From positions 1 to 64,000 of the forward strand of contig NZ_CANNGP010000011.1 of the NCBI RefSeq assembly GCF_947504105.1: DNA of 64,000 nt, in the 5' to 3' direction. Under the pieces are notes generated by a model. The model was given only the letters and a program-made list of their open reading frames with translations. It searched no databases and was not told where the DNA came from. This stretch comes from an uncultured Tateyamaria sp. (GTDB taxonomy: Bacteria; Pseudomonadota; Alphaproteobacteria; Rhodobacterales; Rhodobacteraceae). The position numbers and the translations under genes are program-made. Shown here piece by piece: positions 1-64,000 of this stretch (positions within the stretch are counted from its first letter, which is position 1; every line of letters starts with the position of its first letter).

Positions 1-154
1 CCAATGCCCCCCAAAGTCGAGAGAACACTGGATCAATCATCGCAGATCGATGCAGAAGTCATAAGACAAGCCCAAACCCACAAGTGCTGCAGCTTTCACG
101 AATGCGCGCAATCCGCCATAAGCGGACATCCGTTTCAGGACAAAGCCTTATTAC

Positions 155-1081
155 TTATACTGCAAGCGACGATTCAAACTGGTTTGCGAACTGTCTGGGT
201 GGGCTGCCCACGACACGTTTGAACGCAGTATTGAAAGCATTTTCAGATTTATACCCGACGCGTTCGGCAACCTCCGCAATCGTATCGCTTGAAGTCATGA
301 GTTGATCGCTCGCTTTGGCCATGCGTAAGTCTGTCAGATAGTCCATTGGGGTCTCACCCAATACGTCATGAAAGCGCCGTGCAAATACGGACCGGGACAT
401 ACCAGCGTGTTCCGCCAGAGCCGTGAGCGTCCACTTACGTCCGATGTCTGCGTGGATCGCGGCCAACGCCAGAGAGAGCTGTGCATCCGCCAGCGCGGCC
501 AGCCAGCCCAAGCCACCATCCTTTGCATCATGTCGGTGCCGCAGCGTCTGCACCAAAAGGACATGGGACAGATGTTGGGCAATCAACAACCCTCCGGGAC
601 GGGCTGCAGCCACTTCATCCAGAATGCGTTCGACCAGATACTGCAACTGCGCTGCGGCAGCCTGTTCGGCGGGGATCACGATGATCGGGGGCAGCATAAA
701 GACAAAATGCGCCGGTTGGACCTGTGACACCGTAAAACGACAGCTTGCGATCGTTGTGTGACCTCCACCATTCACGACAGCAGGTTGCTCGGAAAGAGGC
801 GTCGAAAAGAGGCGCTCCAGCGGTTCGGGAACACAGGAAGGGCCTGTTGCAATCGAAAATGGTCGACCACTTGGAAGAACAAAGAAGTCGCCTTGCTCAA
901 CCAGAACCGGCGTGTCACTTCCCTCGACGGCCACCCAGCACTGCCCCGAAAGCATCGTATTGCATTTCAGCGCCCCGGCCTGACCCGGAAAGGCGACTGC
1001 GGATGGGTGGCCCAGGTCGATCAGGCCTGCGAGGTGGCTCTGCGGCTTCAGGATCGAAAGAATGTCAGACAGGGGGTCCAT
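155..1081 (-). CDS. AraC family transcriptional regulator with N-terminal cupin
   Basis: A 308-residue regulator. Residues about 10-190 look like the cupin_6 ligand-sensing domain of AraC/XylS proteins (VEQGDFFVLPSGRPF). The last 100 residues carry the two helix-turn-helix units, with LTALAEHAGMSRSVFARRF in the first and IAEVAERVGYKSENAFNTAF in the second, ending with the usual SPPRQF. It is transcribed away from the NAD epimerase gene at 1266 and probably controls it, since AraC proteins of this cupin type usually sit beside the oxidoreductase they regulate. The ligand is unknown. The domain architecture is seen; the target is inferred. Confidence 0.93.
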   Translation of the reverse strand: MDPLSDILSILKPQSHLAGLIDLGHPSAVAFPGQAGALKCNTMLSGQCWVAVEGSDTPVLVEQGDFFVLPSGRPFSIATGPSCVPEPLERLFSTPLSEQPAVVNGGGHTTIASCRFTVSQVQPAHFVFMLPPIIVIPAEQAAAAQLQYLVERILDEVAAARPGGLLIAQHLSHVLLVQTLRHRHDAKDGGLGWLAALADAQLSLALAAIHADIGRKWTLTALAEHAGMSRSVFARRFHDVLGETPMDYLTDLRMAKASDQLMTSSDTIAEVAERVGYKSENAFNTAFKRVVGSPPRQFANQFESSLAV

Positions 1082-1223
1082 GGGGTCCAGTCGGTTAATC
1101 AGCTTTGGCTGAGAATACCGAACCGGTCATCGGAAAACAACAAATTGGGACGATTGCGAACATTTTAGCGACCATCACAAATTCAACGTATCAGAAGCGC
1201 TCTTATATCTAGTCTCATGAGAT

Positions 1224-1245
1224 TTGGGTTGGACGACCAACCCAA
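1224..1245. promoter_or_regulatory. Inverted repeat in epimerase leader
   Basis: TTGGGTTGG, four bases, then its exact complement CCAACCCAA. It lies between the divergent AraC and epimerase genes and ends about 8 bp before the AAAGGAG ribosome-binding site of the epimerase. It may be an operator for a dimeric regulator or a leader hairpin. AraC operators are usually direct repeats, so it may belong to another regulator. Confidence 0.5.
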
Positions 1246-1265
1246 GTGCAACAAAGGAGATAGCT

Positions 1266-2168
1266 ATGCGTGTATTCGTAACCGGAGCAACAGGCTACGT
1301 CGGTTCGGCCGTCGTTCGCGACCTGTTGGACAACAACCATTCGGTCATTGGGCTTGCACGGTCCGAAGCCTCAGCTGATGCCCTTAATCAGGCTGGTGCT
1401 GAACCACACCAGGGAAGCCTCGAAGACCTGGTCAGCCTGCGGCAAGGGGCCGTCAAGGCCGACGCCGTAATCCATCTTGGCTTCAATCACGACTTCTCGA
1501 AGTTCGCCGAAAACTGCGCCCATGACGCCGAGGTTGTGCGTGCCATTGGTGCGGAACTGGCTGGATCGGACCGGCTTTTCCTTGTGACGTCGGGCACTGC
1601 AATTCTGTCACCTGGGGCATTCTCGACCGAGACCGACCTCGCACCCACCGGGGATATGGCAAACCCCCGCGTGGCAACAGAACATGCGGGCGCAGAGATG
1701 GCGCGGAAAGGCGTCAAGATTGCCGCCGTACGACTAGCACCTTCTGTCCACGGCGCCGGAGACCACGGTTTTGTGCGCATGCTGACTGACATAGCGGTAC
1801 AGAATGGCGAGGCTGCCTATGTAGATGAAGGGCAAAACCGCTGGTGTGCCGTGCATCGGCTGGACGCCGCGCGCCTTTACCGACTAGCCTTGGAGCGGGG
1901 CGAAGGCGGCGTCCACTACCATGCCGTGGCCGAAGAAGCCGTGCCGTTCAAGGATATCGCGGAGGCGCTCGGCCAAAGCCTCAATCTGCCGGTATCGCCC
2001 AAGTCCGGCGAAGAGGCCCAGGCCTATTTCGATTGGTTCCACTTTATGGCGACCTCCGACACCCCGGCCTCTGGCGCATGGACACGGGAAGTCTTGAACT
2101 GGTGCCCTTCCGAACCGTCTCTGATCGCAGATATCGAAGCGGGCCTGTACGCTCCGACTGCGGTCTGA
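1266..2168 (+). CDS. NAD-dependent epimerase/dehydratase family protein (extended SDR)
   Basis: A 300-residue extended SDR starting MRVFVTGATGYVGSAVV, with the GxxGxxG nucleotide-binding loop at residues 7-13. The later AEHAGAEMARKGVKIAAVRLAPSVHG region and WCAVHRLDAARLYRLALE are typical of the NAD(P)-binding epimerase/reductase group often annotated as SDR family. The start at 1266 is chosen because AAAGGAG precedes it and the Rossmann strand begins at residue 2. It is divergent from the AraC gene. The canonical YxxxK tyrosine is not obvious, so the exact reaction (epimerase, reductase or dehydratase) cannot be stated. Confidence 0.9.
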   Translation: MRVFVTGATGYVGSAVVRDLLDNNHSVIGLARSEASADALNQAGAEPHQGSLEDLVSLRQGAVKADAVIHLGFNHDFSKFAENCAHDAEVVRAIGAELAGSDRLFLVTSGTAILSPGAFSTETDLAPTGDMANPRVATEHAGAEMARKGVKIAAVRLAPSVHGAGDHGFVRMLTDIAVQNGEAAYVDEGQNRWCAVHRLDAARLYRLALERGEGGVHYHAVAEEAVPFKDIAEALGQSLNLPVSPKSGEEAQAYFDWFHFMATSDTPASGAWTREVLNWCPSEPSLIADIEAGLYAPTAV

Positions 2169-2258
2169 GGAGGAATGGTGCGAAACAGGAATACCTCGAT
2201 TGATCAAATCGCGGACGTTACGCCAGATGACAAAGCACCGTTGGTATAGGAAGACGCC

Positions 2259-3155
2259 CTACATGAACCTGTCATCCTGAAACGACCTCACCGCCCAGTC
2301 GATAAACACGCGCACACGCGCTGAAAGCTGGCGACTTCGCGGATAGAGAAGCGAGACAGGCACAGACGGAACGTCATGTTTTGCCAGAACCTGATTGAGG
2401 CTTCCAAGCCGGAGATCTTCGTCAATATGGAATAGCGGCATCTGCGCCAAACCAAAACCAAGCAGGGTGGATAGGCGATAACTCTCCGGGCCGTTGACCG
2501 ACACTTGGCTGGGCGGCCTCAAGCTCTTGATTTGGTCTTTCACAATGAAGTCGAGCGGAAGAACCGCTCCCGTAGACATAGGCCAAATACCGACCATTTT
2601 GTGGGTCTCCAGATCGCTGAGCGACGTCGGTTCTCCGAATTTCTCCAGATAGTCCGGTGAAGCGCAGGTAATCCGTTTTGCCATGCCCAGTGGTCGCACG
2701 ATCAGATCGCTGTCGGGCAGCTCGCCCCACCGCACTGCACAATCGACACCTTCCTCGACCAGATCGACCCACCGATCCCTTTCGCTGATGGATATCTCGA
2801 TCTTGGGGTATCGGGCTAGGAAATCCGGCAAACCGGGCATCAGAAAGTGTCTGGCTAGCGTACCTTGGACCTCAATCCGCAGGTGGCCTTTCGGTGGGGC
2901 GCCGACAAAGGCACTGTCGGCTTCTTCAACGTCATTAAGTATCGAAAGACATCGCTGGTAGTAGGCTTGCCCGTCAAGGGTCGGGCGCACGACGCGCGTC
3001 GTGCGGTGGAGCAATTGCACCCCAAGTCTTTGCTCCATCTGCTGGATCACTTCGGTGACGGTGGATCGCGGTGTACCGGTATCGTGGGCGGCGTCCGTGA
3101 AGCTGCGGCGTTCGACGATCCGCACAAAAAGCTGCATTGCGTCAAGCCGGTCCAT
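2259..3155 (-). CDS. LysR family transcriptional regulator
   Basis: A 298-residue LysR-type regulator. The N-terminal winged helix-turn-helix is clear (MDRLDAMQLFVRIVERRSF, then TPRSTVTEVIQQMEQRLGV and LLHRTTR), followed by the two-lobed substrate-binding domain ending in the usual VRVFIDWAVRSF. The type resembles the large group of LysR proteins that sit divergently from SDRs and NADPH oxidoreductases. It is divergent from the SDR gene at 3279 and probably regulates that gene and the next one; the effector is unknown. Confidence 0.94.
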   Translation of the reverse strand: MDRLDAMQLFVRIVERRSFTDAAHDTGTPRSTVTEVIQQMEQRLGVQLLHRTTRVVRPTLDGQAYYQRCLSILNDVEEADSAFVGAPPKGHLRIEVQGTLARHFLMPGLPDFLARYPKIEISISERDRWVDLVEEGVDCAVRWGELPDSDLIVRPLGMAKRITCASPDYLEKFGEPTSLSDLETHKMVGIWPMSTGAVLPLDFIVKDQIKSLRPPSQVSVNGPESYRLSTLLGFGLAQMPLFHIDEDLRLGSLNQVLAKHDVPSVPVSLLYPRSRQLSARVRVFIDWAVRSFQDDRFM

Positions 3156-3167
3156 TGCGTCCTCATT

Positions 3168-3184
3168 ATTCGTATAGAGCGAAT
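3168..3184. promoter_or_regulatory. Candidate LysR binding site (T-N11-A palindrome)
   Basis: ATTCG, seven bases, CGAAT, containing a T-N11-A core, in the gap between the LysR start and the SDR start at 3279. LysR-type regulators classically bind interrupted dyads of this form next to their own promoter. Position and symmetry are seen; binding is inferred. Confidence 0.45.
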
Positions 3185-3278
3185 AGTCATGTCAGAATAC
3201 ACCCCATTATCCCACTCCATCAACGGCATATCTGTCGGTCATCGCCAGCATGGTGCTGGCAAATAGAAAGGAAGTCTC

Positions 3279-4019
3279 ATGACCGATACAAAATCTAAAA
3301 CTGCAATTGTCACCGGCGCTTCACGCGGAATTGGGGCCGCCGTTGCCGAACGTTTGGCATCGGATGGCTTCAACGTCATCGTGAACTATTCCGGCAGCGA
3401 AAACGCGGCGGCTGCCGTCGTCGACAAGATTGAGGCTGCGGGTGGTAAAGCCATCACTGCCAAAGCGGATGTGTCCGATGCGGGTGCCGTGCGACGCATG
3501 TTCGATGCAGCTGAAACCGCCTTTGGGGGTGTTGATGTGCTCGTGAACAACGCGGGCATCATGAAGCTGGCGAAGATCTCTGACAGCGACGATACCCTGT
3601 TTGACGCGCATATCGCGGTCAACCTCAAAGGCACATTCAACACGCTGCGCGAGGCGGCGAATAGACTGCAAAGCGGTGGGGCGATCGTCAACTTCTCTAC
3701 CAGTGTCGTCGGTACCAAGCTGGAAACCTACGGCGTCTATACTGCGACCAAGGTGGCTATCGAGGCGCTGACCGGCATACTTTCCAAGGAACTGCGTGGT
3801 CGCAACATCACGGTCAATGCCGTGGCGCCGGGGCCAACCGCGACCGATCTATTCCTTGATGGCAAGTCGCCAGAGCTGATTGAACGCTTCGCAAAGATGG
3901 TCCCGCTAGAACGGCTCGGGGAACCCCGCGACATTGCCAATGTCGTGTCGTTTCTGGCCGGGCAGGACGGCGCTTGGGTCAACGGACAGACGTTGCGCGC
4001 AAACGGCGGGTTGGTCTGA
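3279..4019 (+). CDS. SDR family oxidoreductase (classical, 3-oxoacyl-ACP-reductase-like)
   Basis: A 246-residue classical short-chain dehydrogenase. It has GASRGIG for cofactor binding (residues 13-19), the structural NNAG motif, a catalytic serine in NFSTSVVG and YTATK as the Tyr-Lys pair. The GASRGIG loop and FNVIVNYSGSE suggest NADP(H) preference. AAAGGAAG precedes the ATG. It is followed 38 bp later by a second SDR and faces the LysR gene, so the three likely form one regulated module. The substrate is unknown; FabG-like proteins of this kind act on many carbonyl compounds. Confidence 0.93.
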   Translation: MTDTKSKTAIVTGASRGIGAAVAERLASDGFNVIVNYSGSENAAAAVVDKIEAAGGKAITAKADVSDAGAVRRMFDAAETAFGGVDVLVNNAGIMKLAKISDSDDTLFDAHIAVNLKGTFNTLREAANRLQSGGAIVNFSTSVVGTKLETYGVYTATKVAIEALTGILSKELRGRNITVNAVAPGPTATDLFLDGKSPELIERFAKMVPLERLGEPRDIANVVSFLAGQDGAWVNGQTLRANGGLV

Positions 4020-4057
4020 ACGGGCTAACCCTCCATTCGTAGTAAAGGAGCAATCAA

Positions 4058-4978
4058 ATGACAAAGGAAGCAGAAAAACAAATCATCGTCGTCACCGGCG
4101 CATCAAGTGGTTTTGGCGAGATGACCGCCTACGCTCTCGCTGATGCGGGCCATACCGTTTATGCATCCATGCGCGCAACCGACGGCCACAATGCAGAGAA
4201 GGCTAAGGCGGCCAAGGACTACGCCCGCAAGAACAATGTCGATCTGCGCGTGGCCGAGATCGACGTGGTGGACGACGCCTCCGTCGCCGCCGGGATCGAT
4301 CAGATCTTTGAAGAGGCTGGCCGCCTTGACGTAATTGTCCATAACGCAGGCCATATGTCATTCGGCCCGGCAGAGGCGTTCACCCCACAACAGCTGGCGC
4401 AGCTTTACGACATCAATGTGCTATCGACCCAACGCGTGATGCGGTCGGCGCTGCCAAGGATGCGGGCACAAGGCCAAGGGCTGATCGTCTGGGTGTCGTC
4501 CAGCAGCGCGCGTGGTGGGACGCCGCCGTTCCTGTCGCCTTACTTTGCCGCCAAGGCAGGCATGGATTCGCTTGCCGTATCCTATGCGTCCGAGCTGGCC
4601 CGCTGGGGGATCGAAACCGCGATCATGGTTCCCGGTGCCTTCACTGCTGGCACCAATCACTTTGCCCATGCTGGCCATCCGGACGACCAGTCGGTTGCCG
4701 ACGCCTATCTGACCGGTCCCTATGGTGACGTTCCTTCAATGGCGCTTGAAGGGCTACGATCGCTCGAACCCGCCGACGCAGACCCGTCCGCCGTGGCACA
4801 AGGCATCGTCGATATTGTGAATGCACCGTTTGGAAAACGACCGTTCCGGGTCCATGTCGATCCATCCCAAGACGGGTCTGAGGTTTTGAGTGGTGTGGCT
4901 GATCGGGTCCGGGCCGAGATGTTCCGGCGGATCGGTCTGGAAGACTTGCTGTCTCCGGTTGAACAGGCAGCAAACTAA
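4058..4978 (+). CDS. SDR family oxidoreductase
   Basis: A 306-residue short-chain dehydrogenase, longer than the classical 250-residue type. It shows GASSGFG for cofactor binding, HNAG as the structural motif, serines in WVSSSSARGG and YFAAK as the catalytic Tyr-Lys pair, followed by the hallmark PGAF turn. The C-terminal 60 residues resemble ketoreductases or retinol-dehydrogenase-like SDRs of proteobacteria. AAAGGAG lies before the start. It probably shares a transcript with the SDR upstream under LysR control. The substrate is not known. Confidence 0.92.
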   Translation: MTKEAEKQIIVVTGASSGFGEMTAYALADAGHTVYASMRATDGHNAEKAKAAKDYARKNNVDLRVAEIDVVDDASVAAGIDQIFEEAGRLDVIVHNAGHMSFGPAEAFTPQQLAQLYDINVLSTQRVMRSALPRMRAQGQGLIVWVSSSSARGGTPPFLSPYFAAKAGMDSLAVSYASELARWGIETAIMVPGAFTAGTNHFAHAGHPDDQSVADAYLTGPYGDVPSMALEGLRSLEPADADPSAVAQGIVDIVNAPFGKRPFRVHVDPSQDGSEVLSGVADRVRAEMFRRIGLEDLLSPVEQAAN

Positions 4979-5057
4979 TCCATGAGCCAAAGCTGTGGCA
5001 TTGCCGATGGTTGCTTCGGCAATGCCGCATTGGGTTTTGCACAAGATACCTGCCAGA

Positions 5058-5837
5058 TCATTGCATTCGCTCTATCATGGGCGTCTCGTCGCTGCGCAGG
5101 GTCAAAACCTCCACACCAGTTTCCGTGACTGCGACTGTATGTTCGAACTGTGCAGAGAGCTTCCGATCCTTGGTCACGACCGTCCATCCATCGCTTTCGG
5201 TGGCGACCATCCGACTGCCCTTGTTGACCATCGGCTCGACGGTGAAGACCATGCCCTCGCGCAGCTTCAAGCCCGTTCCCGGTCGTCCGAAGTTCAGCAC
5301 CTGCGGTTCCTCGTGCATTTCGCGACCGATGCCGTGGCCGCAATATTCCCGTACAACCGAGCAACCGTTCTTTTTGGCGTATCTTTCGATCGCGAAGCCA
5401 ATATCTCCCAGGCGTGCTCCGGGTCGCACCTGTCTTATGCCTTGCCACATCGCCTCCTGGGCGATCCGTACCAGTCGTTTCGCAGGAGGTGGTGCATTGC
5501 CGACCAGATAAGTCTTGCTTGAATCCGCAATGTAGCCATTCTTTTCGAGCGTGATATCGAAATTGACGATATCGCCGTCGCGGATGATCTCGTTCGGGTT
5601 TGGTACGCCGTGGCAAACAACGTGATTGATCGAACAGTTCAGGACATATTTGAAATCATACTGCCCCTTGCTGGCTGGGCGGGCTTCGAGGTCAACGGTG
5701 ATGAAACGGTCGACCAAATCGTTGACCTGCAAGGTCGACATGCCTTCCAGATTTTGTCTGTCCAGCATCTCGAATACCGACGCCAGTAATCTGCCGGATA
5801 CCCGCATCAGATCCAACTCGTCGGGTGTCTTTACCAT
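5058..5837 (-). CDS. map: Type I methionyl aminopeptidase
   Basis: A 259-residue metallopeptidase removing initiator methionine from new proteins. The pita-bread metal ligands are visible: Asp in NFDITLEKNG, Asp in YIADSSKTY, His in GHGIGREMHEEP, Glu in VFTVEPMV and Glu in VAVTETG. NHVVCHGVPN holds the substrate-binding His. There is no N-terminal zinc-finger extension. It starts one base after the stop of the ParD-like gene, so the two are co-transcribed. It may be a second Map, but the housekeeping copy would lie outside the window. The pairing with a ParD-like gene is the unusual point. Confidence 0.95.
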   Translation of the reverse strand: MVKTPDELDLMRVSGRLLASVFEMLDRQNLEGMSTLQVNDLVDRFITVDLEARPASKGQYDFKYVLNCSINHVVCHGVPNPNEIIRDGDIVNFDITLEKNGYIADSSKTYLVGNAPPPAKRLVRIAQEAMWQGIRQVRPGARLGDIGFAIERYAKKNGCSVVREYCGHGIGREMHEEPQVLNFGRPGTGLKLREGMVFTVEPMVNKGSRMVATESDGWTVVTKDRKLSAQFEHTVAVTETGVEVLTLRSDETPMIERMQ

Positions 5838-5838
5838 T

Positions 5839-6045
5839 TTAGGCTGCCGCTACCTCGGCGACACGCACCTGCGCTGCTTCCAATTGCATCTTCACGATGT
5901 CGTTGAAGGTCAGGGTCGGGTTGGCTTCGGCCAACATGCCGATTTTAATCCAAAACTCTGCCTGGGCGTTGATGGATCTGCACAAGACGGCGCTGGCCCG
6001 ACGAACCTGTTCATGCAGGTCGTCGTTGATTTTCACGATGCCCAT
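5839..6045 (-). CDS. ParD-like family protein
   Basis: A 68-residue protein beginning MGIVKINDDLHEQVRRAS, which resembles the short ribbon-helix-helix ParD-like family (strand, then two helices). That family is known from genes neighbouring methionine aminopeptidases and lacks an obvious ParE toxin partner. GGAGGAG precedes the ATG, and the stop is one base from map. A perfect 20-bp palindrome lies 26 bp upstream, as expected if it represses its own promoter. No toxin gene is seen nearby, so calling this a toxin-antitoxin system is not justified. Confidence 0.85.
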   Translation of the reverse strand: MGIVKINDDLHEQVRRASAVLCRSINAQAEFWIKIGMLAEANPTLTFNDIVKMQLEAAQVRVAEVAAA

Positions 6046-6070
6046 CTGCGTCTCCTCCAGTTCAAAATGT

Positions 6071-6090
6071 ACGAAACGTATACGTTTCGT
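6071..6090. promoter_or_regulatory. Perfect 20-bp palindrome before ParD-like gene
   Basis: ACGAAACGTA followed directly by its exact complement TACGTTTCGT, 26 bp upstream of the ParD-like start. Such even palindromes are typical operators of ribbon-helix-helix proteins, so autoregulation of the ParD-like/map pair is likely. Symmetry is seen; the binding protein is inferred. Confidence 0.65.
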
Positions 6091-6185
6091 CTAGTCATTG
6101 GTCAATCTGATGTTGAGAATCATAGTCGCGTGGGGTCACGAAAAGCATCGAGTCGTTCGGGCCCCACGATGGGCGATGCCGCGCA

Positions 6186-7028
6186 TCACCTCTTGCTCCA
6201 AACGCCCGCATTGGCGGCGACGAACTCCTCCAACGCGCGCGCTGGTCGTCCGGCCATGCGCGCCACGGCGTCAGTGACGCGGTCTTCCGAACCCCCTGCG
6301 ATGTCTGCATCCATCTGTGCGAGGGTCTGGGCATAGGCTTCTGGCAGGCCGGACTGGGCCATATATCGCGCGGCAAGTTCATCGACGCTCAGGTGATGGT
6401 GCTTGATCGGGTGCTTCAGCACGTCGCTGAGCGTCTGCGCCACAGCATCGTAACTGAGCGCCGCAGGTCCGCTCAGGATCATGTCACCTGATACACATTC
6501 TGTTTGGGTCAGTGCTTCGACTGCAACGGCTGCAATATCCTCTGCATCGATGAACCCGATCCGGCCCTGATCTGTTGCGGTATAGATCGCGCCCTCATCG
6601 CGGATGGTCGCAAGGTGCTGGCCCTCAGAGAAATTCTGCATGAACCACGTTGGACGCAGAACGACCCATTCTGGCGCATGGTCGCGCAGCCAGGCATGCA
6701 CTGCACCCATCATTGGGCCGTCCACCTCTAATGAGGATGCGCTCAGCAATACAAAGCGTTTGACGCCATTGCGGATCGCCAGTTCCATGAACGGGATCAT
6801 CACGGGCAAAGGCTCTGCAACACCGCTGGGCGCGACGAGGTAAATGCCTTTGACGCCTTCCAGCGCTGCTGCCCAAGTGGTTTCATCCATCCAATCGAAG
6901 CGGATGTGGTCTTTGGCGCTCGGATTGCGTGTTGCGACGCGATAACGAAAACCGCGCTCCGAAAGCTGGGCGGATACACGACGCCCGGTTGTGCCAGTAC
7001 CGCCCGTGACAAGGATTGTATCACGCAC
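6186..7028 (-). CDS. NmrA-like NAD(P)-binding reductase
   Basis: A 280-residue atypical SDR of the NmrA/azoreductase-like group. It starts RDTILVTGGTGTTGRRV after the initiator and lacks a YxxxK active site; PTWFMQNF and FIDAEDIAAVAVEAL are family hallmarks. The GTG at 7028 is chosen because the nucleotide-binding strand starts directly after it and it overlaps the stop of the upstream NTF2 gene by eight bases, which suggests translational coupling. Members act as NADPH-dependent quinone or azo reductases or as redox sensors. The divergent TetR regulator probably controls it. Confidence 0.88.
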   Translation of the reverse strand: MRDTILVTGGTGTTGRRVSAQLSERGFRYRVATRNPSAKDHIRFDWMDETTWAAALEGVKGIYLVAPSGVAEPLPVMIPFMELAIRNGVKRFVLLSASSLEVDGPMMGAVHAWLRDHAPEWVVLRPTWFMQNFSEGQHLATIRDEGAIYTATDQGRIGFIDAEDIAAVAVEALTQTECVSGDMILSGPAALSYDAVAQTLSDVLKHPIKHHHLSVDELAARYMAQSGLPEAYAQTLAQMDADIAGGSEDRVTDAVARMAGRPARALEEFVAANAGVWSKR

Positions 7029-7476
7029 GGGTAAAACCCTCCCCCTCCGGCTGGGGAACAGCATCGCCCGTCGCGGCGAGTGTAACCCGGGGGTCCCAGT
7101 AATCAGCGTAATGGACAATCTTGCCGTCGCGCGTTTCGATCACCGAAATCCATTTCTGATCGTAGGAGGCACCGGTTCTGCCTTCGCCACTGCCGCGAAA
7201 CTCCAGCACAACCTTGTTCGGGTCCGCCATTTCACTGACCCGCAGGTTAAAGAAATCGTCGATGCGGATCAGGTCGGGCAAAACCATCAGGTAACGCTCC
7301 AACGCATCGCGGCCGTCGATGCGAACAATGAATCCTGGCGGCGCATAAGGCGCCTCAAACACACAGTCCTCTGCGAACATGTCGAGGAAATCCTCCGCCC
7401 CCGGAGCAATCCGGGTGCCTAGCCCTTCACGCAGGATATCGGCAAGTCCTTCGAAACGGGTTTGTTGGGCAGTCAT
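7021..7476 (-). CDS. Nuclear transport factor 2 family (SnoaL-like) protein
   Basis: A 151-residue single-domain protein of the NTF2/SnoaL cone fold (FEGLADILREGLG at the start, DFLDMFAEDCVFEAPYAPPG, then WISVIETRDGKIVHYADYWDP). This fold includes ketosteroid isomerases and limonene-epoxide hydrolases, but the substrate cannot be read. The ATG at 7476, with GGGAG nine bases before it, is preferred to an in-frame TTG six bases upstream. It is the first gene of a two-gene unit with the NmrA-like reductase and is divergent from the TetR gene. Confidence 0.88.
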   Translation of the reverse strand: MTAQQTRFEGLADILREGLGTRIAPGAEDFLDMFAEDCVFEAPYAPPGFIVRIDGRDALERYLMVLPDLIRIDDFFNLRVSEMADPNKVVLEFRGSGEGRTGASYDQKWISVIETRDGKIVHYADYWDPRVTLAATGDAVPQPEGEGFTRA

Positions 7477-7536
7477 TGACAAGTCTCCCTTTTGGACGGA
7501 ACGGTGTCGTATCGACGATATAGGAGATAAATGGAT

Positions 7537-7552
7537 GGAACGTAACCGTTCC
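7537..7552. promoter_or_regulatory. Candidate TetR operator
   Basis: GGAACG, four bases, CGTTCC in the gap between the TetR gene and the divergent NTF2/NmrA pair. An additional GGAACGGT half-site at 7498-7505 matches the right arm ACCGTTCC in opposite orientation. TetR proteins usually bind such dyads between themselves and the genes they repress. Confidence 0.5.
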
Positions 7553-7566
7553 GACGAAATTTGGCG

Positions 7567-8265
7567 ATGAGCGCGTCCACCCGTGCGCCTAGTGGAGCGG
7601 CCGTGATGCGCCCGTCCGTGACCGATGCACTCGCCCGAGCATTTTTCGAGGAATGGGCGGAGACCGGTCTTGGTGCGCTAAGCCTGGAACGGGTCGCCAA
7701 GCGGGCGGGCGTCGGAAAAGCGGCGCTCTATCGCCGCTGGTCGTCAAAACAGGACATGGCGATCGACCTGATCAAGTCGGTTGGCCTGAACCTTACACCA
7801 ATCCCCGACAGCGGTTCGTTATTGGAGGACCTGCGGTTGATCCTGTTGTCCCTGCGCCGGACGCTTCGCCATCCGCTGATCAGGCGCATTCTGCCTGACC
7901 TGCATGCCGAGATGGCCAGAACCAGCGCATTGAGCGCCGAGATAAGGGACACTCTGCAATATGAGCGCCGCGAACGCGGCAAGGTTATCGTTGATCGGGC
8001 CATCGCGCGTGGTGAGTTACCCGCATGCGCGGACCGAGACCTTGCCAACGATGCGCTTGCAAGCATCCTTTATGCTCGGCCGCGAAGGCCCTTCTACCGT
8101 TCGGATGGCCGGACAGACGTGACGGGTGGCAAGATATTACGCGACCGCAGATCGGGTCATTCCTCGGGGACGCCCGCCCGCCACCAGCCTCCCCGATGGC
8201 CATCAAGGAAACCGACCGCCCCTATCTTCTCAGAGAATAAAACAGAGGCAATGGAATACGCATAA
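7567..8265 (+). CDS. TetR/AcrR family transcriptional regulator, C-terminus doubtful
   Basis: The first 165 residues are a clear TetR repressor: LSLERVAKRAGVGKAALYRRW is the helix-turn-helix, followed by a helical ligand domain reaching DLANDALASILYAR. Beyond about base 8075 the predicted sequence becomes rich in Arg, Pro, Ser and Thr, and the total of 232 residues exceeds the usual 190-210. The end also runs into the 3' end of the opposing Anbu gene, which is itself frameshifted. A frameshift here, natural or from sequencing, is therefore suspected but could not be placed. An alternative start at 7606 has the better ribosome-binding site (GGAG). Confidence 0.8.
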   Translation: MSASTRAPSGAAVMRPSVTDALARAFFEEWAETGLGALSLERVAKRAGVGKAALYRRWSSKQDMAIDLIKSVGLNLTPIPDSGSLLEDLRLILLSLRRTLRHPLIRRILPDLHAEMARTSALSAEIRDTLQYERRERGKVIVDRAIARGELPACADRDLANDALASILYARPRRPFYRSDGRTDVTGGKILRDRRSGHSSGTPARHQPPRWPSRKPTAPIFSENKTEAMEYA

Positions 8266-9066
8266 CCTCGGGGGAGCCCACAGGGCGGGGGCGGAGCCCC
8301 CTAAAACACGTTGTCGCGCAGCGCCTGCGGGATCACTTGAAGGCAAATTCAGGCAATTGATCAAAGGCGACCTTAAGCGCCTGCCCCATCCATTCGATAC
8401 CGTCTGGAAATATGGGTCATCCGCTTCGATCCGCTCGGCATGGGTGATAGACAGGCTGTCGCGATCATAGGTCAAGTAATCAAGTGGCAGGCCCACTGAC
8501 AGGTTCGACTTGATGGTAGAGTCAAAGCTGACCATGAGCAGCTTTACCGCATCCTCAAAACGCATGGTCGGATCATGCGCACGGACGATGATGGGTTTGC
8601 CGTACTTCGCTTCGCCAATCTGGAAAAACGGCGTGTCATCCGAAGCTTCGATGAAGTTCCCTTCGGGATAGACAAGGAAGAGGCGGGGCGGCGATCCCTT
8701 GATCTGCCCGCCGATGATCATGGTTGCGCCAAACGCGCCATCGGCTTCCATGCCCGTTGTGGCGTTGGATTGGATCACCTCTTTCAGCGTCCGCCCAACC
8801 TCTCTCGCGACCTGAAACATAGACGGCGCTTCAAGGATCGACGGGCTGCGATCTTCCGGGGCCTTAGAACGCTCATCCAGAAGCGAGATGACGGATTGCG
8901 TGGTCGCAAGGTTTCCGGCTGTCATGATCACGATGACGCGCTCACCTGGCACCTCCCAAGTGTGCATCTTCTTCACGGTTGATATGTTGTCGACGCCCGC
9001 ATTGGTGCGTGTGTCGGACATAAAAATCAGTCCGGCATCTAACCGCATCCCTACGCAATAGGTCAT
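8230..9066 (-). CDS. Anbu proteasome-type protease, C-terminal frameshift
   Basis: The N-terminal 230 residues match Anbu, the ancestral beta-subunit-like bacterial protease (COG3484): Met is followed directly by the would-be nucleophile Thr (MTYCVGMRLDAGLIF), then SDTRTNAGVD, and RIEADDPYF near the end. The predicted protein has 278 residues, whereas the family has about 245. A shift near base 8402 explains this: the other frame reads GIEWMGQALKVAFDQLPEF and stops at 8333, giving about 244 residues. The final 40 residues as translated here are therefore probably not native. It is the last gene of the ATP-grasp/alpha-E/transglutaminase cluster. Confidence 0.88.
   Translation of the reverse strand: MTYCVGMRLDAGLIFMSDTRTNAGVDNISTVKKMHTWEVPGERVIVIMTAGNLATTQSVISLLDERSKAPEDRSPSILEAPSMFQVAREVGRTLKEVIQSNATTGMEADGAFGATMIIGGQIKGSPPRLFLVYPEGNFIEASDDTPFFQIGEAKYGKPIIVRAHDPTMRFEDAVKLLMVSFDSTIKSNLSVGLPLDYLTYDRDSLSITHAERIEADDPYFQTVSNGWGRRLRSPLINCLNLPSSDPAGAARQRVLGGSAPALWAPPRLCVFHCLCFIL
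8287..8301. repeat. GC hairpin, REP-like, between TetR and Anbu
   Basis: GGGGGC, three bases (GGA), GCCCCC, preceded by CATAACCTCGGGGGAG. The arrangement resembles the intergenic repeats at 25169 and 58944. It suggests that this stretch was originally intergenic, before the two convergent reading frames were extended by frameshift. Confidence 0.5.
8333..8401 (-). other. Displaced native C-terminal frame of Anbu
   Basis: Read on the minus strand from 8401 this frame gives GIEWMGQALKVAFDQLPEF and then a TGA at 8335-8333. This is what an Anbu C-terminus should look like (helix, then short hydrophobic tail). One missing base near 8402-8408 would restore it. Confidence 0.7.
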
Positions 9067-9105
9067 ATCTTGTGTGTCCCCGCCTCTAGTCGCGGCAAAT
9101 CTGCG

Positions 9106-9906
9106 CTATTGCTGCTGCACCTGCAAGGTCACAGACATATCTTCCCCGGCGTTACCATAGCGTAAGCCGGAAATCGGGGCGGCCCCGCGATAGTCAAGGC
9201 CCGTGGCGACACGCACGTAACGTGCGTCGGGCGAGATGCCGTTGGAAATGTCGAACCCCACCCAACCCAAGCCTTCCACATACGCTTCTGCCCAGGCATG
9301 GCTGGCGTCCTGATCGACCCGATCATCCATCATCAGGTATCCCGAAACATAGCGGGCAGGAAACCCGAGTAGGCGGGCCGCCGTGATGAACACATGGGCA
9401 TGGTCCTGGCATACACCATGACCTGCCTGCATCACGGCTTCTGCCGTGAGGTCAGAGGCCGTCTGATCAGTTGAGTAAGGCACCTGTTCAAGAACATGGG
9501 CGGACAGGGCGTGCAGCCGATCCAGATCGCTGCAGTTTGCGGGCGCCCTGTCTGCCAACGCCTGCACGTGCTCACCCGGTGTGGTCAGCACCGTACTGCG
9601 CCGGAACAGCCACAAGGGAACATATCCGCCTTGCGGTCCTACAATACCCGCCTTGTCTTCGACATCGACAATGCCGGCACAAGTGATCTCAATCTCGGTC
9701 TGGCCCGACGCGAAGCTGACCAGATCAACTGCATTTGCGTGTTCATCTTCGAACGACACCTCTACCTGCCCCCCGGTCACATCGATACGCCATTCTTCGA
9801 CCAATTGACCAAGGCGGGACTTGGGACGCAGGCGGACCTGCTGCAGCCCGTATGGAACAGGCGCGTCGTAGGTGTAGTGGGTTTTGTGAAGAACGTTCAG
9901 GCGCAT
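9106..9906 (-). CDS. Transglutaminase-like cysteine protease family protein (Anbu cluster)
   Basis: A 266-residue COG1305 protein. Residues 1-100 form the N-terminal beta domain (THYTYDAPVPYGLQQVRLRP). The transglutaminase core follows with the catalytic Cys in AGHGVCQDHAHV, His in DASHAWAEAYV and Asp in GFDISNG. The start MRLNVLHKTHY is preferred to a longer frame because it lies four bases after the alpha-E stop and the family begins here. In this gene cluster such proteins are predicted to cleave or form isopeptide bonds on peptides made by the ATP-grasp enzyme (Iyer and colleagues' amidoligase analysis); direct evidence is lacking. Confidence 0.93.
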   Translation of the reverse strand: MRLNVLHKTHYTYDAPVPYGLQQVRLRPKSRLGQLVEEWRIDVTGGQVEVSFEDEHANAVDLVSFASGQTEIEITCAGIVDVEDKAGIVGPQGGYVPLWLFRRSTVLTTPGEHVQALADRAPANCSDLDRLHALSAHVLEQVPYSTDQTASDLTAEAVMQAGHGVCQDHAHVFITAARLLGFPARYVSGYLMMDDRVDQDASHAWAEAYVEGLGWVGFDISNGISPDARYVRVATGLDYRGAAPISGLRYGNAGEDMSVTLQVQQQ

Positions 9907-9910
9907 GGGG

Positions 9911-10852
9911 TCATTCAATAAACCGGTAGTCGATTTCGATCTGGCGACCCAGAGCCGCGCTGTCCCGCAGGAAATCCGTGATGAATTCATGCAGGCCATA
10001 ATCAAAGATGGCGTTCATGTCGTGCGCCTTGAACTTCGAGCACAGGGCATCGGAAAGGGACTGGCAGGTGTGGCGGGTCTCGTATTCGTGCTCCAGATAG
10101 CCGAGGTTGTCGCCGATCTTGCCATAGCAAAAGGCTAGGCTGCGCGGCAGGCGACCGTCAAGGATCAGGAACTTTGCGATCGCTTTGGGGTCCACCTCTC
10201 CGTCGTGCAGGGTTTGGTAGGCCCGTGTCGTTGATGTGGCGCGCAGGATCGTGTCCCACTGCACGTTGTCGGATGGGCTGCCCACCAGCCGGACCGAGGG
10301 CAGCAGGATGTAGTATTTCTGATCAAGGATGCGCGCCGTGTTGTCAGCCCGTTCGAAAAAGGTGCCGATCCGGGCAAAGTTATAGATGTGGTTGCGCACC
10401 ATCGTGCCGTGCAGCGCCCCGCGCACAAAAGCGCTGCGTTGACGGATCACTTGCAGCACCCGCGGCAGATCGCGGTCTTGGACTTGCTGAGCCAACAGTC
10501 GCTTCAGCACCATGTAGCACTCGTTCACCGCCTCCCACACCTCGCGGGTGAGCGCCGTGCGCACAACCCGGGCATTCATGCGCGCGGCTTCGATCCCTGC
10601 CATGATCGAGCCGGGGTTGTTCGGGTCGCGCAGCAGGAAGTCGATCACCTTTGGGCCATCGGGCGCGCCGTGTATCTCGGAATATGCTGCGCTCAGGCCG
10701 GTTGAGGACAGGATTGACGTCCATTCACTTTCTGCAGCGCTCGATCGCGTCAGCGAAATGCGCAGCCCCGCGTCAATCATACGTGCGGTGTTCTCGGCCC
10801 GTTCGAGATAGCGGAACATCCAGAAGAGCCCGCCCGCGGTCTTGCCCAGCAT
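9911..10852 (-). CDS. Alpha-E domain-containing protein
   Basis: A 313-residue all-helical COG2307 protein opening with the hallmark LFWMFRYLERAENTARM. The family has no experimentally settled activity and almost always accompanies a circularly permuted ATP-grasp enzyme, sometimes fused to it, which suggests it supplies or binds a substrate for ligation. The gene is four bases after the ATP-grasp stop and four before the transglutaminase start, so the three are one operon with Anbu downstream. Confidence 0.95.
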   Translation of the reverse strand: MLGKTAGGLFWMFRYLERAENTARMIDAGLRISLTRSSAAESEWTSILSSTGLSAAYSEIHGAPDGPKVIDFLLRDPNNPGSIMAGIEAARMNARVVRTALTREVWEAVNECYMVLKRLLAQQVQDRDLPRVLQVIRQRSAFVRGALHGTMVRNHIYNFARIGTFFERADNTARILDQKYYILLPSVRLVGSPSDNVQWDTILRATSTTRAYQTLHDGEVDPKAIAKFLILDGRLPRSLAFCYGKIGDNLGYLEHEYETRHTCQSLSDALCSKFKAHDMNAIFDYGLHEFITDFLRDSAALGRQIEIDYRFIE

Positions 10853-10856
10853 CGCG

Positions 10857-12284
10857 CTACTCCTCCAGCACCCAGGTGTCCTTGGTCCCGCCGCCCTGCG
10901 ACGAGTTCACGACCAGCGACCCTTCGGTCAGGGCTACACGTGTCAGTCCACCGGGCGTGATGTCGATCCGGTCAGGCGAGACAAGGACAAAGGGGCGCAA
11001 ATCCACGTGGCGCGGCGCAAGGCCCGCATCTGTTAGGATCGGCACGGTAGACAGGGCCAAAGTCGGTTGAGCGATGTAGTTACCGGGGGCGGCCTCTAGC
11101 TTGGCGCGGAATTCTTCGATCTCTTTCTTCGATGCCGCAGGGCCGACAAGCATCCCGTAACCGCCCGAGCCGTGCACCTCTTTCACCACCAGATCGGCAA
11201 GGTTGTCGAGTACGTATTTCAGGGCCTGCGGTTCCGAGCAGCGATGCGTCGGTACGTTTTGCAGAATTGCCTTTTCGCCGGTGTAGAATTCGACGATGTC
11301 CGGCATGTAGCTGTAGATCGCCTTGTCATCGGCAATGCCGGTGCCGGGTGCGTTGGCAATTGTGATCCCGCCGGCGCGGTAGACATCCATGATGCCGGGT
11401 ACACCCAAAACGCTGTCCGGGTTGAAGTTCAGCGGATCGAGGTATTCATCGTCCACCCGGCGATACAGCACATCGATGGGCTTGTAGCCCCGCGTGGTCC
11501 GCATCGCCACGCGCCCGTCTACGACGCGCAAATCATGCCCTTCGACCAGCTCGGCGCTCATTTGATCGGCAAGGAACGCGTGCTCGTAATAGGCCGAGTT
11601 GTGGATGCCCGGCGTCAGCACCGCGATGGTTGGACGACCGTTGCAGGCATCCGGCGCGCAGGCTGAAAGAGACTTGCGCAATGAACGGGGGTACTGGCCG
11701 ACAGATTGCACTTTGATCTTGCTGAACAGCTCCGGGAACATGTGCAGCATCGTCTCGCGGTTTTCGAGCATGTAGCTCACACCCGAAGGGGTGCGCGCGT
11801 TGTCTTCCAAAACAAAGAACTCGTCATCCCCGGTGCGCACCAGATCGGTGCCAACGATATGTGTATAGATGTCGCCGGGGGGCGAGACGCCGATCATCTC
11901 AGGCAGGAAAGCATCGTTGCGCGCGATCATCTCGGCCGGCAGGCGGCCTGCGCGCACGATCTCTTGTCGGTGGTAGATGTCATGCAGAAACGCGTTCAAT
12001 GCCCGCACGCGTTGTTCTATCCCCTTGGCGACTTTGGCCCACTCGCGGGCGGCGATGATGCGCGGGACCAGATCGAAAGGGATCAACCGTTCGGTGGCGT
12101 CTGGATCGCCGTAGACGTTGAAGGTCACGCCGATCAATCGGAACAGCGCTTCGGCTTCCTCTGACTTGGACAGCAGGCGCGCCGTGTCCTCGTGTTGGAA
12201 CCAATCGCAATAATCGGCATAGGGGGCACGTGCTGCCGTGCCATGGCCAAACATCTCGTCAAAATACGTGGGTCTTCCTGCCAT
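10857..12284 (-). CDS. Circularly permuted type 2 ATP-grasp protein
   Basis: A 475-residue COG2308 protein. Visible features are FDEMFGHG at the N-terminus, VLEDNARTPSGVSYMLENR, VLTPGIHNSAYYEHAFLA, the glycine-rich nucleotide loop HGSGGYGMLVGP and the C-terminal NSSQGGGTKDTW. The ATG at 12284 is chosen because the family begins MxxRxTYFDEM and AAAGG precedes it. ATP-grasp enzymes of this type are predicted amide ligases that make short peptides or peptide tags. It leads the Anbu operon. The ligated substrate is unknown. Confidence 0.94.
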   Translation of the reverse strand: MAGRPTYFDEMFGHGTAARAPYADYCDWFQHEDTARLLSKSEEAEALFRLIGVTFNVYGDPDATERLIPFDLVPRIIAAREWAKVAKGIEQRVRALNAFLHDIYHRQEIVRAGRLPAEMIARNDAFLPEMIGVSPPGDIYTHIVGTDLVRTGDDEFFVLEDNARTPSGVSYMLENRETMLHMFPELFSKIKVQSVGQYPRSLRKSLSACAPDACNGRPTIAVLTPGIHNSAYYEHAFLADQMSAELVEGHDLRVVDGRVAMRTTRGYKPIDVLYRRVDDEYLDPLNFNPDSVLGVPGIMDVYRAGGITIANAPGTGIADDKAIYSYMPDIVEFYTGEKAILQNVPTHRCSEPQALKYVLDNLADLVVKEVHGSGGYGMLVGPAASKKEIEEFRAKLEAAPGNYIAQPTLALSTVPILTDAGLAPRHVDLRPFVLVSPDRIDITPGGLTRVALTEGSLVVNSSQGGGTKDTWVLEE

Positions 12285-12516
12285 GACCTTTAGCCTGTAT
12301 ATTCTTGGCGTGGTCGCAACAAAAAGGGCGTAAATGCCGTGGTTTGCCTGAAATACTGTCGAATAATCAGGCATTTGTCGCAGCAGATGTCTCGTTTGGG
12401 CTACCTTGTGCCAATAGTGGCGCAGCTGCGTGCAAACAGGCTCCGTGCGCGGGCGCACTGGACGTTTCGCCGGGTTTCAGGGACGATATCGCAAAGCATT
12501 CACATTAAGGCGCCTC

Positions 12517-13347
12517 ATGTCCGACCCCTGCATCATTTGCGTCGCCATCACCGGCTCGGTTCCTCAGAAGTCGGATAACCCTGCCGTGCCAATCACGGTG
12601 CCGGAACAGATCGAAAGCACCCACGCCGCGTTCGAGGCAGGCGCTAGCATTTGTCACGCGCATGTCAGGAATGATGATGGATCCACCACATCCGACCCCG
12701 ACAAGTTCGCGCTGTTGAAAGAGGGCGTGGAAAAGCATTGTCCGGGCATGATCGTGCAGCTTTCGACGGGTGGTCGGTCTGGTGCGGGCAAGGCGCGCGG
12801 CGGAATGCTGCCGCTCCGTCCGGACATGGCGTCGCTGTCTGTAGGGTCGAATAACTTTCCGACACGGGTTTACGAGAACCCGCCGGACTTGGTTGATTGG
12901 CTGGCGTCCGAGATGATCACCTATGACGTGAAGCCCGAGATCGAGGCATTTGACTTGAGCCACATTCTGAAAGCGGCCGAGATGCACGCCAAGGGACAGA
13001 TCAAGGATACGCCTTATGTCCAGTTCGTGATGGGAGTGAAGAACGCCATGCCCGCAGATCGGCATGTCTTTGATTTCTATGTGCAAACCGTTCAACGCCT
13101 GTTTCCGGACGCGCCGTGGTGTGCGGCGGGGATCGGGGCGAACCAGATCGTTCTGAATGAATGGGCCGTTGCCGCGGGTGGACATGCGCGAGCCGGGCTT
13201 GAGGACAATGTGCGTCTGGACAAGCAGACTCTTGCACCCTCGAACGCGGCTTTGGTTGATCGGTTGGCCTGTATTTGCGCCAAGCATGATCGTCCTGTCG
13301 CAACCTCAGCGCAGGCCCGTGCGATCCTTGGTTTGCGCGCCGCGTGA
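12517..13347 (+). CDS. BKACE family 3-keto-acid cleavage enzyme (DUF849)
   Basis: A 276-residue zinc-dependent TIM-barrel enzyme. The family condenses beta-keto acids with acetyl-CoA to give acetoacetate and a new CoA ester, as in lysine fermentation (Kce) and carnitine breakdown. The zinc-binding HAH is seen in ASICHAHVRNDDG, followed by STGGRSG, the glycine loop AGIGAN and a C-terminal region typical of DUF849. It is divergent from the ATP-grasp operon and followed by an acyl-CoA dehydrogenase, which fits a role in acyl-CoA breakdown. Substrate specificity varies widely in this family and is not assigned. Confidence 0.92.
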   Translation: MSDPCIICVAITGSVPQKSDNPAVPITVPEQIESTHAAFEAGASICHAHVRNDDGSTTSDPDKFALLKEGVEKHCPGMIVQLSTGGRSGAGKARGGMLPLRPDMASLSVGSNNFPTRVYENPPDLVDWLASEMITYDVKPEIEAFDLSHILKAAEMHAKGQIKDTPYVQFVMGVKNAMPADRHVFDFYVQTVQRLFPDAPWCAAGIGANQIVLNEWAVAAGGHARAGLEDNVRLDKQTLAPSNAALVDRLACICAKHDRPVATSAQARAILGLRAA

Positions 13348-13432
13348 TCAAGTGCCCTAGCGTCACGTCCATGACCCGGTGGACACGGTCCGGTTGATCC
13401 GCCACCCTGATGGAAAGCAGGAGGAGATCACC

Positions 13433-14668
13433 ATGGACATGTCATTCACGCTACGCCCCGAGAACCGTGACCTTCTGGACAGGATGGCCGCCATGATCCG
13501 GGATGAGATCATTCCGCTCGAAGAGGAATATGCCGCCGAAGTCGCCGAAGGGGACCGGTGGCAATACACCGACCGGCAGACCGAAATCCTTGAAGGGCTG
13601 AAGGCCAAGGCCAAGTCAGCTGGGTTGTGGAATTTCTGGCTGACCGACAGCGACAAGGGGTTTGGCCTGTCGACCGTGGAGTATGCTCATTTCGCCGAGG
13701 AGATGGGCAAGACACCGCTTGGCGCCGAGGTCTTCAACTGCTCCGCCCCCGACACCGGCAACATGGAGGTGTTCGAGCGCTACGGCACCGACAAGATGAA
13801 ATCCGACTGGTTGGCGCCCCTGCTGGAAGGGAAAATCCGGTCCGCCTATCTGATGACGGAACCCGACGTGGCCTCGTCCGATGCGACCAACATTTCGATG
13901 TCCTGTGTACGTGACGGCGATGAGTATGTCTTGAACGGAGAGAAGTACTGGGCTTCCGGTGCCGGAGATCCACGCTGCAAGGTCTACATCGTCATGGTAA
14001 AAACAGGCGGTGACGACCTGCCCAAGCACAAACGCCAGTCGATGATCGTTGTCCCCGCGGGGACTGAAGGGATCGAGGTGCTGCGCCCCATGATGGTCTA
14101 TGGCCATGACGACGCCCCCCACGGTCACATGCACATCCGGTTCACCAATGTCCGCGTGCCCGCCGAAAACATCCTTCTGGGCGAGGGGCGCGGGTTCGAG
14201 ATCGCGCAGGGGCGCCTTGGGCCGGGCCGCATCCACCATTGCATGCGTGCCATCGGTCAGGCCGAAGCAGCGCTTGAGCTGATGTGCAAGCGGTCGCTGT
14301 CCAAGGAAGCGTTCGGCAAGCCACTGGCGCAACTTGGTGCCAACTACGACATCATCGCCGAGTGCCGCATGGAGATCGAAATGGCGCGTCTTTTGTGCCT
14401 CAAGGCCGCGTGGATGATGGACCAGGGCGATGCACGCGCCGCTGCCCCTTGGATCAGCCAGATCAAGGTGGTCGCTCCGCGTGTCTCGCTCAAGGTCATT
14501 GATGAGGCGGTGCAGATGCATGGTGGGCAGGGGATCAGTCAGGACACACCGCTGGCCATTGCATGGACGCACCAGCGCACCTTGCGTCTTGCTGATGGAC
14601 CGGATGCTGTGCACCGCCGTCAGGTGGCACGGGCCGAGCTGAAGAAATACACGCAACAGGCGATGTGA
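13433..14668 (+). CDS. Acyl-CoA dehydrogenase family protein (ACAD10/11-like)
   Basis: A 411-residue flavoenzyme oxidising acyl-CoA to enoyl-CoA. MTEPDVASSDATNI is the flavin-contacting motif, HHCMRAIGQAEAALELM holds the Glu often catalytic in this subgroup, and RLADGPDAVHRR is typical of ACAD10/11-type enzymes. CAGGAGGAG at 13418-13426 supports the ATG at 13433; a second Met follows two residues later. It is 85 bp downstream of the BKACE gene and probably on the same transcript. The chain-length preference is not evident. Confidence 0.93.
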   Translation: MDMSFTLRPENRDLLDRMAAMIRDEIIPLEEEYAAEVAEGDRWQYTDRQTEILEGLKAKAKSAGLWNFWLTDSDKGFGLSTVEYAHFAEEMGKTPLGAEVFNCSAPDTGNMEVFERYGTDKMKSDWLAPLLEGKIRSAYLMTEPDVASSDATNISMSCVRDGDEYVLNGEKYWASGAGDPRCKVYIVMVKTGGDDLPKHKRQSMIVVPAGTEGIEVLRPMMVYGHDDAPHGHMHIRFTNVRVPAENILLGEGRGFEIAQGRLGPGRIHHCMRAIGQAEAALELMCKRSLSKEAFGKPLAQLGANYDIIAECRMEIEMARLLCLKAAWMMDQGDARAAAPWISQIKVVAPRVSLKVIDEAVQMHGGQGISQDTPLAIAWTHQRTLRLADGPDAVHRRQVARAELKKYTQQAM

Positions 14669-14756
14669 TTGTCAGAGCCATGCAACGGCCTGCATGAACG
14701 GGCCGAATTGCGCAAAATGACTTGCCACAAGGCCGACTCTTGGCCCTATTGAAGGC

Positions 14757-16400
14757 ATGAAAGATCATGTCCCGTATACAGAGCCTTTGCGCCCACCCGA
14801 AACGGTGATGCGCCTTGCACGCATGGGACAAATGATGCCCACGCGGCTCAGCTTTTTGCGGGTTCTAGTCCGGCGCCTCTGCGCCGAGCACGCCACTATC
14901 CGGCGTATTCACTGGAAGATGTCGGCCGATGGACATGGGCAAGCGGCCTATGCTGTTGACCTTGGGGGGCATACCTATTCCCTGGTTGCCATCTCGAATG
15001 ACCTGCCAGCCGATCAACGCAGCGACAGGGTGATCGCAACGGCGTGGGACGCCGCCTTTGTCCTGTTTGATGGAATCGCGACGCCAACCGATATTGCCCG
15101 CATCGCCGAACAGGCCCCGAAACAAGAGGCAGGCCGGTTCAGCCCGCGCGACCTTGTCCTCAGCCGTGCCAACAAATCGGTGCGGATGTGGGAAGCGACG
15201 GTGGCCGCATTGCGGACGGGGCAGCAACCTGAGAGTGGCATGATCCGCGACATCGGGTATTTGATGCGCACCACCGCGGTCTACGGGAATGGCAAGTTCG
15301 GGATCGCGGACCGCACGTTGATCGCGGACCGTCCGGGGCTCGAGGGACCCTTTGCTGCCGAAATGCTGACGGTTTACCTGATCCGGCATTTCACTCTGGA
15401 TCTGGTGCAGCACGTGGGCGGTGGGACACTTGATCCAGACCTTGCGCGGCACATCGGCATTGGCAATGCCACGGGGCTCGGTATGGCCCCTTTCCTGGTC
15501 AACCACCCGGTGTTGCTGAACAACTGGATACAGGCGCGCGAAACGGCCCTCGCACGGGTGCTGGCACGCGAAACGATGACAAAGGCACAGGCGCTGCGGA
15601 TCAAGACCCTCGCGCAACGGGCACAAAAGCATTTGGCCGATTGGCATGTCCCGGCAGAGGATCACGACAACGTGCTGCGGCGACTGGAAGAGGATTGGGC
15701 AATCTTCCTGATGCACTTTGATGCTTTGCCAGGGCATCGCCCCTTTGCCGCGCTCTGGGAGGCAGCCCGAGATGAAATGGCCAGCTTGCAAGAACTACTG
15801 GCCGCACTGCTGATCGAAGTTTGCCCCGAGGATGTTGACGATCTGGTCGACGGCATGGGGGATCGATTTGGCCCTCTCATCGTCCCTTTTGCAGACACGG
15901 ACGTGCTCCGGGCCGCGATTAAGGCCGACTGGGCTTGGGCCCTCGCCCATGACTATGAAGACACCGAGCAGTGCCGCCGTTTCTGGTATGTGAGTGAGGC
16001 CAAGTTGGAACCACGGCTAGGCGATCGCTTTGCCGAGCCAGGAGCGGAATTGGAAACGCCGCTCGACATCGCGCGCCGTGTTGCGCGCCTGCATGCCGAC
16101 CTTCCGGATCGTGCGCAACCAGTGTCGGAATTCACTGCACACCACCCCGATCACGCACATGCCATCAATCGCGTCGCCCTTCTAAGCCGTTATCCTTATG
16201 CGGAAATCCGCGACAACCTGATTGCTGCGACCTGTCGCCCCATTGATATGCTTCGTTGCAAGCTCAGTTTCTTTGGGGCAACAAAGTTTGATCCCAAGTC
16301 TGACCTGTGGACACGTATCACGTTGGCGCAGGGCGCGCCGCTTGGGGACGAACTGCGTCCCGAGATGGATGATTGGTGGCTTCCGGCGATGGAGCGATGA
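14757..16400 (+). CDS. Conserved protein of unknown function, 547 residues
   Basis: I do not recognise a named domain. The protein is soluble, without signal peptide or membrane segments, and mostly helical. It opens with a 40-residue basic stretch (RLARMGQMMPTRLSFLRVL). It contains VRMWEATVAALRTGQ and a conserved-looking block GMIRDIGYLMRTTAVYGNGKFG. The C-terminal CRPIDMLRCKLSFFGATKFDP looks structured. It follows the acyl-CoA dehydrogenase by 88 bp and overlaps the next gene by ATGA, so the three or four genes probably act together. An enzyme partner or adaptor role is possible but unsupported. Confidence 0.85.
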   Translation: MKDHVPYTEPLRPPETVMRLARMGQMMPTRLSFLRVLVRRLCAEHATIRRIHWKMSADGHGQAAYAVDLGGHTYSLVAISNDLPADQRSDRVIATAWDAAFVLFDGIATPTDIARIAEQAPKQEAGRFSPRDLVLSRANKSVRMWEATVAALRTGQQPESGMIRDIGYLMRTTAVYGNGKFGIADRTLIADRPGLEGPFAAEMLTVYLIRHFTLDLVQHVGGGTLDPDLARHIGIGNATGLGMAPFLVNHPVLLNNWIQARETALARVLARETMTKAQALRIKTLAQRAQKHLADWHVPAEDHDNVLRRLEEDWAIFLMHFDALPGHRPFAALWEAARDEMASLQELLAALLIEVCPEDVDDLVDGMGDRFGPLIVPFADTDVLRAAIKADWAWALAHDYEDTEQCRRFWYVSEAKLEPRLGDRFAEPGAELETPLDIARRVARLHADLPDRAQPVSEFTAHHPDHAHAINRVALLSRYPYAEIRDNLIAATCRPIDMLRCKLSFFGATKFDPKSDLWTRITLAQGAPLGDELRPEMDDWWLPAMER

Positions 16401-16897
16401 ACATGTCATGGACTGAAATACAGACGCTGGGGGTCAAGGCCGCCAGCGGTGCGGGCGTGCCTCCTGCGCAGGCCCTGGCCTTTGGTGCGATGCTGGCCCG
16501 ACACGTGGCTGACGATGGTCCCCAAGGGGCAGTTGAGGCCGTTTTGTCCGAGCCTGAGCGTATCGTCGCGCTGGCGCACCGGGTTGAAACAATTGTGGAA
16601 GCGGCGTCGGTGAACAACAAACCCGTCAGCGCCACGGAAAAAGATGCTGGCACCCGCTCTATGCTTGTCAGTTGGCTTACAGCATTGCCGTGCAAATCCG
16701 AGCTGGAGATTGCCGGGTCCAAGGTGCGCGTCAGCCTATCGCTCTCGGAACCCAGTGCGCGGGGCCGACCCGAACGGCTTTACCTCAATCCGTCACTCTC
16801 CGAACAGTTGAATATACTAGCTGCGAAGACCTATGTCCCCGACAGTGATGCCTCACGCGCCGGTGGTGCGGGGGCTGGGCTTATGGAACTGGACTAA
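16397..16897 (+). CDS. DUF3726-like small protein
   Basis: A 166-residue soluble protein beginning [26 protein letters not shown], which resembles DUF3726 proteins; that match is from memory and tentative. The first 60 residues are helical, the centre is beta-rich ([17 protein letters not shown]), and the C-terminus is Gly/Ala-rich. Its ATG overlaps the stop of the 547-residue gene (ATGA), so the two are translationally coupled and may form a complex. Its stop overlaps that of truA on the other strand by four bases. Confidence 0.8.
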
Positions 16898-17661
16898 CTG
16901 AACGGATGGTCCGGGTAGCCGACCCCGGCCAGATACAATCCGTCCGGGGGGCAAACGGGCCCACATGCCGAGCGGTCACAGGCCTCAAGCGCATTCTTGA
17001 CGTCGTCCGGGCGCCAAGCCCCGGCGCCGACACGCTCCAACGTGCCGACAAAGCTGCGTACCTGATTGTGGAGAAAGGACCGTGCCCGCACGTCGAAATG
17101 TACTTCCCGTCCGTGGACACCATCGACACAGGTGACATCCAGCCGATCCAGCGTCTTCAAGGGGCTGTCGGCCTGACAGATGGACGAGCGAAAGGTGGTG
17201 AAATCGTGCCGTCCAATCAGGTGATCCGCCCCGGCTTGCATGGCGTCCGTGTCAAGGTGGTTGTTCACCCGCCAGACCAGACCGCGAAGATGCGTGGCAG
17301 GGGCGCGGCGCATCAGGATGCGAAATAGGTATCGACGTTCGATGGCAGAAAAGCGTGCGTGCCAGTCCTCTGCCACGCGGGTGCAGGCGACTATCGCAAC
17401 AGGATGTGGCCTCAGGTGATGGTTCAGCGCCTCGGACAGCCGGAATGGATCCCAGTCTTTTTCCATGTCGCAATGGGCGACCTGAGCCAGCCCATGGACA
17501 CCTGCATCGGTGCGGCCTGCGGCGGCGATGGTGTGATCGCGCGGTTCAAGCTTGGCCAGCGCAGCCTCGATTGCGCCTTGCACTGACGGTTGATCTGCCT
17601 GGCGCTGCCATCCGGCAAACGGGCCACCATGGTATTCGACTTTGAGGGCGTAGCGCGGCAT
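16894..17661 (-). CDS. truA: tRNA pseudouridine(38-40) synthase TruA
   Basis: A 255-residue enzyme converting uridines 38-40 of the tRNA anticodon arm to pseudouridine. The catalytic Asp lies in [18 protein letters not shown], with FHARFSA-like [16 protein letters not shown] and the C-terminal [17 protein letters not shown]. The start [19 protein letters not shown] at 17661 is the family start; the frame stays open far upstream opposite the YcjX gene, but that stretch is not coding. It is a single-gene unit, divergent from YcjX. Confidence 0.97.
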
Positions 17662-17799
17662 GAACGCCGACCTAGCTGCAAATGCATATCTCTGCAACGG
17701 TACGGTGAAGGCATCTTTCGATGCTACGTATGAAACGCCAAGCTGGCGATGCCAGAGGCAACACCCTACATAGGCCTCAAGACACAAAGGGGGCCGCAC

Positions 17800-19212
17800 G
17801 TGGTTCTGACGACGATTGCCGATGGGGTGCTGGATGTGGCCCAGGGCATTTACGACACCGGGGCGGACCTGTTTGGCGACACGACCATCCGGCTGGGGGT
17901 GACCGGGCTTGCGCGGTCGGGCAAGACGGTTTTCATCACGTCGCTGGTCGCCAACCTTTTGGATCAGGGACGGATGCCGCACCTTCTGGCCGCCAGTGAA
18001 GGACGGGTTGCCGCTGCGTATCTGCAACCTCAGCCCGATGATACGGTGCCGCGCTTCGACTACGAGACGCATATGGGCGCGCTGACCGGTCACCCGCCCA
18101 ACTGGCCCGACAGCACGCGCGCGGTGAGCGAGCTGCGCGTGTCGCTCAAGGTCAAGCCGAACGGCCTGTTGGCGGGCCTTCAGGGGCCGCGCACCGTGCA
18201 TCTGGATATCATCGACTATCCCGGCGAGTGGCTGCTGGACCTTGGGCTTCTGGATCAGAGCTATGACGACTGGTCGGCGGCGGTGTTGGCGCGCTTGGAA
18301 AGTCGCGACAGCGCCGCAGAGTTTCGCACAGCGCTCGCCCCGGTGGATGGCGCGGGTAAGTTGGACGAAGTGCAGGCCAAGGCCCTCGCGGCCGCGTTCA
18401 CCGAATACCTGCATGCGGCGCGCGCAGCCGGTTATTATGACTGCACGCCAGGCCGGTTCCTGTTGCCGGGCGATCTGGCCGGGTCGCCGGTTCTGACCTT
18501 TGCGCCGTTGCCACCCGGGGATGCCCCGCGCCGGTCCCTGCGTCGTGAAATGGCACGGCGCTTTGAGGCGTACAAATCGCAGGTGGTCCGTCCGTTCTTC
18601 CGCGACCATTTTTCCCGCATCGATCGGCAGGTTGTGCTGGTGGATGCGCTGGGTGCCATCCACAACGGCCCTGCCGCGGTCGAGGATATGCGCGCCGCCA
18701 TGTCTGAAATTCTGGCCGCGTTCCGTCCCGGCAGAAATGCCTTCCTGACCCAGGTTTTCCGGGGCAAACGGGTGGAAAAGATCCTGTTCGCCGCGACCAA
18801 GGCCGATCACTTGCATCACAGCCAACACGCCCGTCTGACGGCCATCATGGAGGCGTTGACCCGCGAGGCGCGTGACCGTGCCCGCTTTGCTGGGGCAGAC
18901 ACGCAGGCACTGGCACTTGCGGGGCTGCGCGCCACGACAGAGGACACGGTGCAACATGATGGCAGCCCGCTCGACGTTGTGCGTGGCACACTGCTCGACA
19001 CAGGAAAACAGGCGGCCTTCTATCCCGGTGCGTTGCCGGATGACCCGGCGCACATCCTTTCGCCGGCAGCGAACGGGGCGCAGGATTGGCTGGATGGTGA
19101 TTACAAGGTGATGCGGTTTGCCCCGGCGCCTCTGACCCTGCGCCCGGGCGATGGCCCGCCGCACATCCGGCTCGACCGCGCCGCACAGTTCTTGTTTGGA
19201 GATAAACTGTGA
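17800..19212 (+). CDS. YcjX family protein (DUF463, GTPase-like)
   Basis: A 470-residue P-loop protein of the YcjX family. The Walker A motif is [13 protein letters not shown] and [12 protein letters not shown] is the G3-like segment. The GTG at 17800 is preferred to an ATG 17 codons earlier because AAAGGGGG lies seven bases before it and family members begin with LTxIAD. In enterobacteria ycjX-ycjF form part of the Psp membrane-stress regulon; here the same pair is separated by a GNAT gene, all with overlapping stops and starts. The molecular role is still unclear. Confidence 0.93.
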
Positions 19213-19652
19213 CCGTGTTCCGCCCCGCGCATCCAACGGACGCAGGTGCGGTGGGGGCCATCCTGTCCGGCTTTATCGACGGCACGGATTGGATGCCGCG
19301 CATTCATACGCGGGCCGAGGATCTGTCTTTTGCCGGACATATGATCGAACGCGGTTGGGTCACTGTGGCCGACGACGGCGGGCAGGTCCGCGCCTTTTCC
19401 GCGCGCAGCGGGGCCGATGTACACGCACTCTATGTTGACAAGAGGGCGCAAGGTCAGGGGATTGGCACCGATCTTTTGGCGCGCATGCAAGCGGCAACGG
19501 CCCATCTGACGCTATGGACTTTTCAGGCCAACACCGGCGCACAGCGGTTTTACCTCAGGCACGGCTTTGCCGAGATGGAGCGCACAGACGGTGCGCGCAA
19601 CGACGAAGGTCTGCCCGACATTCGCTACGACTGGCGCAAAGGGAATACGTGA
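19209..19652 (+). CDS. GNAT family N-acetyltransferase
   Basis: A 147-residue GNAT protein; [23 protein letters not shown] contains the acetyl-CoA pyrophosphate loop (Q/RxxGxG/A) and [19 protein letters not shown] is the typical C-terminal motif. The GTG start overlaps the YcjX stop and its own stop overlaps the YcjF start by one base, so it is translationally locked into the ycjX-ycjF unit. It may acetylate a small molecule or a protein N-terminus; the target is unknown. Confidence 0.93.
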
Positions 19653-20665
19653 TGGCCAAAGGCCCGGTACTGATCGAGATCGATGAAGAACCTGTCCCCA
19701 AGGTGGCAGATGCACCACCCGTTCCAGACATGGCCTCGGTTGCAGCCCCGAGGGGTGAAGCGATGCAAATGGCGGCCCGTGTCGCGGCGCGTACGCCGTC
19801 GCGGATCGGGCGCCTGTTCTGGGGCCTTACCGGTGCACTGCTGACGGCGATCCTGAGCGCGGCGGCGTGGGATTTTGTGACCGGTTGGATCACCCGGGCG
19901 CCGATTGTGGGTTGGGCCTTTACTGCGTTGCTTGGTGCCTTGGTCCTGACGTTGCTTGTTGTCTGCTTGCGGGAACTGGCTGCGCTTCGGCGGCTCGCCC
20001 GGCTGGACGGTCTGCGCCATCAGGCTGCGCAGGCAACCGAGCATAACGATCTTGCCGCCGCCCGTGCCGTCGTCGACCAACTTGATGTCCTGTACCGTGC
20101 AAGGCCTGACACGGAATGGGGGCGGGCGCGCCTTGCTGAACTGCGGGGTGATCAGATGGATGCGACTGGGTTGCTCAAGCTAGCAGAAGACGCCCTTGTC
20201 ACCCCGTTGGACAAGGCCGCCGAGCGCGAAGTGGAAGCCGCCGCTCGCCAAGTCGCAACGGTCACGGCCCTTGTGCCGCTGGCGCTGGCGGATGTCGTCG
20301 CGGCGCTCACGGCCAACCTGCGCATGATCCGACGGATTGCCGAGATTTACGGCGGGCGTGGCGGGCTGTTGGGCAGTTGGCGGCTGACCCGGGCCGTGAT
20401 GGCGCACCTGGTTGCCACAGGTGCGGTGGCCGTCGGCGATGACATGCTGGAACCCGTGTTGGGAGGTTCAATATTAGGCAAATTATCACGTCGTTTCGGC
20501 GAAGGTCTGGTAAATGGCGCCCTGACAGCCCGCGTTGGTGTGGCGGCCATGGAAGTGTGTCGACCACTGACCTATCTCCCTGGTGACAGGCCCAAGGCGC
20601 GCCGCCTCGTGAAACAGGCGCTGGGTGGTCTATTTCAGAGCCAGAGAGACAAAGGAAACGACTGA
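19652..20665 (+). CDS. YcjF family inner-membrane protein (TIGR01620)
   Basis: A 337-residue protein with two adjacent transmembrane helices near residues 55-75 and 85-110 (LFWGLTGALLTAILSAAAW and GWAFTALLGALVLTLLVVC), then a long helical cytoplasmic part, as in YcjF. The conserved tail PLTYLPGDRPKARRLVKQAL is family-like. The N-terminal 50 residues are low-complexity and probably cytoplasmic. It is the third gene of the YcjX-GNAT-YcjF unit, followed at once by the flavoprotein at 20668. It probably partners YcjX at the membrane. Confidence 0.92.
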   Translation: MAKGPVLIEIDEEPVPKVADAPPVPDMASVAAPRGEAMQMAARVAARTPSRIGRLFWGLTGALLTAILSAAAWDFVTGWITRAPIVGWAFTALLGALVLTLLVVCLRELAALRRLARLDGLRHQAAQATEHNDLAAARAVVDQLDVLYRARPDTEWGRARLAELRGDQMDATGLLKLAEDALVTPLDKAAEREVEAAARQVATVTALVPLALADVVAALTANLRMIRRIAEIYGGRGGLLGSWRLTRAVMAHLVATGAVAVGDDMLEPVLGGSILGKLSRRFGEGLVNGALTARVGVAAMEVCRPLTYLPGDRPKARRLVKQALGGLFQSQRDKGND

Positions 20666-20667
20666 CG

Positions 20668-22287
20668 ATGGAAACTTTTGCCCCCGACCTTGCCACAATG
20701 GTGCGCACACCACTGACCGATGAGCATGTGGATGCGCTGCGCCGTGTTGGAACCGTGATGGAGGTCAAGGCGGGCGAATACTTCCAACGGGCAGGTGAGC
20801 GTATCGACACTTTCCACTATCTTTTGTCTGGCGAAACCGAAGCAATAAACTCGTCGACCGGCAAGCGGTACGGGAATGCCACGCTTGGCCCAGGTCAATT
20901 CTTTGGAGAGCTGGCCTTCCTGAACGGTGGCCATGCCTTCATGGGGGGGCGAGCGGTACAGGATACGCAGCTATTGTGCGTGCGGCGCGATGACATGCTG
21001 AAACTCATGTCGGACATCCCCGAGTTGTCGGACATTATCATCACCGTCTTTGCCGCGCGCCGTCGCCGCATGCTGGACATGTCTGAAGGCGGACTGACAC
21101 TTGTGGGCGGGGAAGTGAACCGCGATGTGCGGCGTATTGCCAGCTTTGCCTCACGCAACCGCATCCCCTTTGTCGAGGTCGAGATTGACAGTACCGAGGG
21201 CAACGATCTTGCCAACACATGCAGCATCAATCGCGCCCATCCGGCGGTGGTTTTTGCCAAGCATCAGGTGATTGATCCGCCCACACCCCGTGGGGTCGCC
21301 GCGACACTGGGCCTTGATATGTCGCTGCGCAAGGAAGACGTTTATGACGTGGCGATTGTTGGCGGCGGACCTGCTGGCGTGGCTGCCGGAGTCTATGCCG
21401 GAGCAGAAGGCTTGTGCGCCGTGGTGCTCGAGGATCTCGCCATCGGCGGGCAGGCAGGCACGTCGTCGCGGATTGAGAATTATATGGGCTTTCCCACCGG
21501 CATCTCGGGCGGTGACCTTGTGGGCCGGGGCGAGGTGCAGGCGATGAAGTTCGGTACACGCTTTGCTGTGCCAGTGCGCGCCCAAGAGTTGATGCAATGC
21601 GAAAAGCATCTCTTCCATATCAAGCTGGACAATGACGACTGGGTATCGGCCAAGTCGCTTGTTGTGGCCACAGGCGTGCAGTACCGCCGCCTGCCGCTGG
21701 ACCGTTTGGAAGAGATGGAAGGCAATGGTGTGTACTATGCGGCGACCGATGTCGAAGCGCGCTATTGCAAGAATGCCGAGGTGGCTGTGATCGGCGGCGG
21801 CAATCCGGCCGGGCAGGCGGCGATGTTCCTGGCACGGACGGCAAAGCACGTGCACGTGCTGGTGCGCGGCGAAACCCTGTCATCCTCAATGTCGGACTAC
21901 CTGTTGCAGCGTCTGGAAAGCCATCCAAGGATCACGATCCACCTTTGTACAGAGGTCAAGGAACTGCATGGTGTGGACCGGCTTGATGCCATCACGATCC
22001 ATGACCGTCGCGGCGGGCAGAGCTGGCAACTGAACACGAAGGCACTGTTTATCATGGTCGGGGCTGCGCCCAATACCAAGTGGCTGTCCGATCTGGTCGA
22101 ACTGGACGACAGGGGCTTTGTCAAAACCGGACCTGATGTGGGCGCTGTCAGCGGATACGAAACCTCGCGACCGGGCATCTTTGCCGTGGGTGACGTGCGC
22201 GCAGGTTCGGTCAAGCGAGTCGCCAGTGCGGTGGGCGAAGGATCGGTCGTGATGTCGGCCGTTTGGGCCCATATCGCCGACGACTGA
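20668..22287 (+). CDS. Cyclic-nucleotide-binding / thioredoxin-reductase-like flavoprotein lacking CxxC
   Basis: A 539-residue fusion. Residues 10-140 form a cyclic-nucleotide-binding domain (GQFFGELAFLNGG is the phosphate-binding cassette). Residues 225-539 form a thioredoxin-reductase fold with FAD loop VGGGPAGVAAGVYA, IGGQAGTSSRIENYMGFP, NAD(P) loop VIGGGNPAGQAA and FAVGDVRAGSVKR. Where thioredoxin reductases carry CxxC the sequence is VYYAATDVEARYC, so the redox-active disulfide is missing. It is thus probably not a thioredoxin reductase but a related NAD(P)H-dependent flavoenzyme. Three bases separate it from the YcjF-like gene. Confidence 0.92.
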   Translation: METFAPDLATMVRTPLTDEHVDALRRVGTVMEVKAGEYFQRAGERIDTFHYLLSGETEAINSSTGKRYGNATLGPGQFFGELAFLNGGHAFMGGRAVQDTQLLCVRRDDMLKLMSDIPELSDIIITVFAARRRRMLDMSEGGLTLVGGEVNRDVRRIASFASRNRIPFVEVEIDSTEGNDLANTCSINRAHPAVVFAKHQVIDPPTPRGVAATLGLDMSLRKEDVYDVAIVGGGPAGVAAGVYAGAEGLCAVVLEDLAIGGQAGTSSRIENYMGFPTGISGGDLVGRGEVQAMKFGTRFAVPVRAQELMQCEKHLFHIKLDNDDWVSAKSLVVATGVQYRRLPLDRLEEMEGNGVYYAATDVEARYCKNAEVAVIGGGNPAGQAAMFLARTAKHVHVLVRGETLSSSMSDYLLQRLESHPRITIHLCTEVKELHGVDRLDAITIHDRRGGQSWQLNTKALFIMVGAAPNTKWLSDLVELDDRGFVKTGPDVGAVSGYETSRPGIFAVGDVRAGSVKRVASAVGEGSVVMSAVWAHIADD

Positions 22288-22401
22288 CCCGCACCAGTTC
22301 ATTGGCGCGCAATGTCGGTCTGCAAAGGTCTGGAAATCCTTGCCTTTTGTGTTGGACAACCGTCGTCTATCCTGTCGCTTGAACGTATGCGAGGGGTGGA
22401 T

Positions 22402-25113
22402 ATGGAAGCGTTGCTTGTCCTTGGTGGATTTGTGGTCCTCGCGATCCCGGTGGCTGTTGTTTACTTATTAGTTGCAGTTGGTGGCCTGCGTCGGCGCATT
22501 TCTGACCTGGAAAGCGCCTTAGCGGATCGCTCACCCGACGCGCCAACTGCCGCCGGTCACGTGGCCCAGAAGACCGATCCGGCGCCTTGGGAGACGCCTA
22601 CAAAGCCCGCGGAGGCTTCCGAACCCGCGACTGCATCGGTCGAACCGAAGGGCACCGCGCCAAAATCAGCCGAATCCGCTGCTGCACGGGTCATCGCGCA
22701 GCGGAAGGCCGCTGCACCAACGGAGCCTGCTGGGCCAACATTGCCGCAACGCTTTGGCACGTGGCTGGTCGCGAACTGGTTCTATGCGGTGTCTGCTGTG
22801 TCGCTGGCCCTCGCCGGGTTGTTTCTGGTGCAATACGGGATCGAGAACGATCTGTTCCCGCCAACCGCACGGGTTCTGGCTGCCCTCGCCTTTGGCGGGG
22901 CATTGATCGGAGGAGGCGAGGTGATCCGCCGCCGGTTCGGAGACAGTCCAGACGCGGCCACAGCCTACATCCCGTCCGTGTTCTCAGGCGCAGGCCTTGT
23001 GTCGTTGTTTGGCGGGATTGCGGCAGCGCGGTTGCTTTATGAACTGATCGGGGTCGAGGTTGCCTTTGCGGGGATGGCCGCAGTTGGTCTTCTTGGCGTC
23101 GGGCTCGGTTGGCTCTATGGCCCGCTTTTAGCGGCGGTCGGTGTCATCGGTGCGTTTACTGCGCCGCTTCTGGTGGGCAGCACTGTACCGGCGACGTCCT
23201 GGCTTTTTGTCTACTTCGGTGTAGTTGCCGCGGTTGGTCTTGGTATCGATACGATCCGGCGTTGGGCGTGGGTTTCGGCGCTGAGTGTTGTTCTGGGCTT
23301 TGTTATGGGATGGTTGACCGTTCTGGGCGGAGATCAATCCATGGTGCTGGGGTTTCAGGCCCATGTGGTTGTCCTGGCGGTGCTGGCGATCCTGATCCCG
23401 GCACGGTCTTTCAGACCGGACCACGGTGGCGTTCTCATTTCGCGCTTTTTGCTGGACGCCACTGGCGAGAAACCGGCACTCCCGACGCTGCTGGCCTGTG
23501 CCGCCGTGATCGCTGCGTCCGCCTCTGTCGTGTGGAGCGCAGGTGCAGGAACTGAGCCGTTCTGCATGGCGATCGTCAGTCTTGTGATCTTTGCAGTCGC
23601 GATCACCTACTGGTCGTTGTCTGCGCCTGCATTGCAGGAATTGGCCCTGTTTCCCGCTGCGGCCGTGGTTGCGGTGGTCGCAATCGAGGGGGTGCACCTG
23701 GGCCCCGTCATCACCACGTTCCTTGAGGCATATGACACAAACCCCGAAGCCGATTTCCCGTTGGCCGTTTCACTTATGTGGGGCGTTGGCATGGTCCTGA
23801 GTGCTGTCGCCGCGCAGCGTGCCCTGCGTCCTGGGCTGTCTCTGGCATGGGGGCTTGGGGCTGCTTTGAACGCACCGGTTCTCGCGGTTGTGCTGGAATT
23901 GACATGGGTGCCCGCAGAAACGATTGGCGCATATGTTTGGGCGCTGCACGCCATCGCAATGGCGGCCATGATGGTTAGCTTTGCTTTGCGCTTTGCCCGC
24001 GCAGATACGCCGGATCGGACGCGCGCGTCGGTATTCGTACTTTCGTCGCTGGCCTCAATCACCTTTGCTCTTGTGCTTATCCTGTCGCTGGCGGCTCTGA
24101 CCGTCGCGCTGGCCGTGACCGTGCTGGTCGCCGCATGGCTGGACCGGCAGTTCAAGTTGCCGCTCATGCAGGTGTTCATCGCAATTGGCGTTGCAGCTGT
24201 TGGTGCGCGTCTGGTGGGTGATCCGGGCCTGTTCTGGGCGCTTGATGCCCCGTTGTGGGAGATGGTTCTGGCCTATGGTGGGGCGCTTGCGGCCTTTGTC
24301 GCAGCGCTGGTCCTGTTGCGCGGAATGGCGCGAAAGACGGCGAGCATCATGCTGGACACCGCCGCATGGTCCACCGGTGGGATGTTGGTGTCGCTGCTGC
24401 TGATCCGGTTCCTGGACGACGTTCTGCCCGGACACCACACCGATGCACATTGGGCGATGGGTCTGTTCGCAGTGATCTGGCTGGGCCTGATGTTGGTACA
24501 GCTTCTGCGGATCGAGGGGCTGGGTGGTGCCGCAGCGATCGTGCGGGCCGGGCTGGCCGTTGTGTTTGGGCTGATCGGCTTTGGCGCTTTGGGCCTTGGT
24601 TTCACTATTTTGTCGCCGCTCCTGAATTCATGGGCCGATGATGTGGCTGGCCCGCCGGTTTTGAACACGCTGATCCCGGCCTACTTGCTGCCTGCGCTTT
24701 TACTGGCTTTCGGTGCGTGGCGCTTGCGGCACCGGCTGTTGCGCTGGGGGCTGGGGGGCGTGGCGGTAGGGACCGCGGTTTACTGGGCTTTTGCGACCGT
24801 GCGGCATCTGTGGCAGGGTGCAGAGGGTATGGATTTGAACCAAGGCTTCTTGCAGCCCGAGCTTTACAGCTACACGGTGGCGATCTTGCTGACGGGCGCA
24901 GTGCTGTTTTATCAGTCGCTTGCGCGCAACGCGACGGTCCTCCGCCGAGCAGGATTGACCGTGATTGGCCTTGCGGTTGCCAAGGTGTTCCTGATCGATA
25001 TTTCTGGTCTCGACGGTCTGGTACGTGTGCTGTCGCTGGTGGTCCTGGGCCTGTCGCTGGCCGGGCTTGCGTGGCTCAACCGTTGGGCGCAGATGCGCAA
25101 TCCTCAGAATTGA
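22402..25113 (+). CDS. DUF2339 large multi-pass membrane protein
   Basis: A 903-residue inner-membrane protein with one N-terminal helix (LVLGGFVVLAIPVAVVYLLV), a Pro/Ala/Glu-rich linker at residues 40-120, and then more than 20 hydrophobic helices to the end, the layout of DUF2339. FGTWLVANWFYAVSAVSLALAG and FLVQYGIENDLFPP are family signatures. The ATG at 22402 is chosen because GAGGGGTGG precedes it. It ends VLSLVVLGLSLAGLAWLNRWA. No function is established for the family; a transport or cell-envelope role is a guess. Confidence 0.92.
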   Translation: MEALLVLGGFVVLAIPVAVVYLLVAVGGLRRRISDLESALADRSPDAPTAAGHVAQKTDPAPWETPTKPAEASEPATASVEPKGTAPKSAESAAARVIAQRKAAAPTEPAGPTLPQRFGTWLVANWFYAVSAVSLALAGLFLVQYGIENDLFPPTARVLAALAFGGALIGGGEVIRRRFGDSPDAATAYIPSVFSGAGLVSLFGGIAAARLLYELIGVEVAFAGMAAVGLLGVGLGWLYGPLLAAVGVIGAFTAPLLVGSTVPATSWLFVYFGVVAAVGLGIDTIRRWAWVSALSVVLGFVMGWLTVLGGDQSMVLGFQAHVVVLAVLAILIPARSFRPDHGGVLISRFLLDATGEKPALPTLLACAAVIAASASVVWSAGAGTEPFCMAIVSLVIFAVAITYWSLSAPALQELALFPAAAVVAVVAIEGVHLGPVITTFLEAYDTNPEADFPLAVSLMWGVGMVLSAVAAQRALRPGLSLAWGLGAALNAPVLAVVLELTWVPAETIGAYVWALHAIAMAAMMVSFALRFARADTPDRTRASVFVLSSLASITFALVLILSLAALTVALAVTVLVAAWLDRQFKLPLMQVFIAIGVAAVGARLVGDPGLFWALDAPLWEMVLAYGGALAAFVAALVLLRGMARKTASIMLDTAAWSTGGMLVSLLLIRFLDDVLPGHHTDAHWAMGLFAVIWLGLMLVQLLRIEGLGGAAAIVRAGLAVVFGLIGFGALGLGFTILSPLLNSWADDVAGPPVLNTLIPAYLLPALLLAFGAWRLRHRLLRWGLGGVAVGTAVYWAFATVRHLWQGAEGMDLNQGFLQPELYSYTVAILLTGAVLFYQSLARNATVLRRAGLTVIGLAVAKVFLIDISGLDGLVRVLSLVVLGLSLAGLAWLNRWAQMRNPQN

Positions 25114-25168
25114 GCGCGCTGTCGCACGCACGCGAATTTTGCATCTGCGTTCCGCAGCTGCGGTAGGG

Positions 25169-25212
25169 CGAGGCTCTGCCTCGCGCTCCGTGGTATTTCG
25201 AGGCAGAAGAAG
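25169..25212 (-). repeat. REP-like intergenic repeat, copy B
   Basis: On the minus strand this reads TTCTTCTGCCTCGAAATACC, then ACGG and the hairpin CGAGGC-AGA-GCCTCG. It matches the plus-strand copy at 58946-58988 at 35 of 43 positions. It lies 56 bp past the DUF2339 stop and may end that transcript. The rest of the gap up to ileS (about 180 bp) shows no recognisable gene or RNA element. Confidence 0.6.
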
Positions 25213-25396
25213 ACGGGGACTTGTGAGCCGCAAGGCCCCTGCATATAACGCGCGCATGATGCACATGATCATCATTCAGCGAATTATAACCCCGGCGCTC
25301 TGACGAACCATTGAGACGCCGGGTAAAGGTGCTTGAGACCACTCGCGCCGCACCTCCGCCAATTGCAAGACACCCGACCGACAAAGGACGCCACCC

Positions 25397-28384
25397 ATGT
25401 GCGCCGACACGCCCGAATACAAACACACCCTGAACCTGCCCAAAACCGATTTCCCCATGCGCGCAGGCCTGCCCAAACGCGAGCCCGGCTGGCTGGAGCG
25501 TTGGGCTCAGATCGGGGTGTATGACCGCCTGCGGGAGAAAGCTGACCTCGCCCGAAAGGGGGCCGGACAAGAAAAAGTGCGGGATCCGTTTACCTTGCAT
25601 GATGGCCCGCCTTACGCCAACGGCCACCTGCATATCGGTCATGCCCTGAACAAGACGATCAAGGACATGATTGTCCGCTCGCACCAGATGATGGGCCGCG
25701 ATGCGCGTTACATCCCCGGCTGGGACTGCCACGGCCTGCCCATCGAGTGGAAGATCGAGGAACAGTACCGCAAGAAGGGTCGCGACAAGGACGAGGTTCC
25801 GATCAACGAATTCCGTGCCGAGTGCCGTGACTTTGCCGCCGGCTGGGTAGAGATCCAGCGCGAGGAATTCAAGCGACTGGGTATCACCGGCAATTGGGAT
25901 CACCCCTATCTGACCATGGATTTCCATGCGGAACGGGTGATTGCCGAAGAGTTCATGAAGTTCCTGATGAACGGCACTTTGTACCAAGGGTCCAAGCCCG
26001 TGATGTGGTCGCCTGTCGAACAGACAGCGCTGGCCGAGGCGGAGGTCGAGTATCACGACAAGGACAGCTTCACGATCTGGGTGAAGTTCAAGGTGGTCGC
26101 CGCGCAGAATCTGCCAGCAGTCACGCTGGAAGACACTAAGGGCCACGTCGCGCCTTTGGGCGATCTCGAGGGTGCGCATGTCGTGATCTGGACCACGACG
26201 CCTTGGACCATGCCGTCGAACAAGGCTGTCGTTTATGGCGCTGACATCTCCTATGGCCTGTACGAAGTCACGGGGCGGCCCGAGGAATGCTGGGCAAACA
26301 TCGGTGATCGCTACATCCTCGCCGACAACCTCGCGTCGGATGTGCTTGGTCGCGCCCGGTTGGATGACACCATGTACCGGCGTCTGCGTGATGTGACGTC
26401 GGATGAGTTGAGCCAAGTGCGCCTGACCCACCCACTGAAAGGTGCCGACGACTCACAAGGCGAATGGGACGACATCCGCGACTTCCGCGCCGCGGACTTC
26501 GTCACTGACACCGAAGGTACCGGTTTTGTCCACTGCGCTCCGTCCCACGGTATGGAGGAATACGAACTCTATCGCGAACTGGGCATGCTCGAACAGGTCA
26601 TCACCTACAACGTGAACCCCGATGGGCGTTTCCGCGATGACCTGCCGTTCTTTGGCGGCAAGGCGATCCTGAAACCCAACGGGAAAGAGGGCAACGCCAA
26701 CGCTGCCGTCATCGACAAACTGGCCGAAGTGGGCGGGCTGCTCGCCCGCGGCAAAATCAAACACAGCTACCCGCATTCCTGGCGGTCGAAAGCGCCTGTG
26801 ATCTACCGCAACACGCCGCAATGGTTCGCGGCCATCGACAAGCCCGTGGGCGACGGACAGGACACGCATGGCACCACGATCCGGCAGCGGGCGCTGACCG
26901 AGATCGACAACGTCAACTGGACGCCCAAATCGGGCCGTAACCGCCTGCATTCGATGATGGAGGCGCGGCCCGACTGGGTGCTCTCGCGCCAGCGCGCCTG
27001 GGGTGTGCCGCTGACCTGTTTCACCAAGAAGGGCGCACTGCCTACGGATGACGACTTTCTGTTGCGCAACCCGCAGGCCAACCGCCGCATCACCTCCGCC
27101 TTCGAGGCGGAAGGGGCCGACGCGTGGTATGATGAAGATGCCAAACAACGCTTCCTTGAAGGGATCGTGAACCCGGACGATTACGAACAGGTGATGGACA
27201 TCCTCGACGTGTGGTTCGATTCCGGCTCCACCCACGCCTTTGTCCTGCGTGACCGCACAGATGGGACCGAAGACGGCATCGCCGATGTCTACATGGAAGG
27301 CACCGACCAGCATCGCGGCTGGTTCCACTCGTCCCTGCTGCAATCGGTCGGCACTACGGGCCGTGCGCCATATCGTAACGTGGTCACGCACGGCATGACG
27401 TTGGATGAAAAGGGCTTCAAGATGTCGAAGTCCATCGGCAACACGATTGTGCCGGACGAGGTGGTCAAACAGTATGGCGCCGACATCCTGCGGCTTTGGG
27501 TGGCGCAAACGGATTACACCGCCGACCAGCGGATCGGTCCGGAGATCCTGAAAGGGGTCGCCGACAGCTATCGCCGCCTGCGCAACACGATGCGGTTCAT
27601 GTTGGGTTCGCTTTCGGATTTTACGGACGCTGATCGCACTGATCCGGCGGACATGCCCGAGCTTGAACGCTGGGTGTTGCACCGTCTGGCGGAGCTGGAC
27701 CAGACCGTGCGCGAAGGCTACGCCGCCTTCGACTTCCAGCGCGTGTTTTCAACCGTGTTCACCTTTGCGACCGTGGACCTGTCCGCGTTCTACTTCGATA
27801 TCCGCAAGGACGCGCTCTATTGCGACGGCGATACGCCCGAACGGCGGGCGGCGCGCACGGTGCTTGACCTGCTTTATCACCGTCTGACCACATGGCTGGC
27901 CCCGATCCTGGTTTTCACGATGGAAGAAGTGTGGCTGGAACGTTATCCCGGTGATGACAGTTCGGTCCACCTGACCGACATTCCCGAAACACCCGCCGCA
28001 TGGCGCGACGACGCGTTGGCCGTAAAATGGGTCGGCGTACGCAGCGCGCGGCGCGTGGTGACGGCCGCGCTGGAAATCCAGCGGACGGACAAGGTTATCG
28101 GTGCATCGCTTGAAGCGGCCCCGGTTGTCCATGTCGAGGACGCTGAGCTTGCCAAAGCTTTGCAGGGCCTGCCCTTCGCCGATATCTGCATTACGTCACA
28201 GATCAGCGTAACCACCGATCCGTTGCCGGCCGAAGCGTTCCGCTTGCCTGAGGTTGCGGACATCGGTGTGGTGTTCGAACGGGCCGATGGCAGCAAATGC
28301 GCGCGTTGCTGGAAGGTGTTGCCGGATGTAGGGCAGCACAGTCATGCGGGCGTCTGTGGACGATGTGAGAATGCTCTGGGCTAG
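25397..28384 (+). CDS. ileS: Isoleucine--tRNA ligase
   Basis: A 995-residue class I aminoacyl-tRNA synthetase. It carries the HIGH motif in PPYANGHLHIGHALNKT, the editing domain (residues about 200-420), the KMSKS loop in KGFKMSKSIGN, the anticodon-binding domain and a C-terminal zinc finger with CARCW and CGRCE. The length is a little above the usual 940 residues, as often in alphaproteobacteria with small insertions. The start MCADTPEYKHTLNLPKTDFPM matches the family. It charges tRNA-Ile in the cytoplasm. Its stop overlaps the cyclase stop on the other strand. Confidence 0.98.
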   Translation: MCADTPEYKHTLNLPKTDFPMRAGLPKREPGWLERWAQIGVYDRLREKADLARKGAGQEKVRDPFTLHDGPPYANGHLHIGHALNKTIKDMIVRSHQMMGRDARYIPGWDCHGLPIEWKIEEQYRKKGRDKDEVPINEFRAECRDFAAGWVEIQREEFKRLGITGNWDHPYLTMDFHAERVIAEEFMKFLMNGTLYQGSKPVMWSPVEQTALAEAEVEYHDKDSFTIWVKFKVVAAQNLPAVTLEDTKGHVAPLGDLEGAHVVIWTTTPWTMPSNKAVVYGADISYGLYEVTGRPEECWANIGDRYILADNLASDVLGRARLDDTMYRRLRDVTSDELSQVRLTHPLKGADDSQGEWDDIRDFRAADFVTDTEGTGFVHCAPSHGMEEYELYRELGMLEQVITYNVNPDGRFRDDLPFFGGKAILKPNGKEGNANAAVIDKLAEVGGLLARGKIKHSYPHSWRSKAPVIYRNTPQWFAAIDKPVGDGQDTHGTTIRQRALTEIDNVNWTPKSGRNRLHSMMEARPDWVLSRQRAWGVPLTCFTKKGALPTDDDFLLRNPQANRRITSAFEAEGADAWYDEDAKQRFLEGIVNPDDYEQVMDILDVWFDSGSTHAFVLRDRTDGTEDGIADVYMEGTDQHRGWFHSSLLQSVGTTGRAPYRNVVTHGMTLDEKGFKMSKSIGNTIVPDEVVKQYGADILRLWVAQTDYTADQRIGPEILKGVADSYRRLRNTMRFMLGSLSDFTDADRTDPADMPELERWVLHRLAELDQTVREGYAAFDFQRVFSTVFTFATVDLSAFYFDIRKDALYCDGDTPERRAARTVLDLLYHRLTTWLAPILVFTMEEVWLERYPGDDSSVHLTDIPETPAAWRDDALAVKWVGVRSARRVVTAALEIQRTDKVIGASLEAAPVVHVEDAELAKALQGLPFADICITSQISVTTDPLPAEAFRLPEVADIGVVFERADGSKCARCWKVLPDVGQHSHAGVCGRCENALG

Positions 28385-29943
28385 GCGGAGGACACCTCCG
28401 CATTACAGTCGGTGCATCCAAAGGCATGCACGGGCGCGCTCACGCCGCGCAACTCAACCGGGCCCAGATCGGACAATCCGGTCTGGCCCTTTGCAACCTC
28501 GTCGGTGACCATGATCACATGGTCGTGGCGCTTGCCAACATCACACAGACGCGCGGCCACGTTCGCAGCCAACCCGATCACCGTAAAATCCAGACGTGTG
28601 CTGGATCCTACATTGCCATAGGTCACGCGGCCAAAGGCGATGCCGATGGCGCAGGATGTCTGTGCCGTCACTTCGTCCGCCGCGACCTGTTCCACCACGG
28701 CACGCGCCGCATCCAGGGCCGCCGCACAAGCGGCCGCCGCATCCTCTCCGGCCGGGAACACTGCCAGCACAGCGTCGCCAATGAACTTCAACACCTCGCC
28801 CCCATGCGCGTCCACGATGGTCGAGGTGATGTCCAGAAACGCGTTCAGCAGGGCAATATACTCATCCCGTGGCAAATCCTGCTCCAACCGGGTCGACCCG
28901 CGCAGGTCACAAAACATGATGGCGGCGTCGATCTCGTCCCCGTCACCGCGGCGGATCTCTCCGCCCAGCACCCGTGCGCCCGACCGCTTGCCCACGTAAG
29001 TCTCAAGCAACGCCTGCGCGTTCTCGCGCTGCATGAACACCTCGTAGTACCGGCTGATGACAGTCGCACATTCAAAGACCAGCCCAAGGTTCTCTGTCGT
29101 GAACCCCTCTGGGTGGTCCGAGGTCAGTGTCAACACATTCGTCCGCCCATCTGAAAAGGGCAGGGGCATGGCCACGTAATCCGTCGCCCCTTCGGCCCGC
29201 AGATCATCCATGATCGGAAAGCGCGACGCCTCGTCCGTGTCGGCCAGCCGTTGCCGCACGCCGCCAAGCCCATTGGATACATGCTGCAATGGGCTGTTCA
29301 GGAAACCGGGGAATTGATGAATGTCATAGGATGGGGCATAGATCGTCACCTCGTCCGTCCCCGCCCTCCAGATATAGTTCTTGCCCGCGATCATCGGGTG
29401 CAGCGACCAGATCAGCACGGCAAGGCGCGACACGGCAATCCCGTTCTCCCGCATCTTCTGCGCCAGGGCACGCGTGAATTCTTCGGGGCTGGGCAACGCG
29501 CCCGCCTCGCGCATCAGCCAATCGACCAACGGGCCGGTGATGTTGCCATCCCGCTCTGTCTGCAACTGGTTCTCACCCAATTCAATGCGCGTAGCGGCAT
29601 TGGGCATGAAGCCGACATATCCCTGAATGCCCTTGCTTTCCGGCAAGGCCGACACGTAGCTCCACACCCCGTTTTCAAGGGTTTCGCCCTCCAGCAGCAC
29701 ATCGTGATAGCTTGCGGTGCCCTTGAACGGGCAAAACGTCTGAAGATCGGTCTGCGGCCCCAGCGGCACCCGTATATCTTCGTGCGGGACGTAGATGGCG
29801 GTGGGCAGCCGGGTTTCGTACATGGCGCGGGCGCGGGTGGTGTCGGCCAACAGCACGTCATTGTGCCAAATGCGCACCGGGTGCGTCAGCGGCTCTACGT
29901 CGATGCTGTAGCCATTGGGAATGGGCAGGTCATCAAGGCTCAT
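28381..29943 (-). CDS. DUF427 / class III adenylate-guanylate cyclase fusion
   Basis: A 520-residue fusion without membrane segments. Residues 15-115 are a DUF427 (NTP_transf_9) domain: RIWHNDVLLADT, YVPHEDIRV and TFCPFKGTASYH are its signatures. The middle (120-330) is a sensor-like region. The end is a class III cyclase catalytic domain with metal-binding Asp in AIMFCDLRGST and KFIGDAVLAVF, and the base/transition-state region in FTVIGLAANVAARL. AGGGGGA lies before the ATG. It presumably makes cAMP or cGMP in response to something seen by the N-terminus; the nearby cyclic-nucleotide-binding flavoprotein could be a receiver. DUF427 fused to a cyclase is unusual. Confidence 0.9.
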   Translation of the reverse strand: MSLDDLPIPNGYSIDVEPLTHPVRIWHNDVLLADTTRARAMYETRLPTAIYVPHEDIRVPLGPQTDLQTFCPFKGTASYHDVLLEGETLENGVWSYVSALPESKGIQGYVGFMPNAATRIELGENQLQTERDGNITGPLVDWLMREAGALPSPEEFTRALAQKMRENGIAVSRLAVLIWSLHPMIAGKNYIWRAGTDEVTIYAPSYDIHQFPGFLNSPLQHVSNGLGGVRQRLADTDEASRFPIMDDLRAEGATDYVAMPLPFSDGRTNVLTLTSDHPEGFTTENLGLVFECATVISRYYEVFMQRENAQALLETYVGKRSGARVLGGEIRRGDGDEIDAAIMFCDLRGSTRLEQDLPRDEYIALLNAFLDITSTIVDAHGGEVLKFIGDAVLAVFPAGEDAAAACAAALDAARAVVEQVAADEVTAQTSCAIGIAFGRVTYGNVGSSTRLDFTVIGLAANVAARLCDVGKRHDHVIMVTDEVAKGQTGLSDLGPVELRGVSAPVHAFGCTDCNAEVSSA

Positions 29944-30152
29944 GGCAGGTCCCCCTAAGCGTTCACCTTACATGGGCGTACCGGGCTAAACCACCAAGGG
30001 GTTCGGGCGATTTGGCAAAACCACAGCCCCTTGGCCGTCAGTTTGAAGTTTTTTGATGAAATTCGGCTGAACGGACCGTCCGATGGCTTAGGTCCCTGAA
30101 AGCAGACACAAATCGCAAAACGATTAAGAAAACGTTGGCCCGCAGAACAGGC

Positions 30153-30183
30153 TGTCCCCGCGGGGACAAATCCCACGGGGACA
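30153..30183. promoter_or_regulatory. 16-bp palindrome plus direct repeat
   Basis: TGTCCCCG directly followed by CGGGGACA (30153-30168), with CGGGGACA repeated at 30176-30183. It lies in the 283-bp gap between the cyclase start (29943) and the acyl-CoA synthetase stop (30227). It may be an operator of the cyclase, 210 bp away, or a terminator stem without a good T-run. Nothing else was recognised in this gap. Confidence 0.4.
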
Positions 30184-30226
30184 GGTGTTTTGGCTCAAAC
30201 GGCGTCAGAAAAGGCTTGTTCAGCCC

Positions 30227-31846
30227 TCACAATTCCGCAGCCGTCTTCCGCAATTCAAACTTCTGGATTTTGCCCGTCGAGGTCTTGGGCAGCTCTTGAA
30301 ACACCACCTTTTTCGGAGCCTTGAAGCCCGCCAAAGTCTCGCGGGAGAACGCAATCAGGTCAGCCTCACTCGGGTTTGTCCCGGGCTTCAATTCGACAAA
30401 GGCGCATGGCACCTCGCCCCATTTCTCGTCCGGCTTGGCCACCACGGCGGCAAGGTTCACATCCGGGTGCGCCATCAACACGCCCTCCACTTCGACGGAA
30501 CTGATGTTCTCGCCCCCGGAAATAATGATGTCCTTGGCCCGGTCCGCGATCTGGATGTAGCCGTCGGGGTGCTGGATCGCGATGTCTCCGGAATGGAAGT
30601 ACCCGCCTTCGAACGCCTCTGCCGTGGCACCCGGGTTCTTGAGGTATCCTTTCATGACCGAATTCCCGCGGATCATGATCTCACCCTGCGCCGCACTGTC
30701 CATTGGCACCTGGGCCATGTCGCCGTCCATGACGGTGATGTGCTCCATCATCGGAAAGGCCACACCCTGCCGCGCCTTGATGGCGGCTGTATCCTCGGCC
30801 CGGTCCCAGTCGCTTTGCCACAGGCACTCGGTCACGTGGCCATAGGTTTCGGTCAGGCCATACACCTGTGTGACGTTGAACCCCAACGCCTCGATCTTGG
30901 CCAGCGTCGCCGGGGCAGGGGGCGCACCGGCGGTAAAGACCTCGACCACGTGGTCAAAGCTGCGCCGTTCTTCATCCAGCGCGTTGACCAGCATGTTCAG
31001 CACAATGGGCGCGCCGCCGAAATGGGTGACGTTTTCGTAGTGGACCGCGTTGTAGATGGCCGTGGCTGTCACGTCCCGGCAGCACACCAGTGTGCCACCT
31101 ACCAACGGCATCATCCATGTATGGTTCCAGCCATTGCAGTGAAACAGCGGCACGATGGCCATGAACACCGGATGCAGGACCATCCGCCAGGACACGACCG
31201 TGCCCATGGTCATCAGGTACGCCCCCCGGTGATGATAGACGACGCCCTTGGGGCGCCCCGTTGTGCCAGAGGTATAGTTGAGCGCAAGGCTCTCCCATTC
31301 GTCCTCGGGCATGATCCAGTCAAAGGTGGGATCTGCGCCGGCCAACAGGTCTTCATAGACCGGGTGACGCCCGGAGGTGGGCCATCCATTGGCCGCATCT
31401 GGCACTTCGATGATTTGCGGTGCCGGACCTTCCATCGCGGCGACGGCCTCTTCGGCCAACTCAAGGAACTGCGCGTCCACCATCACGACCTTGGCGCCGC
31501 CGTGGTCAAATATATAGGCGACGGTATCCACGTCGAGACGGGTGTTGATCGTGTTCAGGACGGCCCCGCATGCGGGCACGCCGAAATGGGCTTCGGCCTG
31601 GGCGGGCAGGTTTGGGATCAGGGTCGCCACAACGTCGCCAGGTGCGACACCCATGGATGCCAGGGCCGAGGCGAGACGGGTGCACCGTTCGTGATATTCT
31701 GCGTAGGTCACACGGTGCGCGCCATAGGTGACAGCCACCCGGTTGGCAAAGACGCTTGCCGCGCGCCGCAGGTGTGACAAAGGCGTTAGCGGTACGTAGT
31801 TCGCAGCCGTCTTGCCGAGGCCGGTTTCATCTGCCATCCAACCCAT
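30227..31846 (-). CDS. Acyl-CoA synthetase (AMP-forming)
   Basis: A 539-residue adenylate-forming enzyme that activates a carboxylic acid to its CoA ester in two steps. The P-loop-like motif is NYTSGTTGRPKGVVYHHRG, followed by QVYGLTETYGHV, GEIMIRGNSVMKGY, the hinge YIQIADRAKDIIISGGENI and the catalytic lysine in KTSTGKIQKF. GGGGAGG precedes the start. Close relatives are widespread in Rhodobacterales as medium/long-chain or methylmercaptopropionate-type ligases; the exact acid cannot be assigned. It could feed the acyl-CoA dehydrogenases of this window. Confidence 0.94.
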   Translation of the reverse strand: MGWMADETGLGKTAANYVPLTPLSHLRRAASVFANRVAVTYGAHRVTYAEYHERCTRLASALASMGVAPGDVVATLIPNLPAQAEAHFGVPACGAVLNTINTRLDVDTVAYIFDHGGAKVVMVDAQFLELAEEAVAAMEGPAPQIIEVPDAANGWPTSGRHPVYEDLLAGADPTFDWIMPEDEWESLALNYTSGTTGRPKGVVYHHRGAYLMTMGTVVSWRMVLHPVFMAIVPLFHCNGWNHTWMMPLVGGTLVCCRDVTATAIYNAVHYENVTHFGGAPIVLNMLVNALDEERRSFDHVVEVFTAGAPPAPATLAKIEALGFNVTQVYGLTETYGHVTECLWQSDWDRAEDTAAIKARQGVAFPMMEHITVMDGDMAQVPMDSAAQGEIMIRGNSVMKGYLKNPGATAEAFEGGYFHSGDIAIQHPDGYIQIADRAKDIIISGGENISSVEVEGVLMAHPDVNLAAVVAKPDEKWGEVPCAFVELKPGTNPSEADLIAFSRETLAGFKAPKKVVFQELPKTSTGKIQKFELRKTAAEL

Positions 31847-31922
31847 ATCGGTCCTCCCCGTGTCTTTTCGCGCAGCGATGTTGCGTACTTATGGCGAGGG
31901 GCGCAAGCAATGGAAAGGCCTC

Positions 31923-32855
31923 ATGGCAGTCACCCCAACCTACCACCCCATGGCCGCCGCGCTGAACATGGTGGGTGCGATGTGCGTGATCGGCGCCATC
32001 GACATCTATGTGGCCGTAATCGCGCAGACAATTTCGTTGTGGCAATTCCTGATCATGCGGCTGCTGCTGGCGGCCCCCATCGTGCTGGCCCTGTCCGCGC
32101 TTGGTTTCGGCACATTGCGTCCCCGCAGGGTCGGGGCGGTGGCGTTTCGGTCGACGCTGATTGCAACGGGCATGTTCTGTTACTTCGGGGCGCTGGCCTT
32201 CATGCCTATCGCCATGGCATTGGCGGGGCTCTTCACCTCGCCAATCTTTGTCCTCCTTTTGACCGCCTGTGTCCTGCGCCAGCGGATCGGCGCGTGGCGT
32301 ATTGTGGCAGTGGCAGTGGGGTTCGTGGGGATCCTTGTGGTTCTTGGCCCGTCGGGTGGCAGTCTCGGGTGGATCGCAATGCTGCCTGTACTGGGTGGGA
32401 TCCTCTATGCCTCTGGCGTTGTTGCGACGCGGGCACTTTGCGACGGGGAAAGCACGCTCACGCTGCTTCTTGGAATCTTCGTTGCCCAAGGGCTGTTAGG
32501 GACCGTCGTGCTTGGCGTCATCACCTTACTTGATCCGCAGGTCGGGGCAGGAGGTATGGCCTTTCTGACCCGTGGCTGGATCTGGCCCATTGGCGAGGCG
32601 TGGCCGTATCTACTGGTGCAGGTGTTCGGATCCGTGCTGGGCGTTGGCCTTTTGAACCGGGCCTATCAGCTTGGCGAGGCAAGCCATGTTGCAGTGTTCG
32701 AATACTCGATCATGATCTTTGGCCCCTTCTTTGGCTGGTTGTTGCTGGGACAGCCTGTCACTTGGCTGCAAGGCGCCGGTATCGCGTTGATCGTGCTGGC
32801 CGGTGTTATCATTGCGGTGCGCAGCCGGGAAAGTGCCGTTAAGCTTCCGACATGA
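31923..32855 (+). CDS. DMT family transporter (EamA-like)
   Basis: A 310-residue membrane protein with ten predicted helices in two EamA repeats of five. Helices at LLLAAPIVLALSALGFG, FVGILVVLGPSG and GAGIALIVLAGVIIAV are clear, and FEYSIMIFGPFFGWLLLG is the repeat-2 signature. The start at 31923 is chosen from GGAAAGG six bases upstream; a longer in-frame extension lacks a ribosome-binding site and would overlap the acyl-CoA synthetase. Such proteins export metabolites or amino acids. Its stop overlaps the sulfotransferase start by ATGA. Confidence 0.92.
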   Translation: MAVTPTYHPMAAALNMVGAMCVIGAIDIYVAVIAQTISLWQFLIMRLLLAAPIVLALSALGFGTLRPRRVGAVAFRSTLIATGMFCYFGALAFMPIAMALAGLFTSPIFVLLLTACVLRQRIGAWRIVAVAVGFVGILVVLGPSGGSLGWIAMLPVLGGILYASGVVATRALCDGESTLTLLLGIFVAQGLLGTVVLGVITLLDPQVGAGGMAFLTRGWIWPIGEAWPYLLVQVFGSVLGVGLLNRAYQLGEASHVAVFEYSIMIFGPFFGWLLLGQPVTWLQGAGIALIVLAGVIIAVRSRESAVKLPT

Positions 32856-33496
32856 TCCTGAGTGCCGGTCGCAAATACGTTTTTGTCCATGCCCCCAAGA
32901 CCGGAGGCACAGCCATGGCGCTGGCGCTTGAGGCGCGCGCGATGAAAGATGATATCATGCTGGGTGACACGCCCAAGGCACTGAAACGGCGGCACAGGGT
33001 GCAAGGCGTCGAGACGCGGGGTCGGTTGTGGAAGCATTCGACGCTTGCAGACATAAATGGGCTGGTTCCCAGCCTGGACGGTCTGTTTGCCTTCACGCTT
33101 GTCCGCAATCCTTGGGATCGGATGGTCAGTTACTATCACTGGCTGCGAGAACAGGCCTTTGATCATCCTGCCGTCGCGTTGGCCGCTCAGATGGAGTTTT
33201 GTGATTTTGCCTGTGCTGCCCTGATACGGTCCTCAATGCAGGCCAGCCCGGCGCGGCACTACATGACGGATGCCGATGGGGACGAGCGTTGCGATCTGTA
33301 TATACGGCTTGAGCACTTTGACACGGATGCCGATCCCCTTTGGGATCATTTGGGCTTTCGGTTGCATTTGCCGCCAGACATCAACGCGTCCGAACGGTCC
33401 GCCGACTACCGGGCCTACTATTCTGACACTGCGCGTTCTGCCGTCGCCGAGGCGTGCGCCGAGGATATCGAAAGATTCGCCTATACCTTCGAATGA
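32852..33496 (+). CDS. Sulfotransferase family 2 domain protein
   Basis: A 214-residue cytoplasmic protein. The 5'-phosphosulfate loop is FVHAPKTGGTAMA and the 3'-phosphate-binding motif is LVRNPWDRMVSYYHW, as in PAPS-dependent carbohydrate sulfotransferases. YIRLEHFDTDADPLWDHLG is also typical. The acceptor is unknown; in bacteria such enzymes modify glycans or lipids. Translational coupling with the DMT transporter suggests that a product might be exported, but this is only a guess. Confidence 0.9.
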   Translation: MILSAGRKYVFVHAPKTGGTAMALALEARAMKDDIMLGDTPKALKRRHRVQGVETRGRLWKHSTLADINGLVPSLDGLFAFTLVRNPWDRMVSYYHWLREQAFDHPAVALAAQMEFCDFACAALIRSSMQASPARHYMTDADGDERCDLYIRLEHFDTDADPLWDHLGFRLHLPPDINASERSADYRAYYSDTARSAVAEACAEDIERFAYTFE

Positions 33497-33682
33497 CACG
33501 GGACCTACCCGTATGTGTCGAAAATTGTTCGTGAATTGTAATCAGTTTGACAGCACGAAAGTCATTGTTGTGCAGGCAGACGACAATGCCCAATTTCGGC
33601 CCAGATCGGGACCCGTCTTGGCCTTGGGAATCACTACAACTGGCCCTGTCAAAACGAACCGGCGCGCTGCCAGCGCCGCACC

Positions 33683-34333
33683 ATGGGGATGGAAAAGATG
33701 TTTGGATGGGCAAAGACGCAAGCGCCACGCCGGATGGCGGAATCAACAGCGGCCTGGGATGGGGGTGTCATGACAACACGCGGGCTGTTGGCGGGCACAC
33801 GAGTTGCGACGTCGATGGGGTGGCGCGCTGTTGATGCTTTGGCCGTCGACGATCTGATTTTGACATTCGACGCAGGCCTGCAGCCGCTCGTCGAGGTGCG
33901 CCGCGATATCTTCTGGACCGCTAACGCGGCAGTGCCCTCTGCCTATTACTCCGTGTTTGTCCCTGCGGGGACATTGGGCAACAGCGCCGATCTGGAACTT
34001 TTGCCTGATCAGGGCGTGCTGGTGGAAAGTGATGCCGCTTGCGACGCTTTCGGCGATCCGTTCGCGGTTATCGCGGCCAAGTCGCTGGAAGGGTATCGGG
34101 GCATTCGCCGCGTGGCACCGCGCACCCAAATCGAAATCATCACGCTCGTTTTTGCCGAGGAACAGGTCGTCTATGCCGAGGGTGGCGCATTGCTTCATTG
34201 CCCCCGGAACATAATGCACCTTGATGATCTTGGGGCGGCCATGCCCGGCTATGACGTTATCCCGACCCGCGATGCGGCGTTCCTGGTCGAATGCATGAAG
34301 GTCGAAGACGCGCGGTACGGCACTGCGGCCTGA
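33683..34333 (+). CDS. Hint domain protein lacking the splice cysteine
   Basis: A 216-residue protein with the Hint (Hedgehog/intein) fold common in Rhodobacterales: LLAGTRVATSMGWRAVDALAVDDLILTFD, then ADLELLPDQGVLVESDAA and VYAEGGALLHCPRNIMHLDD. In active members a Cys opens the domain just before the xGTRI/V motif; here the residues are RGLLAGTRV, so the nucleophile is absent and autoprocessing is unlikely. The first 30 residues look unstructured. Start choice among Met at 33683, 33689 and 33698 is uncertain, as none has a good ribosome-binding site. Confidence 0.85.
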   Translation: MGMEKMFGWAKTQAPRRMAESTAAWDGGVMTTRGLLAGTRVATSMGWRAVDALAVDDLILTFDAGLQPLVEVRRDIFWTANAAVPSAYYSVFVPAGTLGNSADLELLPDQGVLVESDAACDAFGDPFAVIAAKSLEGYRGIRRVAPRTQIEIITLVFAEEQVVYAEGGALLHCPRNIMHLDDLGAAMPGYDVIPTRDAAFLVECMKVEDARYGTAA

Positions 34334-34347
34334 TCCTGGGGATCAGG
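34329..34347. terminator. Hairpin shared by converging stop codons
   Basis: CCTGATCC, three bases, GGATCAGG. The two arms contain the TGA stops of the Hint gene (plus) and the LysE gene (minus). It may slow RNA polymerase or protect both 3' ends; there is no T-run, so factor-independent termination is doubtful. Confidence 0.45.
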
Positions 34348-34969
34348 TGCCGGGCAGCGCCCGGTAGCCTTTGACAATCATTGTCAGGCCCACGCCCGTC
34401 AGCCCGGTCCCGGTTAGCACATGAGGGTTGAGCCAGCGTGAGGCCGCGCGGTTGACGGTGTGCATTGTCAAAAGGGCGTAACCGATGATCGACAGGGCGT
34501 CGAGCACCAGAAAGATCGCCCCATAGATCAGGGTTTGCACCAGCACGCTGTGATCCGCAGAGATGAACGCCGGAAACAGTGCCACGAAAAACACGATGGC
34601 TTTCGGGTTTGAGACGCAGGCAAAGAAGCCTGCCCAGAACGTCACCTTGTTTGCCGCTGTTGCCCGAAACGTGGTGCCATTGCGCATGGCCGCAAAGGAT
34701 TTCAGGCCCATCCAGACGATGAAGACCCCACCGGCGATTTGCAGGGGTGGCAGGATGACGTCGGACAAGGCGAGCAGCGTGGCCAGCGAACTGGCCGCGA
34801 CCGCGATGTGAACGATGGTGCCCAGACCATCCCCGGCGACGGTGATGAACAGACCACGACGCCCGTGTTTCAGCCCCTGCGCCGTGGCAAAGGCCACAGA
34901 GGGGCCGGGGGCCGCAACGAACAGCAGTGTCGTGGTGATGAAGGCGATGAGCAGGGTCGGGTCCATCAT
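34343..34969 (-). CDS. LysE family amino-acid exporter
   Basis: A 208-residue membrane protein of the LysE/RhtB group with six helices. FVAAPGPSVAFATAQGLKHG is the family's first-loop signature, and VTFWAGFFACVSNPKAIVFFVALFPAF contains the conserved NPK. GGAGAAG precedes two adjacent ATG codons (34969 and 34966); the first overlaps the stop of the GFA gene. It would export amino acids or homoserine-like compounds. Confidence 0.94.
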   Translation of the reverse strand: MMDPTLLIAFITTTLLFVAAPGPSVAFATAQGLKHGRRGLFITVAGDGLGTIVHIAVAASSLATLLALSDVILPPLQIAGGVFIVWMGLKSFAAMRNGTTFRATAANKVTFWAGFFACVSNPKAIVFFVALFPAFISADHSVLVQTLIYGAIFLVLDALSIIGYALLTMHTVNRAASRWLNPHVLTGTGLTGVGLTMIVKGYRALPGT

Positions 34970-35358
34970 GTCTTCTCCGATGCTGGTGTGTCGCGCCCAC
35001 GCGCGTATTGGGTCATGCCGGGGAAGGCGGGCAGCCAGGGTTCCCGGCGGATGGTCCAAAGTTCGTAGGTTGGTGTGAAACGCCCCGGTTCGTCAATCGC
35101 ACCCAGGTGTATCTCGACCTCGTCCCCGCTGACGGCAAAGATGGATGATCCGCAGGTGGGGCAGGTATGTCGCCCCTCGTGAACCTGCGTTTCGCCCATG
35201 ATTTCAACGGCTTCGTGCGGGAAGATGGCAGCGGCAAAGAACAGCGCGCCGTGGTGTTTGCGGCAATCAAGGCAATGGCAGATGCCCACGCGATCAGGCC
35301 GCCCCTTGGCGACAAGGCGCACGGCGCCGCAGACACACCCGGCTGTCACCTGATCCAC
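34966..35358 (-). CDS. GFA family protein (glutathione-dependent formaldehyde-activating-like)
   Basis: A 130-residue zinc protein of the GFA/CENP-V fold. The cysteine pairs are AGCVCGAVRL, GICHCLDCRKHHG and HTCPTCGSSIF. The GTG at 35358 with AGGAGAAG upstream is preferred to longer in-frame starts. The family was named after glutathione:formaldehyde condensation, but most members have no proven substrate. It is translationally coupled to the LysE exporter. Confidence 0.9.
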   Translation of the reverse strand: MDQVTAGCVCGAVRLVAKGRPDRVGICHCLDCRKHHGALFFAAAIFPHEAVEIMGETQVHEGRHTCPTCGSSIFAVSGDEVEIHLGAIDEPGRFTPTYELWTIRREPWLPAFPGMTQYARGRDTPASEKT

Positions 35359-35559
35359 CCGACTTCTCCTATCCGATCGTTGCCGCAGTATGCCCATCGC
35401 AGTAACTGCGTCCACAATCGAAAACATGAGACAGCAGAGCGCCCCACCCGTGAAGGCCGATGTTCGCTGGTTCAAGCGCTTTGCCGGTTGGTCCGGTGCA
35501 ACCCCGCAAGGCAGGCCCTATGGTCGTGGCGTGCACAATGTGAATGGGAGCCTCAACCG

Positions 35560-36054
35560 TTGTTTTCATACCGCCTGCTTGGGATCGAAGACGCACAGGC
35601 ATGGCTTGTCCTGCGTCAGGAAGGTGCAACCATTGCGCCAAGTGGATTTCTGGTGACGGAAGCGGAAAGCAGGGCAATGACTGTCGAAATGGCAAGCAAT
35701 GTACTCGCATATGGCGGACTGCGCGGCGTGTTCGATGACGATGCTCTGGTCGGCTTTTGCGGGTATCGCCCGCAACGCACGGAGCGCACGCGGCACCGGG
35801 CCGAGCTTGGGCCGTTCTATGTGACCCCGGATTTCCAAGGGACCGGTGCGGCGCAGGCCATGATGCGTGGCGTTCTGGATGAAGCGCGCGTGGGAGGTGT
35901 GGTTCAGATCGAACTGAGCGTTGCACCCGAGAACACTCGCGCGATCGCGTTCTATGAACGGCAGGGATATGAGCAGTTTGGCGTTTTACCGGATGCGATC
36001 AGGGAGAATGGGACGTCTGAGGACGCGCTGTTGTACCGCCTGCAACTGGCGTGA
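35560..36054 (+). CDS. GNAT family N-acetyltransferase
   Basis: A GNAT protein of about 164 residues: ELGPFYVTPDFQGTGAAQAMMRG contains the acetyl-CoA loop and IELSVAPENTRAIAFYERQGYEQFG the C-terminal signature. The upstream part of the frame has no family similarity, so the TTG at 35560 with GGGAG nine bases before it is the best start; no in-frame ATG fits. The 200-bp region between the GFA gene and this one contains no recognisable gene. Confidence 0.82.
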   Translation: MFSYRLLGIEDAQAWLVLRQEGATIAPSGFLVTEAESRAMTVEMASNVLAYGGLRGVFDDDALVGFCGYRPQRTERTRHRAELGPFYVTPDFQGTGAAQAMMRGVLDEARVGGVVQIELSVAPENTRAIAFYERQGYEQFGVLPDAIRENGTSEDALLYRLQLA

Positions 36055-36084
36055 TTACACTCCAAACGGACCGCTTCAATGCAA

Positions 36085-36111
36085 AAGGGGCCGCGCAGAA
36101 CGCAGCCCCTT
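36085..36111 (-). terminator. Terminator of the fadB-like gene
   Basis: AAGGGGCCGCG, five bases, CGCAGCCCCTT; the arms pair with one G-U. Read on the minus strand it is followed by TTTTGC, as expected for an intrinsic terminator 24 bp past the fadB-like stop. It may also serve the converging GNAT gene. Confidence 0.7.
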
Positions 36112-36134
36112 GAATGATTGCCTTTGGATGCCGA

Positions 36135-38333
36135 TCAGGCAGCCGCGGCTTCCTTTGGACCGAAGCGGCCATAGAAGCTCTGGTTCTTCTCGGCCATCTC
36201 GCGCAGCAGGGCGGGGCACTTGAACCGCTCGCCATATTTGGCTTCGAGCTGGTCGCAGCGTTCGGCGGCGTAGGGTGCACCGATGATGTCGAGCCAGGAC
36301 AGAGGCCCACCGGACCACGGGGCAAAGCCCCAGCCGAGGATTGCGCCCACGTCACCCTCGCGGATGTCCATCAGCACGCCTTCTTCCAATGCGCGGACGG
36401 CCTCAAGCACTTGGGAGAACAGCAGGCGGTGTTGCACCTCACCCAGTTCGGGCTGCTCGTCGAGCAGCGGATACTTGTCGTGCACGCCGCGCCAGATGCC
36501 CTGACGTTTGCCCTTCTCATCGTAGTCATAGAAGCCTGCGTTCGCCTTGCGGCCCATGCGGCCCAGCTCTTCCAACCAGAAGATCAGGTCGTCGGACGGG
36601 CTGTCGGGATAGTCGGCGCCCATGGCGGCCTTGGTCGCGCGAGCAATTTTCGCGCCCAGATCAATGGCCGTTTCGTCCGTCAATTGCAGCGGACCCAGCG
36701 GCATGCCGACCATCTTGGCGGCGTTTTCGATCAGTGCAGGTTCGACCCCTTCGGTGACCATCCGCGTCCCTTCGTTGATGTATGGGATGATGCAGCGGTT
36801 GGCATAGAAGAAGCGCGCGTCGTTGACCACGATGGGCGTCTTGCGGATCTGGCGCACATAGTCGAGCGCCTTGGCCACGGCCCGGTCGCCGGTGTTGGCG
36901 CCTTTGATGATCTCGACCAGCAGCATCTTTTCGACGGGCGAGAAGAAGTGGATGCCGATGAACTGGTCCTTGTTCTTCGAGGCTTTCGCAAGTTCGGAGA
37001 TCGGTAGGGTCGAGGTGTTGGAGGCAAAGATGCAGTCGTCGGGGATGATCGCCTCGACCTTTTGGGTGATCTCTGCCTTGACCTTGGGGTCTTCGAAGAC
37101 TGCTTCGATGATCAGGTCGCAGCCTTTGAGTTGGTCAAGATCAGGCGTCGCGGTGATGCGGGACAGGAGCGCGTCGCCCTTTTCCTGCGTGGTCTTGCCG
37201 CGTTTGATGCCGCCTTCGACGTACTTCTCGGAGTAGTTTTTGCCCCGATCCGCGCTTTCCTGATCGCGGTCGATCAGCACGACCTCCATGCCCGCCTGAG
37301 CGGAGACAAGGGCAATGCCCGCGCCCATCAGGCCCGCGCCCAGCACGCCGAGCTTCTTGACCCGTTGGTCTTCGATGCCTTGGGGCCGCACAGCGCCTTT
37401 TTCCAGCGCTTCCTTGTTGAGGAAGAGCGAGCGGATCATGGCCCCGGAGGAAGGGTTCAGAAGCACGTTGGTGAACCAGCGCGCTTCGATCTTTAGCGCG
37501 GTATCGAATGGCACAAGCGCGCCTTCATAGACAGCGCTCAGCAGCGCCTTGGCAGCGGGATAGACGCCTTGGGTCTTGCCGTTCACCATAGCGGCCGCAC
37601 CCACGAAGGTCATGAAACCCGCGGGATGGTAGGGGGCACCGCCGGGCATTTTGTAGCCCTTCTGGTCCCAGGGTTTCACAAGGTCCGCATCGGTCGCGTT
37701 CAGCACCCATTCGCGGGCGGCGGCAACGGGGTCAGCGACGACCTCATCCACCAGCTTGCCCTTGGCTTTGGCAGGGGAGACCATCTTGCCTTCCAGCAGG
37801 AAGGGCGAGGCGTCCATCGCGCCCAGCTTGCGCGCAAGGCGGGTTGTGCCACCGGCACCGGGGAAGATGCCGACGAGTATTTCCGGCAGGCCAACCTTGG
37901 CCTTGGGGTTGTCGGCGATGAAGGTGCGGAGGGTCGCCAGCGGCAGTTCCAGACCGATGCCAGCGGCGGTGCCGGGCAGGGCGGCGGCAATCGGTTTGCC
38001 GCCCTTGTTGGTCTTGGGATCCATGCCCGCGCGTTCGATCTTGCGCAGCAGACCGTGCATTTTCATCGTGCCTTCGAACAGGCCCTTGGCGGGATTGTCG
38101 CCCGCCTCTTCCTTCATCTTGGCGAGTAGGTTCAGGTCCATGCCGCCGGCAAAGGTGTCCTTGCCGGATGTGATGACGACGCCCTTGACGGCCTCGTCAG
38201 CCAGCACGTCGTCAATCATGTCGTTGAGCAGTTCCAGCCCTTCGAAAGACATGACGTTCATGGTCTTGCCGGGCACGTCCCATGTGATGGTGGCGATGCC
38301 GTCGGCGTCTTTGGTCAGTGTAAAGTCAGCCAT
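36135..38333 (-). CDS. FadB/FadJ-like enoyl-CoA hydratase / 3-hydroxyacyl-CoA dehydrogenase
   Basis: A 732-residue bifunctional beta-oxidation enzyme. Residues 1-190 are the hydratase/crotonase part (IPGAGG-type loop IFPGAGGTTRLARKLG). Residues 320-720 form the dehydrogenase with NAD loop LGVLGAGLMGAGIAL, catalytic His in GIHFFSPVEKM and a duplicated C-terminal helical domain. It hydrates enoyl-CoA and oxidises the 3-hydroxyacyl-CoA to ketoacyl-CoA. It lies 15 bp after the thiolase gene, so both are one operon on the minus strand. The symbol fadB or fadJ is not settled from sequence alone. Confidence 0.96.
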   Translation of the reverse strand: MADFTLTKDADGIATITWDVPGKTMNVMSFEGLELLNDMIDDVLADEAVKGVVITSGKDTFAGGMDLNLLAKMKEEAGDNPAKGLFEGTMKMHGLLRKIERAGMDPKTNKGGKPIAAALPGTAAGIGLELPLATLRTFIADNPKAKVGLPEILVGIFPGAGGTTRLARKLGAMDASPFLLEGKMVSPAKAKGKLVDEVVADPVAAAREWVLNATDADLVKPWDQKGYKMPGGAPYHPAGFMTFVGAAAMVNGKTQGVYPAAKALLSAVYEGALVPFDTALKIEARWFTNVLLNPSSGAMIRSLFLNKEALEKGAVRPQGIEDQRVKKLGVLGAGLMGAGIALVSAQAGMEVVLIDRDQESADRGKNYSEKYVEGGIKRGKTTQEKGDALLSRITATPDLDQLKGCDLIIEAVFEDPKVKAEITQKVEAIIPDDCIFASNTSTLPISELAKASKNKDQFIGIHFFSPVEKMLLVEIIKGANTGDRAVAKALDYVRQIRKTPIVVNDARFFYANRCIIPYINEGTRMVTEGVEPALIENAAKMVGMPLGPLQLTDETAIDLGAKIARATKAAMGADYPDSPSDDLIFWLEELGRMGRKANAGFYDYDEKGKRQGIWRGVHDKYPLLDEQPELGEVQHRLLFSQVLEAVRALEEGVLMDIREGDVGAILGWGFAPWSGGPLSWLDIIGAPYAAERCDQLEAKYGERFKCPALLREMAEKNQSFYGRFGPKEAAAA

Positions 38334-38348
38334 TGTTCTCTTCCCTGC

Positions 38349-39560
<1,212 letters not shown>

Positions 39561-39607
39561 CGTATTCGTCCTTTTGCCGGGGGCGTGTTCTTGGTCTCTA
39601 GGTGGGG

Positions 39608-39623
39608 TAGACCGTATGGTCTA
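39608..39623. promoter_or_regulatory. Candidate TetR-type operator before the thiolase
   Basis: TAGACC, four bases, GGTCTA, in the gap between the GST stop (39657) and the thiolase start. Boxes of this form are known for TetR-family repressors such as NemR and AcuR (recollection, not checked). No TetR gene is adjacent, so the regulator would act in trans. Confidence 0.55.
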
Positions 39624-39656
39624 ATCAAGGGTGACGTTGCGGCGTATTGGGTAAAC

Positions 39657-40289
39657 TTATGCACGGTCTGCGGGTGAGCCGGGCATCAGATCATAGGGGC
39701 CCCTCCAGCCGGGTAGGTCGGAGACATTGCTGAGCCAGCGGTCAATGTTGGGCCAGTCGGCGCGGTCAAAGCCGAAGGGTTCAGGGTAGTAGAGGTAGCC
39801 GCAGCAGCTGAGGTCGGCATTGGTGATACCGTCGCCCACGATCCAATCGCGGCCTGCAAGATGATCGTTCAGTACAGTGTAGGCCGCCTTGAGGCGCCCT
39901 TGGTTGAAAGCAATAACCTCTTGTGGGCGTTTGTCTTCGGGCAGGAAGTTCATCAGGAACCGGGTCATGCCACACATCGAACTGAGTTTGTGGTTGTCCC
40001 ACAGCACCCAGCGCAGCACTTCGTACTTATCGTCGCCGTCGCTGCTGAACTTACCGGTTCTGTCGCTGATGTACTGCTGAATTGCGCCGGATTGGCTGAT
40101 GCAGCGGTCGCCATCTTGCAGCAAAGGCGCTTCGCCCATGGGGTTGAGGGCGCGATACTCGTCGGTGCGGGATGCTCCGCCGAAGAAATCAACGAACACG
40201 GGTTCCCAGTCGAGGCCGGAGAGTTGCAGGGCAAGCGCCGCTTTGTAGGAGTTCCCGCTTTCGCCGAAGCAGTGCAGTTTGAAGGTCAT
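39657..40289 (-). CDS. Glutathione S-transferase family protein
   Basis: A 210-residue GST. The thioredoxin-like domain starts MTFKLHCFGESGNSYKAALA and contains the cis-proline and SQSGAIQQY glutathione contact; the C-terminal helical domain holds GDGITNADLSCCGYLYY, the N-capping box. It could detoxify reactive intermediates of acyl-CoA oxidation. GGAAAGG precedes the ATG. It lies between the acyl-CoA dehydrogenase and thiolase genes on the same strand, but 308 bp after the former, so it may have its own promoter. Confidence 0.93.
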   Translation of the reverse strand: MTFKLHCFGESGNSYKAALALQLSGLDWEPVFVDFFGGASRTDEYRALNPMGEAPLLQDGDRCISQSGAIQQYISDRTGKFSSDGDDKYEVLRWVLWDNHKLSSMCGMTRFLMNFLPEDKRPQEVIAFNQGRLKAAYTVLNDHLAGRDWIVGDGITNADLSCCGYLYYPEPFGFDRADWPNIDRWLSNVSDLPGWRGPYDLMPGSPADRA

Positions 40290-40362
40290 GGGCGCAGGCC
40301 TTTCCGGTCGTGAGGTTTTGGAGGGCAGGACCGGTGGGTTTCACACCCCCCGGACCCCCCGT

Positions 40363-40385
40363 GGAGTTTACTTAGCAAGATGAAG
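40363..40385 (+). repeat. GGAGTTT/GCAAGATGAA intergenic repeat, copy 1
   Basis: GGAGTTT, five variable bases, GCAAGATGAAG. It matches an inverted copy at 40533-40555 at 19 of 23 positions and a third copy at 47785-47808. A C-run (CCCCCCGGACCCCCC) precedes this copy. Confidence 0.6.
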
Positions 40386-40532
40386 TTGGATCTGTTCACC
40401 ATGCATTAAGGTTAACGCGCCTATTGAAAGGATGCGTGGCAGGCTGGAGATCTGAGCCATGTGCAAGGTGAAGCCCCAACGTCCCGTCCTTTGAGGCCGG
40501 ATGGTGGGGTGGATCTTGCATTCTGATCCGTT

Positions 40533-40555
40533 CTTCATCTTGCCAGAAAAACTCC
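40533..40555 (-). repeat. GGAGTTT/GCAAGATGAA intergenic repeat, copy 2
   Basis: Minus-strand copy of the repeat at 40363 (CTTCATCTTGC on the plus strand, then GAAAAACTCC). Facing the first copy, it could form a long stem in RNA. Confidence 0.6.
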
Positions 40556-40597
40556 CCCCGGAGGGCCGATCCATCACATGAGCGACCGTTTGGCGCA

Positions 40598-41755
40598 TCA
40601 GAACGCCCTCGCAATTAGCTCTTTCATGATTTCGTTGGTGCCGCCGTAGATCCGCTGCACCCGTGCGTCTGTCCACATGCCGCCGATGTCGTAGTCCTGC
40701 GTAAACCCGTACCCGCCATGCAGTTGAAGGCATTCGTCCAGCACCCAGGCTTGCGTATCGGTCGTCCAGTATTTGCACATGGCGGCTTTATCTACGGTCA
40801 ACTCGCCGCGGATGTGTTCAGCCATGCAGTCGTCAAAGAACGACCGGCTCACCATTGTTTTGGTCTTGGCCTCTGCCAGTTTGAAGCGGGTGTTCTGGAA
40901 TTGCAGGAGGTTGCCGCCGAAGGCTTCGCGTTCCTTGCAGTATGCAAGCGTACGTTCTACGGCACCTTCCATGGCGCCCACGGCGGCGCAGGCGATGACC
41001 ATGCGCTCTTGCGGCAGTTGCTGCATGAGCTGGTAGAAGCCCTGACCTTCCGCCCCGCTCAGGATGTTCTCAGGTGCGATTTCGACATTGTCGAAGAACA
41101 GCTCGGACGTGTCCGAGGCATGCATCCCGATCTTGTCCAGATTGCGGCCGCGCGAGAACCCTTCGGCCCCATCCGTTTCGACCACAACCAGCGATACGCC
41201 TTTCGATCCCAGCGAAGGGTCTGTCTTGGCGGCGACGATGATCAGGTTGGCGTGTTGGCCGTTGGTGATGAAGGTCTTGGAGCCTGTCAGTTTGTAGGCG
41301 TTGCCATCTTTGACGGCGCGGGTCTTGATCGCCTGCACGTCAGAGCCGGTGGACGGTTCGGTCATCGCCAAAGCACCCACCAACTCGCCGGTGACCAGCT
41401 TGGGCAGCCAGCGCTGCTTTTGATCGTCGGTCCCATAGGCCAGCACATAATGTGCAACGATGCCCGAGTGGATGCCGTGACCCCATGCAGCCAGATTGGC
41501 CCGCGAAGCTTCGATAAGGATCGCGGCTTCGTGGCCGAAGTCGCCGCCTGCGCCGCCATATTCTTCGGGGATTGAAGGACAGAGAAGGCCCAATTCGCCC
41601 GCTTGGGCCCAGGTCGAGCGGTCCATCTCGCCTTGCTTGCGCCAGCGTTCGAAATGCGGCGCCCATTCATTGGTGATGAATTGCTCCGTCATGTCGGCGA
41701 TCATCTGATGTTCTTCGGTCATCCAGCTGGATGATGCGGCAGCGATGTCTTTCAT
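40598..41755 (-). CDS. Acyl-CoA dehydrogenase, long-chain-like
   Basis: A 385-residue flavoenzyme. The flavin motif is [15 protein letters not shown], and [17 protein letters not shown] is the second typical segment. At the classical Glu position the sequence is [18 protein letters not shown], with Gly instead of Glu, as in long-chain acyl-CoA dehydrogenase, where the base lies elsewhere; [11 protein letters not shown] supplies a candidate Glu. GGGGAGGAG precedes the ATG. It is 21 bp after the 70-residue gene and belongs to the minus-strand acyl-CoA oxidation series. Confidence 0.95.
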
Positions 41756-41776
41756 GTGTCTCCTCCCCAGGAGATG

Positions 41777-41989
41777 TTAGCGTTTGCGCGCCTCCAACTC
41801 GGAATTGAACAGCCGCAACCGGGCCGTCAGATTTTCCTCGTTCATCACGCTATCGAAGTTCTCGAACAGGAACGACAGGGCCTCGCCCTCGTCCAGACTC
41901 GCTTCGGCGGCAAACCGCTTGAGGCGGCGATACCCGTCCTCTGTCATGGCGACGGGAAAGCGGCGGGTGAGGCGGAAGCGTTTGGGCAT
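41777..41989 (-). CDS. Small conserved protein, 70 residues
   Basis: I do not recognise a named family. The protein is basic at the N-terminus (MPKRFRLTRRFPVAM), then helical (DGYRRLKRFAAEASLDEGEALSFLFENF) and ends LFNSELEARKR. The pattern strand then two helices recalls ribbon-helix-helix regulators. AGGA lies eight bases before the ATG. It is sandwiched between two acyl-CoA dehydrogenase genes with short gaps, so co-expression is likely. It could be a small regulator of the cluster, but this is unproven. Confidence 0.8.
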   Translation of the reverse strand: MPKRFRLTRRFPVAMTEDGYRRLKRFAAEASLDEGEALSFLFENFDSVMNEENLTARLRLFNSELEARKR

Positions 41990-42040
41990 AAGCCGTCCTG
42001 AAAAATGAGTGGGACGGGCAAATTGCCCGCCCCACTGACT

Positions 42041-43822
42041 TTAGAAGTTTGCCGCTTCCAGTGCCATCACAGTGTCGGCACCGGTCTGGATGCGCGTCAG
42101 GTGCAGCACGGTGGCAGGCAGTTGGCGCGCCATGTAGTAGCGGCCCGTCGCCAGCTTGGTCTCGTGGAACTCGGGATCCGACGTGCCATTGGCCAAGGCT
42201 TCAAGTGAGGCTTTGCCCATCCGCGCCCACATAAGGCCCAGGCAGACATGTCCGAACATGTGCATGAAGTCGTAGGACCCAGACAGCGCGTTGTTCGGGT
42301 TCGTCATGCCGTTCTGCATGAAGTACATGCCCGCGGCTTGCAGGTCCTTGGAGGCGGCCTTGAGCGGCTCCAGGAACTCAGCGTCATAGGCCTCGTCCTG
42401 CCCCGCGTTGTCCTTGATGAAGGACTTCACCAGATCAAAGAACGCCATCACGTGCTTGCCACCGTCCTGCGCCAGCTTGCGGCCCACGAGGTCCAGCGCC
42501 TGCACGCCATTGGCCCCTTCGTAGATCATCGCGATGCGGGCGTCGCGGGTGTATTGCGACATGCCCCATTCCTCGATGTAGCCGTGACCGCCATAGACCT
42601 GCTGGGCTTTGATGGTGTTGTCATAGCCCACGTCGGTGAGGAAGCCTTTGATGATCGGCGTCAGCAGCGACACGATGCCGTCGGCGTCCTTGTCACCCGC
42701 CCGGTGGGCGGCGTCGATCATTGTGGCGCCCCACAGGATGAAGGCACGCGCACCTTCTGCGAACGACTTCTGTTCCATCAGTGAGCGGCGGATATCGGGG
42801 TGCACGATCAGCGGATCGGCGGGCTTTTCAGGGGCCTTGGCACCGGTCACGTCGCGCCCTTGCAGACGGTCGTTGGCGTACTCAACGGCGTTTTGGTAAG
42901 CAACTTCGGCTTGGGACAGGCCTTGCATGCCTACACCCAGACGCGCTTCGTTCATCATGGTGAACATGGCGCGCATGCCCTTGTGCTCTTCCCCGATCAG
43001 GTAGCCTACGGCCCCGTCATAGTTCATCACGCAGGTGGAGTTGCCGTGAATGCCCATCTTCTCTTCGATGTTGCCGACGGCCACACCGTTGCGCGCCCCG
43101 AGTGAGCCGTCTTCGTTCACCAGAAACTTCGGTACGATGAAGAGCGACACACCCTTGATCCCCTCGGGACCGCCGACGATCTTCGCCAGCACCAGGTGGA
43201 TGATGTTGTCCGCCATGTCGTGTTCACCGGCTGAGATAAAGATCTTCTGGCCGGAGATTTTGTAGCTGCCGTCGTCCTGAGGCTCTGCCTTGGTGCGCAT
43301 CAGGCCCAGATCGGTACCGCAATGCGGTTCGGTCAGGTTCATGGTGCCGGTCCATTCGCAGGACACCATCTTGGGCAGATAGGTTTCCTTTTGGGCTTGG
43401 CTGCCGTGCGCCAGAATGGCCGAAGCCGCGCCGTGCGTCAGACCCTGGTACATGGTGAAGGCCATGTTGGCGGACGAAAACATCTCGCCCACCGCCGTGC
43501 CGATGACGTAGGGCATGTTCTGGCCGCCGAATTCCTCGGGCATGTCCAGTCCGGGCCAGCCGCCTTCTTTCACCTGCTCGAACGCGTCCTTGAAGCCTGT
43601 GGGAGTGTAGACCACACCGTTTTCCAACCGGCAGCCTTCCTTGTCACCCACGACGTTCAGAGGTGCCAGAACTTCGGAGGTCAGCTTGCCTGCTTCGTCC
43701 AGAATGGCCGAGGTGAAATCCGCTTCCAACTCGTCATAGCCGGGGATGTCGCTGCCGGTGACGTTGAGCACGTCGTGCAGGATGAATTGCATGTCCTTGG
43801 TGGGGGGCGTGTAGCTGGGCAT
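42041..43822 (-). CDS. Acyl-CoA dehydrogenase, C-terminal-extended (DmdC-like)
   Basis: A 593-residue acyl-CoA dehydrogenase with the additional C-terminal domain found in 3-methylmercaptopropionyl-CoA dehydrogenase (DmdC) and relatives. Seen are [37 protein letters not shown] for the flavin, [21 protein letters not shown] and the catalytic Glu in [19 protein letters not shown]. Rhodobacterales carry several paralogs, and only some act on the DMSP derivative, so the symbol is left empty. It lies directly downstream of a MerR gene, which probably controls the series. Confidence 0.94.
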
Positions 43823-43880
43823 AGGTTTCTCTCCCTTACTGCGTCGCGATCGCGGGGACCGCGCTATTCAATGTTGCCGC

Positions 43881-44282
43881 TTACTCAGCGGCCTTCTTCG
43901 TGGTGTTCATCGAGGCGATTATTTTTTCGCCCCATTTCAACTGGTTCTTGAGGTCGTCGATCGCCTCGGTCAGCTCGTCGCGCTGCCGTTCCATATCAGA
44001 CAACCGGTCCCGCGCTATTTCATATGTGCGCGCAAATTGGGTCTGCTGCTGGTCGCCCATGTCGTAAAGGTCCAGAAGCTGACGTATCTCCTCAAGGCTG
44101 AATCCAAAGCGTTTGCCGCGCAGGATCAGTTTCAACCGGGCGCGGTCGCGTTTGGTAAAGAGGCGTTTCTGACCCTCGCGGATCGGGAACAGCAATTCCT
44201 TCGCTTCGTAAAAGCGCAGTGTTCGCGGTGTCACGCCATAAACGTCACACATCTCGCGAATGGTCATCGATTTGTCACTCAT
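43881..44282 (-). CDS. MerR family transcriptional regulator (LiuR-like)
   Basis: A 133-residue MerR protein: MTIREMCDVYGVTPRTLRFYE is the winged helix, LILRGKRFGFSLEEIRQLLDLYD follows, and a C-terminal coiled coil (RLSDMERQRDELTEAIDDLKNQ) dimerises it. No metal-binding cysteines are present, as in regulators of branched-chain and fatty acyl-CoA breakdown such as LiuR. The ATG at 44282 is used; a Met at 44267 is possible. It is the first gene of the minus-strand acyl-CoA series and is divergent from the stress protein gene, with a long inverted repeat between them. Confidence 0.92.
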   Translation of the reverse strand: MSDKSMTIREMCDVYGVTPRTLRFYEAKELLFPIREGQKRLFTKRDRARLKLILRGKRFGFSLEEIRQLLDLYDMGDQQQTQFARTYEIARDRLSDMERQRDELTEAIDDLKNQLKWGEKIIASMNTTKKAAE

Positions 44283-44349
44283 CTGATCGCTCGCATATCC
44301 TGTTACGCCCACCACATGGTGGAGACGCAGATTCGATGCAACCGGCAGG

Positions 44350-44364
44350 TGACGTTGACGTAAG
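44350..44364. promoter_or_regulatory. ACGT-type dyad, candidate MerR/LiuR box
   Basis: TGACGTTGACGTAAG upstream of the MerR gene. Sites with two ACGT cores two bases apart have been described for LiuR-type MerR regulators (recollection). It lies 68 bp before the MerR start and would fit autoregulation. Confidence 0.4.
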
Positions 44365-44386
44365 TTGTACGTTGCGTCACGAAGTG

Positions 44387-44415
44387 AGTTGACGTGCTTG
44401 TGGGGCACGTCAACT
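44387..44415. promoter_or_regulatory. Long inverted repeat between MerR and UspA genes
   Basis: AGTTGACGTGC, seven bases, GCACGTCAACT, with perfect 11-bp arms. It sits in the divergent promoter region, 95 bp before the stress protein start and about 105 bp before the MerR start. It may be an operator or a transcript hairpin. Confidence 0.5.
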
Positions 44416-44509
44416 GCGATTGCGTCGGAATTTCGCGTCTTGATGCATATCAAGGTGACACGTTCACCCTGCCGCTAGGCTGCCCGTGCAGTCAAAGGGA
44501 GTGCATGAC

Positions 44510-44956
44510 ATGTTCAAGAGAATTGTAGTGGGCGTCGACGGCTCGAGCACATCGGACAATGCGGTGCGCATTGCTTGCGACCTGGCGGGTAAGTACGACA
44601 GTGCGCTTTATCTGGTGCACACCCCGCAACCGCAGACGGTTGCTTTTGCCATGGGAGCCGTTGCCGGCTATCACGCCGTCACCACGATGCCGAGCCAGGA
44701 CGAAGTGGTGGAGGCGGCAAACAAGATCGTGGAAAGCGCAGAGGCCGTTGCCAAGGAATGCGGTCGGGAGATCGCAGAGGCGCGCACGGATCAGGGCGAC
44801 CCTGCCCAGAAGATCACGGCGTGCGCGCAGGATGTTGGCGCGGACCTGATTGTAACGGGACGACGTGGTTTGGGTAGTATTGGTTCCCTGGTCCAGGGCA
44901 GCACGAGCCAGCAGGTCAATCACCTGGCAAAATGCGCTACTTTGTCTGTGATCTAA
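44510..44956 (+). CDS. Universal stress protein (UspA family)
   Basis: A 148-residue UspA-fold protein. It starts FKRIVVGVDGSSTSDNAV, and the ATP-binding motif G2xG9xG(S/T) is seen in TGRRGLGSIGSLVQGST near residue 125. Such proteins bind ATP and act in stress resistance, and can dimerise. AAAGGGAG precedes the ATG. It is divergent from the first MerR gene; a hairpin at 44980 probably ends its transcript before the second MerR gene. Confidence 0.94.
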   Translation: MFKRIVVGVDGSSTSDNAVRIACDLAGKYDSALYLVHTPQPQTVAFAMGAVAGYHAVTTMPSQDEVVEAANKIVESAEAVAKECGREIAEARTDQGDPAQKITACAQDVGADLIVTGRRGLGSIGSLVQGSTSQQVNHLAKCATLSVI

Positions 44957-44979
44957 GACATTGCAGTGAATTGCTTGGG

Positions 44980-44998
44980 AGCGACGGTATGCGTCGCT
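44980..44998. terminator. Hairpin between uspA-like and second MerR gene
   Basis: AGCGACG, five bases, CGTCGCT, 24 bp past the stress-protein stop and 7 bp before the converging MerR stop. There is no clear T-run, so its strength as terminator is uncertain. Confidence 0.45.
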
Positions 44999-45004
44999 GC
45001 CTGT

Positions 45005-45376
45005 TCAATTCTTGAGTTCAGTGGCGACGCTGTCGCGTAGCCCTTGCAACTCGTCCCGTGCTTCGTCCAGCTGCCTGCGCTGTTCGTCCAACTCTTTCAG
45101 TTGCCCGTCAGCCATTTCGACCCAGGTGCGCATCTGTGCCTCGGTCCCTTCATGTTCGTAGATCAGCAACCATTGACGGATGTCTTCCAGTTGGAAGCCA
45201 AACTTGCGTCCACGCAGGATCAGTTTCATGCGTGCGCATTCGCGTGGGCCATAGAATCGTGATCGACCCTCGCGGTCCGGTTGCAGCAACTCGATATATT
45301 CGTAGTAGCGCAGCGTGCGCGGCGTCACATCAAATTCCGCACACATCTCTTTAAAGCTCAAGCGGTCGTCTGCCAT
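45005..45376 (-). CDS. MerR family transcriptional regulator, second copy
   Basis: A 123-residue MerR protein closely related to the one at 43881: LSFKEMCAEFDVTPRTLRYYE, LILRGRKFGFQLEDIRQWLLIYE and the dimerising coiled coil LKELDEQRRQLDEARDELQ. It has no cysteines for metal binding. The ATG at 45376 is preferred because AAAGGA lies just before it. It is divergent from the two PaaI thioesterase genes and probably controls them, so two related regulators flank the stress gene. Confidence 0.92.
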   Translation of the reverse strand: MADDRLSFKEMCAEFDVTPRTLRYYEYIELLQPDREGRSRFYGPRECARMKLILRGRKFGFQLEDIRQWLLIYEHEGTEAQMRTWVEMADGQLKELDEQRRQLDEARDELQGLRDSVATELKN

Positions 45377-45501
45377 GACTTCCTTTGTCTCCATCCCTGG
45401 ACTTCAAGCCTAAGGCGCGTGCGCGCGGCGCGCAACAGGTGCCTTGCCCAAGCGGCGGACAAGACCCATAACGTAGGCCCAAGACCGCGCGACGAGGCCT
45501 T

Positions 45502-45930
45502 ATGTCCGACCCCGATAAACTGAAGCTTGCCCGACAATTCATCGAAGCTATTCCACATTCCCGCGATCTTGGCATGAAACTGACCGAGATGGACGATGGT
45601 GTGGCGGTGATCACAATGCCTTATGACAAAAGGCTGATCGGGGACCCGGAAACGGGCGTCATCAGCGGTGGGGCGGTGTCGGCTGTTATGGACACCTGTT
45701 GCGGAGCGGCTGTGATGAGCCATCCGGAAAACCTTGGCGGAACAGCCACGCTTGATCTGCGCATCGACTACATGCGTGCCGCGACCCCGGGGCAAGCCAT
45801 CACGGCCCGCGCTACGTGCTATCATGTCACGCGCTCGGTTGCCTTCGTGCGTGCAACGGCCTGTGATGACGACAGCGACAACCCGGTGGCCAGCGCCACG
45901 GGCGCCTTTACGGTGGAGGGCAAGGTATGA
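45502..45930 (+). CDS. PaaI family thioesterase (hotdog fold), first of two
   Basis: A 142-residue hotdog thioesterase. SGGAVSAVMDTCCGAAVMSH contains the conserved active-site region (G-x-x-x-x-D), and TLDLRIDYMRAATPGQAITARA is the second signature. It hydrolyses acyl-CoA esters, probably releasing CoA from stalled intermediates. It is followed by a second hotdog gene with ATGA overlap and lies opposite a MerR regulator. Confidence 0.93.
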   Translation: MSDPDKLKLARQFIEAIPHSRDLGMKLTEMDDGVAVITMPYDKRLIGDPETGVISGGAVSAVMDTCCGAAVMSHPENLGGTATLDLRIDYMRAATPGQAITARATCYHVTRSVAFVRATACDDDSDNPVASATGAFTVEGKV

Positions 45931-46427
45931 AACGCCCCGAGCCCGTGCAGGTCGTCAAGCAACGGCGCGATGCTGCGCTGTCCGCGTTGGTGGGCGGTGT
46001 GCCCTACATCCAGTATCTTGGTCTGACCTTTGATCGACGGGGGGATGAGTTGACGGGCGTGCTGCCCTTTGACGAAAAGCTGATCGGCAACCCGCTGCTG
46101 CCTGCGCTACATGGCGGTGTAACAGCGGCCTTTCTGGAGGCGACGGCGGTCATCACCCTGTCCTGGTCCTATCTTTGGGAAGACATCGAAAGCGGTGCAC
46201 TCGACTTTGATCCGAGCGCTGCGCCAATACTGCCTCGCTTGCCCAAAACGGTCGACTTCTCTGTCGACTACCTGCGCTCGGGGCTGCCCCGTGACGCCTA
46301 TGCGCGGGCGCGCATCAACCGCTCGGGGCGGCGTTATGCGTCGGTTCATGTCGAGGGGTGGCAGGACAACCGAGACCGCCTGTTCGCACAGGCCACCGGG
46401 CATTTTGTCATGCCGCAACGGCGGTAG
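45927..46427 (+). CDS. PaaI family thioesterase (hotdog fold), second of two
   Basis: A 166-residue hotdog protein: LLPALHGGVTAAFLEATAVITLSW is the active-site helix with Glu in place of the Asp of the first copy, and TVDFSVDYLRSGLPRDAYARARI is the second motif. The length and the DFDPSAAPILPRLPK insert differ from the neighbour. The two may form a heteromer. It is translationally coupled to the first thioesterase and is followed immediately by the MATE gene. Confidence 0.92.
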   Translation: MKRPEPVQVVKQRRDAALSALVGGVPYIQYLGLTFDRRGDELTGVLPFDEKLIGNPLLPALHGGVTAAFLEATAVITLSWSYLWEDIESGALDFDPSAAPILPRLPKTVDFSVDYLRSGLPRDAYARARINRSGRRYASVHVEGWQDNRDRLFAQATGHFVMPQRR

Positions 46428-47759
46428 ATGGAGGCTGTAGCGCCCACCGAACCTCCCGCCCCGCTGACGCACAAGCGGGTGCTGAGGATTGCGCTGCCCA
46501 TCGTGTTGTCGAACGCGACGGTGCCGATCCTTGGGGCCGTCGACGTGGGCGTAGTGGGGCAGTTGGGCGAAGCGGCCCCCATTGGCGCCGTCGCCATGGG
46601 GGCGATCATCCTGACCACGATTTACTGGATTTTCGGTTTCCTGCGCATGGGCACTGTCAGCCTTGTGGGGCAGGCCGCCGGTGCTGGGGACAATGATGAA
46701 GTGTCGGCCTGGCTCACCCGTGCATTGTTGGTTGCCGGGATCGGCGGTGCCGGGTTGATCCTGCTGCAAATCCCCATCTTCTGGGTTGCGTTCCAACTGT
46801 CGCCTGCAAGCGCCGAGGTGGAAAACCTGACCCGCGACTACCTGTTCATCCGCATCTGGACAGCCCCCGCGGCCATCGCTGTTTACGCGCTGACCGGCTG
46901 GCTTGTGGCAATGGAGCGGACGGGCGGCGTGTTCTGGGTCCAGTTGGTGATGAACGGGGTGAACATTGCGCTCAACTTCGTCTTTGTTCTGGGGTTCGGC
47001 TGGGGGGTCTCCGGTGTTGCCATCGCGACGGTCATCGCGGAAGTGATTGGCGCGGCACTTGGGTTGTGGTTCTGCCGGGCCGCCTTTGCCCGTCCGGCGT
47101 GGTGCGACTGGCCCCGTGTGCTGCGCCGCGCCCAACTGATCAAGATGGCGCTGTTGAACACGGATATCCTGCTGCGCTCGGCCATGCTGATGATCATCTT
47201 TTCCAGCTTCGTGTTTCTGGGCGCGCGGTTTGGCGATGTGACGCTGGCGGCGAACGAGGTGTTGATCCAGTTCATGTACATCACGGCTTACGCCATGGAT
47301 GGTTTTGCCTTTGCAGCCGAAACCCTGATCGCCCGGGCTTATGGTCGCCGCGATCCGGCACGGGTGCGGCGCTCATCATTGATGACGGGGATGTGGGGCA
47401 TGGTGATTTGCGCGTCGACGGCCCTTGCGTTCCTGTTGGCAGGCCCGTGGCTGATCGACGTGATGGCCAAGGACGCGGATGTTCAACTGGTGGCGCGGGA
47501 ATATCTGTGGTGGATGGTGGCGGCACCCTTGGTGGGCTGTGCGGCGTGGATGTTCGATGGCATTTTCATCGGTGCGGGCCGCGGGCGGGATATGCGCAAC
47601 ATGATGGCGATATCGTTTGTTCTGTATTGGCTGGCCGTGCTGACGCTGCTGCCCCTGATGGGAAATCACGGCCTTTGGGCGGCCTTGCTTGTGTCGTTCA
47701 TTGCGCGCGGTGTGACGCTTGGAGTGCGCTATCCGGCGTTGGAGCGGGCAGCGGGTTGA
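46428..47759 (+). CDS. MATE family efflux transporter (DinF-like)
   Basis: A 443-residue inner-membrane protein with twelve helices, in the DinF branch of MATE. ALPIVLSNATVPILGAVDVGVVG is helix 1 and FGWGVSGVAIATVIAEVIG matches the conserved helix pair. Such carriers expel cationic drugs or metabolites using Na+ or H+. The ATG immediately follows the thioesterase stop, so it is probably cotranscribed. It could export waste from acyl-CoA breakdown or toxins; the substrate is unknown. Confidence 0.95.
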   Translation: MEAVAPTEPPAPLTHKRVLRIALPIVLSNATVPILGAVDVGVVGQLGEAAPIGAVAMGAIILTTIYWIFGFLRMGTVSLVGQAAGAGDNDEVSAWLTRALLVAGIGGAGLILLQIPIFWVAFQLSPASAEVENLTRDYLFIRIWTAPAAIAVYALTGWLVAMERTGGVFWVQLVMNGVNIALNFVFVLGFGWGVSGVAIATVIAEVIGAALGLWFCRAAFARPAWCDWPRVLRRAQLIKMALLNTDILLRSAMLMIIFSSFVFLGARFGDVTLAANEVLIQFMYITAYAMDGFAFAAETLIARAYGRRDPARVRRSSLMTGMWGMVICASTALAFLLAGPWLIDVMAKDADVQLVAREYLWWMVAAPLVGCAAWMFDGIFIGAGRGRDMRNMMAISFVLYWLAVLTLLPLMGNHGLWAALLVSFIARGVTLGVRYPALERAAG

Positions 47760-47762
47760 GGA

Positions 47763-47808
47763 CTGGGGCGCTGCCCCAGACCCCGGAGTTTACCCGGCAA
47801 GATGAAAG
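47763..47808. repeat. Hairpin plus intergenic repeat copy 3
   Basis: CTGGGGC, three bases, GCCCCAG (47763-47779), followed by GGAGTTTACCCGGCAAGATG (47785-47804), the third copy of the repeat at 40363 and 40533. It sits between the converging MATE and pyrD genes and may end both transcripts. Confidence 0.6.
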
Positions 47809-47812
47809 AGGA

Positions 47813-48856
47813 TCAAAGCCAGTCGGCAGTGTCCGTTCCGACGGCTTCGCTGACCGATTGGAAGCCATCCCGTTCCAGTTGCAGATCCAGACCCTCGGCG
47901 ATGCGCGCAGCGAGGCTGAGACCGCCAAAGACGAGACCCGTATAGAGCTGCACGGCCGACGCCCCCGCCTTGATCTTGGCATAGGCCTGTTCGGCAGATG
48001 CGACACCGCCTACACCGACCAGCGGCGTCTTAGTCAGTTGGTGCAGCTTTGCAAGCACGCGGGTGGACTTTTCGAACAGTGGCTGTCCGGACAGGCCACC
48101 TTTTTCCCCGGCATGCGGGCTTTGCAGCCCGTCACGATCCAGCGTCGTATTGGTGGCAATGATCGCGGCTACGCGTGCATCCTCCGCCACCTTGGCAATG
48201 TCGGCGAGGTCCAGGTCGGTCAGATCCGGCGCGATTTTGAGGAACACCGGGATGTCGCCGCGCACCTGCATCACGCCGTCGAGCAACGCAGCAAGCGCCA
48301 TTGGACCTTGCAAGTCCCGCAGCTTTTCGGTGTTGGGGCTGGAGACGTTCACCGTGGCAAAGTCGATATGAGGCGCGCAGTGCTGCAGAACGCGGGCGAA
48401 ATCCTCCGCCCGATTAGCGCTGTCTTTGTTGGCGCCAAGGTTGAGGCCGACGGGCACGCCCCTTGGTCGCTTGGCAAGCCGAGTCGCAATCGCTTCCATC
48501 CCATCATTGTTGAAGCCGAAGCGGTTGATGGCGGCTGCATCCCTGGCCAGTCGAAACAGGCGCGGTTTGGGGTTGCCAGGTTGGGGAAGGGGGGTGGCCG
48601 CGCCCACTTCGATCCAGCCGAAACCAGCGCGGCTGAGCGGGGCGATGGCGGTGGCGTTCTTGTCAAACCCGGCGGCGAGCCCTACGGGGTTGGGCAACGT
48701 CATACCCGCAAGCGTTGTGCGCAGTCGGTCGCTTGTCACCGGTCCTGGCAAGGGGGCCAGTGGGGTGTGCAGCGCCTTGAGTGCCAGCCCGTGCGCAATC
48801 TCGGGGTCGAGCTTGCGGAGGGTTCGTGTTCCGATCCGTTCCAATGCCTGTTTCAT
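47813..48856 (-). CDS. pyrD: Dihydroorotate dehydrogenase (quinone), class 2
   Basis: A 347-residue membrane-associated flavoenzyme oxidising dihydroorotate to orotate in pyrimidine synthesis. The FMN-binding region includes [13 protein letters not shown], the catalytic Ser in [14 protein letters not shown], and [15 protein letters not shown] with [12 protein letters not shown] at the end. The start at 48856 overlaps the DUF1330 stop by ATGA. It is the last of three overlapping genes on this strand; its link with the two DUF genes is by transcription only, as far as can be seen. Confidence 0.97.
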
Positions 48857-49281
48857 CCGAAGGTCGTGCCCCCATCCGCCGGTTTGCACCGGATCAGGCG
48901 CGAGGTTTTCACCGCCGCCTGTCGATGCACCACCGCGCGCTGGTAGTCAGGGTCGGTGACCATGGCGAGGAAGGCAGCGGTGTTTGGATAGCGGGCAATG
49001 AAGACCGCATCCCATGCCTCGTCCGAGGGGCCGATCAGCATGGTTTCAAACCCACCACGCCATATTATCGAACCGCCAACCTTTCCCAATACGGGGCCGG
49101 AGTGCTTGCTATAAAGCCCATAGGCCTGTGCGCCTGTCAGCCCATCACGGGCAAGTTCGTGGTCGCCGGGATAGTTGGCGAGATCGTTGAAACGGACGAG
49201 GTTGAGCATTTCGATCGGGGTATCGCGGGGCAGGTCCTTGAAAGTTTGAAACTGCTCTGCTGTCGGATCGATATGGCTCAT
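48853..49281 (-). CDS. DUF1330 domain-containing protein
   Basis: A 142-residue dimeric alpha-beta-barrel-like protein: [16 protein letters not shown] is the first strand, [25 protein letters not shown] the helix-strand typical of DUF1330. The family resembles small monooxygenases or binding proteins; the function is unknown. It is coupled by overlapping stop/start to DUF952 upstream and pyrD downstream. Confidence 0.88.
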
Positions 49282-49625
49282 GTGTCAAATCCTGCGCCCG
49301 CCGGGAACTGGTGGACGCCGCCTTCCAAGGGCAATGGCTGCGCCCAGTGTACGTCGGCCAGCCGCATCTCTCGATACAGATGCGGGAATTCGGCCCCGCC
49401 GCGCGACACCTCCCATTTCAGATCAGAGCCCAGCAAATCTGTGTCGACTGCGATCAGGAACAGGTTGTCCTCGTCAGCGAAATGCTTCGCCGCCGTTTCT
49501 GCCGCCTGTTTGGCTGTCGAGAAGTGCACATAGCCGTCGGCCACATCGATGGGCGCACCCGGTGTTACACCGTTTTCGCGCAGGGTGGCCCATTCGGGAC
49601 CACGAAAAATCTTGTAGATCAGCAT
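49278..49625 (-). CDS. DUF952 domain-containing protein
   Basis: A 115-residue protein starting MLIYKIFRGPEWATL, with DGYVHFSTAKQAAETAAKHF and WEVSRGGAEFPHLYREM, which are DUF952 signatures (an ADP-ribosyltransferase-like fold has been suggested for the family). The Met at 49625 matches the usual family start; an alternative lies nine codons upstream, but neither has a clear ribosome-binding site. It leads the DUF952-DUF1330-pyrD unit. Confidence 0.88.
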   Translation of the reverse strand: MLIYKIFRGPEWATLRENGVTPGAPIDVADGYVHFSTAKQAAETAAKHFADEDNLFLIAVDTDLLGSDLKWEVSRGGAEFPHLYREMRLADVHWAQPLPLEGGVHQFPAGAGFDT

Positions 49626-49767
49626 GGGTGCGTGATGCCGATTGCCTGTCATCTGGTCAAGGGCGCGATGTCATGTTGTCGTTGCGTGCATTCCGTAAGG
49701 AACCGCTTTGACTCGTCCCGCATATTGTTGTCACGATACGCACATAACCAACAAGGGAGACACCAGA

Positions 49768-51327
49768 ATGACCCGATTTCTGATGGGCACCGCCGCTCTT
49801 GCGCTGAGCGCGGGCATGGCATCGGCCGAATACACACTGCACATTTTGCACACCAACGACATGCACAGCCGCATTGAATCGATCAACAAGTACGATTCGA
49901 CGTGCGATGCAGAAGGCGAGGCCGAAGGGTCCTGCTTTGGTGGTGTGGCCCGTGTAAAGACAGCCATCGATACCAAGAAAGCATCCCTCGACAACCAGAA
50001 TGTCGTAGTGCTGGATGCGGGTGATCCGTTTCAGGGCTCGCTTTTCTACACCACGTACAAGGGTGCCGCCGAGGCTGAATTCATGGAACAGATGGGCTAT
50101 GACGCCATGGCCGTCGGCAACCACGAGTTTGACGATGGGCCGCAGGGCTTGGCCGATTTTATCGAGAAGGTCAGCTTCCCTGTGATCTCTGGCAACCTCG
50201 ATCTCTCGGCTGAGGTAACGCTGAATGGCAAGGTCGACAATCATGTTGTGCTTGAGGTAGGTGGCAAGAAGATCGGTGTGATCTCGGCCCTGACAACCGA
50301 CACTGTCGAAACATCTAGCCCCGGTCCGAATGTTGTGTTCCAAGATGAGATTGATGCGCTGGCTGCCGATGTGGCCACACTGCAGGGCGAGGGCGTCGAC
50401 ATCATCATCGCGCTGAACCACGTTGGCTTGGCCAAGGATCTTGATATCGCCGAAGCCGTGGATGGCATTGATGTAGTGATCGGCGGGCACAGCCATACAC
50501 TGATGTCCAATGATGACGCCGAGACGCCCGCTTATCCGACGATGGTGGGCGATGCGGCTGTGGCACAAGCCTATGCCTACACCAAGTATCTGGGCCACCT
50601 GACCGTGACCTTTGATGATGATGGCAACGTGACGGCTGCCATGGGTGATCCCATGCTGCTTGACGCGTCGGTGGAACCAAACGCGGCATTTGCGGAGCGC
50701 ATCGCCGAGATGGGCGCGCCCATCGAGGAGATGAAGACACGTGTCGTTGCTGAGGCGGCAGAAGCCATTGAAGGCGACCGTTCGGTTTGCCGGGTTCAGG
50801 AATGCCCGATGGGCTCGCTTATCGCTGATGCGATGCTGGACCGGGTGAAAGATCAGGGCATCGAGATCGCCATTCAAAACGGTGGCGGCATCCGCGCCTC
50901 GATCGATTCTGGCGAGGTCACGATGGGCGAAGTGTTGACGGTACTGCCGTTCCAGAACACGCTGTCCACATTCCAGGTGTCTGGTCAGGCGATGATCGAC
51001 GCGCTGGAAAACGGTGTCAGCCAGATCGAAGAGGTCAAGGGTCGCTTCCCACAGGTTGCCGGTATGAGCTTTGCCTTTGACGGATCGAAGCCCGCGGGCG
51101 AGCGTGTGAGCGACGTGATGGTGGGCGGTGCACCTATTGATCCCGCCAAGGTTTATGGCGTCGTGTCGAACAACTATGTGCGCAACGGCGGCGACGGTTA
51201 TGCGATGTTCACCACCGCGGACAATGCCTATGACTTTGGTCCTGATCTGGCGGATGTGCTGGCAGAATACCTGGCTGCGCAAGGACCGTTCACGCCGTAT
51301 ATCGATGGTCGGATCACCGTGAAGTAA
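49768..51327 (+). CDS. Secreted 5'-nucleotidase / metallophosphatase
   Basis: A 519-residue periplasmic enzyme. A signal peptide (FLMGTAALALSAGMASA, cleavage after ASA) is followed by the calcineurin-like core with metal ligands in LHTNDMHSR, VLDAGDPFQG, VGNHEFDDG, ALNHVG and IGGHSHT. The C-terminal 5'-nucleotidase domain has QNGGGIRASI and NNYVRNGGDGYAMF, which hold the substrate base. It would dephosphorylate nucleotides for phosphate or nucleoside uptake. AAGGGAGA precedes the ATG. A strong terminator lies 40 bp past the stop. Confidence 0.95.
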   Translation: MTRFLMGTAALALSAGMASAEYTLHILHTNDMHSRIESINKYDSTCDAEGEAEGSCFGGVARVKTAIDTKKASLDNQNVVVLDAGDPFQGSLFYTTYKGAAEAEFMEQMGYDAMAVGNHEFDDGPQGLADFIEKVSFPVISGNLDLSAEVTLNGKVDNHVVLEVGGKKIGVISALTTDTVETSSPGPNVVFQDEIDALAADVATLQGEGVDIIIALNHVGLAKDLDIAEAVDGIDVVIGGHSHTLMSNDDAETPAYPTMVGDAAVAQAYAYTKYLGHLTVTFDDDGNVTAAMGDPMLLDASVEPNAAFAERIAEMGAPIEEMKTRVVAEAAEAIEGDRSVCRVQECPMGSLIADAMLDRVKDQGIEIAIQNGGGIRASIDSGEVTMGEVLTVLPFQNTLSTFQVSGQAMIDALENGVSQIEEVKGRFPQVAGMSFAFDGSKPAGERVSDVMVGGAPIDPAKVYGVVSNNYVRNGGDGYAMFTTADNAYDFGPDLADVLAEYLAAQGPFTPYIDGRITVK

Positions 51328-51366
51328 CCGGGGGCGCAGGACACCTGCACCTTACGAGAGCCAAGT

Positions 51367-51394
51367 AAGGCGGAGCTGCTGCTCCGCCTTTTTT
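51367..51394 (+). terminator. Strong intrinsic terminator after the 5'-nucleotidase
   Basis: AAGGCGGAG, six bases (CTGCTG), CTCCGCCTT, continuing as TTTT. Nine perfect base pairs and six Ts make this the clearest factor-independent terminator in the window. Confidence 0.9.
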
Positions 51395-51409
51395 GTCTCT
51401 TACCTGTCA

Positions 51410-51460
51410 GGCGGATTTTGATCCGCCACCCAGTGCAAAAGACGGATCAAAATCCGTCTT
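51410..51460. repeat. Two nested hairpins of complementary sequence
   Basis: Hairpin 1 (51410-51427) is GGCGGAT-TTTG-ATCCGCC; hairpin 2 (51439-51460) is AAGACGGAT-CAAA-ATCCGTCTT. The 14-base core of the first (51412-51425) is the exact complement of that of the second (51443-51456), so the pair can refold as one long stem. It lies 35 bp before the SRAP start and could act as a switch or as terminator on the minus strand. Confidence 0.6.
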
Positions 51461-51494
51461 ACGGTCTCATCTTTTACAGGATAGCGTCACCCGC

Positions 51495-52166
51495 ATGTGT
51501 GGACGGTTTTCAATATCACTTGCGCCTGAAGACATGTCGCAATTCTTCGAGGCCGTAGCCGTGAATGACACGCCGGATGTGCCGAACTACAATGTATGCC
51601 CGACCGATGCCGTGCACACGCTTAGTTATCAGCGCGGGCAGCGATGGCTGGCACCGATGCGCTGGGGATTTATTCCAAATTGGTACAAGACGCCAACGGA
51701 TGGCCCGCTTCTGATCAACGCACGGGCCGAGACGATTGCGGAAAAACCCGCCTTCCGGATTGCCTGCCGGGAGCGGCGGGCCGTCATCATCGCTTCGGGT
51801 TTTTACGAATGGACGCGCGAGGGGGACACGCGACTACCGTGGTACATCACGCGAGCGGATGCCGCTCCGCTTGCCTTTGCCGCCGTTTGGCAAGAATGGC
51901 GCGCAAAAGGAACGGGAGGCGATCTTTTTCGCACCGCGGCCATTGTCACAACGGGCGCCAACGCGCCGATGTCGGCCATCCACCACCGCATGCCAGTGAT
52001 CCTCGAACCGGACGACGTGGCGCTGTGGCTTGGTGAAATGGGAAAGGGGGCGGCCACGCTGATGCGGGCCGCCCCGGATGATGCACTGACATGGCACCGT
52101 GTTGATAAAGCGGTCAATTCGAACCGGGCAACCGGCCCGGTGCTCATCGAACCTGTCGACGACTAG
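51495..52166 (+). CDS. SOS response-associated peptidase (SRAP/HMCES/YedK)
   Basis: A 223-residue SRAP protein that crosslinks to abasic sites in single-stranded DNA. The catalytic Cys follows Met directly (MCGRFSISL), as required; the Asn-Ala-Arg segment INARAETIAEKPAF, the Glu in IASGFYEWTR and the His in AIHHRMPVIL complete the active site. The ATG is fixed by the need for Cys2. It is preceded by the nested hairpins at 51410-51460 and overlaps the cupredoxin-like gene at its end. DNA damage control is likely but no LexA box was seen. Confidence 0.95.
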   Translation: MCGRFSISLAPEDMSQFFEAVAVNDTPDVPNYNVCPTDAVHTLSYQRGQRWLAPMRWGFIPNWYKTPTDGPLLINARAETIAEKPAFRIACRERRAVIIASGFYEWTREGDTRLPWYITRADAAPLAFAAVWQEWRAKGTGGDLFRTAAIVTTGANAPMSAIHHRMPVILEPDDVALWLGEMGKGAATLMRAAPDDALTWHRVDKAVNSNRATGPVLIEPVDD

Positions 52167-52513
52167 TCGAGCGGCGCTGCTGCGAAGCTCATACGCCCTT
52201 CGACGAGGTAGGAGCCATCCTCCTCCGATACGGCGTTGGCGTCATAGAATTCGGTTTGGATACCTTGTTCGATCACCATCGTCACCGAGCTTTGATCGGC
52301 AATGGGACCAAGTGCCCAGCTTTCATGCTTGGAAATGATGTTGTGTTCAACACCAGTCAAGTTAGTGAATTTCACTGTGTCGCCGTCGTCAAGATACAGG
52401 ATCGACGGGAAATAGGCGTCCGGCAGGATCAGGATTTCGTGTTCGGCTGCCGAGACGGCGGTCGCAGCCGTCAGCGTGGCCAGAATGGCCCCAATTTGCA
52501 TCGCGCGCTTCAT
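52163..52513 (-). CDS. Secreted cupredoxin-like protein without copper ligands
   Basis: A 116-residue exported protein: signal peptide IGAILATLTAATAVSAAE, then a small beta-barrel (PSILYLDDGDTVKFTNLTGVEHNIIS) like plastocyanin or amicyanin. The first His ligand position is kept in GVEHNI, but the Cys-xx-His-xx-Met loop is replaced by FYDANAVSEEDGSYLVEGRM, with no Cys at all. Blue copper function is therefore unlikely. GGAG precedes the ATG. It converges on the SRAP gene with a four-base overlap. Confidence 0.82.
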   Translation of the reverse strand: MKRAMQIGAILATLTAATAVSAAEHEILILPDAYFPSILYLDDGDTVKFTNLTGVEHNIISKHESWALGPIADQSSVTMVIEQGIQTEFYDANAVSEEDGSYLVEGRMSFAAAPLD

Positions 52514-52703
52514 GCCAGCACTCCTTTTGCTTCGGCCCCACCCGGAAGACAGAATCGTATCTGTTGTCTATGCGTGGAGAATGAGGCCGAAATGGGGCAC
52601 GTCTGCGTCCAGCTTGCGACATGTGACCGGAATTTGGGAAACCCAAGGTGTCGATGCCGCATGGCTTTGCCAATCCCATCGCACTACATATCGGTAAACA
52701 GAC

Positions 52704-52718
52704 GTGCCGATCCGGCAC
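52704..52718. promoter_or_regulatory. Short inverted repeat before gcdH
   Basis: GTGCCG, three bases, CGGCAC, 22 bp before the glutaryl-CoA dehydrogenase start and next to its GGAGG ribosome-binding site. It could be a leader hairpin or an operator half of the divergent promoter region. Confidence 0.35.
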
Positions 52719-52740
52719 ACGCAGATGGATGGAGGGCCCT

Positions 52741-53964
52741 ATGAACGCCGAGACAAAGATCTTGAAGGCCAAGGATGCGCCGGACCTTGGGTCCTTTGAC
52801 TGGTCCGACCCGCTGCGCATGTCCGATCAACTGACCGAAGACGAACGGATGATTCAGGCTTCGGCCCATGCCTATGCCCAGGAAAAGCTGGCGCCGCGTG
52901 TTGTCAGCGCATTTGCAGATGAGACGACGGACCCGGGTATTTTCCGCGAGATGGGCGATATGGGGCTGCTGGGCGTGACTTTACCGGAGGAGTATGGTGG
53001 CCTTGGCGGATCGTATGTGTCGTACGGCCTTGTGGCGCGCGAGGTTGAGCGCATCGACAGCGGTTACCGGTCAATGATGTCTGTGCAATCGTCACTCGTG
53101 ATCTACCCGATCTACGCTTATGGCTCCGAGGAGCAGCGCAAGAAATACCTGCCCAAGCTGGCGTCAGGCGAATGGATTGGCTGCTTTGGCCTGACCGAGC
53201 CTGACGCGGGCAGTGATCCAGCGGGTATGAAGACGACCGCCAGGAAGACCGAAGACGGTTATGTGCTGAACGGGTCAAAGATGTGGATTTCGAATGCGCC
53301 CATTGCGGATGTCTTCGTGGTTTGGGCCAAGTCCGAGGAACACGGCGGCAAGATCCGTGGTTTTGTGCTGGAAAAGGGCATGTCAGGCCTTTCAGCCCCC
53401 AAGATCGAGGGCAAGCTGAGTTTACGTGCGTCCATCACGGGCGAGATTGTGATGCAGGATGTCGCGGTGAGTGAAGATGCATTGCTGCCGGACGTGCAGG
53501 GTCTTAAGGGGCCGTTCGGCTGTCTGAACCGGGCGCGCTACGGCATCTCGTGGGGTGCGATGGGGGCGGCCGAGTTCTGCTGGCACGCGGCGCGTCAATA
53601 TGGGCTGGACCGCAAGCAATTCGGCAAACCCTTGGCACAAACGCAGCTTTTCCAGAAAAAACTGGCGGATATGCAAACCGAAATTGCGCTGGGCTTGCAA
53701 GCTTCGCTGCAGGTGGGCCGTTTGATGGATAACGCGCAAGCGGCGCCCGAGATGATTTCCATCGTCAAACGCAACAACTGTGGCAAGGCCCTGGAAATCG
53801 CCCGGCATGCGCGCGACATGCATGGCGGCAATGGAATCAGTGGTGCGTTTGAAGTCATGCGCCACCTGATGAACCTCGAGACGGTGAACACGTATGAGGG
53901 TACGCATGATGTGCACGCTCTGATCCTCGGGCGCGCCCAGACCGGTCTGCAGGCGTTTTTCTAA
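52741..53964 (+). CDS. gcdH: Glutaryl-CoA dehydrogenase
   Basis: A 407-residue flavoenzyme converting glutaryl-CoA to crotonyl-CoA in lysine and tryptophan breakdown. Diagnostic segments are [34 protein letters not shown] for the flavin, [15 protein letters not shown] and the catalytic Glu in [23 protein letters not shown] precedes the ATG at 52741. It stands alone, with inverted repeats between it and the ABC genes. The neighbouring acyl-CoA oxidation genes could finish the pathway to acetyl-CoA. Confidence 0.95.
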
Positions 53965-54002
53965 GACTGAATCAGCACCGGAAACCCACGCGGCTTCCGG
54001 CA

Positions 54003-54073
54003 GGATTTCGACGCGAAATCCGTCGCTTGTGCCAGACGTTTGAGCAAAGCGCCTGAAATCGCATCGATTTCAG
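54003..54073. promoter_or_regulatory. Two related inverted repeats between gcdH and ABC operon
   Basis: GGATTTCG-ACG-CGAAATCC (54003-54021) and CTGAAATCG-CAT-CGATTTCAG (54053-54073), both perfect, each with a three-base spacer and sharing GATTTCG/CGAAATC. They may be two operators of one regulator, or the terminator region of gcdH. Confidence 0.5.
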
Positions 54074-54110
54074 CCACCTTTTCGGATCTGAAAGCGTCAT
54101 ATCTTCGAAA

Positions 54111-54126
54111 TTGCACACGTGTGCAA
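54111..54126. promoter_or_regulatory. Candidate LacI operator of the catabolic locus
   Basis: TTGCACAC followed directly by GTGTGCAA, a perfect 16-bp palindrome centred on CG, the classical LacI/PurR form. It lies 58 bp before the first gene of the ABC locus, whose last recognised gene encodes a LacI regulator. Binding is inferred from form and position. Confidence 0.75.
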
Positions 54127-54183
54127 AAATGTCTTGCCACAGCAGCAATCCGGCCCTTACCGTGATGGGACAAGGGGGATGCC

Positions 54184-55230
54184 ATGGCCGAGATTCAGCT
54201 ACGCAACATCAATAAGCGCTGGGGAAGCTTTGTCGGGGTCGACAATTTCGATCTGACCATCGCCGATCAGGAATTCCTCGTTTTGCTTGGCCCGTCGGGC
54301 TGCGGCAAGACCACGACCATGCGCATGATTGCGGGCCTAGAGGACGCCACAGACGGGGACATCGTGATCGATGGCAAGCGCGTCAATGACCTGGACCCCA
54401 AGGACCGCGATGTGGCGATGGTATTCCAGTCCTACGGCCTTTATCCGCATCTGAATGTCTACGAGAATATCCGCTTCCCCTTGAAGGTTCGGAAAGTCGA
54501 TCCCGCCATGCATGATGAAAAGGTGCGCCGCGCCAGCGCCATGGTCGAGTTGGACGAGTTCCTGCACCGCAAACCTGCAGAGTTGTCTGGTGGTCAGCGG
54601 CAGCGTGTGGCCTTGGCCCGCGCCATCGTGCGCGAACCCAATGTTTTCCTGATGGACGAGCCGCTGTCGAACCTTGATGCAAAGCTGCGTGTGTCGACGC
54701 GCGCGCAGATCAAGAACCTGAGCCATGAGTTAAAGGTCACCACTGTGTATGTGACGCACGATCAGATCGAGGCAATGACACTGGCCGACCGCGTTGTCGT
54801 CATGAAGCAGGGTAAGGTCCAGCAAGTGGGCACGCCAACCGACATCTATGACCAGCCTGCCAACACTTTCGTCGCCAGTTTCATCGGCTCACCCGCCATG
54901 AACCTGATGGATGGAACTGTCAGCAGTGGCACATTCACCGGTGACAATGTCACGATCAGTGGCCTGACCGCGCCAGACGGTCCGACAACATTGGGGTTCC
55001 GTGCCGAAGACGCGGCGCTGGCCGACAGTGGTGGCCAAATCACGGCGCCCATCTACACGATCGAACTGCTTGGCGATGCGACAATGTTGACCGTTCGTGC
55101 CGGCGGGCAGCTTGTTTCGATCAAGACGCACAAAGAATTCCGGGCCGAGATTGGCGACACCGTGTCGTTCTCGGTTCCTGCGGGCATCTGCCACGCATTC
55201 GATTCCTCTTCGGGCGAGCGTCTTGTCTGA
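54184..55230 (+). CDS. ABC transporter ATP-binding protein (MalK/UgpC type)
   Basis: A 348-residue ATPase. Walker A is GPSGCGKTT, the Q-loop FQSYGLYPHL, signature LSGGQRQRVALARA, Walker B VFLMDEPLSNLDAK and switch His in TVYVTHDQIEAM. The last 110 residues form the OB-like TOBE domain of the CUT1 family. AAGGGGG precedes the ATG. It energises the importer made with the binding protein and permeases downstream. Unlike most CUT1 operons the ATPase is encoded first. Confidence 0.96.
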   Translation: MAEIQLRNINKRWGSFVGVDNFDLTIADQEFLVLLGPSGCGKTTTMRMIAGLEDATDGDIVIDGKRVNDLDPKDRDVAMVFQSYGLYPHLNVYENIRFPLKVRKVDPAMHDEKVRRASAMVELDEFLHRKPAELSGGQRQRVALARAIVREPNVFLMDEPLSNLDAKLRVSTRAQIKNLSHELKVTTVYVTHDQIEAMTLADRVVVMKQGKVQQVGTPTDIYDQPANTFVASFIGSPAMNLMDGTVSSGTFTGDNVTISGLTAPDGPTTLGFRAEDAALADSGGQITAPIYTIELLGDATMLTVRAGGQLVSIKTHKEFRAEIGDTVSFSVPAGICHAFDSSSGERLV

Positions 55231-55270
55231 GGGACCCGTCGGTCCGGGGGCACCCGGGCGGACCAATCCG

Positions 55271-55299
55271 GCCAGTGCAGCCTTGCAAGATGCACTGGC
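55271..55299 (+). repeat. Hairpin between ATPase and binding-protein genes
   Basis: GCCAGTGCA, eleven bases, TGCACTGGC, perfect nine-base arms. It may stabilise or process the transcript so that the binding protein is made in excess of the ATPase, as often in ABC operons. Confidence 0.5.
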
Positions 55300-55324
55300 G
55301 TCTAACACAACAGGGAGTTTGTAA

Positions 55325-56545
55325 ATGTATCTAAAGAAATTGGCACTGGCGGGCGCTGTCTCGCTTCTGGGGACTACAGCGTTTGCTGCGTGTTCTTACG
55401 AAAACGACGTGCCGCTGAAGTCGCTCACAGCCGGGTTCGAGGCATGGAAAGCCGTAACTGACGCTATGGCTGAGTGCGGGAACTTCCAGGCTGAGCTGGA
55501 TCAGGAATTCCGCACCAAGCAACCTGCGGCCTTCGAAGCCAACCCGTCGCTGTATCACATCGGTGGTGTATCCAACGGCACCGTTACGCCGCTGCTGAAC
55601 GCGGGAACCATTCGTCCGTTGGATGATCTGGTTGCCAAGTACGGTCAGGACCTGTCGCCGAACCAGCTGATCCGCGTGGATGGCAAGATCATGGCTGTGG
55701 CGATGATGGTGAACACCCAGCACCTGATGTATCGCAGTGATATTCTGGCTGATCTTGGTATCGATACACCGACCACGTGGGACGAGGTCTTCGCCGCTGC
55801 GGACAAGATCAAGGAAGCGGGCGTTGTCGATCATGCCATTGGCGCGACCATGAAATCCGGTTGGAACCTGGCCCAGGAATTCGTGAACATGTATCCCGGC
55901 TTTGGCGGGGCGTTCTTCAATGCCGACAACACCGCTGCCGTGAATTCTGACGCCGGGATGAAGGCGCTCGAGACCATGAAGAAGACGCTGGACTATACGG
56001 ATCCAGAAGTTCTGGTCAGCGACTCGACTTACGTGCAGCAGCAGTTCCAGCAGGGCAAGATCGCCATGGCGAACCTGTGGGCGTCACGCGCAGGCGCGAT
56101 GAACGACGAGAACGAAAGCCAGGTTGTCGGCAAGGTCTCGATGGCCGCGGCGCCGATCGCGATGGATGGTGGTGCGCCTGCCACGACCTTGTGGTGGGAC
56201 GGTATCGTGATCGCGACGAACATCACTGACGAGGAAGCGGATGCGGCCTTCCGTCTGGCGATGGAAGGGTTGGACAGCGAGATGGTCACCGCCAACAACG
56301 AGGCTGCCATCTGGCTTGTGAACGGCTACCAACCCGGTCCGCTGGCCGAGGGAGCAGTCGCGACAGCAACCGCCAATCCGGCACCGCCTGCTTATCCTTC
56401 AACCACACAGATGGGCCTGCTGCACACCGCACTTGGCAATGAATTGCCAGCCTTCCTGACTGGGGATCGCGACGGGGCTGCCACTCTGGCCGCTGTGGAA
56501 GAAGCCTACACCACGTCGGCGAAAGAGGCTGGCGTACTCAAGTAA
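55325..56545 (+). CDS. ABC transporter extracellular solute-binding protein (CUT1 type)
   Basis: A 406-residue periplasmic protein: signal peptide LALAGAVSLLGTTAFA, then a family-1 binding protein (TPTTWDEVFAAADKIKEAG and WWDGIVIATNITDEEADAAF). The start of the mature chain is short and there is no lipobox-anchored lipid. It captures the substrate, probably a sugar or polyol. It is bounded by hairpins at 55271 and 56554, which would raise its expression compared with the neighbours. The ligand cannot be read from the sequence. Confidence 0.94.
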   Translation: MYLKKLALAGAVSLLGTTAFAACSYENDVPLKSLTAGFEAWKAVTDAMAECGNFQAELDQEFRTKQPAAFEANPSLYHIGGVSNGTVTPLLNAGTIRPLDDLVAKYGQDLSPNQLIRVDGKIMAVAMMVNTQHLMYRSDILADLGIDTPTTWDEVFAAADKIKEAGVVDHAIGATMKSGWNLAQEFVNMYPGFGGAFFNADNTAAVNSDAGMKALETMKKTLDYTDPEVLVSDSTYVQQQFQQGKIAMANLWASRAGAMNDENESQVVGKVSMAAAPIAMDGGAPATTLWWDGIVIATNITDEEADAAFRLAMEGLDSEMVTANNEAAIWLVNGYQPGPLAEGAVATATANPAPPAYPSTTQMGLLHTALGNELPAFLTGDRDGAATLAAVEEAYTTSAKEAGVLK

Positions 56546-56553
56546 GCACCTTG

Positions 56554-56580
56554 GGCTGGCCGGGCATACCCCGGCCAGCC
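56554..56580 (+). repeat. Strong hairpin after the binding-protein gene
   Basis: GGCTGGCCGGG, five bases, CCCGGCCAGCC, eleven perfect pairs, nine bases past the binding-protein stop. There is no T-run, so it is more likely a 3' stabiliser or attenuator than a full terminator. Confidence 0.6.
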
Positions 56581-56599
56581 GCATGTCTTTGGGGGATAG

Positions 56600-56764
56600 A
56601 TGATACCTACGACAGATCATTTGGTTGCGGGCGGTGGCTCTGCTGGATGCGCGACGGTCGCGCGTCTTGCCGAACGACCGGACGCAAGCCCGAGCGCATT
56701 GTACATGATGACGCGATGCAAGATCGGCGGCACCCTGCGCACCGTACAAAGGAAAGCAGCATGA
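56600..56764 (+). pseudogene. N-terminal stub of a GMC oxidoreductase
   Basis: A 54-residue open frame with GGGGGA before its ATG. It begins MIPTTDHLVAGGGSAGCATV and continues ARLAERPDASPSALY, which is the FAD-binding start (GxGxxG, then RLxExP) of glucose-methanol-choline oxidoreductases. The rest of that 500-600-residue enzyme is missing, and the frame runs into the permease start (TGA overlaps its ATG). It is most easily seen as what is left after an internal deletion of a GMC gene that once lay in this operon. A real small protein is less likely. Confidence 0.75.
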
Positions 56765-57789
56765 AGTTCAAAACCTTCTTCTGGTTCGTCGCCCCATCGG
56801 TCTTCATGATGCTGTTGTTCATTGCGGCACCTCTGATCTCGGTGCTCATTCAATCATTTCAGATCACACAACCGGTCATGCAACAGATCGAGGTTGAAAC
56901 CTGCACACCCGGTTTCCTGACACAGACTTGCACGACCGAGGTCAAGACCGTTCCGGTCATTGATGAGGCGACAGGGCGTGCCCAGACCACAACAGAATGG
57001 GTGGGGTTTCAGAGCTACCGAAACGTTCTGCAGATGGACAAGGTCTGGTCGGCCCTTGGGTCTGGCAACTGGGGTAAGATCCTGCAGATCGATTTCTGGA
57101 AGGCGCTGCGTTTTACCTTGATGTTCACTCTTGTCACCTTGCCGCTTGTGGTTGGTGTCGGGTTGATGATTGCGCTGGCCGTCAACAATGCAGCCAAGGC
57201 GCTGCGCGGTCCAGTGATCTTCATCTCGCTATTGCCGTTCATCATCACGCCGGTGATTGGATCACTGTCGATTTACTGGCTGTTCGTGGGGGACGGCATC
57301 CTGACGGCCACGCTCGAACGCTGGTTGGATCGGGACATTGCCATGTTCGGGCAGGCGTGGACGATCGAGCTGTTGATGTATTTCTACCGGGTCTGGCACG
57401 TCGCCCCCTTTGCCTTTGTGATCTTCTATGCGGGCCTGCAAACCGTGAACATGGACACACTGGAATCTGCCATTATCGACGGAGCCAACCGCTTTGAACG
57501 GCTGCGCTATGTTATCGTGCCGCACCTGATGCCACTGATCATCTTCATCGCGCTCATCCACCTCATGGACTGTTACCGCGTCTTCGACGAGATCATCGGT
57601 TTCCGCAGTCAGGCGCATGTCATTTCGCTGCAATGGCTGACCTTCGATTTCCTGACGCCGGATGACGCGGGCAACCGGGCCATCAGCCGGGCTGCGGCCA
57701 GTGCCATGCTGACCATGGTGGGCATCGTGATCCTGCTGATCCTGCCGCTGCGCCGCACCTGGCGTGACCACAAAGGAGGGGCACACTGA
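56761..57789 (+). CDS. ABC transporter permease (MalF-like)
   Basis: A 342-residue inner-membrane permease with about six helices. FFWFVAPSVFMMLLFIAAPLI is helix 1; a Cys-containing periplasmic stretch of about 60 residues (CTPGFLTQTCTTEVKTVPV) follows; ESAIIDGANRFERLRYVIVPHLMP contains the EAA loop that contacts the ATPase. AAAGGAAAGCAGC precedes the ATG at 56761, inside the GMC stub. Two cysteines in the loop might form a disulfide. It pairs with the next permease, whose start overlaps its stop. Confidence 0.94.
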   Translation: MKFKTFFWFVAPSVFMMLLFIAAPLISVLIQSFQITQPVMQQIEVETCTPGFLTQTCTTEVKTVPVIDEATGRAQTTTEWVGFQSYRNVLQMDKVWSALGSGNWGKILQIDFWKALRFTLMFTLVTLPLVVGVGLMIALAVNNAAKALRGPVIFISLLPFIITPVIGSLSIYWLFVGDGILTATLERWLDRDIAMFGQAWTIELLMYFYRVWHVAPFAFVIFYAGLQTVNMDTLESAIIDGANRFERLRYVIVPHLMPLIIFIALIHLMDCYRVFDEIIGFRSQAHVISLQWLTFDFLTPDDAGNRAISRAAASAMLTMVGIVILLILPLRRTWRDHKGGAH

Positions 57790-58940
57790 TGTCAAAAGCC
57801 ACCGCACAGCCGCTGTCGCTCAAGCTTGCATCGGGGGCGTTCCTCGCCTTCTGGTGCCTGATCGCTGCCTTCCCCATAGCGTGGATCGCGGTGATGAGCG
57901 TGAAGTCCCCGCGCGATGCCTTTGACGCGAGCGCATGGAATGTGATCACGGGGCCGGCCACGCGGGCCGCTGGCAATGGGTTGAGCTTTCTGGACATCGC
58001 ATTGGGGTTGGTCGTTCTCTATTTCGCGATCCGCTGGGCATTTACACGCCTGCCCGGACTGGTCGAGCAGTACTCGCCTGCTGGCTTTATCGTGCTGGGC
58101 TGGCTTGTGGGTGCGGCAGTGTATGGCTTGCTGTTCGTGCTGATCTTCTTTGGTGCGCTGCCCGTAGTCTTTGGCGTACTCAACAGCATCGCTGGTCCAT
58201 TGGGCACCCCAATCCTTGGCCTGACGACGGAGCACTATGTGGCCGTCTGGGGCGAGAACGAGTTTTACCGCAACTTCATCAACTCGATGATCGTGACGGC
58301 GGGCGTGGTGACTGTCTCCCTGACCGTGGGCACCTTGGCGGGATATGGCCTTGCCCGGTCCGGGTCGAACCTGGCGTTCTGGCTGTTGATCATTGCGCTC
58401 GTGTTCCGCGCCTTGCCACACTCGGTGCTGGTGGCGGGCTACCTGCCATGGTTCATCAATTCGGCTGAAATCCTGCGCCCCATCCTTGGTGATCTGAGCC
58501 CCACGCTCTACGGCCAGCCCTGGGCGATTATCGCGGTGCTGGTGGCGATCAACCAGCCGTTCACGATCTGGATGCTGCGCTCGTTCTTCCAGAATATCCC
58601 CTCCGAACTGGACGAGGCGGCACGTGTTGACGGCTGTTCCCACTTTCAGGCGTTCCGCCGGGTGATCATGCCGGTCATGTGGCCGGGGGTGATTACCACA
58701 GGCCTGTTCAGCTTCCTGCTGGGCTATAACGACTTCCTGGTCACGGCCCTGCTGCTGGACGCGCAAAACCAGACGATGGTTCCGGCCATCGCTGGTTACT
58801 TCAACCGCGAAACCACCACGACGGATCAGGTTGAAGCGGTCGCGGCAGCTGTATCGATCACCGCACCTCTGTTCCTGCTGGTCATGGTGTTCCAGCGGCA
58901 GATCGTGTCGGGCCTGACGGCAGGGGCGGTGAAGGGCTGA
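57789..58940 (+). CDS. ABC transporter permease (MalG-like) with extra membrane insert
   Basis: A 383-residue permease, about 100 residues longer than MalG-type proteins. After helix 1 (FLAFWCLIAAFPIAWIAVM) an insert at about residues 50-150 carries additional hydrophobic segments (LDIALGLVVLYFAIRWAF and GWLVGAAVYGLLFVLIFFGA) before the usual TTEHYVAVWGEN. The conserved core follows, with the EAA loop in ELDEAARVDGCSHFQAFRRVIMP. The TGATG overlap with the first permease suggests coupling. The insert is the odd part. Confidence 0.94.
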   Translation: MSKATAQPLSLKLASGAFLAFWCLIAAFPIAWIAVMSVKSPRDAFDASAWNVITGPATRAAGNGLSFLDIALGLVVLYFAIRWAFTRLPGLVEQYSPAGFIVLGWLVGAAVYGLLFVLIFFGALPVVFGVLNSIAGPLGTPILGLTTEHYVAVWGENEFYRNFINSMIVTAGVVTVSLTVGTLAGYGLARSGSNLAFWLLIIALVFRALPHSVLVAGYLPWFINSAEILRPILGDLSPTLYGQPWAIIAVLVAINQPFTIWMLRSFFQNIPSELDEAARVDGCSHFQAFRRVIMPVMWPGVITTGLFSFLLGYNDFLVTALLLDAQNQTMVPAIAGYFNRETTTTDQVEAVAAAVSITAPLFLLVMVFQRQIVSGLTAGAVKG

Positions 58941-58943
58941 TGA

Positions 58944-58988
58944 TTTCTTCTGGCTGAAAATACCACGGGGTCCGGGGCAGAGCCCCGG
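58944..58988 (+). repeat. REP-like intergenic repeat, copy A
   Basis: TTTCTTCTGGCTGAAAATAC, then CACGGGGT and the perfect hairpin CCGGGGC-AGA-GCCCCGG (58972-58988). It matches the inverted copy at 25169-25212 at 35 of 43 positions. It lies right after the second permease stop and may end or attenuate the ABC transcript. Confidence 0.65.
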
Positions 58989-59018
58989 TTCTGCCCTGTC
59001 AAAAAAGAAAGAACGCTG

Positions 59019-59549
59019 ATGAAAGGTTCCCGACCGGAACAAGCGGTGCTGACCCGAGGCACCGACATGACAAAGACCGAAGACACCCGAGCGGTGATCG
59101 AAGGAATGGTGGATGGGCTGAACGACCATCGCATTGACGACATTGGCCAGTTCTTTGCCGAAAGCTTCCGCTGGATATGCAACACCGGCTGCGGCACCAA
59201 GACCGGGTTGCAAGAGTTTCAGGACAACTGGCAACGCCCCTTCCAGGCCGCCTTCTCCGACAAGGTGTGCGTGGATGAAGCCCGTCTTTACATGGGCGAA
59301 TGGGCTGCGGCCTTTGGACGGCAAGAGGCGACCCATGCCGGTGAATTCATGGGCATTGCCCCCACCGGCAAGCGGATCGAGATTCGGTACATGGATTTCT
59401 GGAAGGTCGAAGATGGTCGTATCACAGACAACTACGTGATGGTCGACTTTCCCCACGTCCTCGCCCAGTTGAGGCGCGACGTTTTTGATGGTGAAGGCTG
59501 GGAGGCCTTCGATCGCGGCGACAAGACCCCACCGCGACCCGATGCATGA
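59019..59549 (+). CDS. SnoaL-like polyketide-cyclase family protein
   Basis: A 176-residue protein of the NTF2/SnoaL fold. TRAVIEGMVDGLNDHRIDDIGQFFAESF is the first helix pair, and GKRIEIRYMDFWKVEDGRITDNYVMVD the conserved strand region. It is clearly similar to the second half of the 348-residue protein at 60939 (KRIEMRSLDFWRLENG, ENWVMVDLLHM). The start at 59019 has a weak AAGAAAG; a Met at 59067 is possible. It lies between the importer and the HisD-like gene and is presumably part of the pathway; the reaction is unknown. Confidence 0.88.
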   Translation: MKGSRPEQAVLTRGTDMTKTEDTRAVIEGMVDGLNDHRIDDIGQFFAESFRWICNTGCGTKTGLQEFQDNWQRPFQAAFSDKVCVDEARLYMGEWAAAFGRQEATHAGEFMGIAPTGKRIEIRYMDFWKVEDGRITDNYVMVDFPHVLAQLRRDVFDGEGWEAFDRGDKTPPRPDA

Positions 59550-59558
59550 GGTGACGAG

Positions 59559-60887
59559 ATGACGATTGAATACCTGAAACGCGGCAAGCCTGAAGCCGAG
59601 CGGGCCGAAGACGATGCCAAGACGCGCGCCATCGTGGAAAGCACCCTTGCGGACATTGAGGCGCGTGGGGATGTGGCGGTGCGTGACTTGTCAGAAAAGT
59701 TCGACAATTACAGCCCCGAGAGTTTTCGCCTGACACAATCCGACATCGACGCACTAATGGCAGAGCTGACCTCACGCGAGATGGAGGACATCAAGTTTGC
59801 GCAGCAGCAAGTCCGCGACTTCGCGCAGGCACAGCGGGACTCCATGCTGGATATAGAGGTCGAGACGATGCCAGGCGTCATCTTGGGTCACAAGAATATC
59901 CCCGTGCAATCCGTGGGTTGTTATGTGCCCGGAGGCAAGTTCCCAATGGTCGCGTCTGCCCACATGTCGGTGGCGACGGCGAGCGTGGCGGGCGTGCCTC
60001 GCATCATCGCCTGCACTCCACCGTGGCGGGGCAAGCCGAACCCGGCTGTGATTGCCGCCATGCACTTGGGTGGCGCACACGAGATCTACGTCATGGGCGG
60101 CATTCAGGCGGTGGGCGCCATGGCCATTGGGACCGAAACGATTGACCCGGTCCACATGCTTGTTGGCCCCGGAAACGCCTTCGTGGCCGAGGCCAAGCGC
60201 CAGCTTTTTGGTCGCGTGGGCATTGATCTGTTTGCAGGGCCAACCGAGACGATGGTGATCGCGGATGAAACCGTCGATGCCGAGATGTGTGCCACGGACC
60301 TGCTGGGGCAGGCCGAACATGGCTACAACTCACCTGCTGTGCTGCTCACCAACTCGCGCAAGCTGGCGGATGAAACAGCATCCGAGATTGAGCGCATCCT
60401 CGGCATTCTGCCGACCGCTGACACCGCCCGAAAAAGCTGGGAGGATTATGGCGAGATTATCCTGTGCGATACCTATGACGAGATGTTGGAAATGGCCGAC
60501 GATGTGGCGTCCGAGCACGTGCAGGTGATGACAGACCGCGACGACTGGTTCCTCGAACACATGACCTGCTATGGCGCGCTGTTCCTTGGCCCTCGCACCA
60601 ATGTGGCGAATGGCGACAAGGTGATCGGGACCAACCATACCCTGCCCACCAAGAAGGCGGGGCGGTATACGGGCGGCCTGTGGGTTGGCAAGTATCTCAA
60701 GACGCACAGCTACCAGAAGGTCACGACGGACGAGGCTGCGGCAGAGATCGGCGCCTACGGTTCACGGCTCTGTATGCTCGAAGGCTTCGTGGGTCATGCG
60801 GAGCAGTGCAACCTGCGTGTGCGTCGCTATGGCGGAATAAACGTGCCGTATGGCGAAGGCGCGCCTGCACGTGATGCTGCGGAATAG
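59559..60887 (+). CDS. Histidinol dehydrogenase family protein (HisD/HpsN-like)
   Basis: A 442-residue NAD-dependent, zinc-containing alcohol-to-acid dehydrogenase. Zinc ligands of HisD are conserved as Gln and His in [10 protein letters not shown], Asp in [13 protein letters not shown] and His in [10 protein letters not shown]; the catalytic Glu-His pair is in ASEHVQVM. The segments [15 protein letters not shown] and [15 protein letters not shown] match the branch that includes sulfopropanediol 3-dehydrogenase (HpsN) rather than the histidine-pathway enzyme. No his genes are nearby. It therefore probably oxidises a primary alcohol brought in by the ABC importer. The exact substrate is not settled. 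Confidence 0.92.
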
Positions 60888-60938
60888 GGGCAGGTGCCTC
60901 TCATCAACGCCTTGGCAATGATGTTTGGAAACGGATAA

Positions 60939-61985
60939 ATGGATACCCATTCACAGCACAAGGACTTGATCGCACCTTTGAGGCGGGCCTTGTATGATTT
61001 TGACATGGATACCGTGCGCGCGCAGCTTCATGCGTTATGTACGCCAGACGCGGTGTTCCGTCTCGCTTTTCCGTTTGAGAGTATCGTGGGCGTGGATGCG
61101 TATGTGGACCGCGCCTATGACCCATTGGCCGCAGCCTTGCCCGACCTCGAGCGCAGGGATTACATCGTGATCGCGGGCCCGACACCCGAAGGCGCGGATT
61201 GGGTGGGCTGCGGCGGTTATTACACCGGAACGTTCAGGGCACCTTGGCTCGATATCCCGCCCACGGGTCATATCGTCCATGTGCGATTCCACGAGTTCTA
61301 TCGGTTCGAGGACAACAAGATTGTCGAGATGCAGGCCCTGTGGGATATCCCCGAGGTCATGATGCAGGCGGGTGCTTGGCCTATGGTACCATCATTGGGA
61401 CGCGAATGGCATGTGCCGGCACCTGCAACCTGCGACGGTCTTGTGCAAGGGCCGCGTGATGACATGACCAGTGATGCATCCTGTCAGCATATCATCGACA
61501 TGCTGGACCATCTCAAGAAGCACCCCAGCCAGGGTGGGCCCGAGGTGATGGAGATGGAGCGGTTCTGGCACCCCAAGATGATGTGGTATGGGCCAAGCGG
61601 TATCGGGTCAGGGCGCGGTATCGCGGGGTTCCGCAACTGGCATCAAATCCCGTTCCTGAACGGCATGCCCGACCGCGGAACATACGTGGACGAGATCACG
61701 TTCCACTTCTTTGGTGACGGTGCGTATACCGGGGTGACAGGCTGGCCGGATATGTACCAGACCATTACCCACGATGGATGGTTAGGCATCCCGCCCGTGA
61801 ACAAGCGGATCGAGATGCGCAGTCTGGACTTCTGGCGCCTGGAAAACGGGTTGATCCGCGAGAACTGGGTCATGGTGGACCTGCTGCACATGTATGACCA
61901 GATTGGCGTCGACGTTCTGGCTCGTATGCGAGAGTTCAACAAGGCGCGCGTGGGCTTCGATCCTGAAACAGGGCGGGCGATATGA
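60939..61985 (+). CDS. Tandem SnoaL-like domain protein
   Basis: A 348-residue protein built of two NTF2/SnoaL-type domains, residues 10-150 and 185-330. The first has VDAYVDRAYDPLAAALPDLERR and HIVHVRFHEFYRFEDNKIVE; the second has NKRIEMRSLDFWRLENG. The second domain resembles the single-domain protein at 59019. Duplication followed by fusion is likely. The two domains may make a pseudodimer with one site each. Its stop overlaps the GST start by ATGA. The reaction is unknown; epoxide hydrolysis, isomerisation or cyclisation are known for the fold. Confidence 0.88.
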   Translation: MDTHSQHKDLIAPLRRALYDFDMDTVRAQLHALCTPDAVFRLAFPFESIVGVDAYVDRAYDPLAAALPDLERRDYIVIAGPTPEGADWVGCGGYYTGTFRAPWLDIPPTGHIVHVRFHEFYRFEDNKIVEMQALWDIPEVMMQAGAWPMVPSLGREWHVPAPATCDGLVQGPRDDMTSDASCQHIIDMLDHLKKHPSQGGPEVMEMERFWHPKMMWYGPSGIGSGRGIAGFRNWHQIPFLNGMPDRGTYVDEITFHFFGDGAYTGVTGWPDMYQTITHDGWLGIPPVNKRIEMRSLDFWRLENGLIRENWVMVDLLHMYDQIGVDVLARMREFNKARVGFDPETGRAI

Positions 61986-62617
61986 CCCTGATCGTTCATG
62001 GGCGCGCGACGTCATCCAATGTGCAGGCGGTGATGTGGGCTGCGGCTGAATTGGGCCTTGTCGTTGAGCGCAAGGACGTAGGGGGGCGGTTTGGTGGAGC
62101 CGACACGCCTGCCTTTCGACGGATGAATCCGATGGGGCTGGTACCAGTGCTGGAAGATGGCGACACCGTGATGTTCGAGAGCGCCGCAGTCCTGCGGTAT
62201 CTTGTTTCCAAAGATGGTGCAGCTGGCCTAAAGACCTCGCCGCGCGACGATATGTGGGCGGAATGGACGAAGAACACGCTTTGTCGGTCGTTCACTGTTC
62301 CGCTGTTCTGGACGTTCTACCGGACGCCCGAGGCGAAGCGGGACATGGTGGCCGTTGAAGCGGCCCTGCGCCAATTCGAAACTTATCTTTCCATGGCGAT
62401 GGCGGAACGACGTACGCGCGATTGGGTGTCCGGGTCCGCTCCCGGTCTTGCTGATATCTGGGCTGGCCATGTTCTCTATCGCTACTTCACGCTGGACTTT
62501 GAACGGCGGGTGCCGTCCGGTGCGCAAGACTACTACGACGCCTTGACCGCGCGGCCTGGGTATCGGACGCATGTGATGGTGGATTATTCCGAACTGAAAG
62601 GGAGGCTGTCGTTTTGA
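61982..62617 (+). CDS. Glutathione S-transferase family protein
   Basis: A 211-residue GST. The N-terminal domain has HGRATSSNVQAVMWAAAELG (Ser in the catalytic-residue position), RMNPMGLVPVLEDGDTVMFESAAVLRY with the cis-Pro and the glutathione Glu-Ser; the C-terminal helical domain follows (APGLADIWAGHVLYRYF). It is translationally coupled to the tandem SnoaL gene and to the SDR. In this pathway it may isomerise or remove a group from an intermediate with glutathione. Confidence 0.93.
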   Translation: MTLIVHGRATSSNVQAVMWAAAELGLVVERKDVGGRFGGADTPAFRRMNPMGLVPVLEDGDTVMFESAAVLRYLVSKDGAAGLKTSPRDDMWAEWTKNTLCRSFTVPLFWTFYRTPEAKRDMVAVEAALRQFETYLSMAMAERRTRDWVSGSAPGLADIWAGHVLYRYFTLDFERRVPSGAQDYYDALTARPGYRTHVMVDYSELKGRLSF

Positions 62618-63375
62618 CCGAACTGCCCCGTACCCCATCATTCGATCTGTCGGGAAAGCGTGCGCTTGTGACCGGTGCGTCGTCTGGTATCGGCCTTGGC
62701 TGTGCCGTGGCTTTGGCCGAGGCAGGCGCACACGTTGTTTGCGCTGCCCGCCGCGCTGACGCCTTGGCCGATGTGGTCAACGCCATGACTGAGCAAGGCT
62801 GGAGCGCCGAGGCGATGCCGCTTGATCAGTCTGATATAGAAGCAGTCAACGCGGCCTTTGATCAACCGTACGATATCGTCCTGAATTCGGCAGGGCTGGC
62901 GCGTCATGGTCCTTCGATAGAGACGCAACCGGATGACTTCGATGCCGTTGTAGGGATCAACTTGAAGGGCGCTTACTTCCTGTCCACCGCCGCCGCGCGC
63001 GCCTTGACCATGGTCGGCAAACCGGGCTCGATCATCCATATCTCGTCCCAGATGGGCCATGTGGGGGGCATCGACCGGGCCGTCTACTGCGCCACGAAAC
63101 ACGGGGTCGAGGGGATGGTCAAATCGATGGCCATTGAGTGGGGCAAGGCCAATATTCGGATCAACACGGTCTGTCCGACCTTCGTGCGCACGGCCTTTAC
63201 CGAGAAGTCATTTCAGGACCCCGACCGTTACGCGTGGATCATGGACAAGATCAAGTTGCCACGCGTGGCAGAGGTCGAGGATATCATGGGCGCAGTCCTC
63301 TTCCTCGCGTCCGACGCGTCGGCGATGGTCACGGGCACCTCGATGCTGATTGACGGAGGTTGGACGGCTGACTGA
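62614..63375 (+). CDS. SDR family oxidoreductase
   Basis: A 253-residue classical SDR. GASSGIGLGCAVALAE binds the cofactor, LNSAGLARHGPS is the NNAG-like motif with Ser, and the catalytic set is HISSQMGHVG with YCATKHGVEGMVKSMAIEW. The start is TTG at 62614, overlapping the GST stop, with GGGAGG in front. It probably oxidises or reduces a hydroxyl or keto group in the same pathway as the HisD-like enzyme. Its stop overlaps the LacI start. Confidence 0.94.
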   Translation: MTELPRTPSFDLSGKRALVTGASSGIGLGCAVALAEAGAHVVCAARRADALADVVNAMTEQGWSAEAMPLDQSDIEAVNAAFDQPYDIVLNSAGLARHGPSIETQPDDFDAVVGINLKGAYFLSTAAARALTMVGKPGSIIHISSQMGHVGGIDRAVYCATKHGVEGMVKSMAIEWGKANIRINTVCPTFVRTAFTEKSFQDPDRYAWIMDKIKLPRVAEVEDIMGAVLFLASDASAMVTGTSMLIDGGWTAD

Positions 63376-64000
63376 TGCCCGACAAGGTGACAGCACTCGA
63401 CGTAGCGGCCCGGGCGGGTGTATCCCGCTCGGCGGTCAGCCGTGTGTTCACGCCGGGTGCATCCGTGTCCAAGCGCACGGCAGACAAGGTCCGGCAGGCG
63501 GCGGATGCGTTGGGTTACCGCCCAAACGTGCTGGCGCGCAGCCTGATCACGGGGCGGAGCCGCATCATCGGATTGGTTGTCGCCTATCTGGAAAACCATT
63601 TTTACCCCGAGGCCATCGAGAGGCTCAGCCGCAAGCTGCAAGAGCAGGGCTATCACGTGCTTGTCTTTCTTTCATCGAACAGCGGCGAAGAGGCGGATGA
63701 GGTCATGGCCGAGCTGCTTGACTACCAAGTGGATGGAATCATCGCGGCGAGCGTGGGCATGTCCAACGATCTAACGCAACGGTGCGAGGCGGCTGGTATT
63801 CCCATTGTCCTGTTTAACCGCGCGCAGGATGATGACCGTTTGTCGGCGGTGACCTCTGACAACTACCATGGGGGCCGAAAGCTGGCCGAGTTTTTGCTGG
63901 CAGGCGGCCACAGTCGCATCGCGCATATTGCTGGCTGGGAAGGCGCCTCCACCCAGCGCGACCGTGAGGCCGGATTTGTTGCAGGGCTTGAAGCGGGTGG
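63375..64000 (+). CDS. LacI family transcriptional regulator (partial, cut by window end)
   Basis: The first 208 codons of a LacI/PurR repressor. VTALDVAARAGVSRSAVSRVF is the helix-turn-helix, TADKVRQAADALGYRPNVLAR the hinge, then a periplasmic-binding-like sensor domain starting SRIIGLVVAYLENHFYP. The start overlaps the SDR stop (TGATG). It probably represses the whole locus through the palindrome at 54111-54126 and is released by the imported compound or an early product. The remainder lies past base 64000. Confidence 0.95.
   Translation, partial: MPDKVTALDVAARAGVSRSAVSRVFTPGASVSKRTADKVRQAADALGYRPNVLARSLITGRSRIIGLVVAYLENHFYPEAIERLSRKLQEQGYHVLVFLSSNSGEEADEVMAELLDYQVDGIIAASVGMSNDLTQRCEAAGIPIVLFNRAQDDDRLSAVTSDNYHGGRKLAEFLLAGGHSRIAHIAGWEGASTQRDREAGFVAGLEAG

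Follow-up and report, generated by a model that had tools for sequence, protein, structure and literature searches.

The closest described relative of the locus studied here is the Anbu operon of Yersinia bercovieri, Pseudomonas aeruginosa and P. putida (PP_2685-2688), in which genes of the same four families stand in the same order (PMC6376114). A peptide tag or metabolite that is made and later removed was proposed by Iyer et al. in 2009, as cited in PMC6376114 and PMC5666114, while the latter paper favours protein breakdown and rates peptide synthesis less likely. In the excerpts of PMC6376114 considered here, three proteasome substrates were left uncut by YbAnbu, PaAnbu and HyAnbu alike, the proteins of the Yersinia operon showed no specific interaction with one another, and the Yersinia ATP-grasp protein freed phosphate from ATP. 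With respect to expression, the log2 fold changes in P. putida for nitrate versus ammonium were 4.44 for PP_2685 (Anbu) and 3.99 for PP_2688 (ATP-grasp) (PMC8050072), PP2685-2687 were up under nitrogen versus carbon limitation (PMC3325844), and Anbu was reported to rise in nitrogen starvation, not in heat shock (PMC6376114); data cited in PMC5666114 describe expression as unchanged under various conditions. In Burkholderia cenocepacia (I35_5080-5083), ATP-grasp (DUF404/407), alpha-E (DUF403) and transglutaminase-like genes likewise lie together and depend on NtrC and sigma54, but the fourth gene is, by description, a large transglutaminase-like protein and not Anbu (PMC5491218), and the nitrogen control therefore concerns a relative of the set. 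The domains of the set, without Anbu, were also associated with urea metabolism in marine metagenomes (PMC3597751). The portions of the literature considered here name no product or substrate of the operon, in agreement with a preliminary description of the present locus, which had called its product and target unknown.

Identification of an Anbu operon in Tateyamaria

The window, a stretch of 64,000 nucleotides from a marine bacterium, an uncultured Tateyamaria sp. (contig NZ_CANNGP010000011.1, assembly GCF_947504105.1), carries on its minus strand, from 12284 to about 8333, genes for an ATP-grasp protein, an alpha-E protein, a transglutaminase-like enzyme and Anbu, as judged from protein families, solved-structure relatives and reading frames. 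Their order is that of the published operon. The assignments, read from the sequence, are far beyond chance (544.6 bits for ATP-grasp, 290.4 bits for alpha-E and E 2.2e-93 for Anbu against 5loy), and we regard it as virtually certain that this is an Anbu operon of the standard type. The preliminary description had named four genes in this order and a known gene set; both points were borne out, the first by families, frames and solved relatives of three of the four proteins, and the second by the match of families and order and by joint inheritance. The locus is an ordinary copy of an already known, unexplained system.

The gaps between the genes are 4, 4 and 39 bases, as are the median gaps in the same-genus loci with the full order (17 of 18). 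The 4-bp spacing noted earlier therefore holds for two gaps, and not for the third, before Anbu. Since the spacing is tight, the order is kept and a promoter-like element lies only upstream of the first gene, the four genes likely form one operon. Its initially assigned extent, 8230-12284, is correct at the 12284 end, while the 8230 end falls away because the Anbu frame changes at about 8384.

Properties of the four proteins

The first gene (10857..12284, minus strand) encodes a circularly permuted ATP-grasp ligase of 475 aa with a full-length profile match (1-374 of 374; PF14403, 544.6 bits; PF04174, 476.2 bits) and a solved relative (PDB 3n6x, E 2.1e-191); this genome has one ATP-grasp. It is followed by the alpha-E gene (9911..10852, minus strand), whose 313-aa product matches PF04168 over nearly its full length (1-293 of 294, 290.4 bits) and consists of two tandem repeats with an ER motif in each. 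The residues E17 R18 and E167 R168 are invariant in 51 aligned sequences, the two halves align to each other (hhalign probability 97%, 31% identity, 84 columns), and the confident predicted model (mean pLDDT 88.8) describes an internally duplicated, all-helical protein. A PDB sequence search up to E 1 returned no solved-structure relative of alpha-E, and its model matched no PDB fold at the E 0.001 threshold, the best hit reaching E 0.81.

In 31 of 120 family genomes (a count taken from tables), one open frame of at least about 800 aa encodes ATP-grasp and alpha-E as a fusion, and this links alpha-E to the ligase. This fused type has the same domains, but its ATP-grasp part is only 26-29% identical to the one described here (six loci measured: L036, L038, L043, L141, L145 and L165), and it is absent from this genome.

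The third gene (9106..9906, minus strand) encodes a transglutaminase-like cysteine enzyme of 266 aa (PF01841, 88.2 bits; PF08379, 64.8 bits; PDB 3isr, E 3.8e-11) with the triad C166-H203-D219. The C-H-D triad was found in 102 of 104 loci compared, with A-H-D in one and no letters in the other.

The in-frame part of Anbu (8386..9066, minus strand; PF00227, 30.8 bits) comprises Met and mature residues 1-226. It matches the five solved Anbu sequences 5loy, 5nyj, 5nyf, 5nyw and 5lox with E values from 2.2e-93 to 1.4e-66, the best being the designed Anbu 5loy, and, like the Anbu of the described operons, has the catalytic T1, D17 and K32. These residues overturn the earlier implication that Anbu alone lacks a catalytic signature. 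T-D-K is present in 104 of 108 loci compared and S-D-K in two, the remaining two having no letters at these places. Loss of Met is predicted to expose the N-terminal Thr, acting with Asp17 and Lys32. The S1 pocket, given as T20, F30, T48, L52 and S55 for the Anbu-1 subtype (PMC5666114), reads T, V, T, L, T at these positions, and differs from the basic pocket given for Anbu-2 in the same paper.

Frame change at the 3' end of the Anbu gene

In contrast to the described operons, the C-terminal helix of Anbu is out of frame here, so the cluster is not "complete", as it had been called. The frame slips at about 8384 by a single-base difference from three relatives at 8383-8388, and the last 16 usual residues, QALKVAFDQLPEFAFK, with the stop at 8333-8335, are read in another frame (8333..8383, minus strand); the stretch from the slip down to 8230 is an out-of-frame tail. 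The helix, which holds Anbu rings together, is in frame in all 109 other loci and in all 18 same-genus loci, so the shift either arose by mutation very recently or, more probably, stems from the assembly. A programmed frameshift was rejected, as none of these relatives has it. That the fault lies in the assembly or sequencing of a G run, with the gene whole in life, is in our judgment probable, and it would be compatible with any functional reading. The change falls within a run of G in a draft assembly of 214 contigs, the tail is undamaged in the other frame, and 68 of the 72 Anbu codons that differ from those of G120 differ synonymously. Against this, the remainder of the 7 kb compared does not look error-prone: single-base differences elsewhere inside genes pair up and compensate each other (12268/12275 versus L152, 14960/14972 versus L151), with one further difference versus L152 at 13433, where the next gene begins.

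The out-of-frame helix matters because P. aeruginosa Anbu deleted for residues 227-242 did not assemble (PMC5666114). Assembly of Anbu made from the exact sequence is consequently not expected; if the shift arose in genome assembly, this expectation falls and the long helix would be present. Should the change be genuine, Anbu would assemble in some naturally occurring strains and not in others related to them.

Upstream region

The translation of the ATP-grasp gene from the ATG at 12284, MAGRPTYFDEMF, is preceded by a promoter-like element, TTGC-N18-CAGGCT (12292..12319, minus strand), which was read by eye and ends 7 bases upstream of the ATG; a leaderless mRNA is possible from this arrangement. 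The pattern was defined after the sequences had been inspected, so its counts are exploratory. It was found in 15 of 18 same-genus loci (L150-L164, not L165-L167) and in 16 of 33 genome loci, a set that shares some genomes with the named loci. Among the latter it lies upstream of ATP-grasp in 15 of 71, and of alpha-E, transglutaminase and Anbu in 0 of 74, 0 of 76 and 0 of 80, respectively. Background frequencies were 31 in 30412 for ATGs and 5 in 644 for the first starts of long frames, with ATP-grasp starts still included in both controls.

This element is present in place of a strong sigma54-like site, a further difference from the described operons. At 9 of 11 matches, no such site was found in 70 upstream regions, this locus included; the same held for 1400 random stretches, which limits the test to strong sites. 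A looser scan for sigma54 and NtrC sites, covering this locus and 15 same-genus loci, found weak matches scattered over some of the relatives but none here. The nitrogen link considered below is thus carried over from other lineages.

Inheritance of the set and its possible function

The named loci are the 80 nearest by Anbu, and the 120 family genomes were drawn from a larger group. The operon order is kept in 74 of 80 named loci. Anbu, alpha-E and ATP-grasp occur in 83, 88 and 87 of the family genomes, respectively, and none of the three in 32. Alpha-E accompanies Anbu in every one of the 83 genomes, and ATP-grasp does so in 82; the exception, G119, is cut at a contig end (Fisher p about 3e-24, with kinship ignored). 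Within this one family, the genes are passed on as a set.

We tentatively propose, with somewhat less than even confidence, a nitrogen-linked mechanism of making and splitting. The ATP-grasp enzyme, with alpha-E as partner domain, would use ATP to couple a carboxylic acid with an amine, giving a short peptide or amide, as its enzyme class suggests. Judging from folds and catalytic residues, the transglutaminase-like enzyme may move or open that amide bond, and Anbu, as a proteasome-like hydrolase with an N-terminal threonine, may split it within a split ring. By analogy with expression in other Proteobacteria, the set would be used mainly when nitrogen is short, and its likely purpose would therefore be the capture or recycling of amine nitrogen. 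This proposal is supported by (i) families and structures, (ii) co-inheritance, (iii) the ATP-grasp/alpha-E fusion, (iv) the nitrogen data from expression, from NtrC and sigma54 control and from marine metagenomes, (v) the phosphate release in Yersinia and (vi) the swappable transglutaminase slot described below. It is weakened by the lack of cleavage and of protein interaction reported in the excerpts cited above, by PMC5666114, which takes its inhibitor binding to mean protein breakdown and cites the unchanged expression, by the missing strong sigma54-like site, by the Burkholderia set without Anbu, by the out-of-frame Anbu end and by variable ATP-grasp to alpha-E gaps: only 41 of the 74 ordered named loci have gaps of 0-20 bases, 9 show an overlap, and gaps elsewhere reach 474 bases. 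An extended version, in which alpha-E is a new duplicated all-helical fold forming the second half of a two-part ligase with an ER site per repeat, the operon cycle in nitrogen shortage incorporates amine nitrogen in a peptide or amide, from which Anbu releases it, and this strain is a natural mutant with a whole ligase and a non-assembling Anbu, is improbable as a whole.

Two enzymes of amide-bond chemistry beside a proteasome-like gene could also attach a peptide to proteins, with Anbu removing the tag or degrading the tagged protein. Such tagging is among the hypotheses listed in PMC6376114, and it fits the many-sited ring and the binding of inhibitors described in PMC5666114. Nevertheless, the operon has no AAA+ unfoldase, neighbours other than antisense frames recur in at most 9 of the 80 named loci, and both the uncleaved substrates and the rise in nitrogen starvation rather than heat shock (PMC6376114) speak against it; we consider it unlikely. 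Induction under nitrogen limitation (PMC8050072, PMC3325844) would also suit a reading in which Anbu by itself carries out bulk proteolysis during nitrogen starvation, while the other genes share its promoter but have a nitrogen task of their own; Anbu lies apart from the other three genes in some genomes (L079, G066). However, alpha-E accompanies every Anbu in the family genomes, and peptidase activity of Anbu went undetected in the excerpted PMC6376114, which makes this reading distinctly unlikely.

ATP-grasp, transglutaminase-like and proteasome-like genes also occur in conflict systems. An anti-phage defence cluster is nonetheless extremely unlikely, as none of the four proteins matched a PADLOC family and relatives are under nitrogen regulation (PMC5491218, PMC8050072, PMC3325844).

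Any firm clue to the operon product would help, and this copy adds none that settles it. Of use to others should be the co-inheritance in one family, the fusion of alpha-E with the ligase and an alpha-E without solved relative by sequence or, at E 0.001, by fold; three expression studies, covering two genera, suggest that the product be sought under nitrogen shortage.

Neighbouring genes and variants of the set

A conserved fifth gene was rejected, since the candidate clusters were frames antisense to the operon (up to 25 loci) or neighbours in at most 9 of 80 named loci, mostly reflecting local synteny among rhizobia. Neighbour frames were the longest frames of at least 130 aa, and genes under longer spurious frames may have been missed. 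In L036, L038, L043 and G123, Anbu stands next to the fused cluster, but the idea that its partners have been swapped completely was weakened because all four genomes have separate ATP-grasp and alpha-E genes elsewhere. A distant transglutaminase, 25-29% identical, lies divergently beside ATP-grasp in four genomes; this slot is swappable, and the set therefore seems to need the activity rather than one particular protein.

Identification of an Anbu operon

Open reading frames and Pfam matches supported the four-gene order proposed in the preliminary description, which runs downward from position 12284 on the minus strand: a circularly permuted ATP-grasp protein (10857-12284, 475 aa; PF14403/PF04174), an alpha-E protein (9911-10852, 313 aa; PF04168), a transglutaminase-like protein (9106-9906, 266 aa; PF08379 and PF01841), and Anbu (from 9066 downward; PF00227). 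The mechanically called ATP-grasp frame begins upstream, at 12458. Since relatives align from the ATG at 12284, we adopted this start, as had been chosen at first reading. The gaps between the genes, earlier said to be of 4 bp throughout, are actually 4, 4, and 39 bases. A sequence search of solved structures revealed relatives of the ATP-grasp (3n6x, E 2.1e-191) and transglutaminase-like (3isr, E 3.8e-11) proteins, and five solved Anbu sequences matched that of the window (E 2.2e-93 to 1.4e-66); no solved relative of alpha-E was found by sequence up to E 1. Catalytic signatures had been noticed in the first three proteins only, but Anbu also has its catalytic T1, D17, and K32, with the same three letters in 104 of the 108 loci compared, serine for threonine in two, and no letters in two. 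The window copy is an ordinary example of a known operon.

The alpha-E protein is made of two repeats. Its halves aligned with an hhalign probability of 97% (31% identity, 84 columns), BLASTP of half against half gave E 6e-10 without composition correction, and an ER motif present in both halves was invariant across 51 aligned sequences. The AlphaFold2 model was all helical (mean pLDDT 88.8, pTM 0.88), and in a Foldseek comparison with 350,542 PDB chains no hit reached E 0.001, the lowest value being E 0.81. Among the papers listed in literature searches, none dealt with alpha-E structure.

Co-inheritance and gene order in relatives

The gene set is a unit of inheritance. Among 120 Rhodobacteraceae genomes, taken one per genus from a larger group, Anbu was present in 83, alpha-E in 88, and ATP-grasp in 87, with 32 genomes having none of the three. 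Alpha-E was found in all 83 Anbu genomes, and ATP-grasp was absent from one of them (G119), where the cluster runs off the contig end. Five genomes (G017, G030, G048, G059, and G083) had alpha-E and ATP-grasp without Anbu, the cluster of G030 being interrupted by a contig end. In addition, 31 of the 120 genomes carried ATP-grasp and alpha-E fused in one open frame. In G008, G015, G039, and G078 the transglutaminase slot is empty, and beside ATP-grasp, in divergent orientation, there is a distant transglutaminase with 25-29% identity. Within the genus, 19 of 20 genomes had Anbu.

Adjacency counts cover only the named loci and those of the same genus. The named loci are the best 80 of at least 591 stretches encoding an Anbu relative, the four nearest (L002, L003, L004, and L009) being Tateyamaria; 74 of these 80 showed the full order, with median gaps of 4, 4, and 30 bases and a first gap ranging from -7 to 474 bases. 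Of the remaining six, L047 and L054 run into contig ends, Anbu adjoins a fused ATP-grasp/alpha-E protein in L036, L038, and L043, and it stands on its own in L079; the genomes of the latter four loci have separate ATP-grasp and alpha-E elsewhere. Antisense frames aside, no neighbor was common to more than 9 of the 80 named loci. The Anbu-less locus L141 of G017 (4480-14082) holds in one row ATP-grasp and alpha-E as separate genes, a large transglutaminase of 1096 aa, a protein in which ATP-grasp and alpha-E are fused, and another transglutaminase. ATP-grasp in L149 (G049, 7493-8913) and the transglutaminase in L154 (G121, 5246-6042) each align as two pieces, which in these single genomes may reflect a shifted frame, a break in the alignment, or a mistake in the draft.

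A frame change at the Anbu 3' end

The low end of 8230 first assigned to the operon turned out to be the end of a shifted frame. Past residue W226, the Anbu frame enters an unrelated tail; the usual end, QALKVAFDQLPEFAFK plus a stop (8333-8335), is undamaged but lies in another frame. An end of the usual type was in frame in all 109 other Anbu loci (80 named and 29 from family genomes, some genomes being reached twice) and also in 18 of 18 same-genus loci. The frame change within Anbu (8333-9066) was seen in this genome only and in none of the relatives examined. Pairwise alignment revealed a single-base difference at 8383-8388 from each of three same-genus relatives. The remaining indels were intergenic, multiples of three, or compensating pairs (12268/12275 versus L152, 14960/14972 versus L151), except for one versus L152 at 13433, in the beginning of an acyl-CoA dehydrogenase gene. 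Compared with G120, the closest relative, 72 Anbu codons differ and 68 of these differences are synonymous, so strong constraint must have acted on the gene until a short time ago. It is the only Anbu in the genome; the genome's other match to the proteasome family lies on contig C2 and is presumably HslV. Pseudomonas aeruginosa Anbu without residues 227-242 is reported to have failed to assemble (PMC5666114). Two readings follow, a very recent allele deficient in protein assembly or a gene that is intact in the organism and incorrect in the draft sequence. We lean toward the draft error, in keeping with a draft of 214 contigs, and favor the recent allele less.

Control and possible function of the operon

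Near same-genus loci share the promoter-like element TTGC-N18-CAGGCT, or close variants of it, upstream of the ATP-grasp ATG. The element ends some 6-7 bases before this ATG, so a transcript made from it would be nearly leaderless. This pattern, which was drawn up once the sequences had been seen, preceded ATP-grasp in 15 of 71 named loci and in 16 of 33 others, most named loci beyond the near relatives being without it; in named loci it was found before none of 74 alpha-E, 76 transglutaminase, and 80 Anbu genes. Its presence ahead of ATP-grasp alone fits, without proving, a single promoter for the four genes. No strong sigma54-like site was found in 70 upstream regions, in contrast to Burkholderia, for which control by NtrC and sigma54 has been reported (PMC5491218), and to a sigma54 regulon survey that includes COG3484 (PMC12316311).

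Published data point to nitrogen shortage. Pseudomonas putida PP_2685 and PP_2688 were up 4.44 and 3.99 log2 on nitrate versus ammonium (PMC8050072), and PP2685-2687 were up in nitrogen versus carbon limitation (PMC3325844). For Yersinia bercovieri, PMC6376114 states that peptidase activity of Anbu was not detected, that ATP-grasp released phosphate from ATP, and that no specific interaction among the operon proteins was observed; a search of the literature on Anbu and HslV from 2018 on returned nothing beyond this paper and a Shewanella genome paper. Beyond the families, catalytic residues, and co-inheritance of the set, which were observed directly, the best reading is a make-and-open cycle for amine nitrogen, whose substrates, direction, and purpose we infer: (i) ATP-grasp and alpha-E would perform ATP-driven synthesis of an amide or peptide, (ii) the cysteine enzyme and Anbu would reopen it, and (iii) the cycle would serve to handle amine nitrogen.

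Flanking sequence and mosaic structure

Anbu requires removal of its Met, and positions 5058-5837 encode a methionyl aminopeptidase of type I; the genome has three such proteins over the family cut-off, and the proximity of this one to Anbu is probably due to chance. The region containing it also carries TetR and two frames that look SnoaL-like and NmrA-like. This region was not found in the few kb covered next to Anbu in three same-genus relatives, whose DNA alignment with the window ends at 8269, just downstream of Anbu. On the other side, a 547 aa open frame (14757-16400, plus strand) matched no family of Pfam or NCBIfam at E 0.001. The genome encodes its second protein with a bacterial transglutaminase N-terminal domain away from the operon (G000:C57:1600-1833). 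Positions 8900-10850 are 92-99% (mostly 98-99%) identical to the same-genus genome G131, whereas identity is about 81% in the 3' part of Anbu and about 93% in ATP-grasp; this unevenness makes the operon a mosaic and suggests recombination within it.
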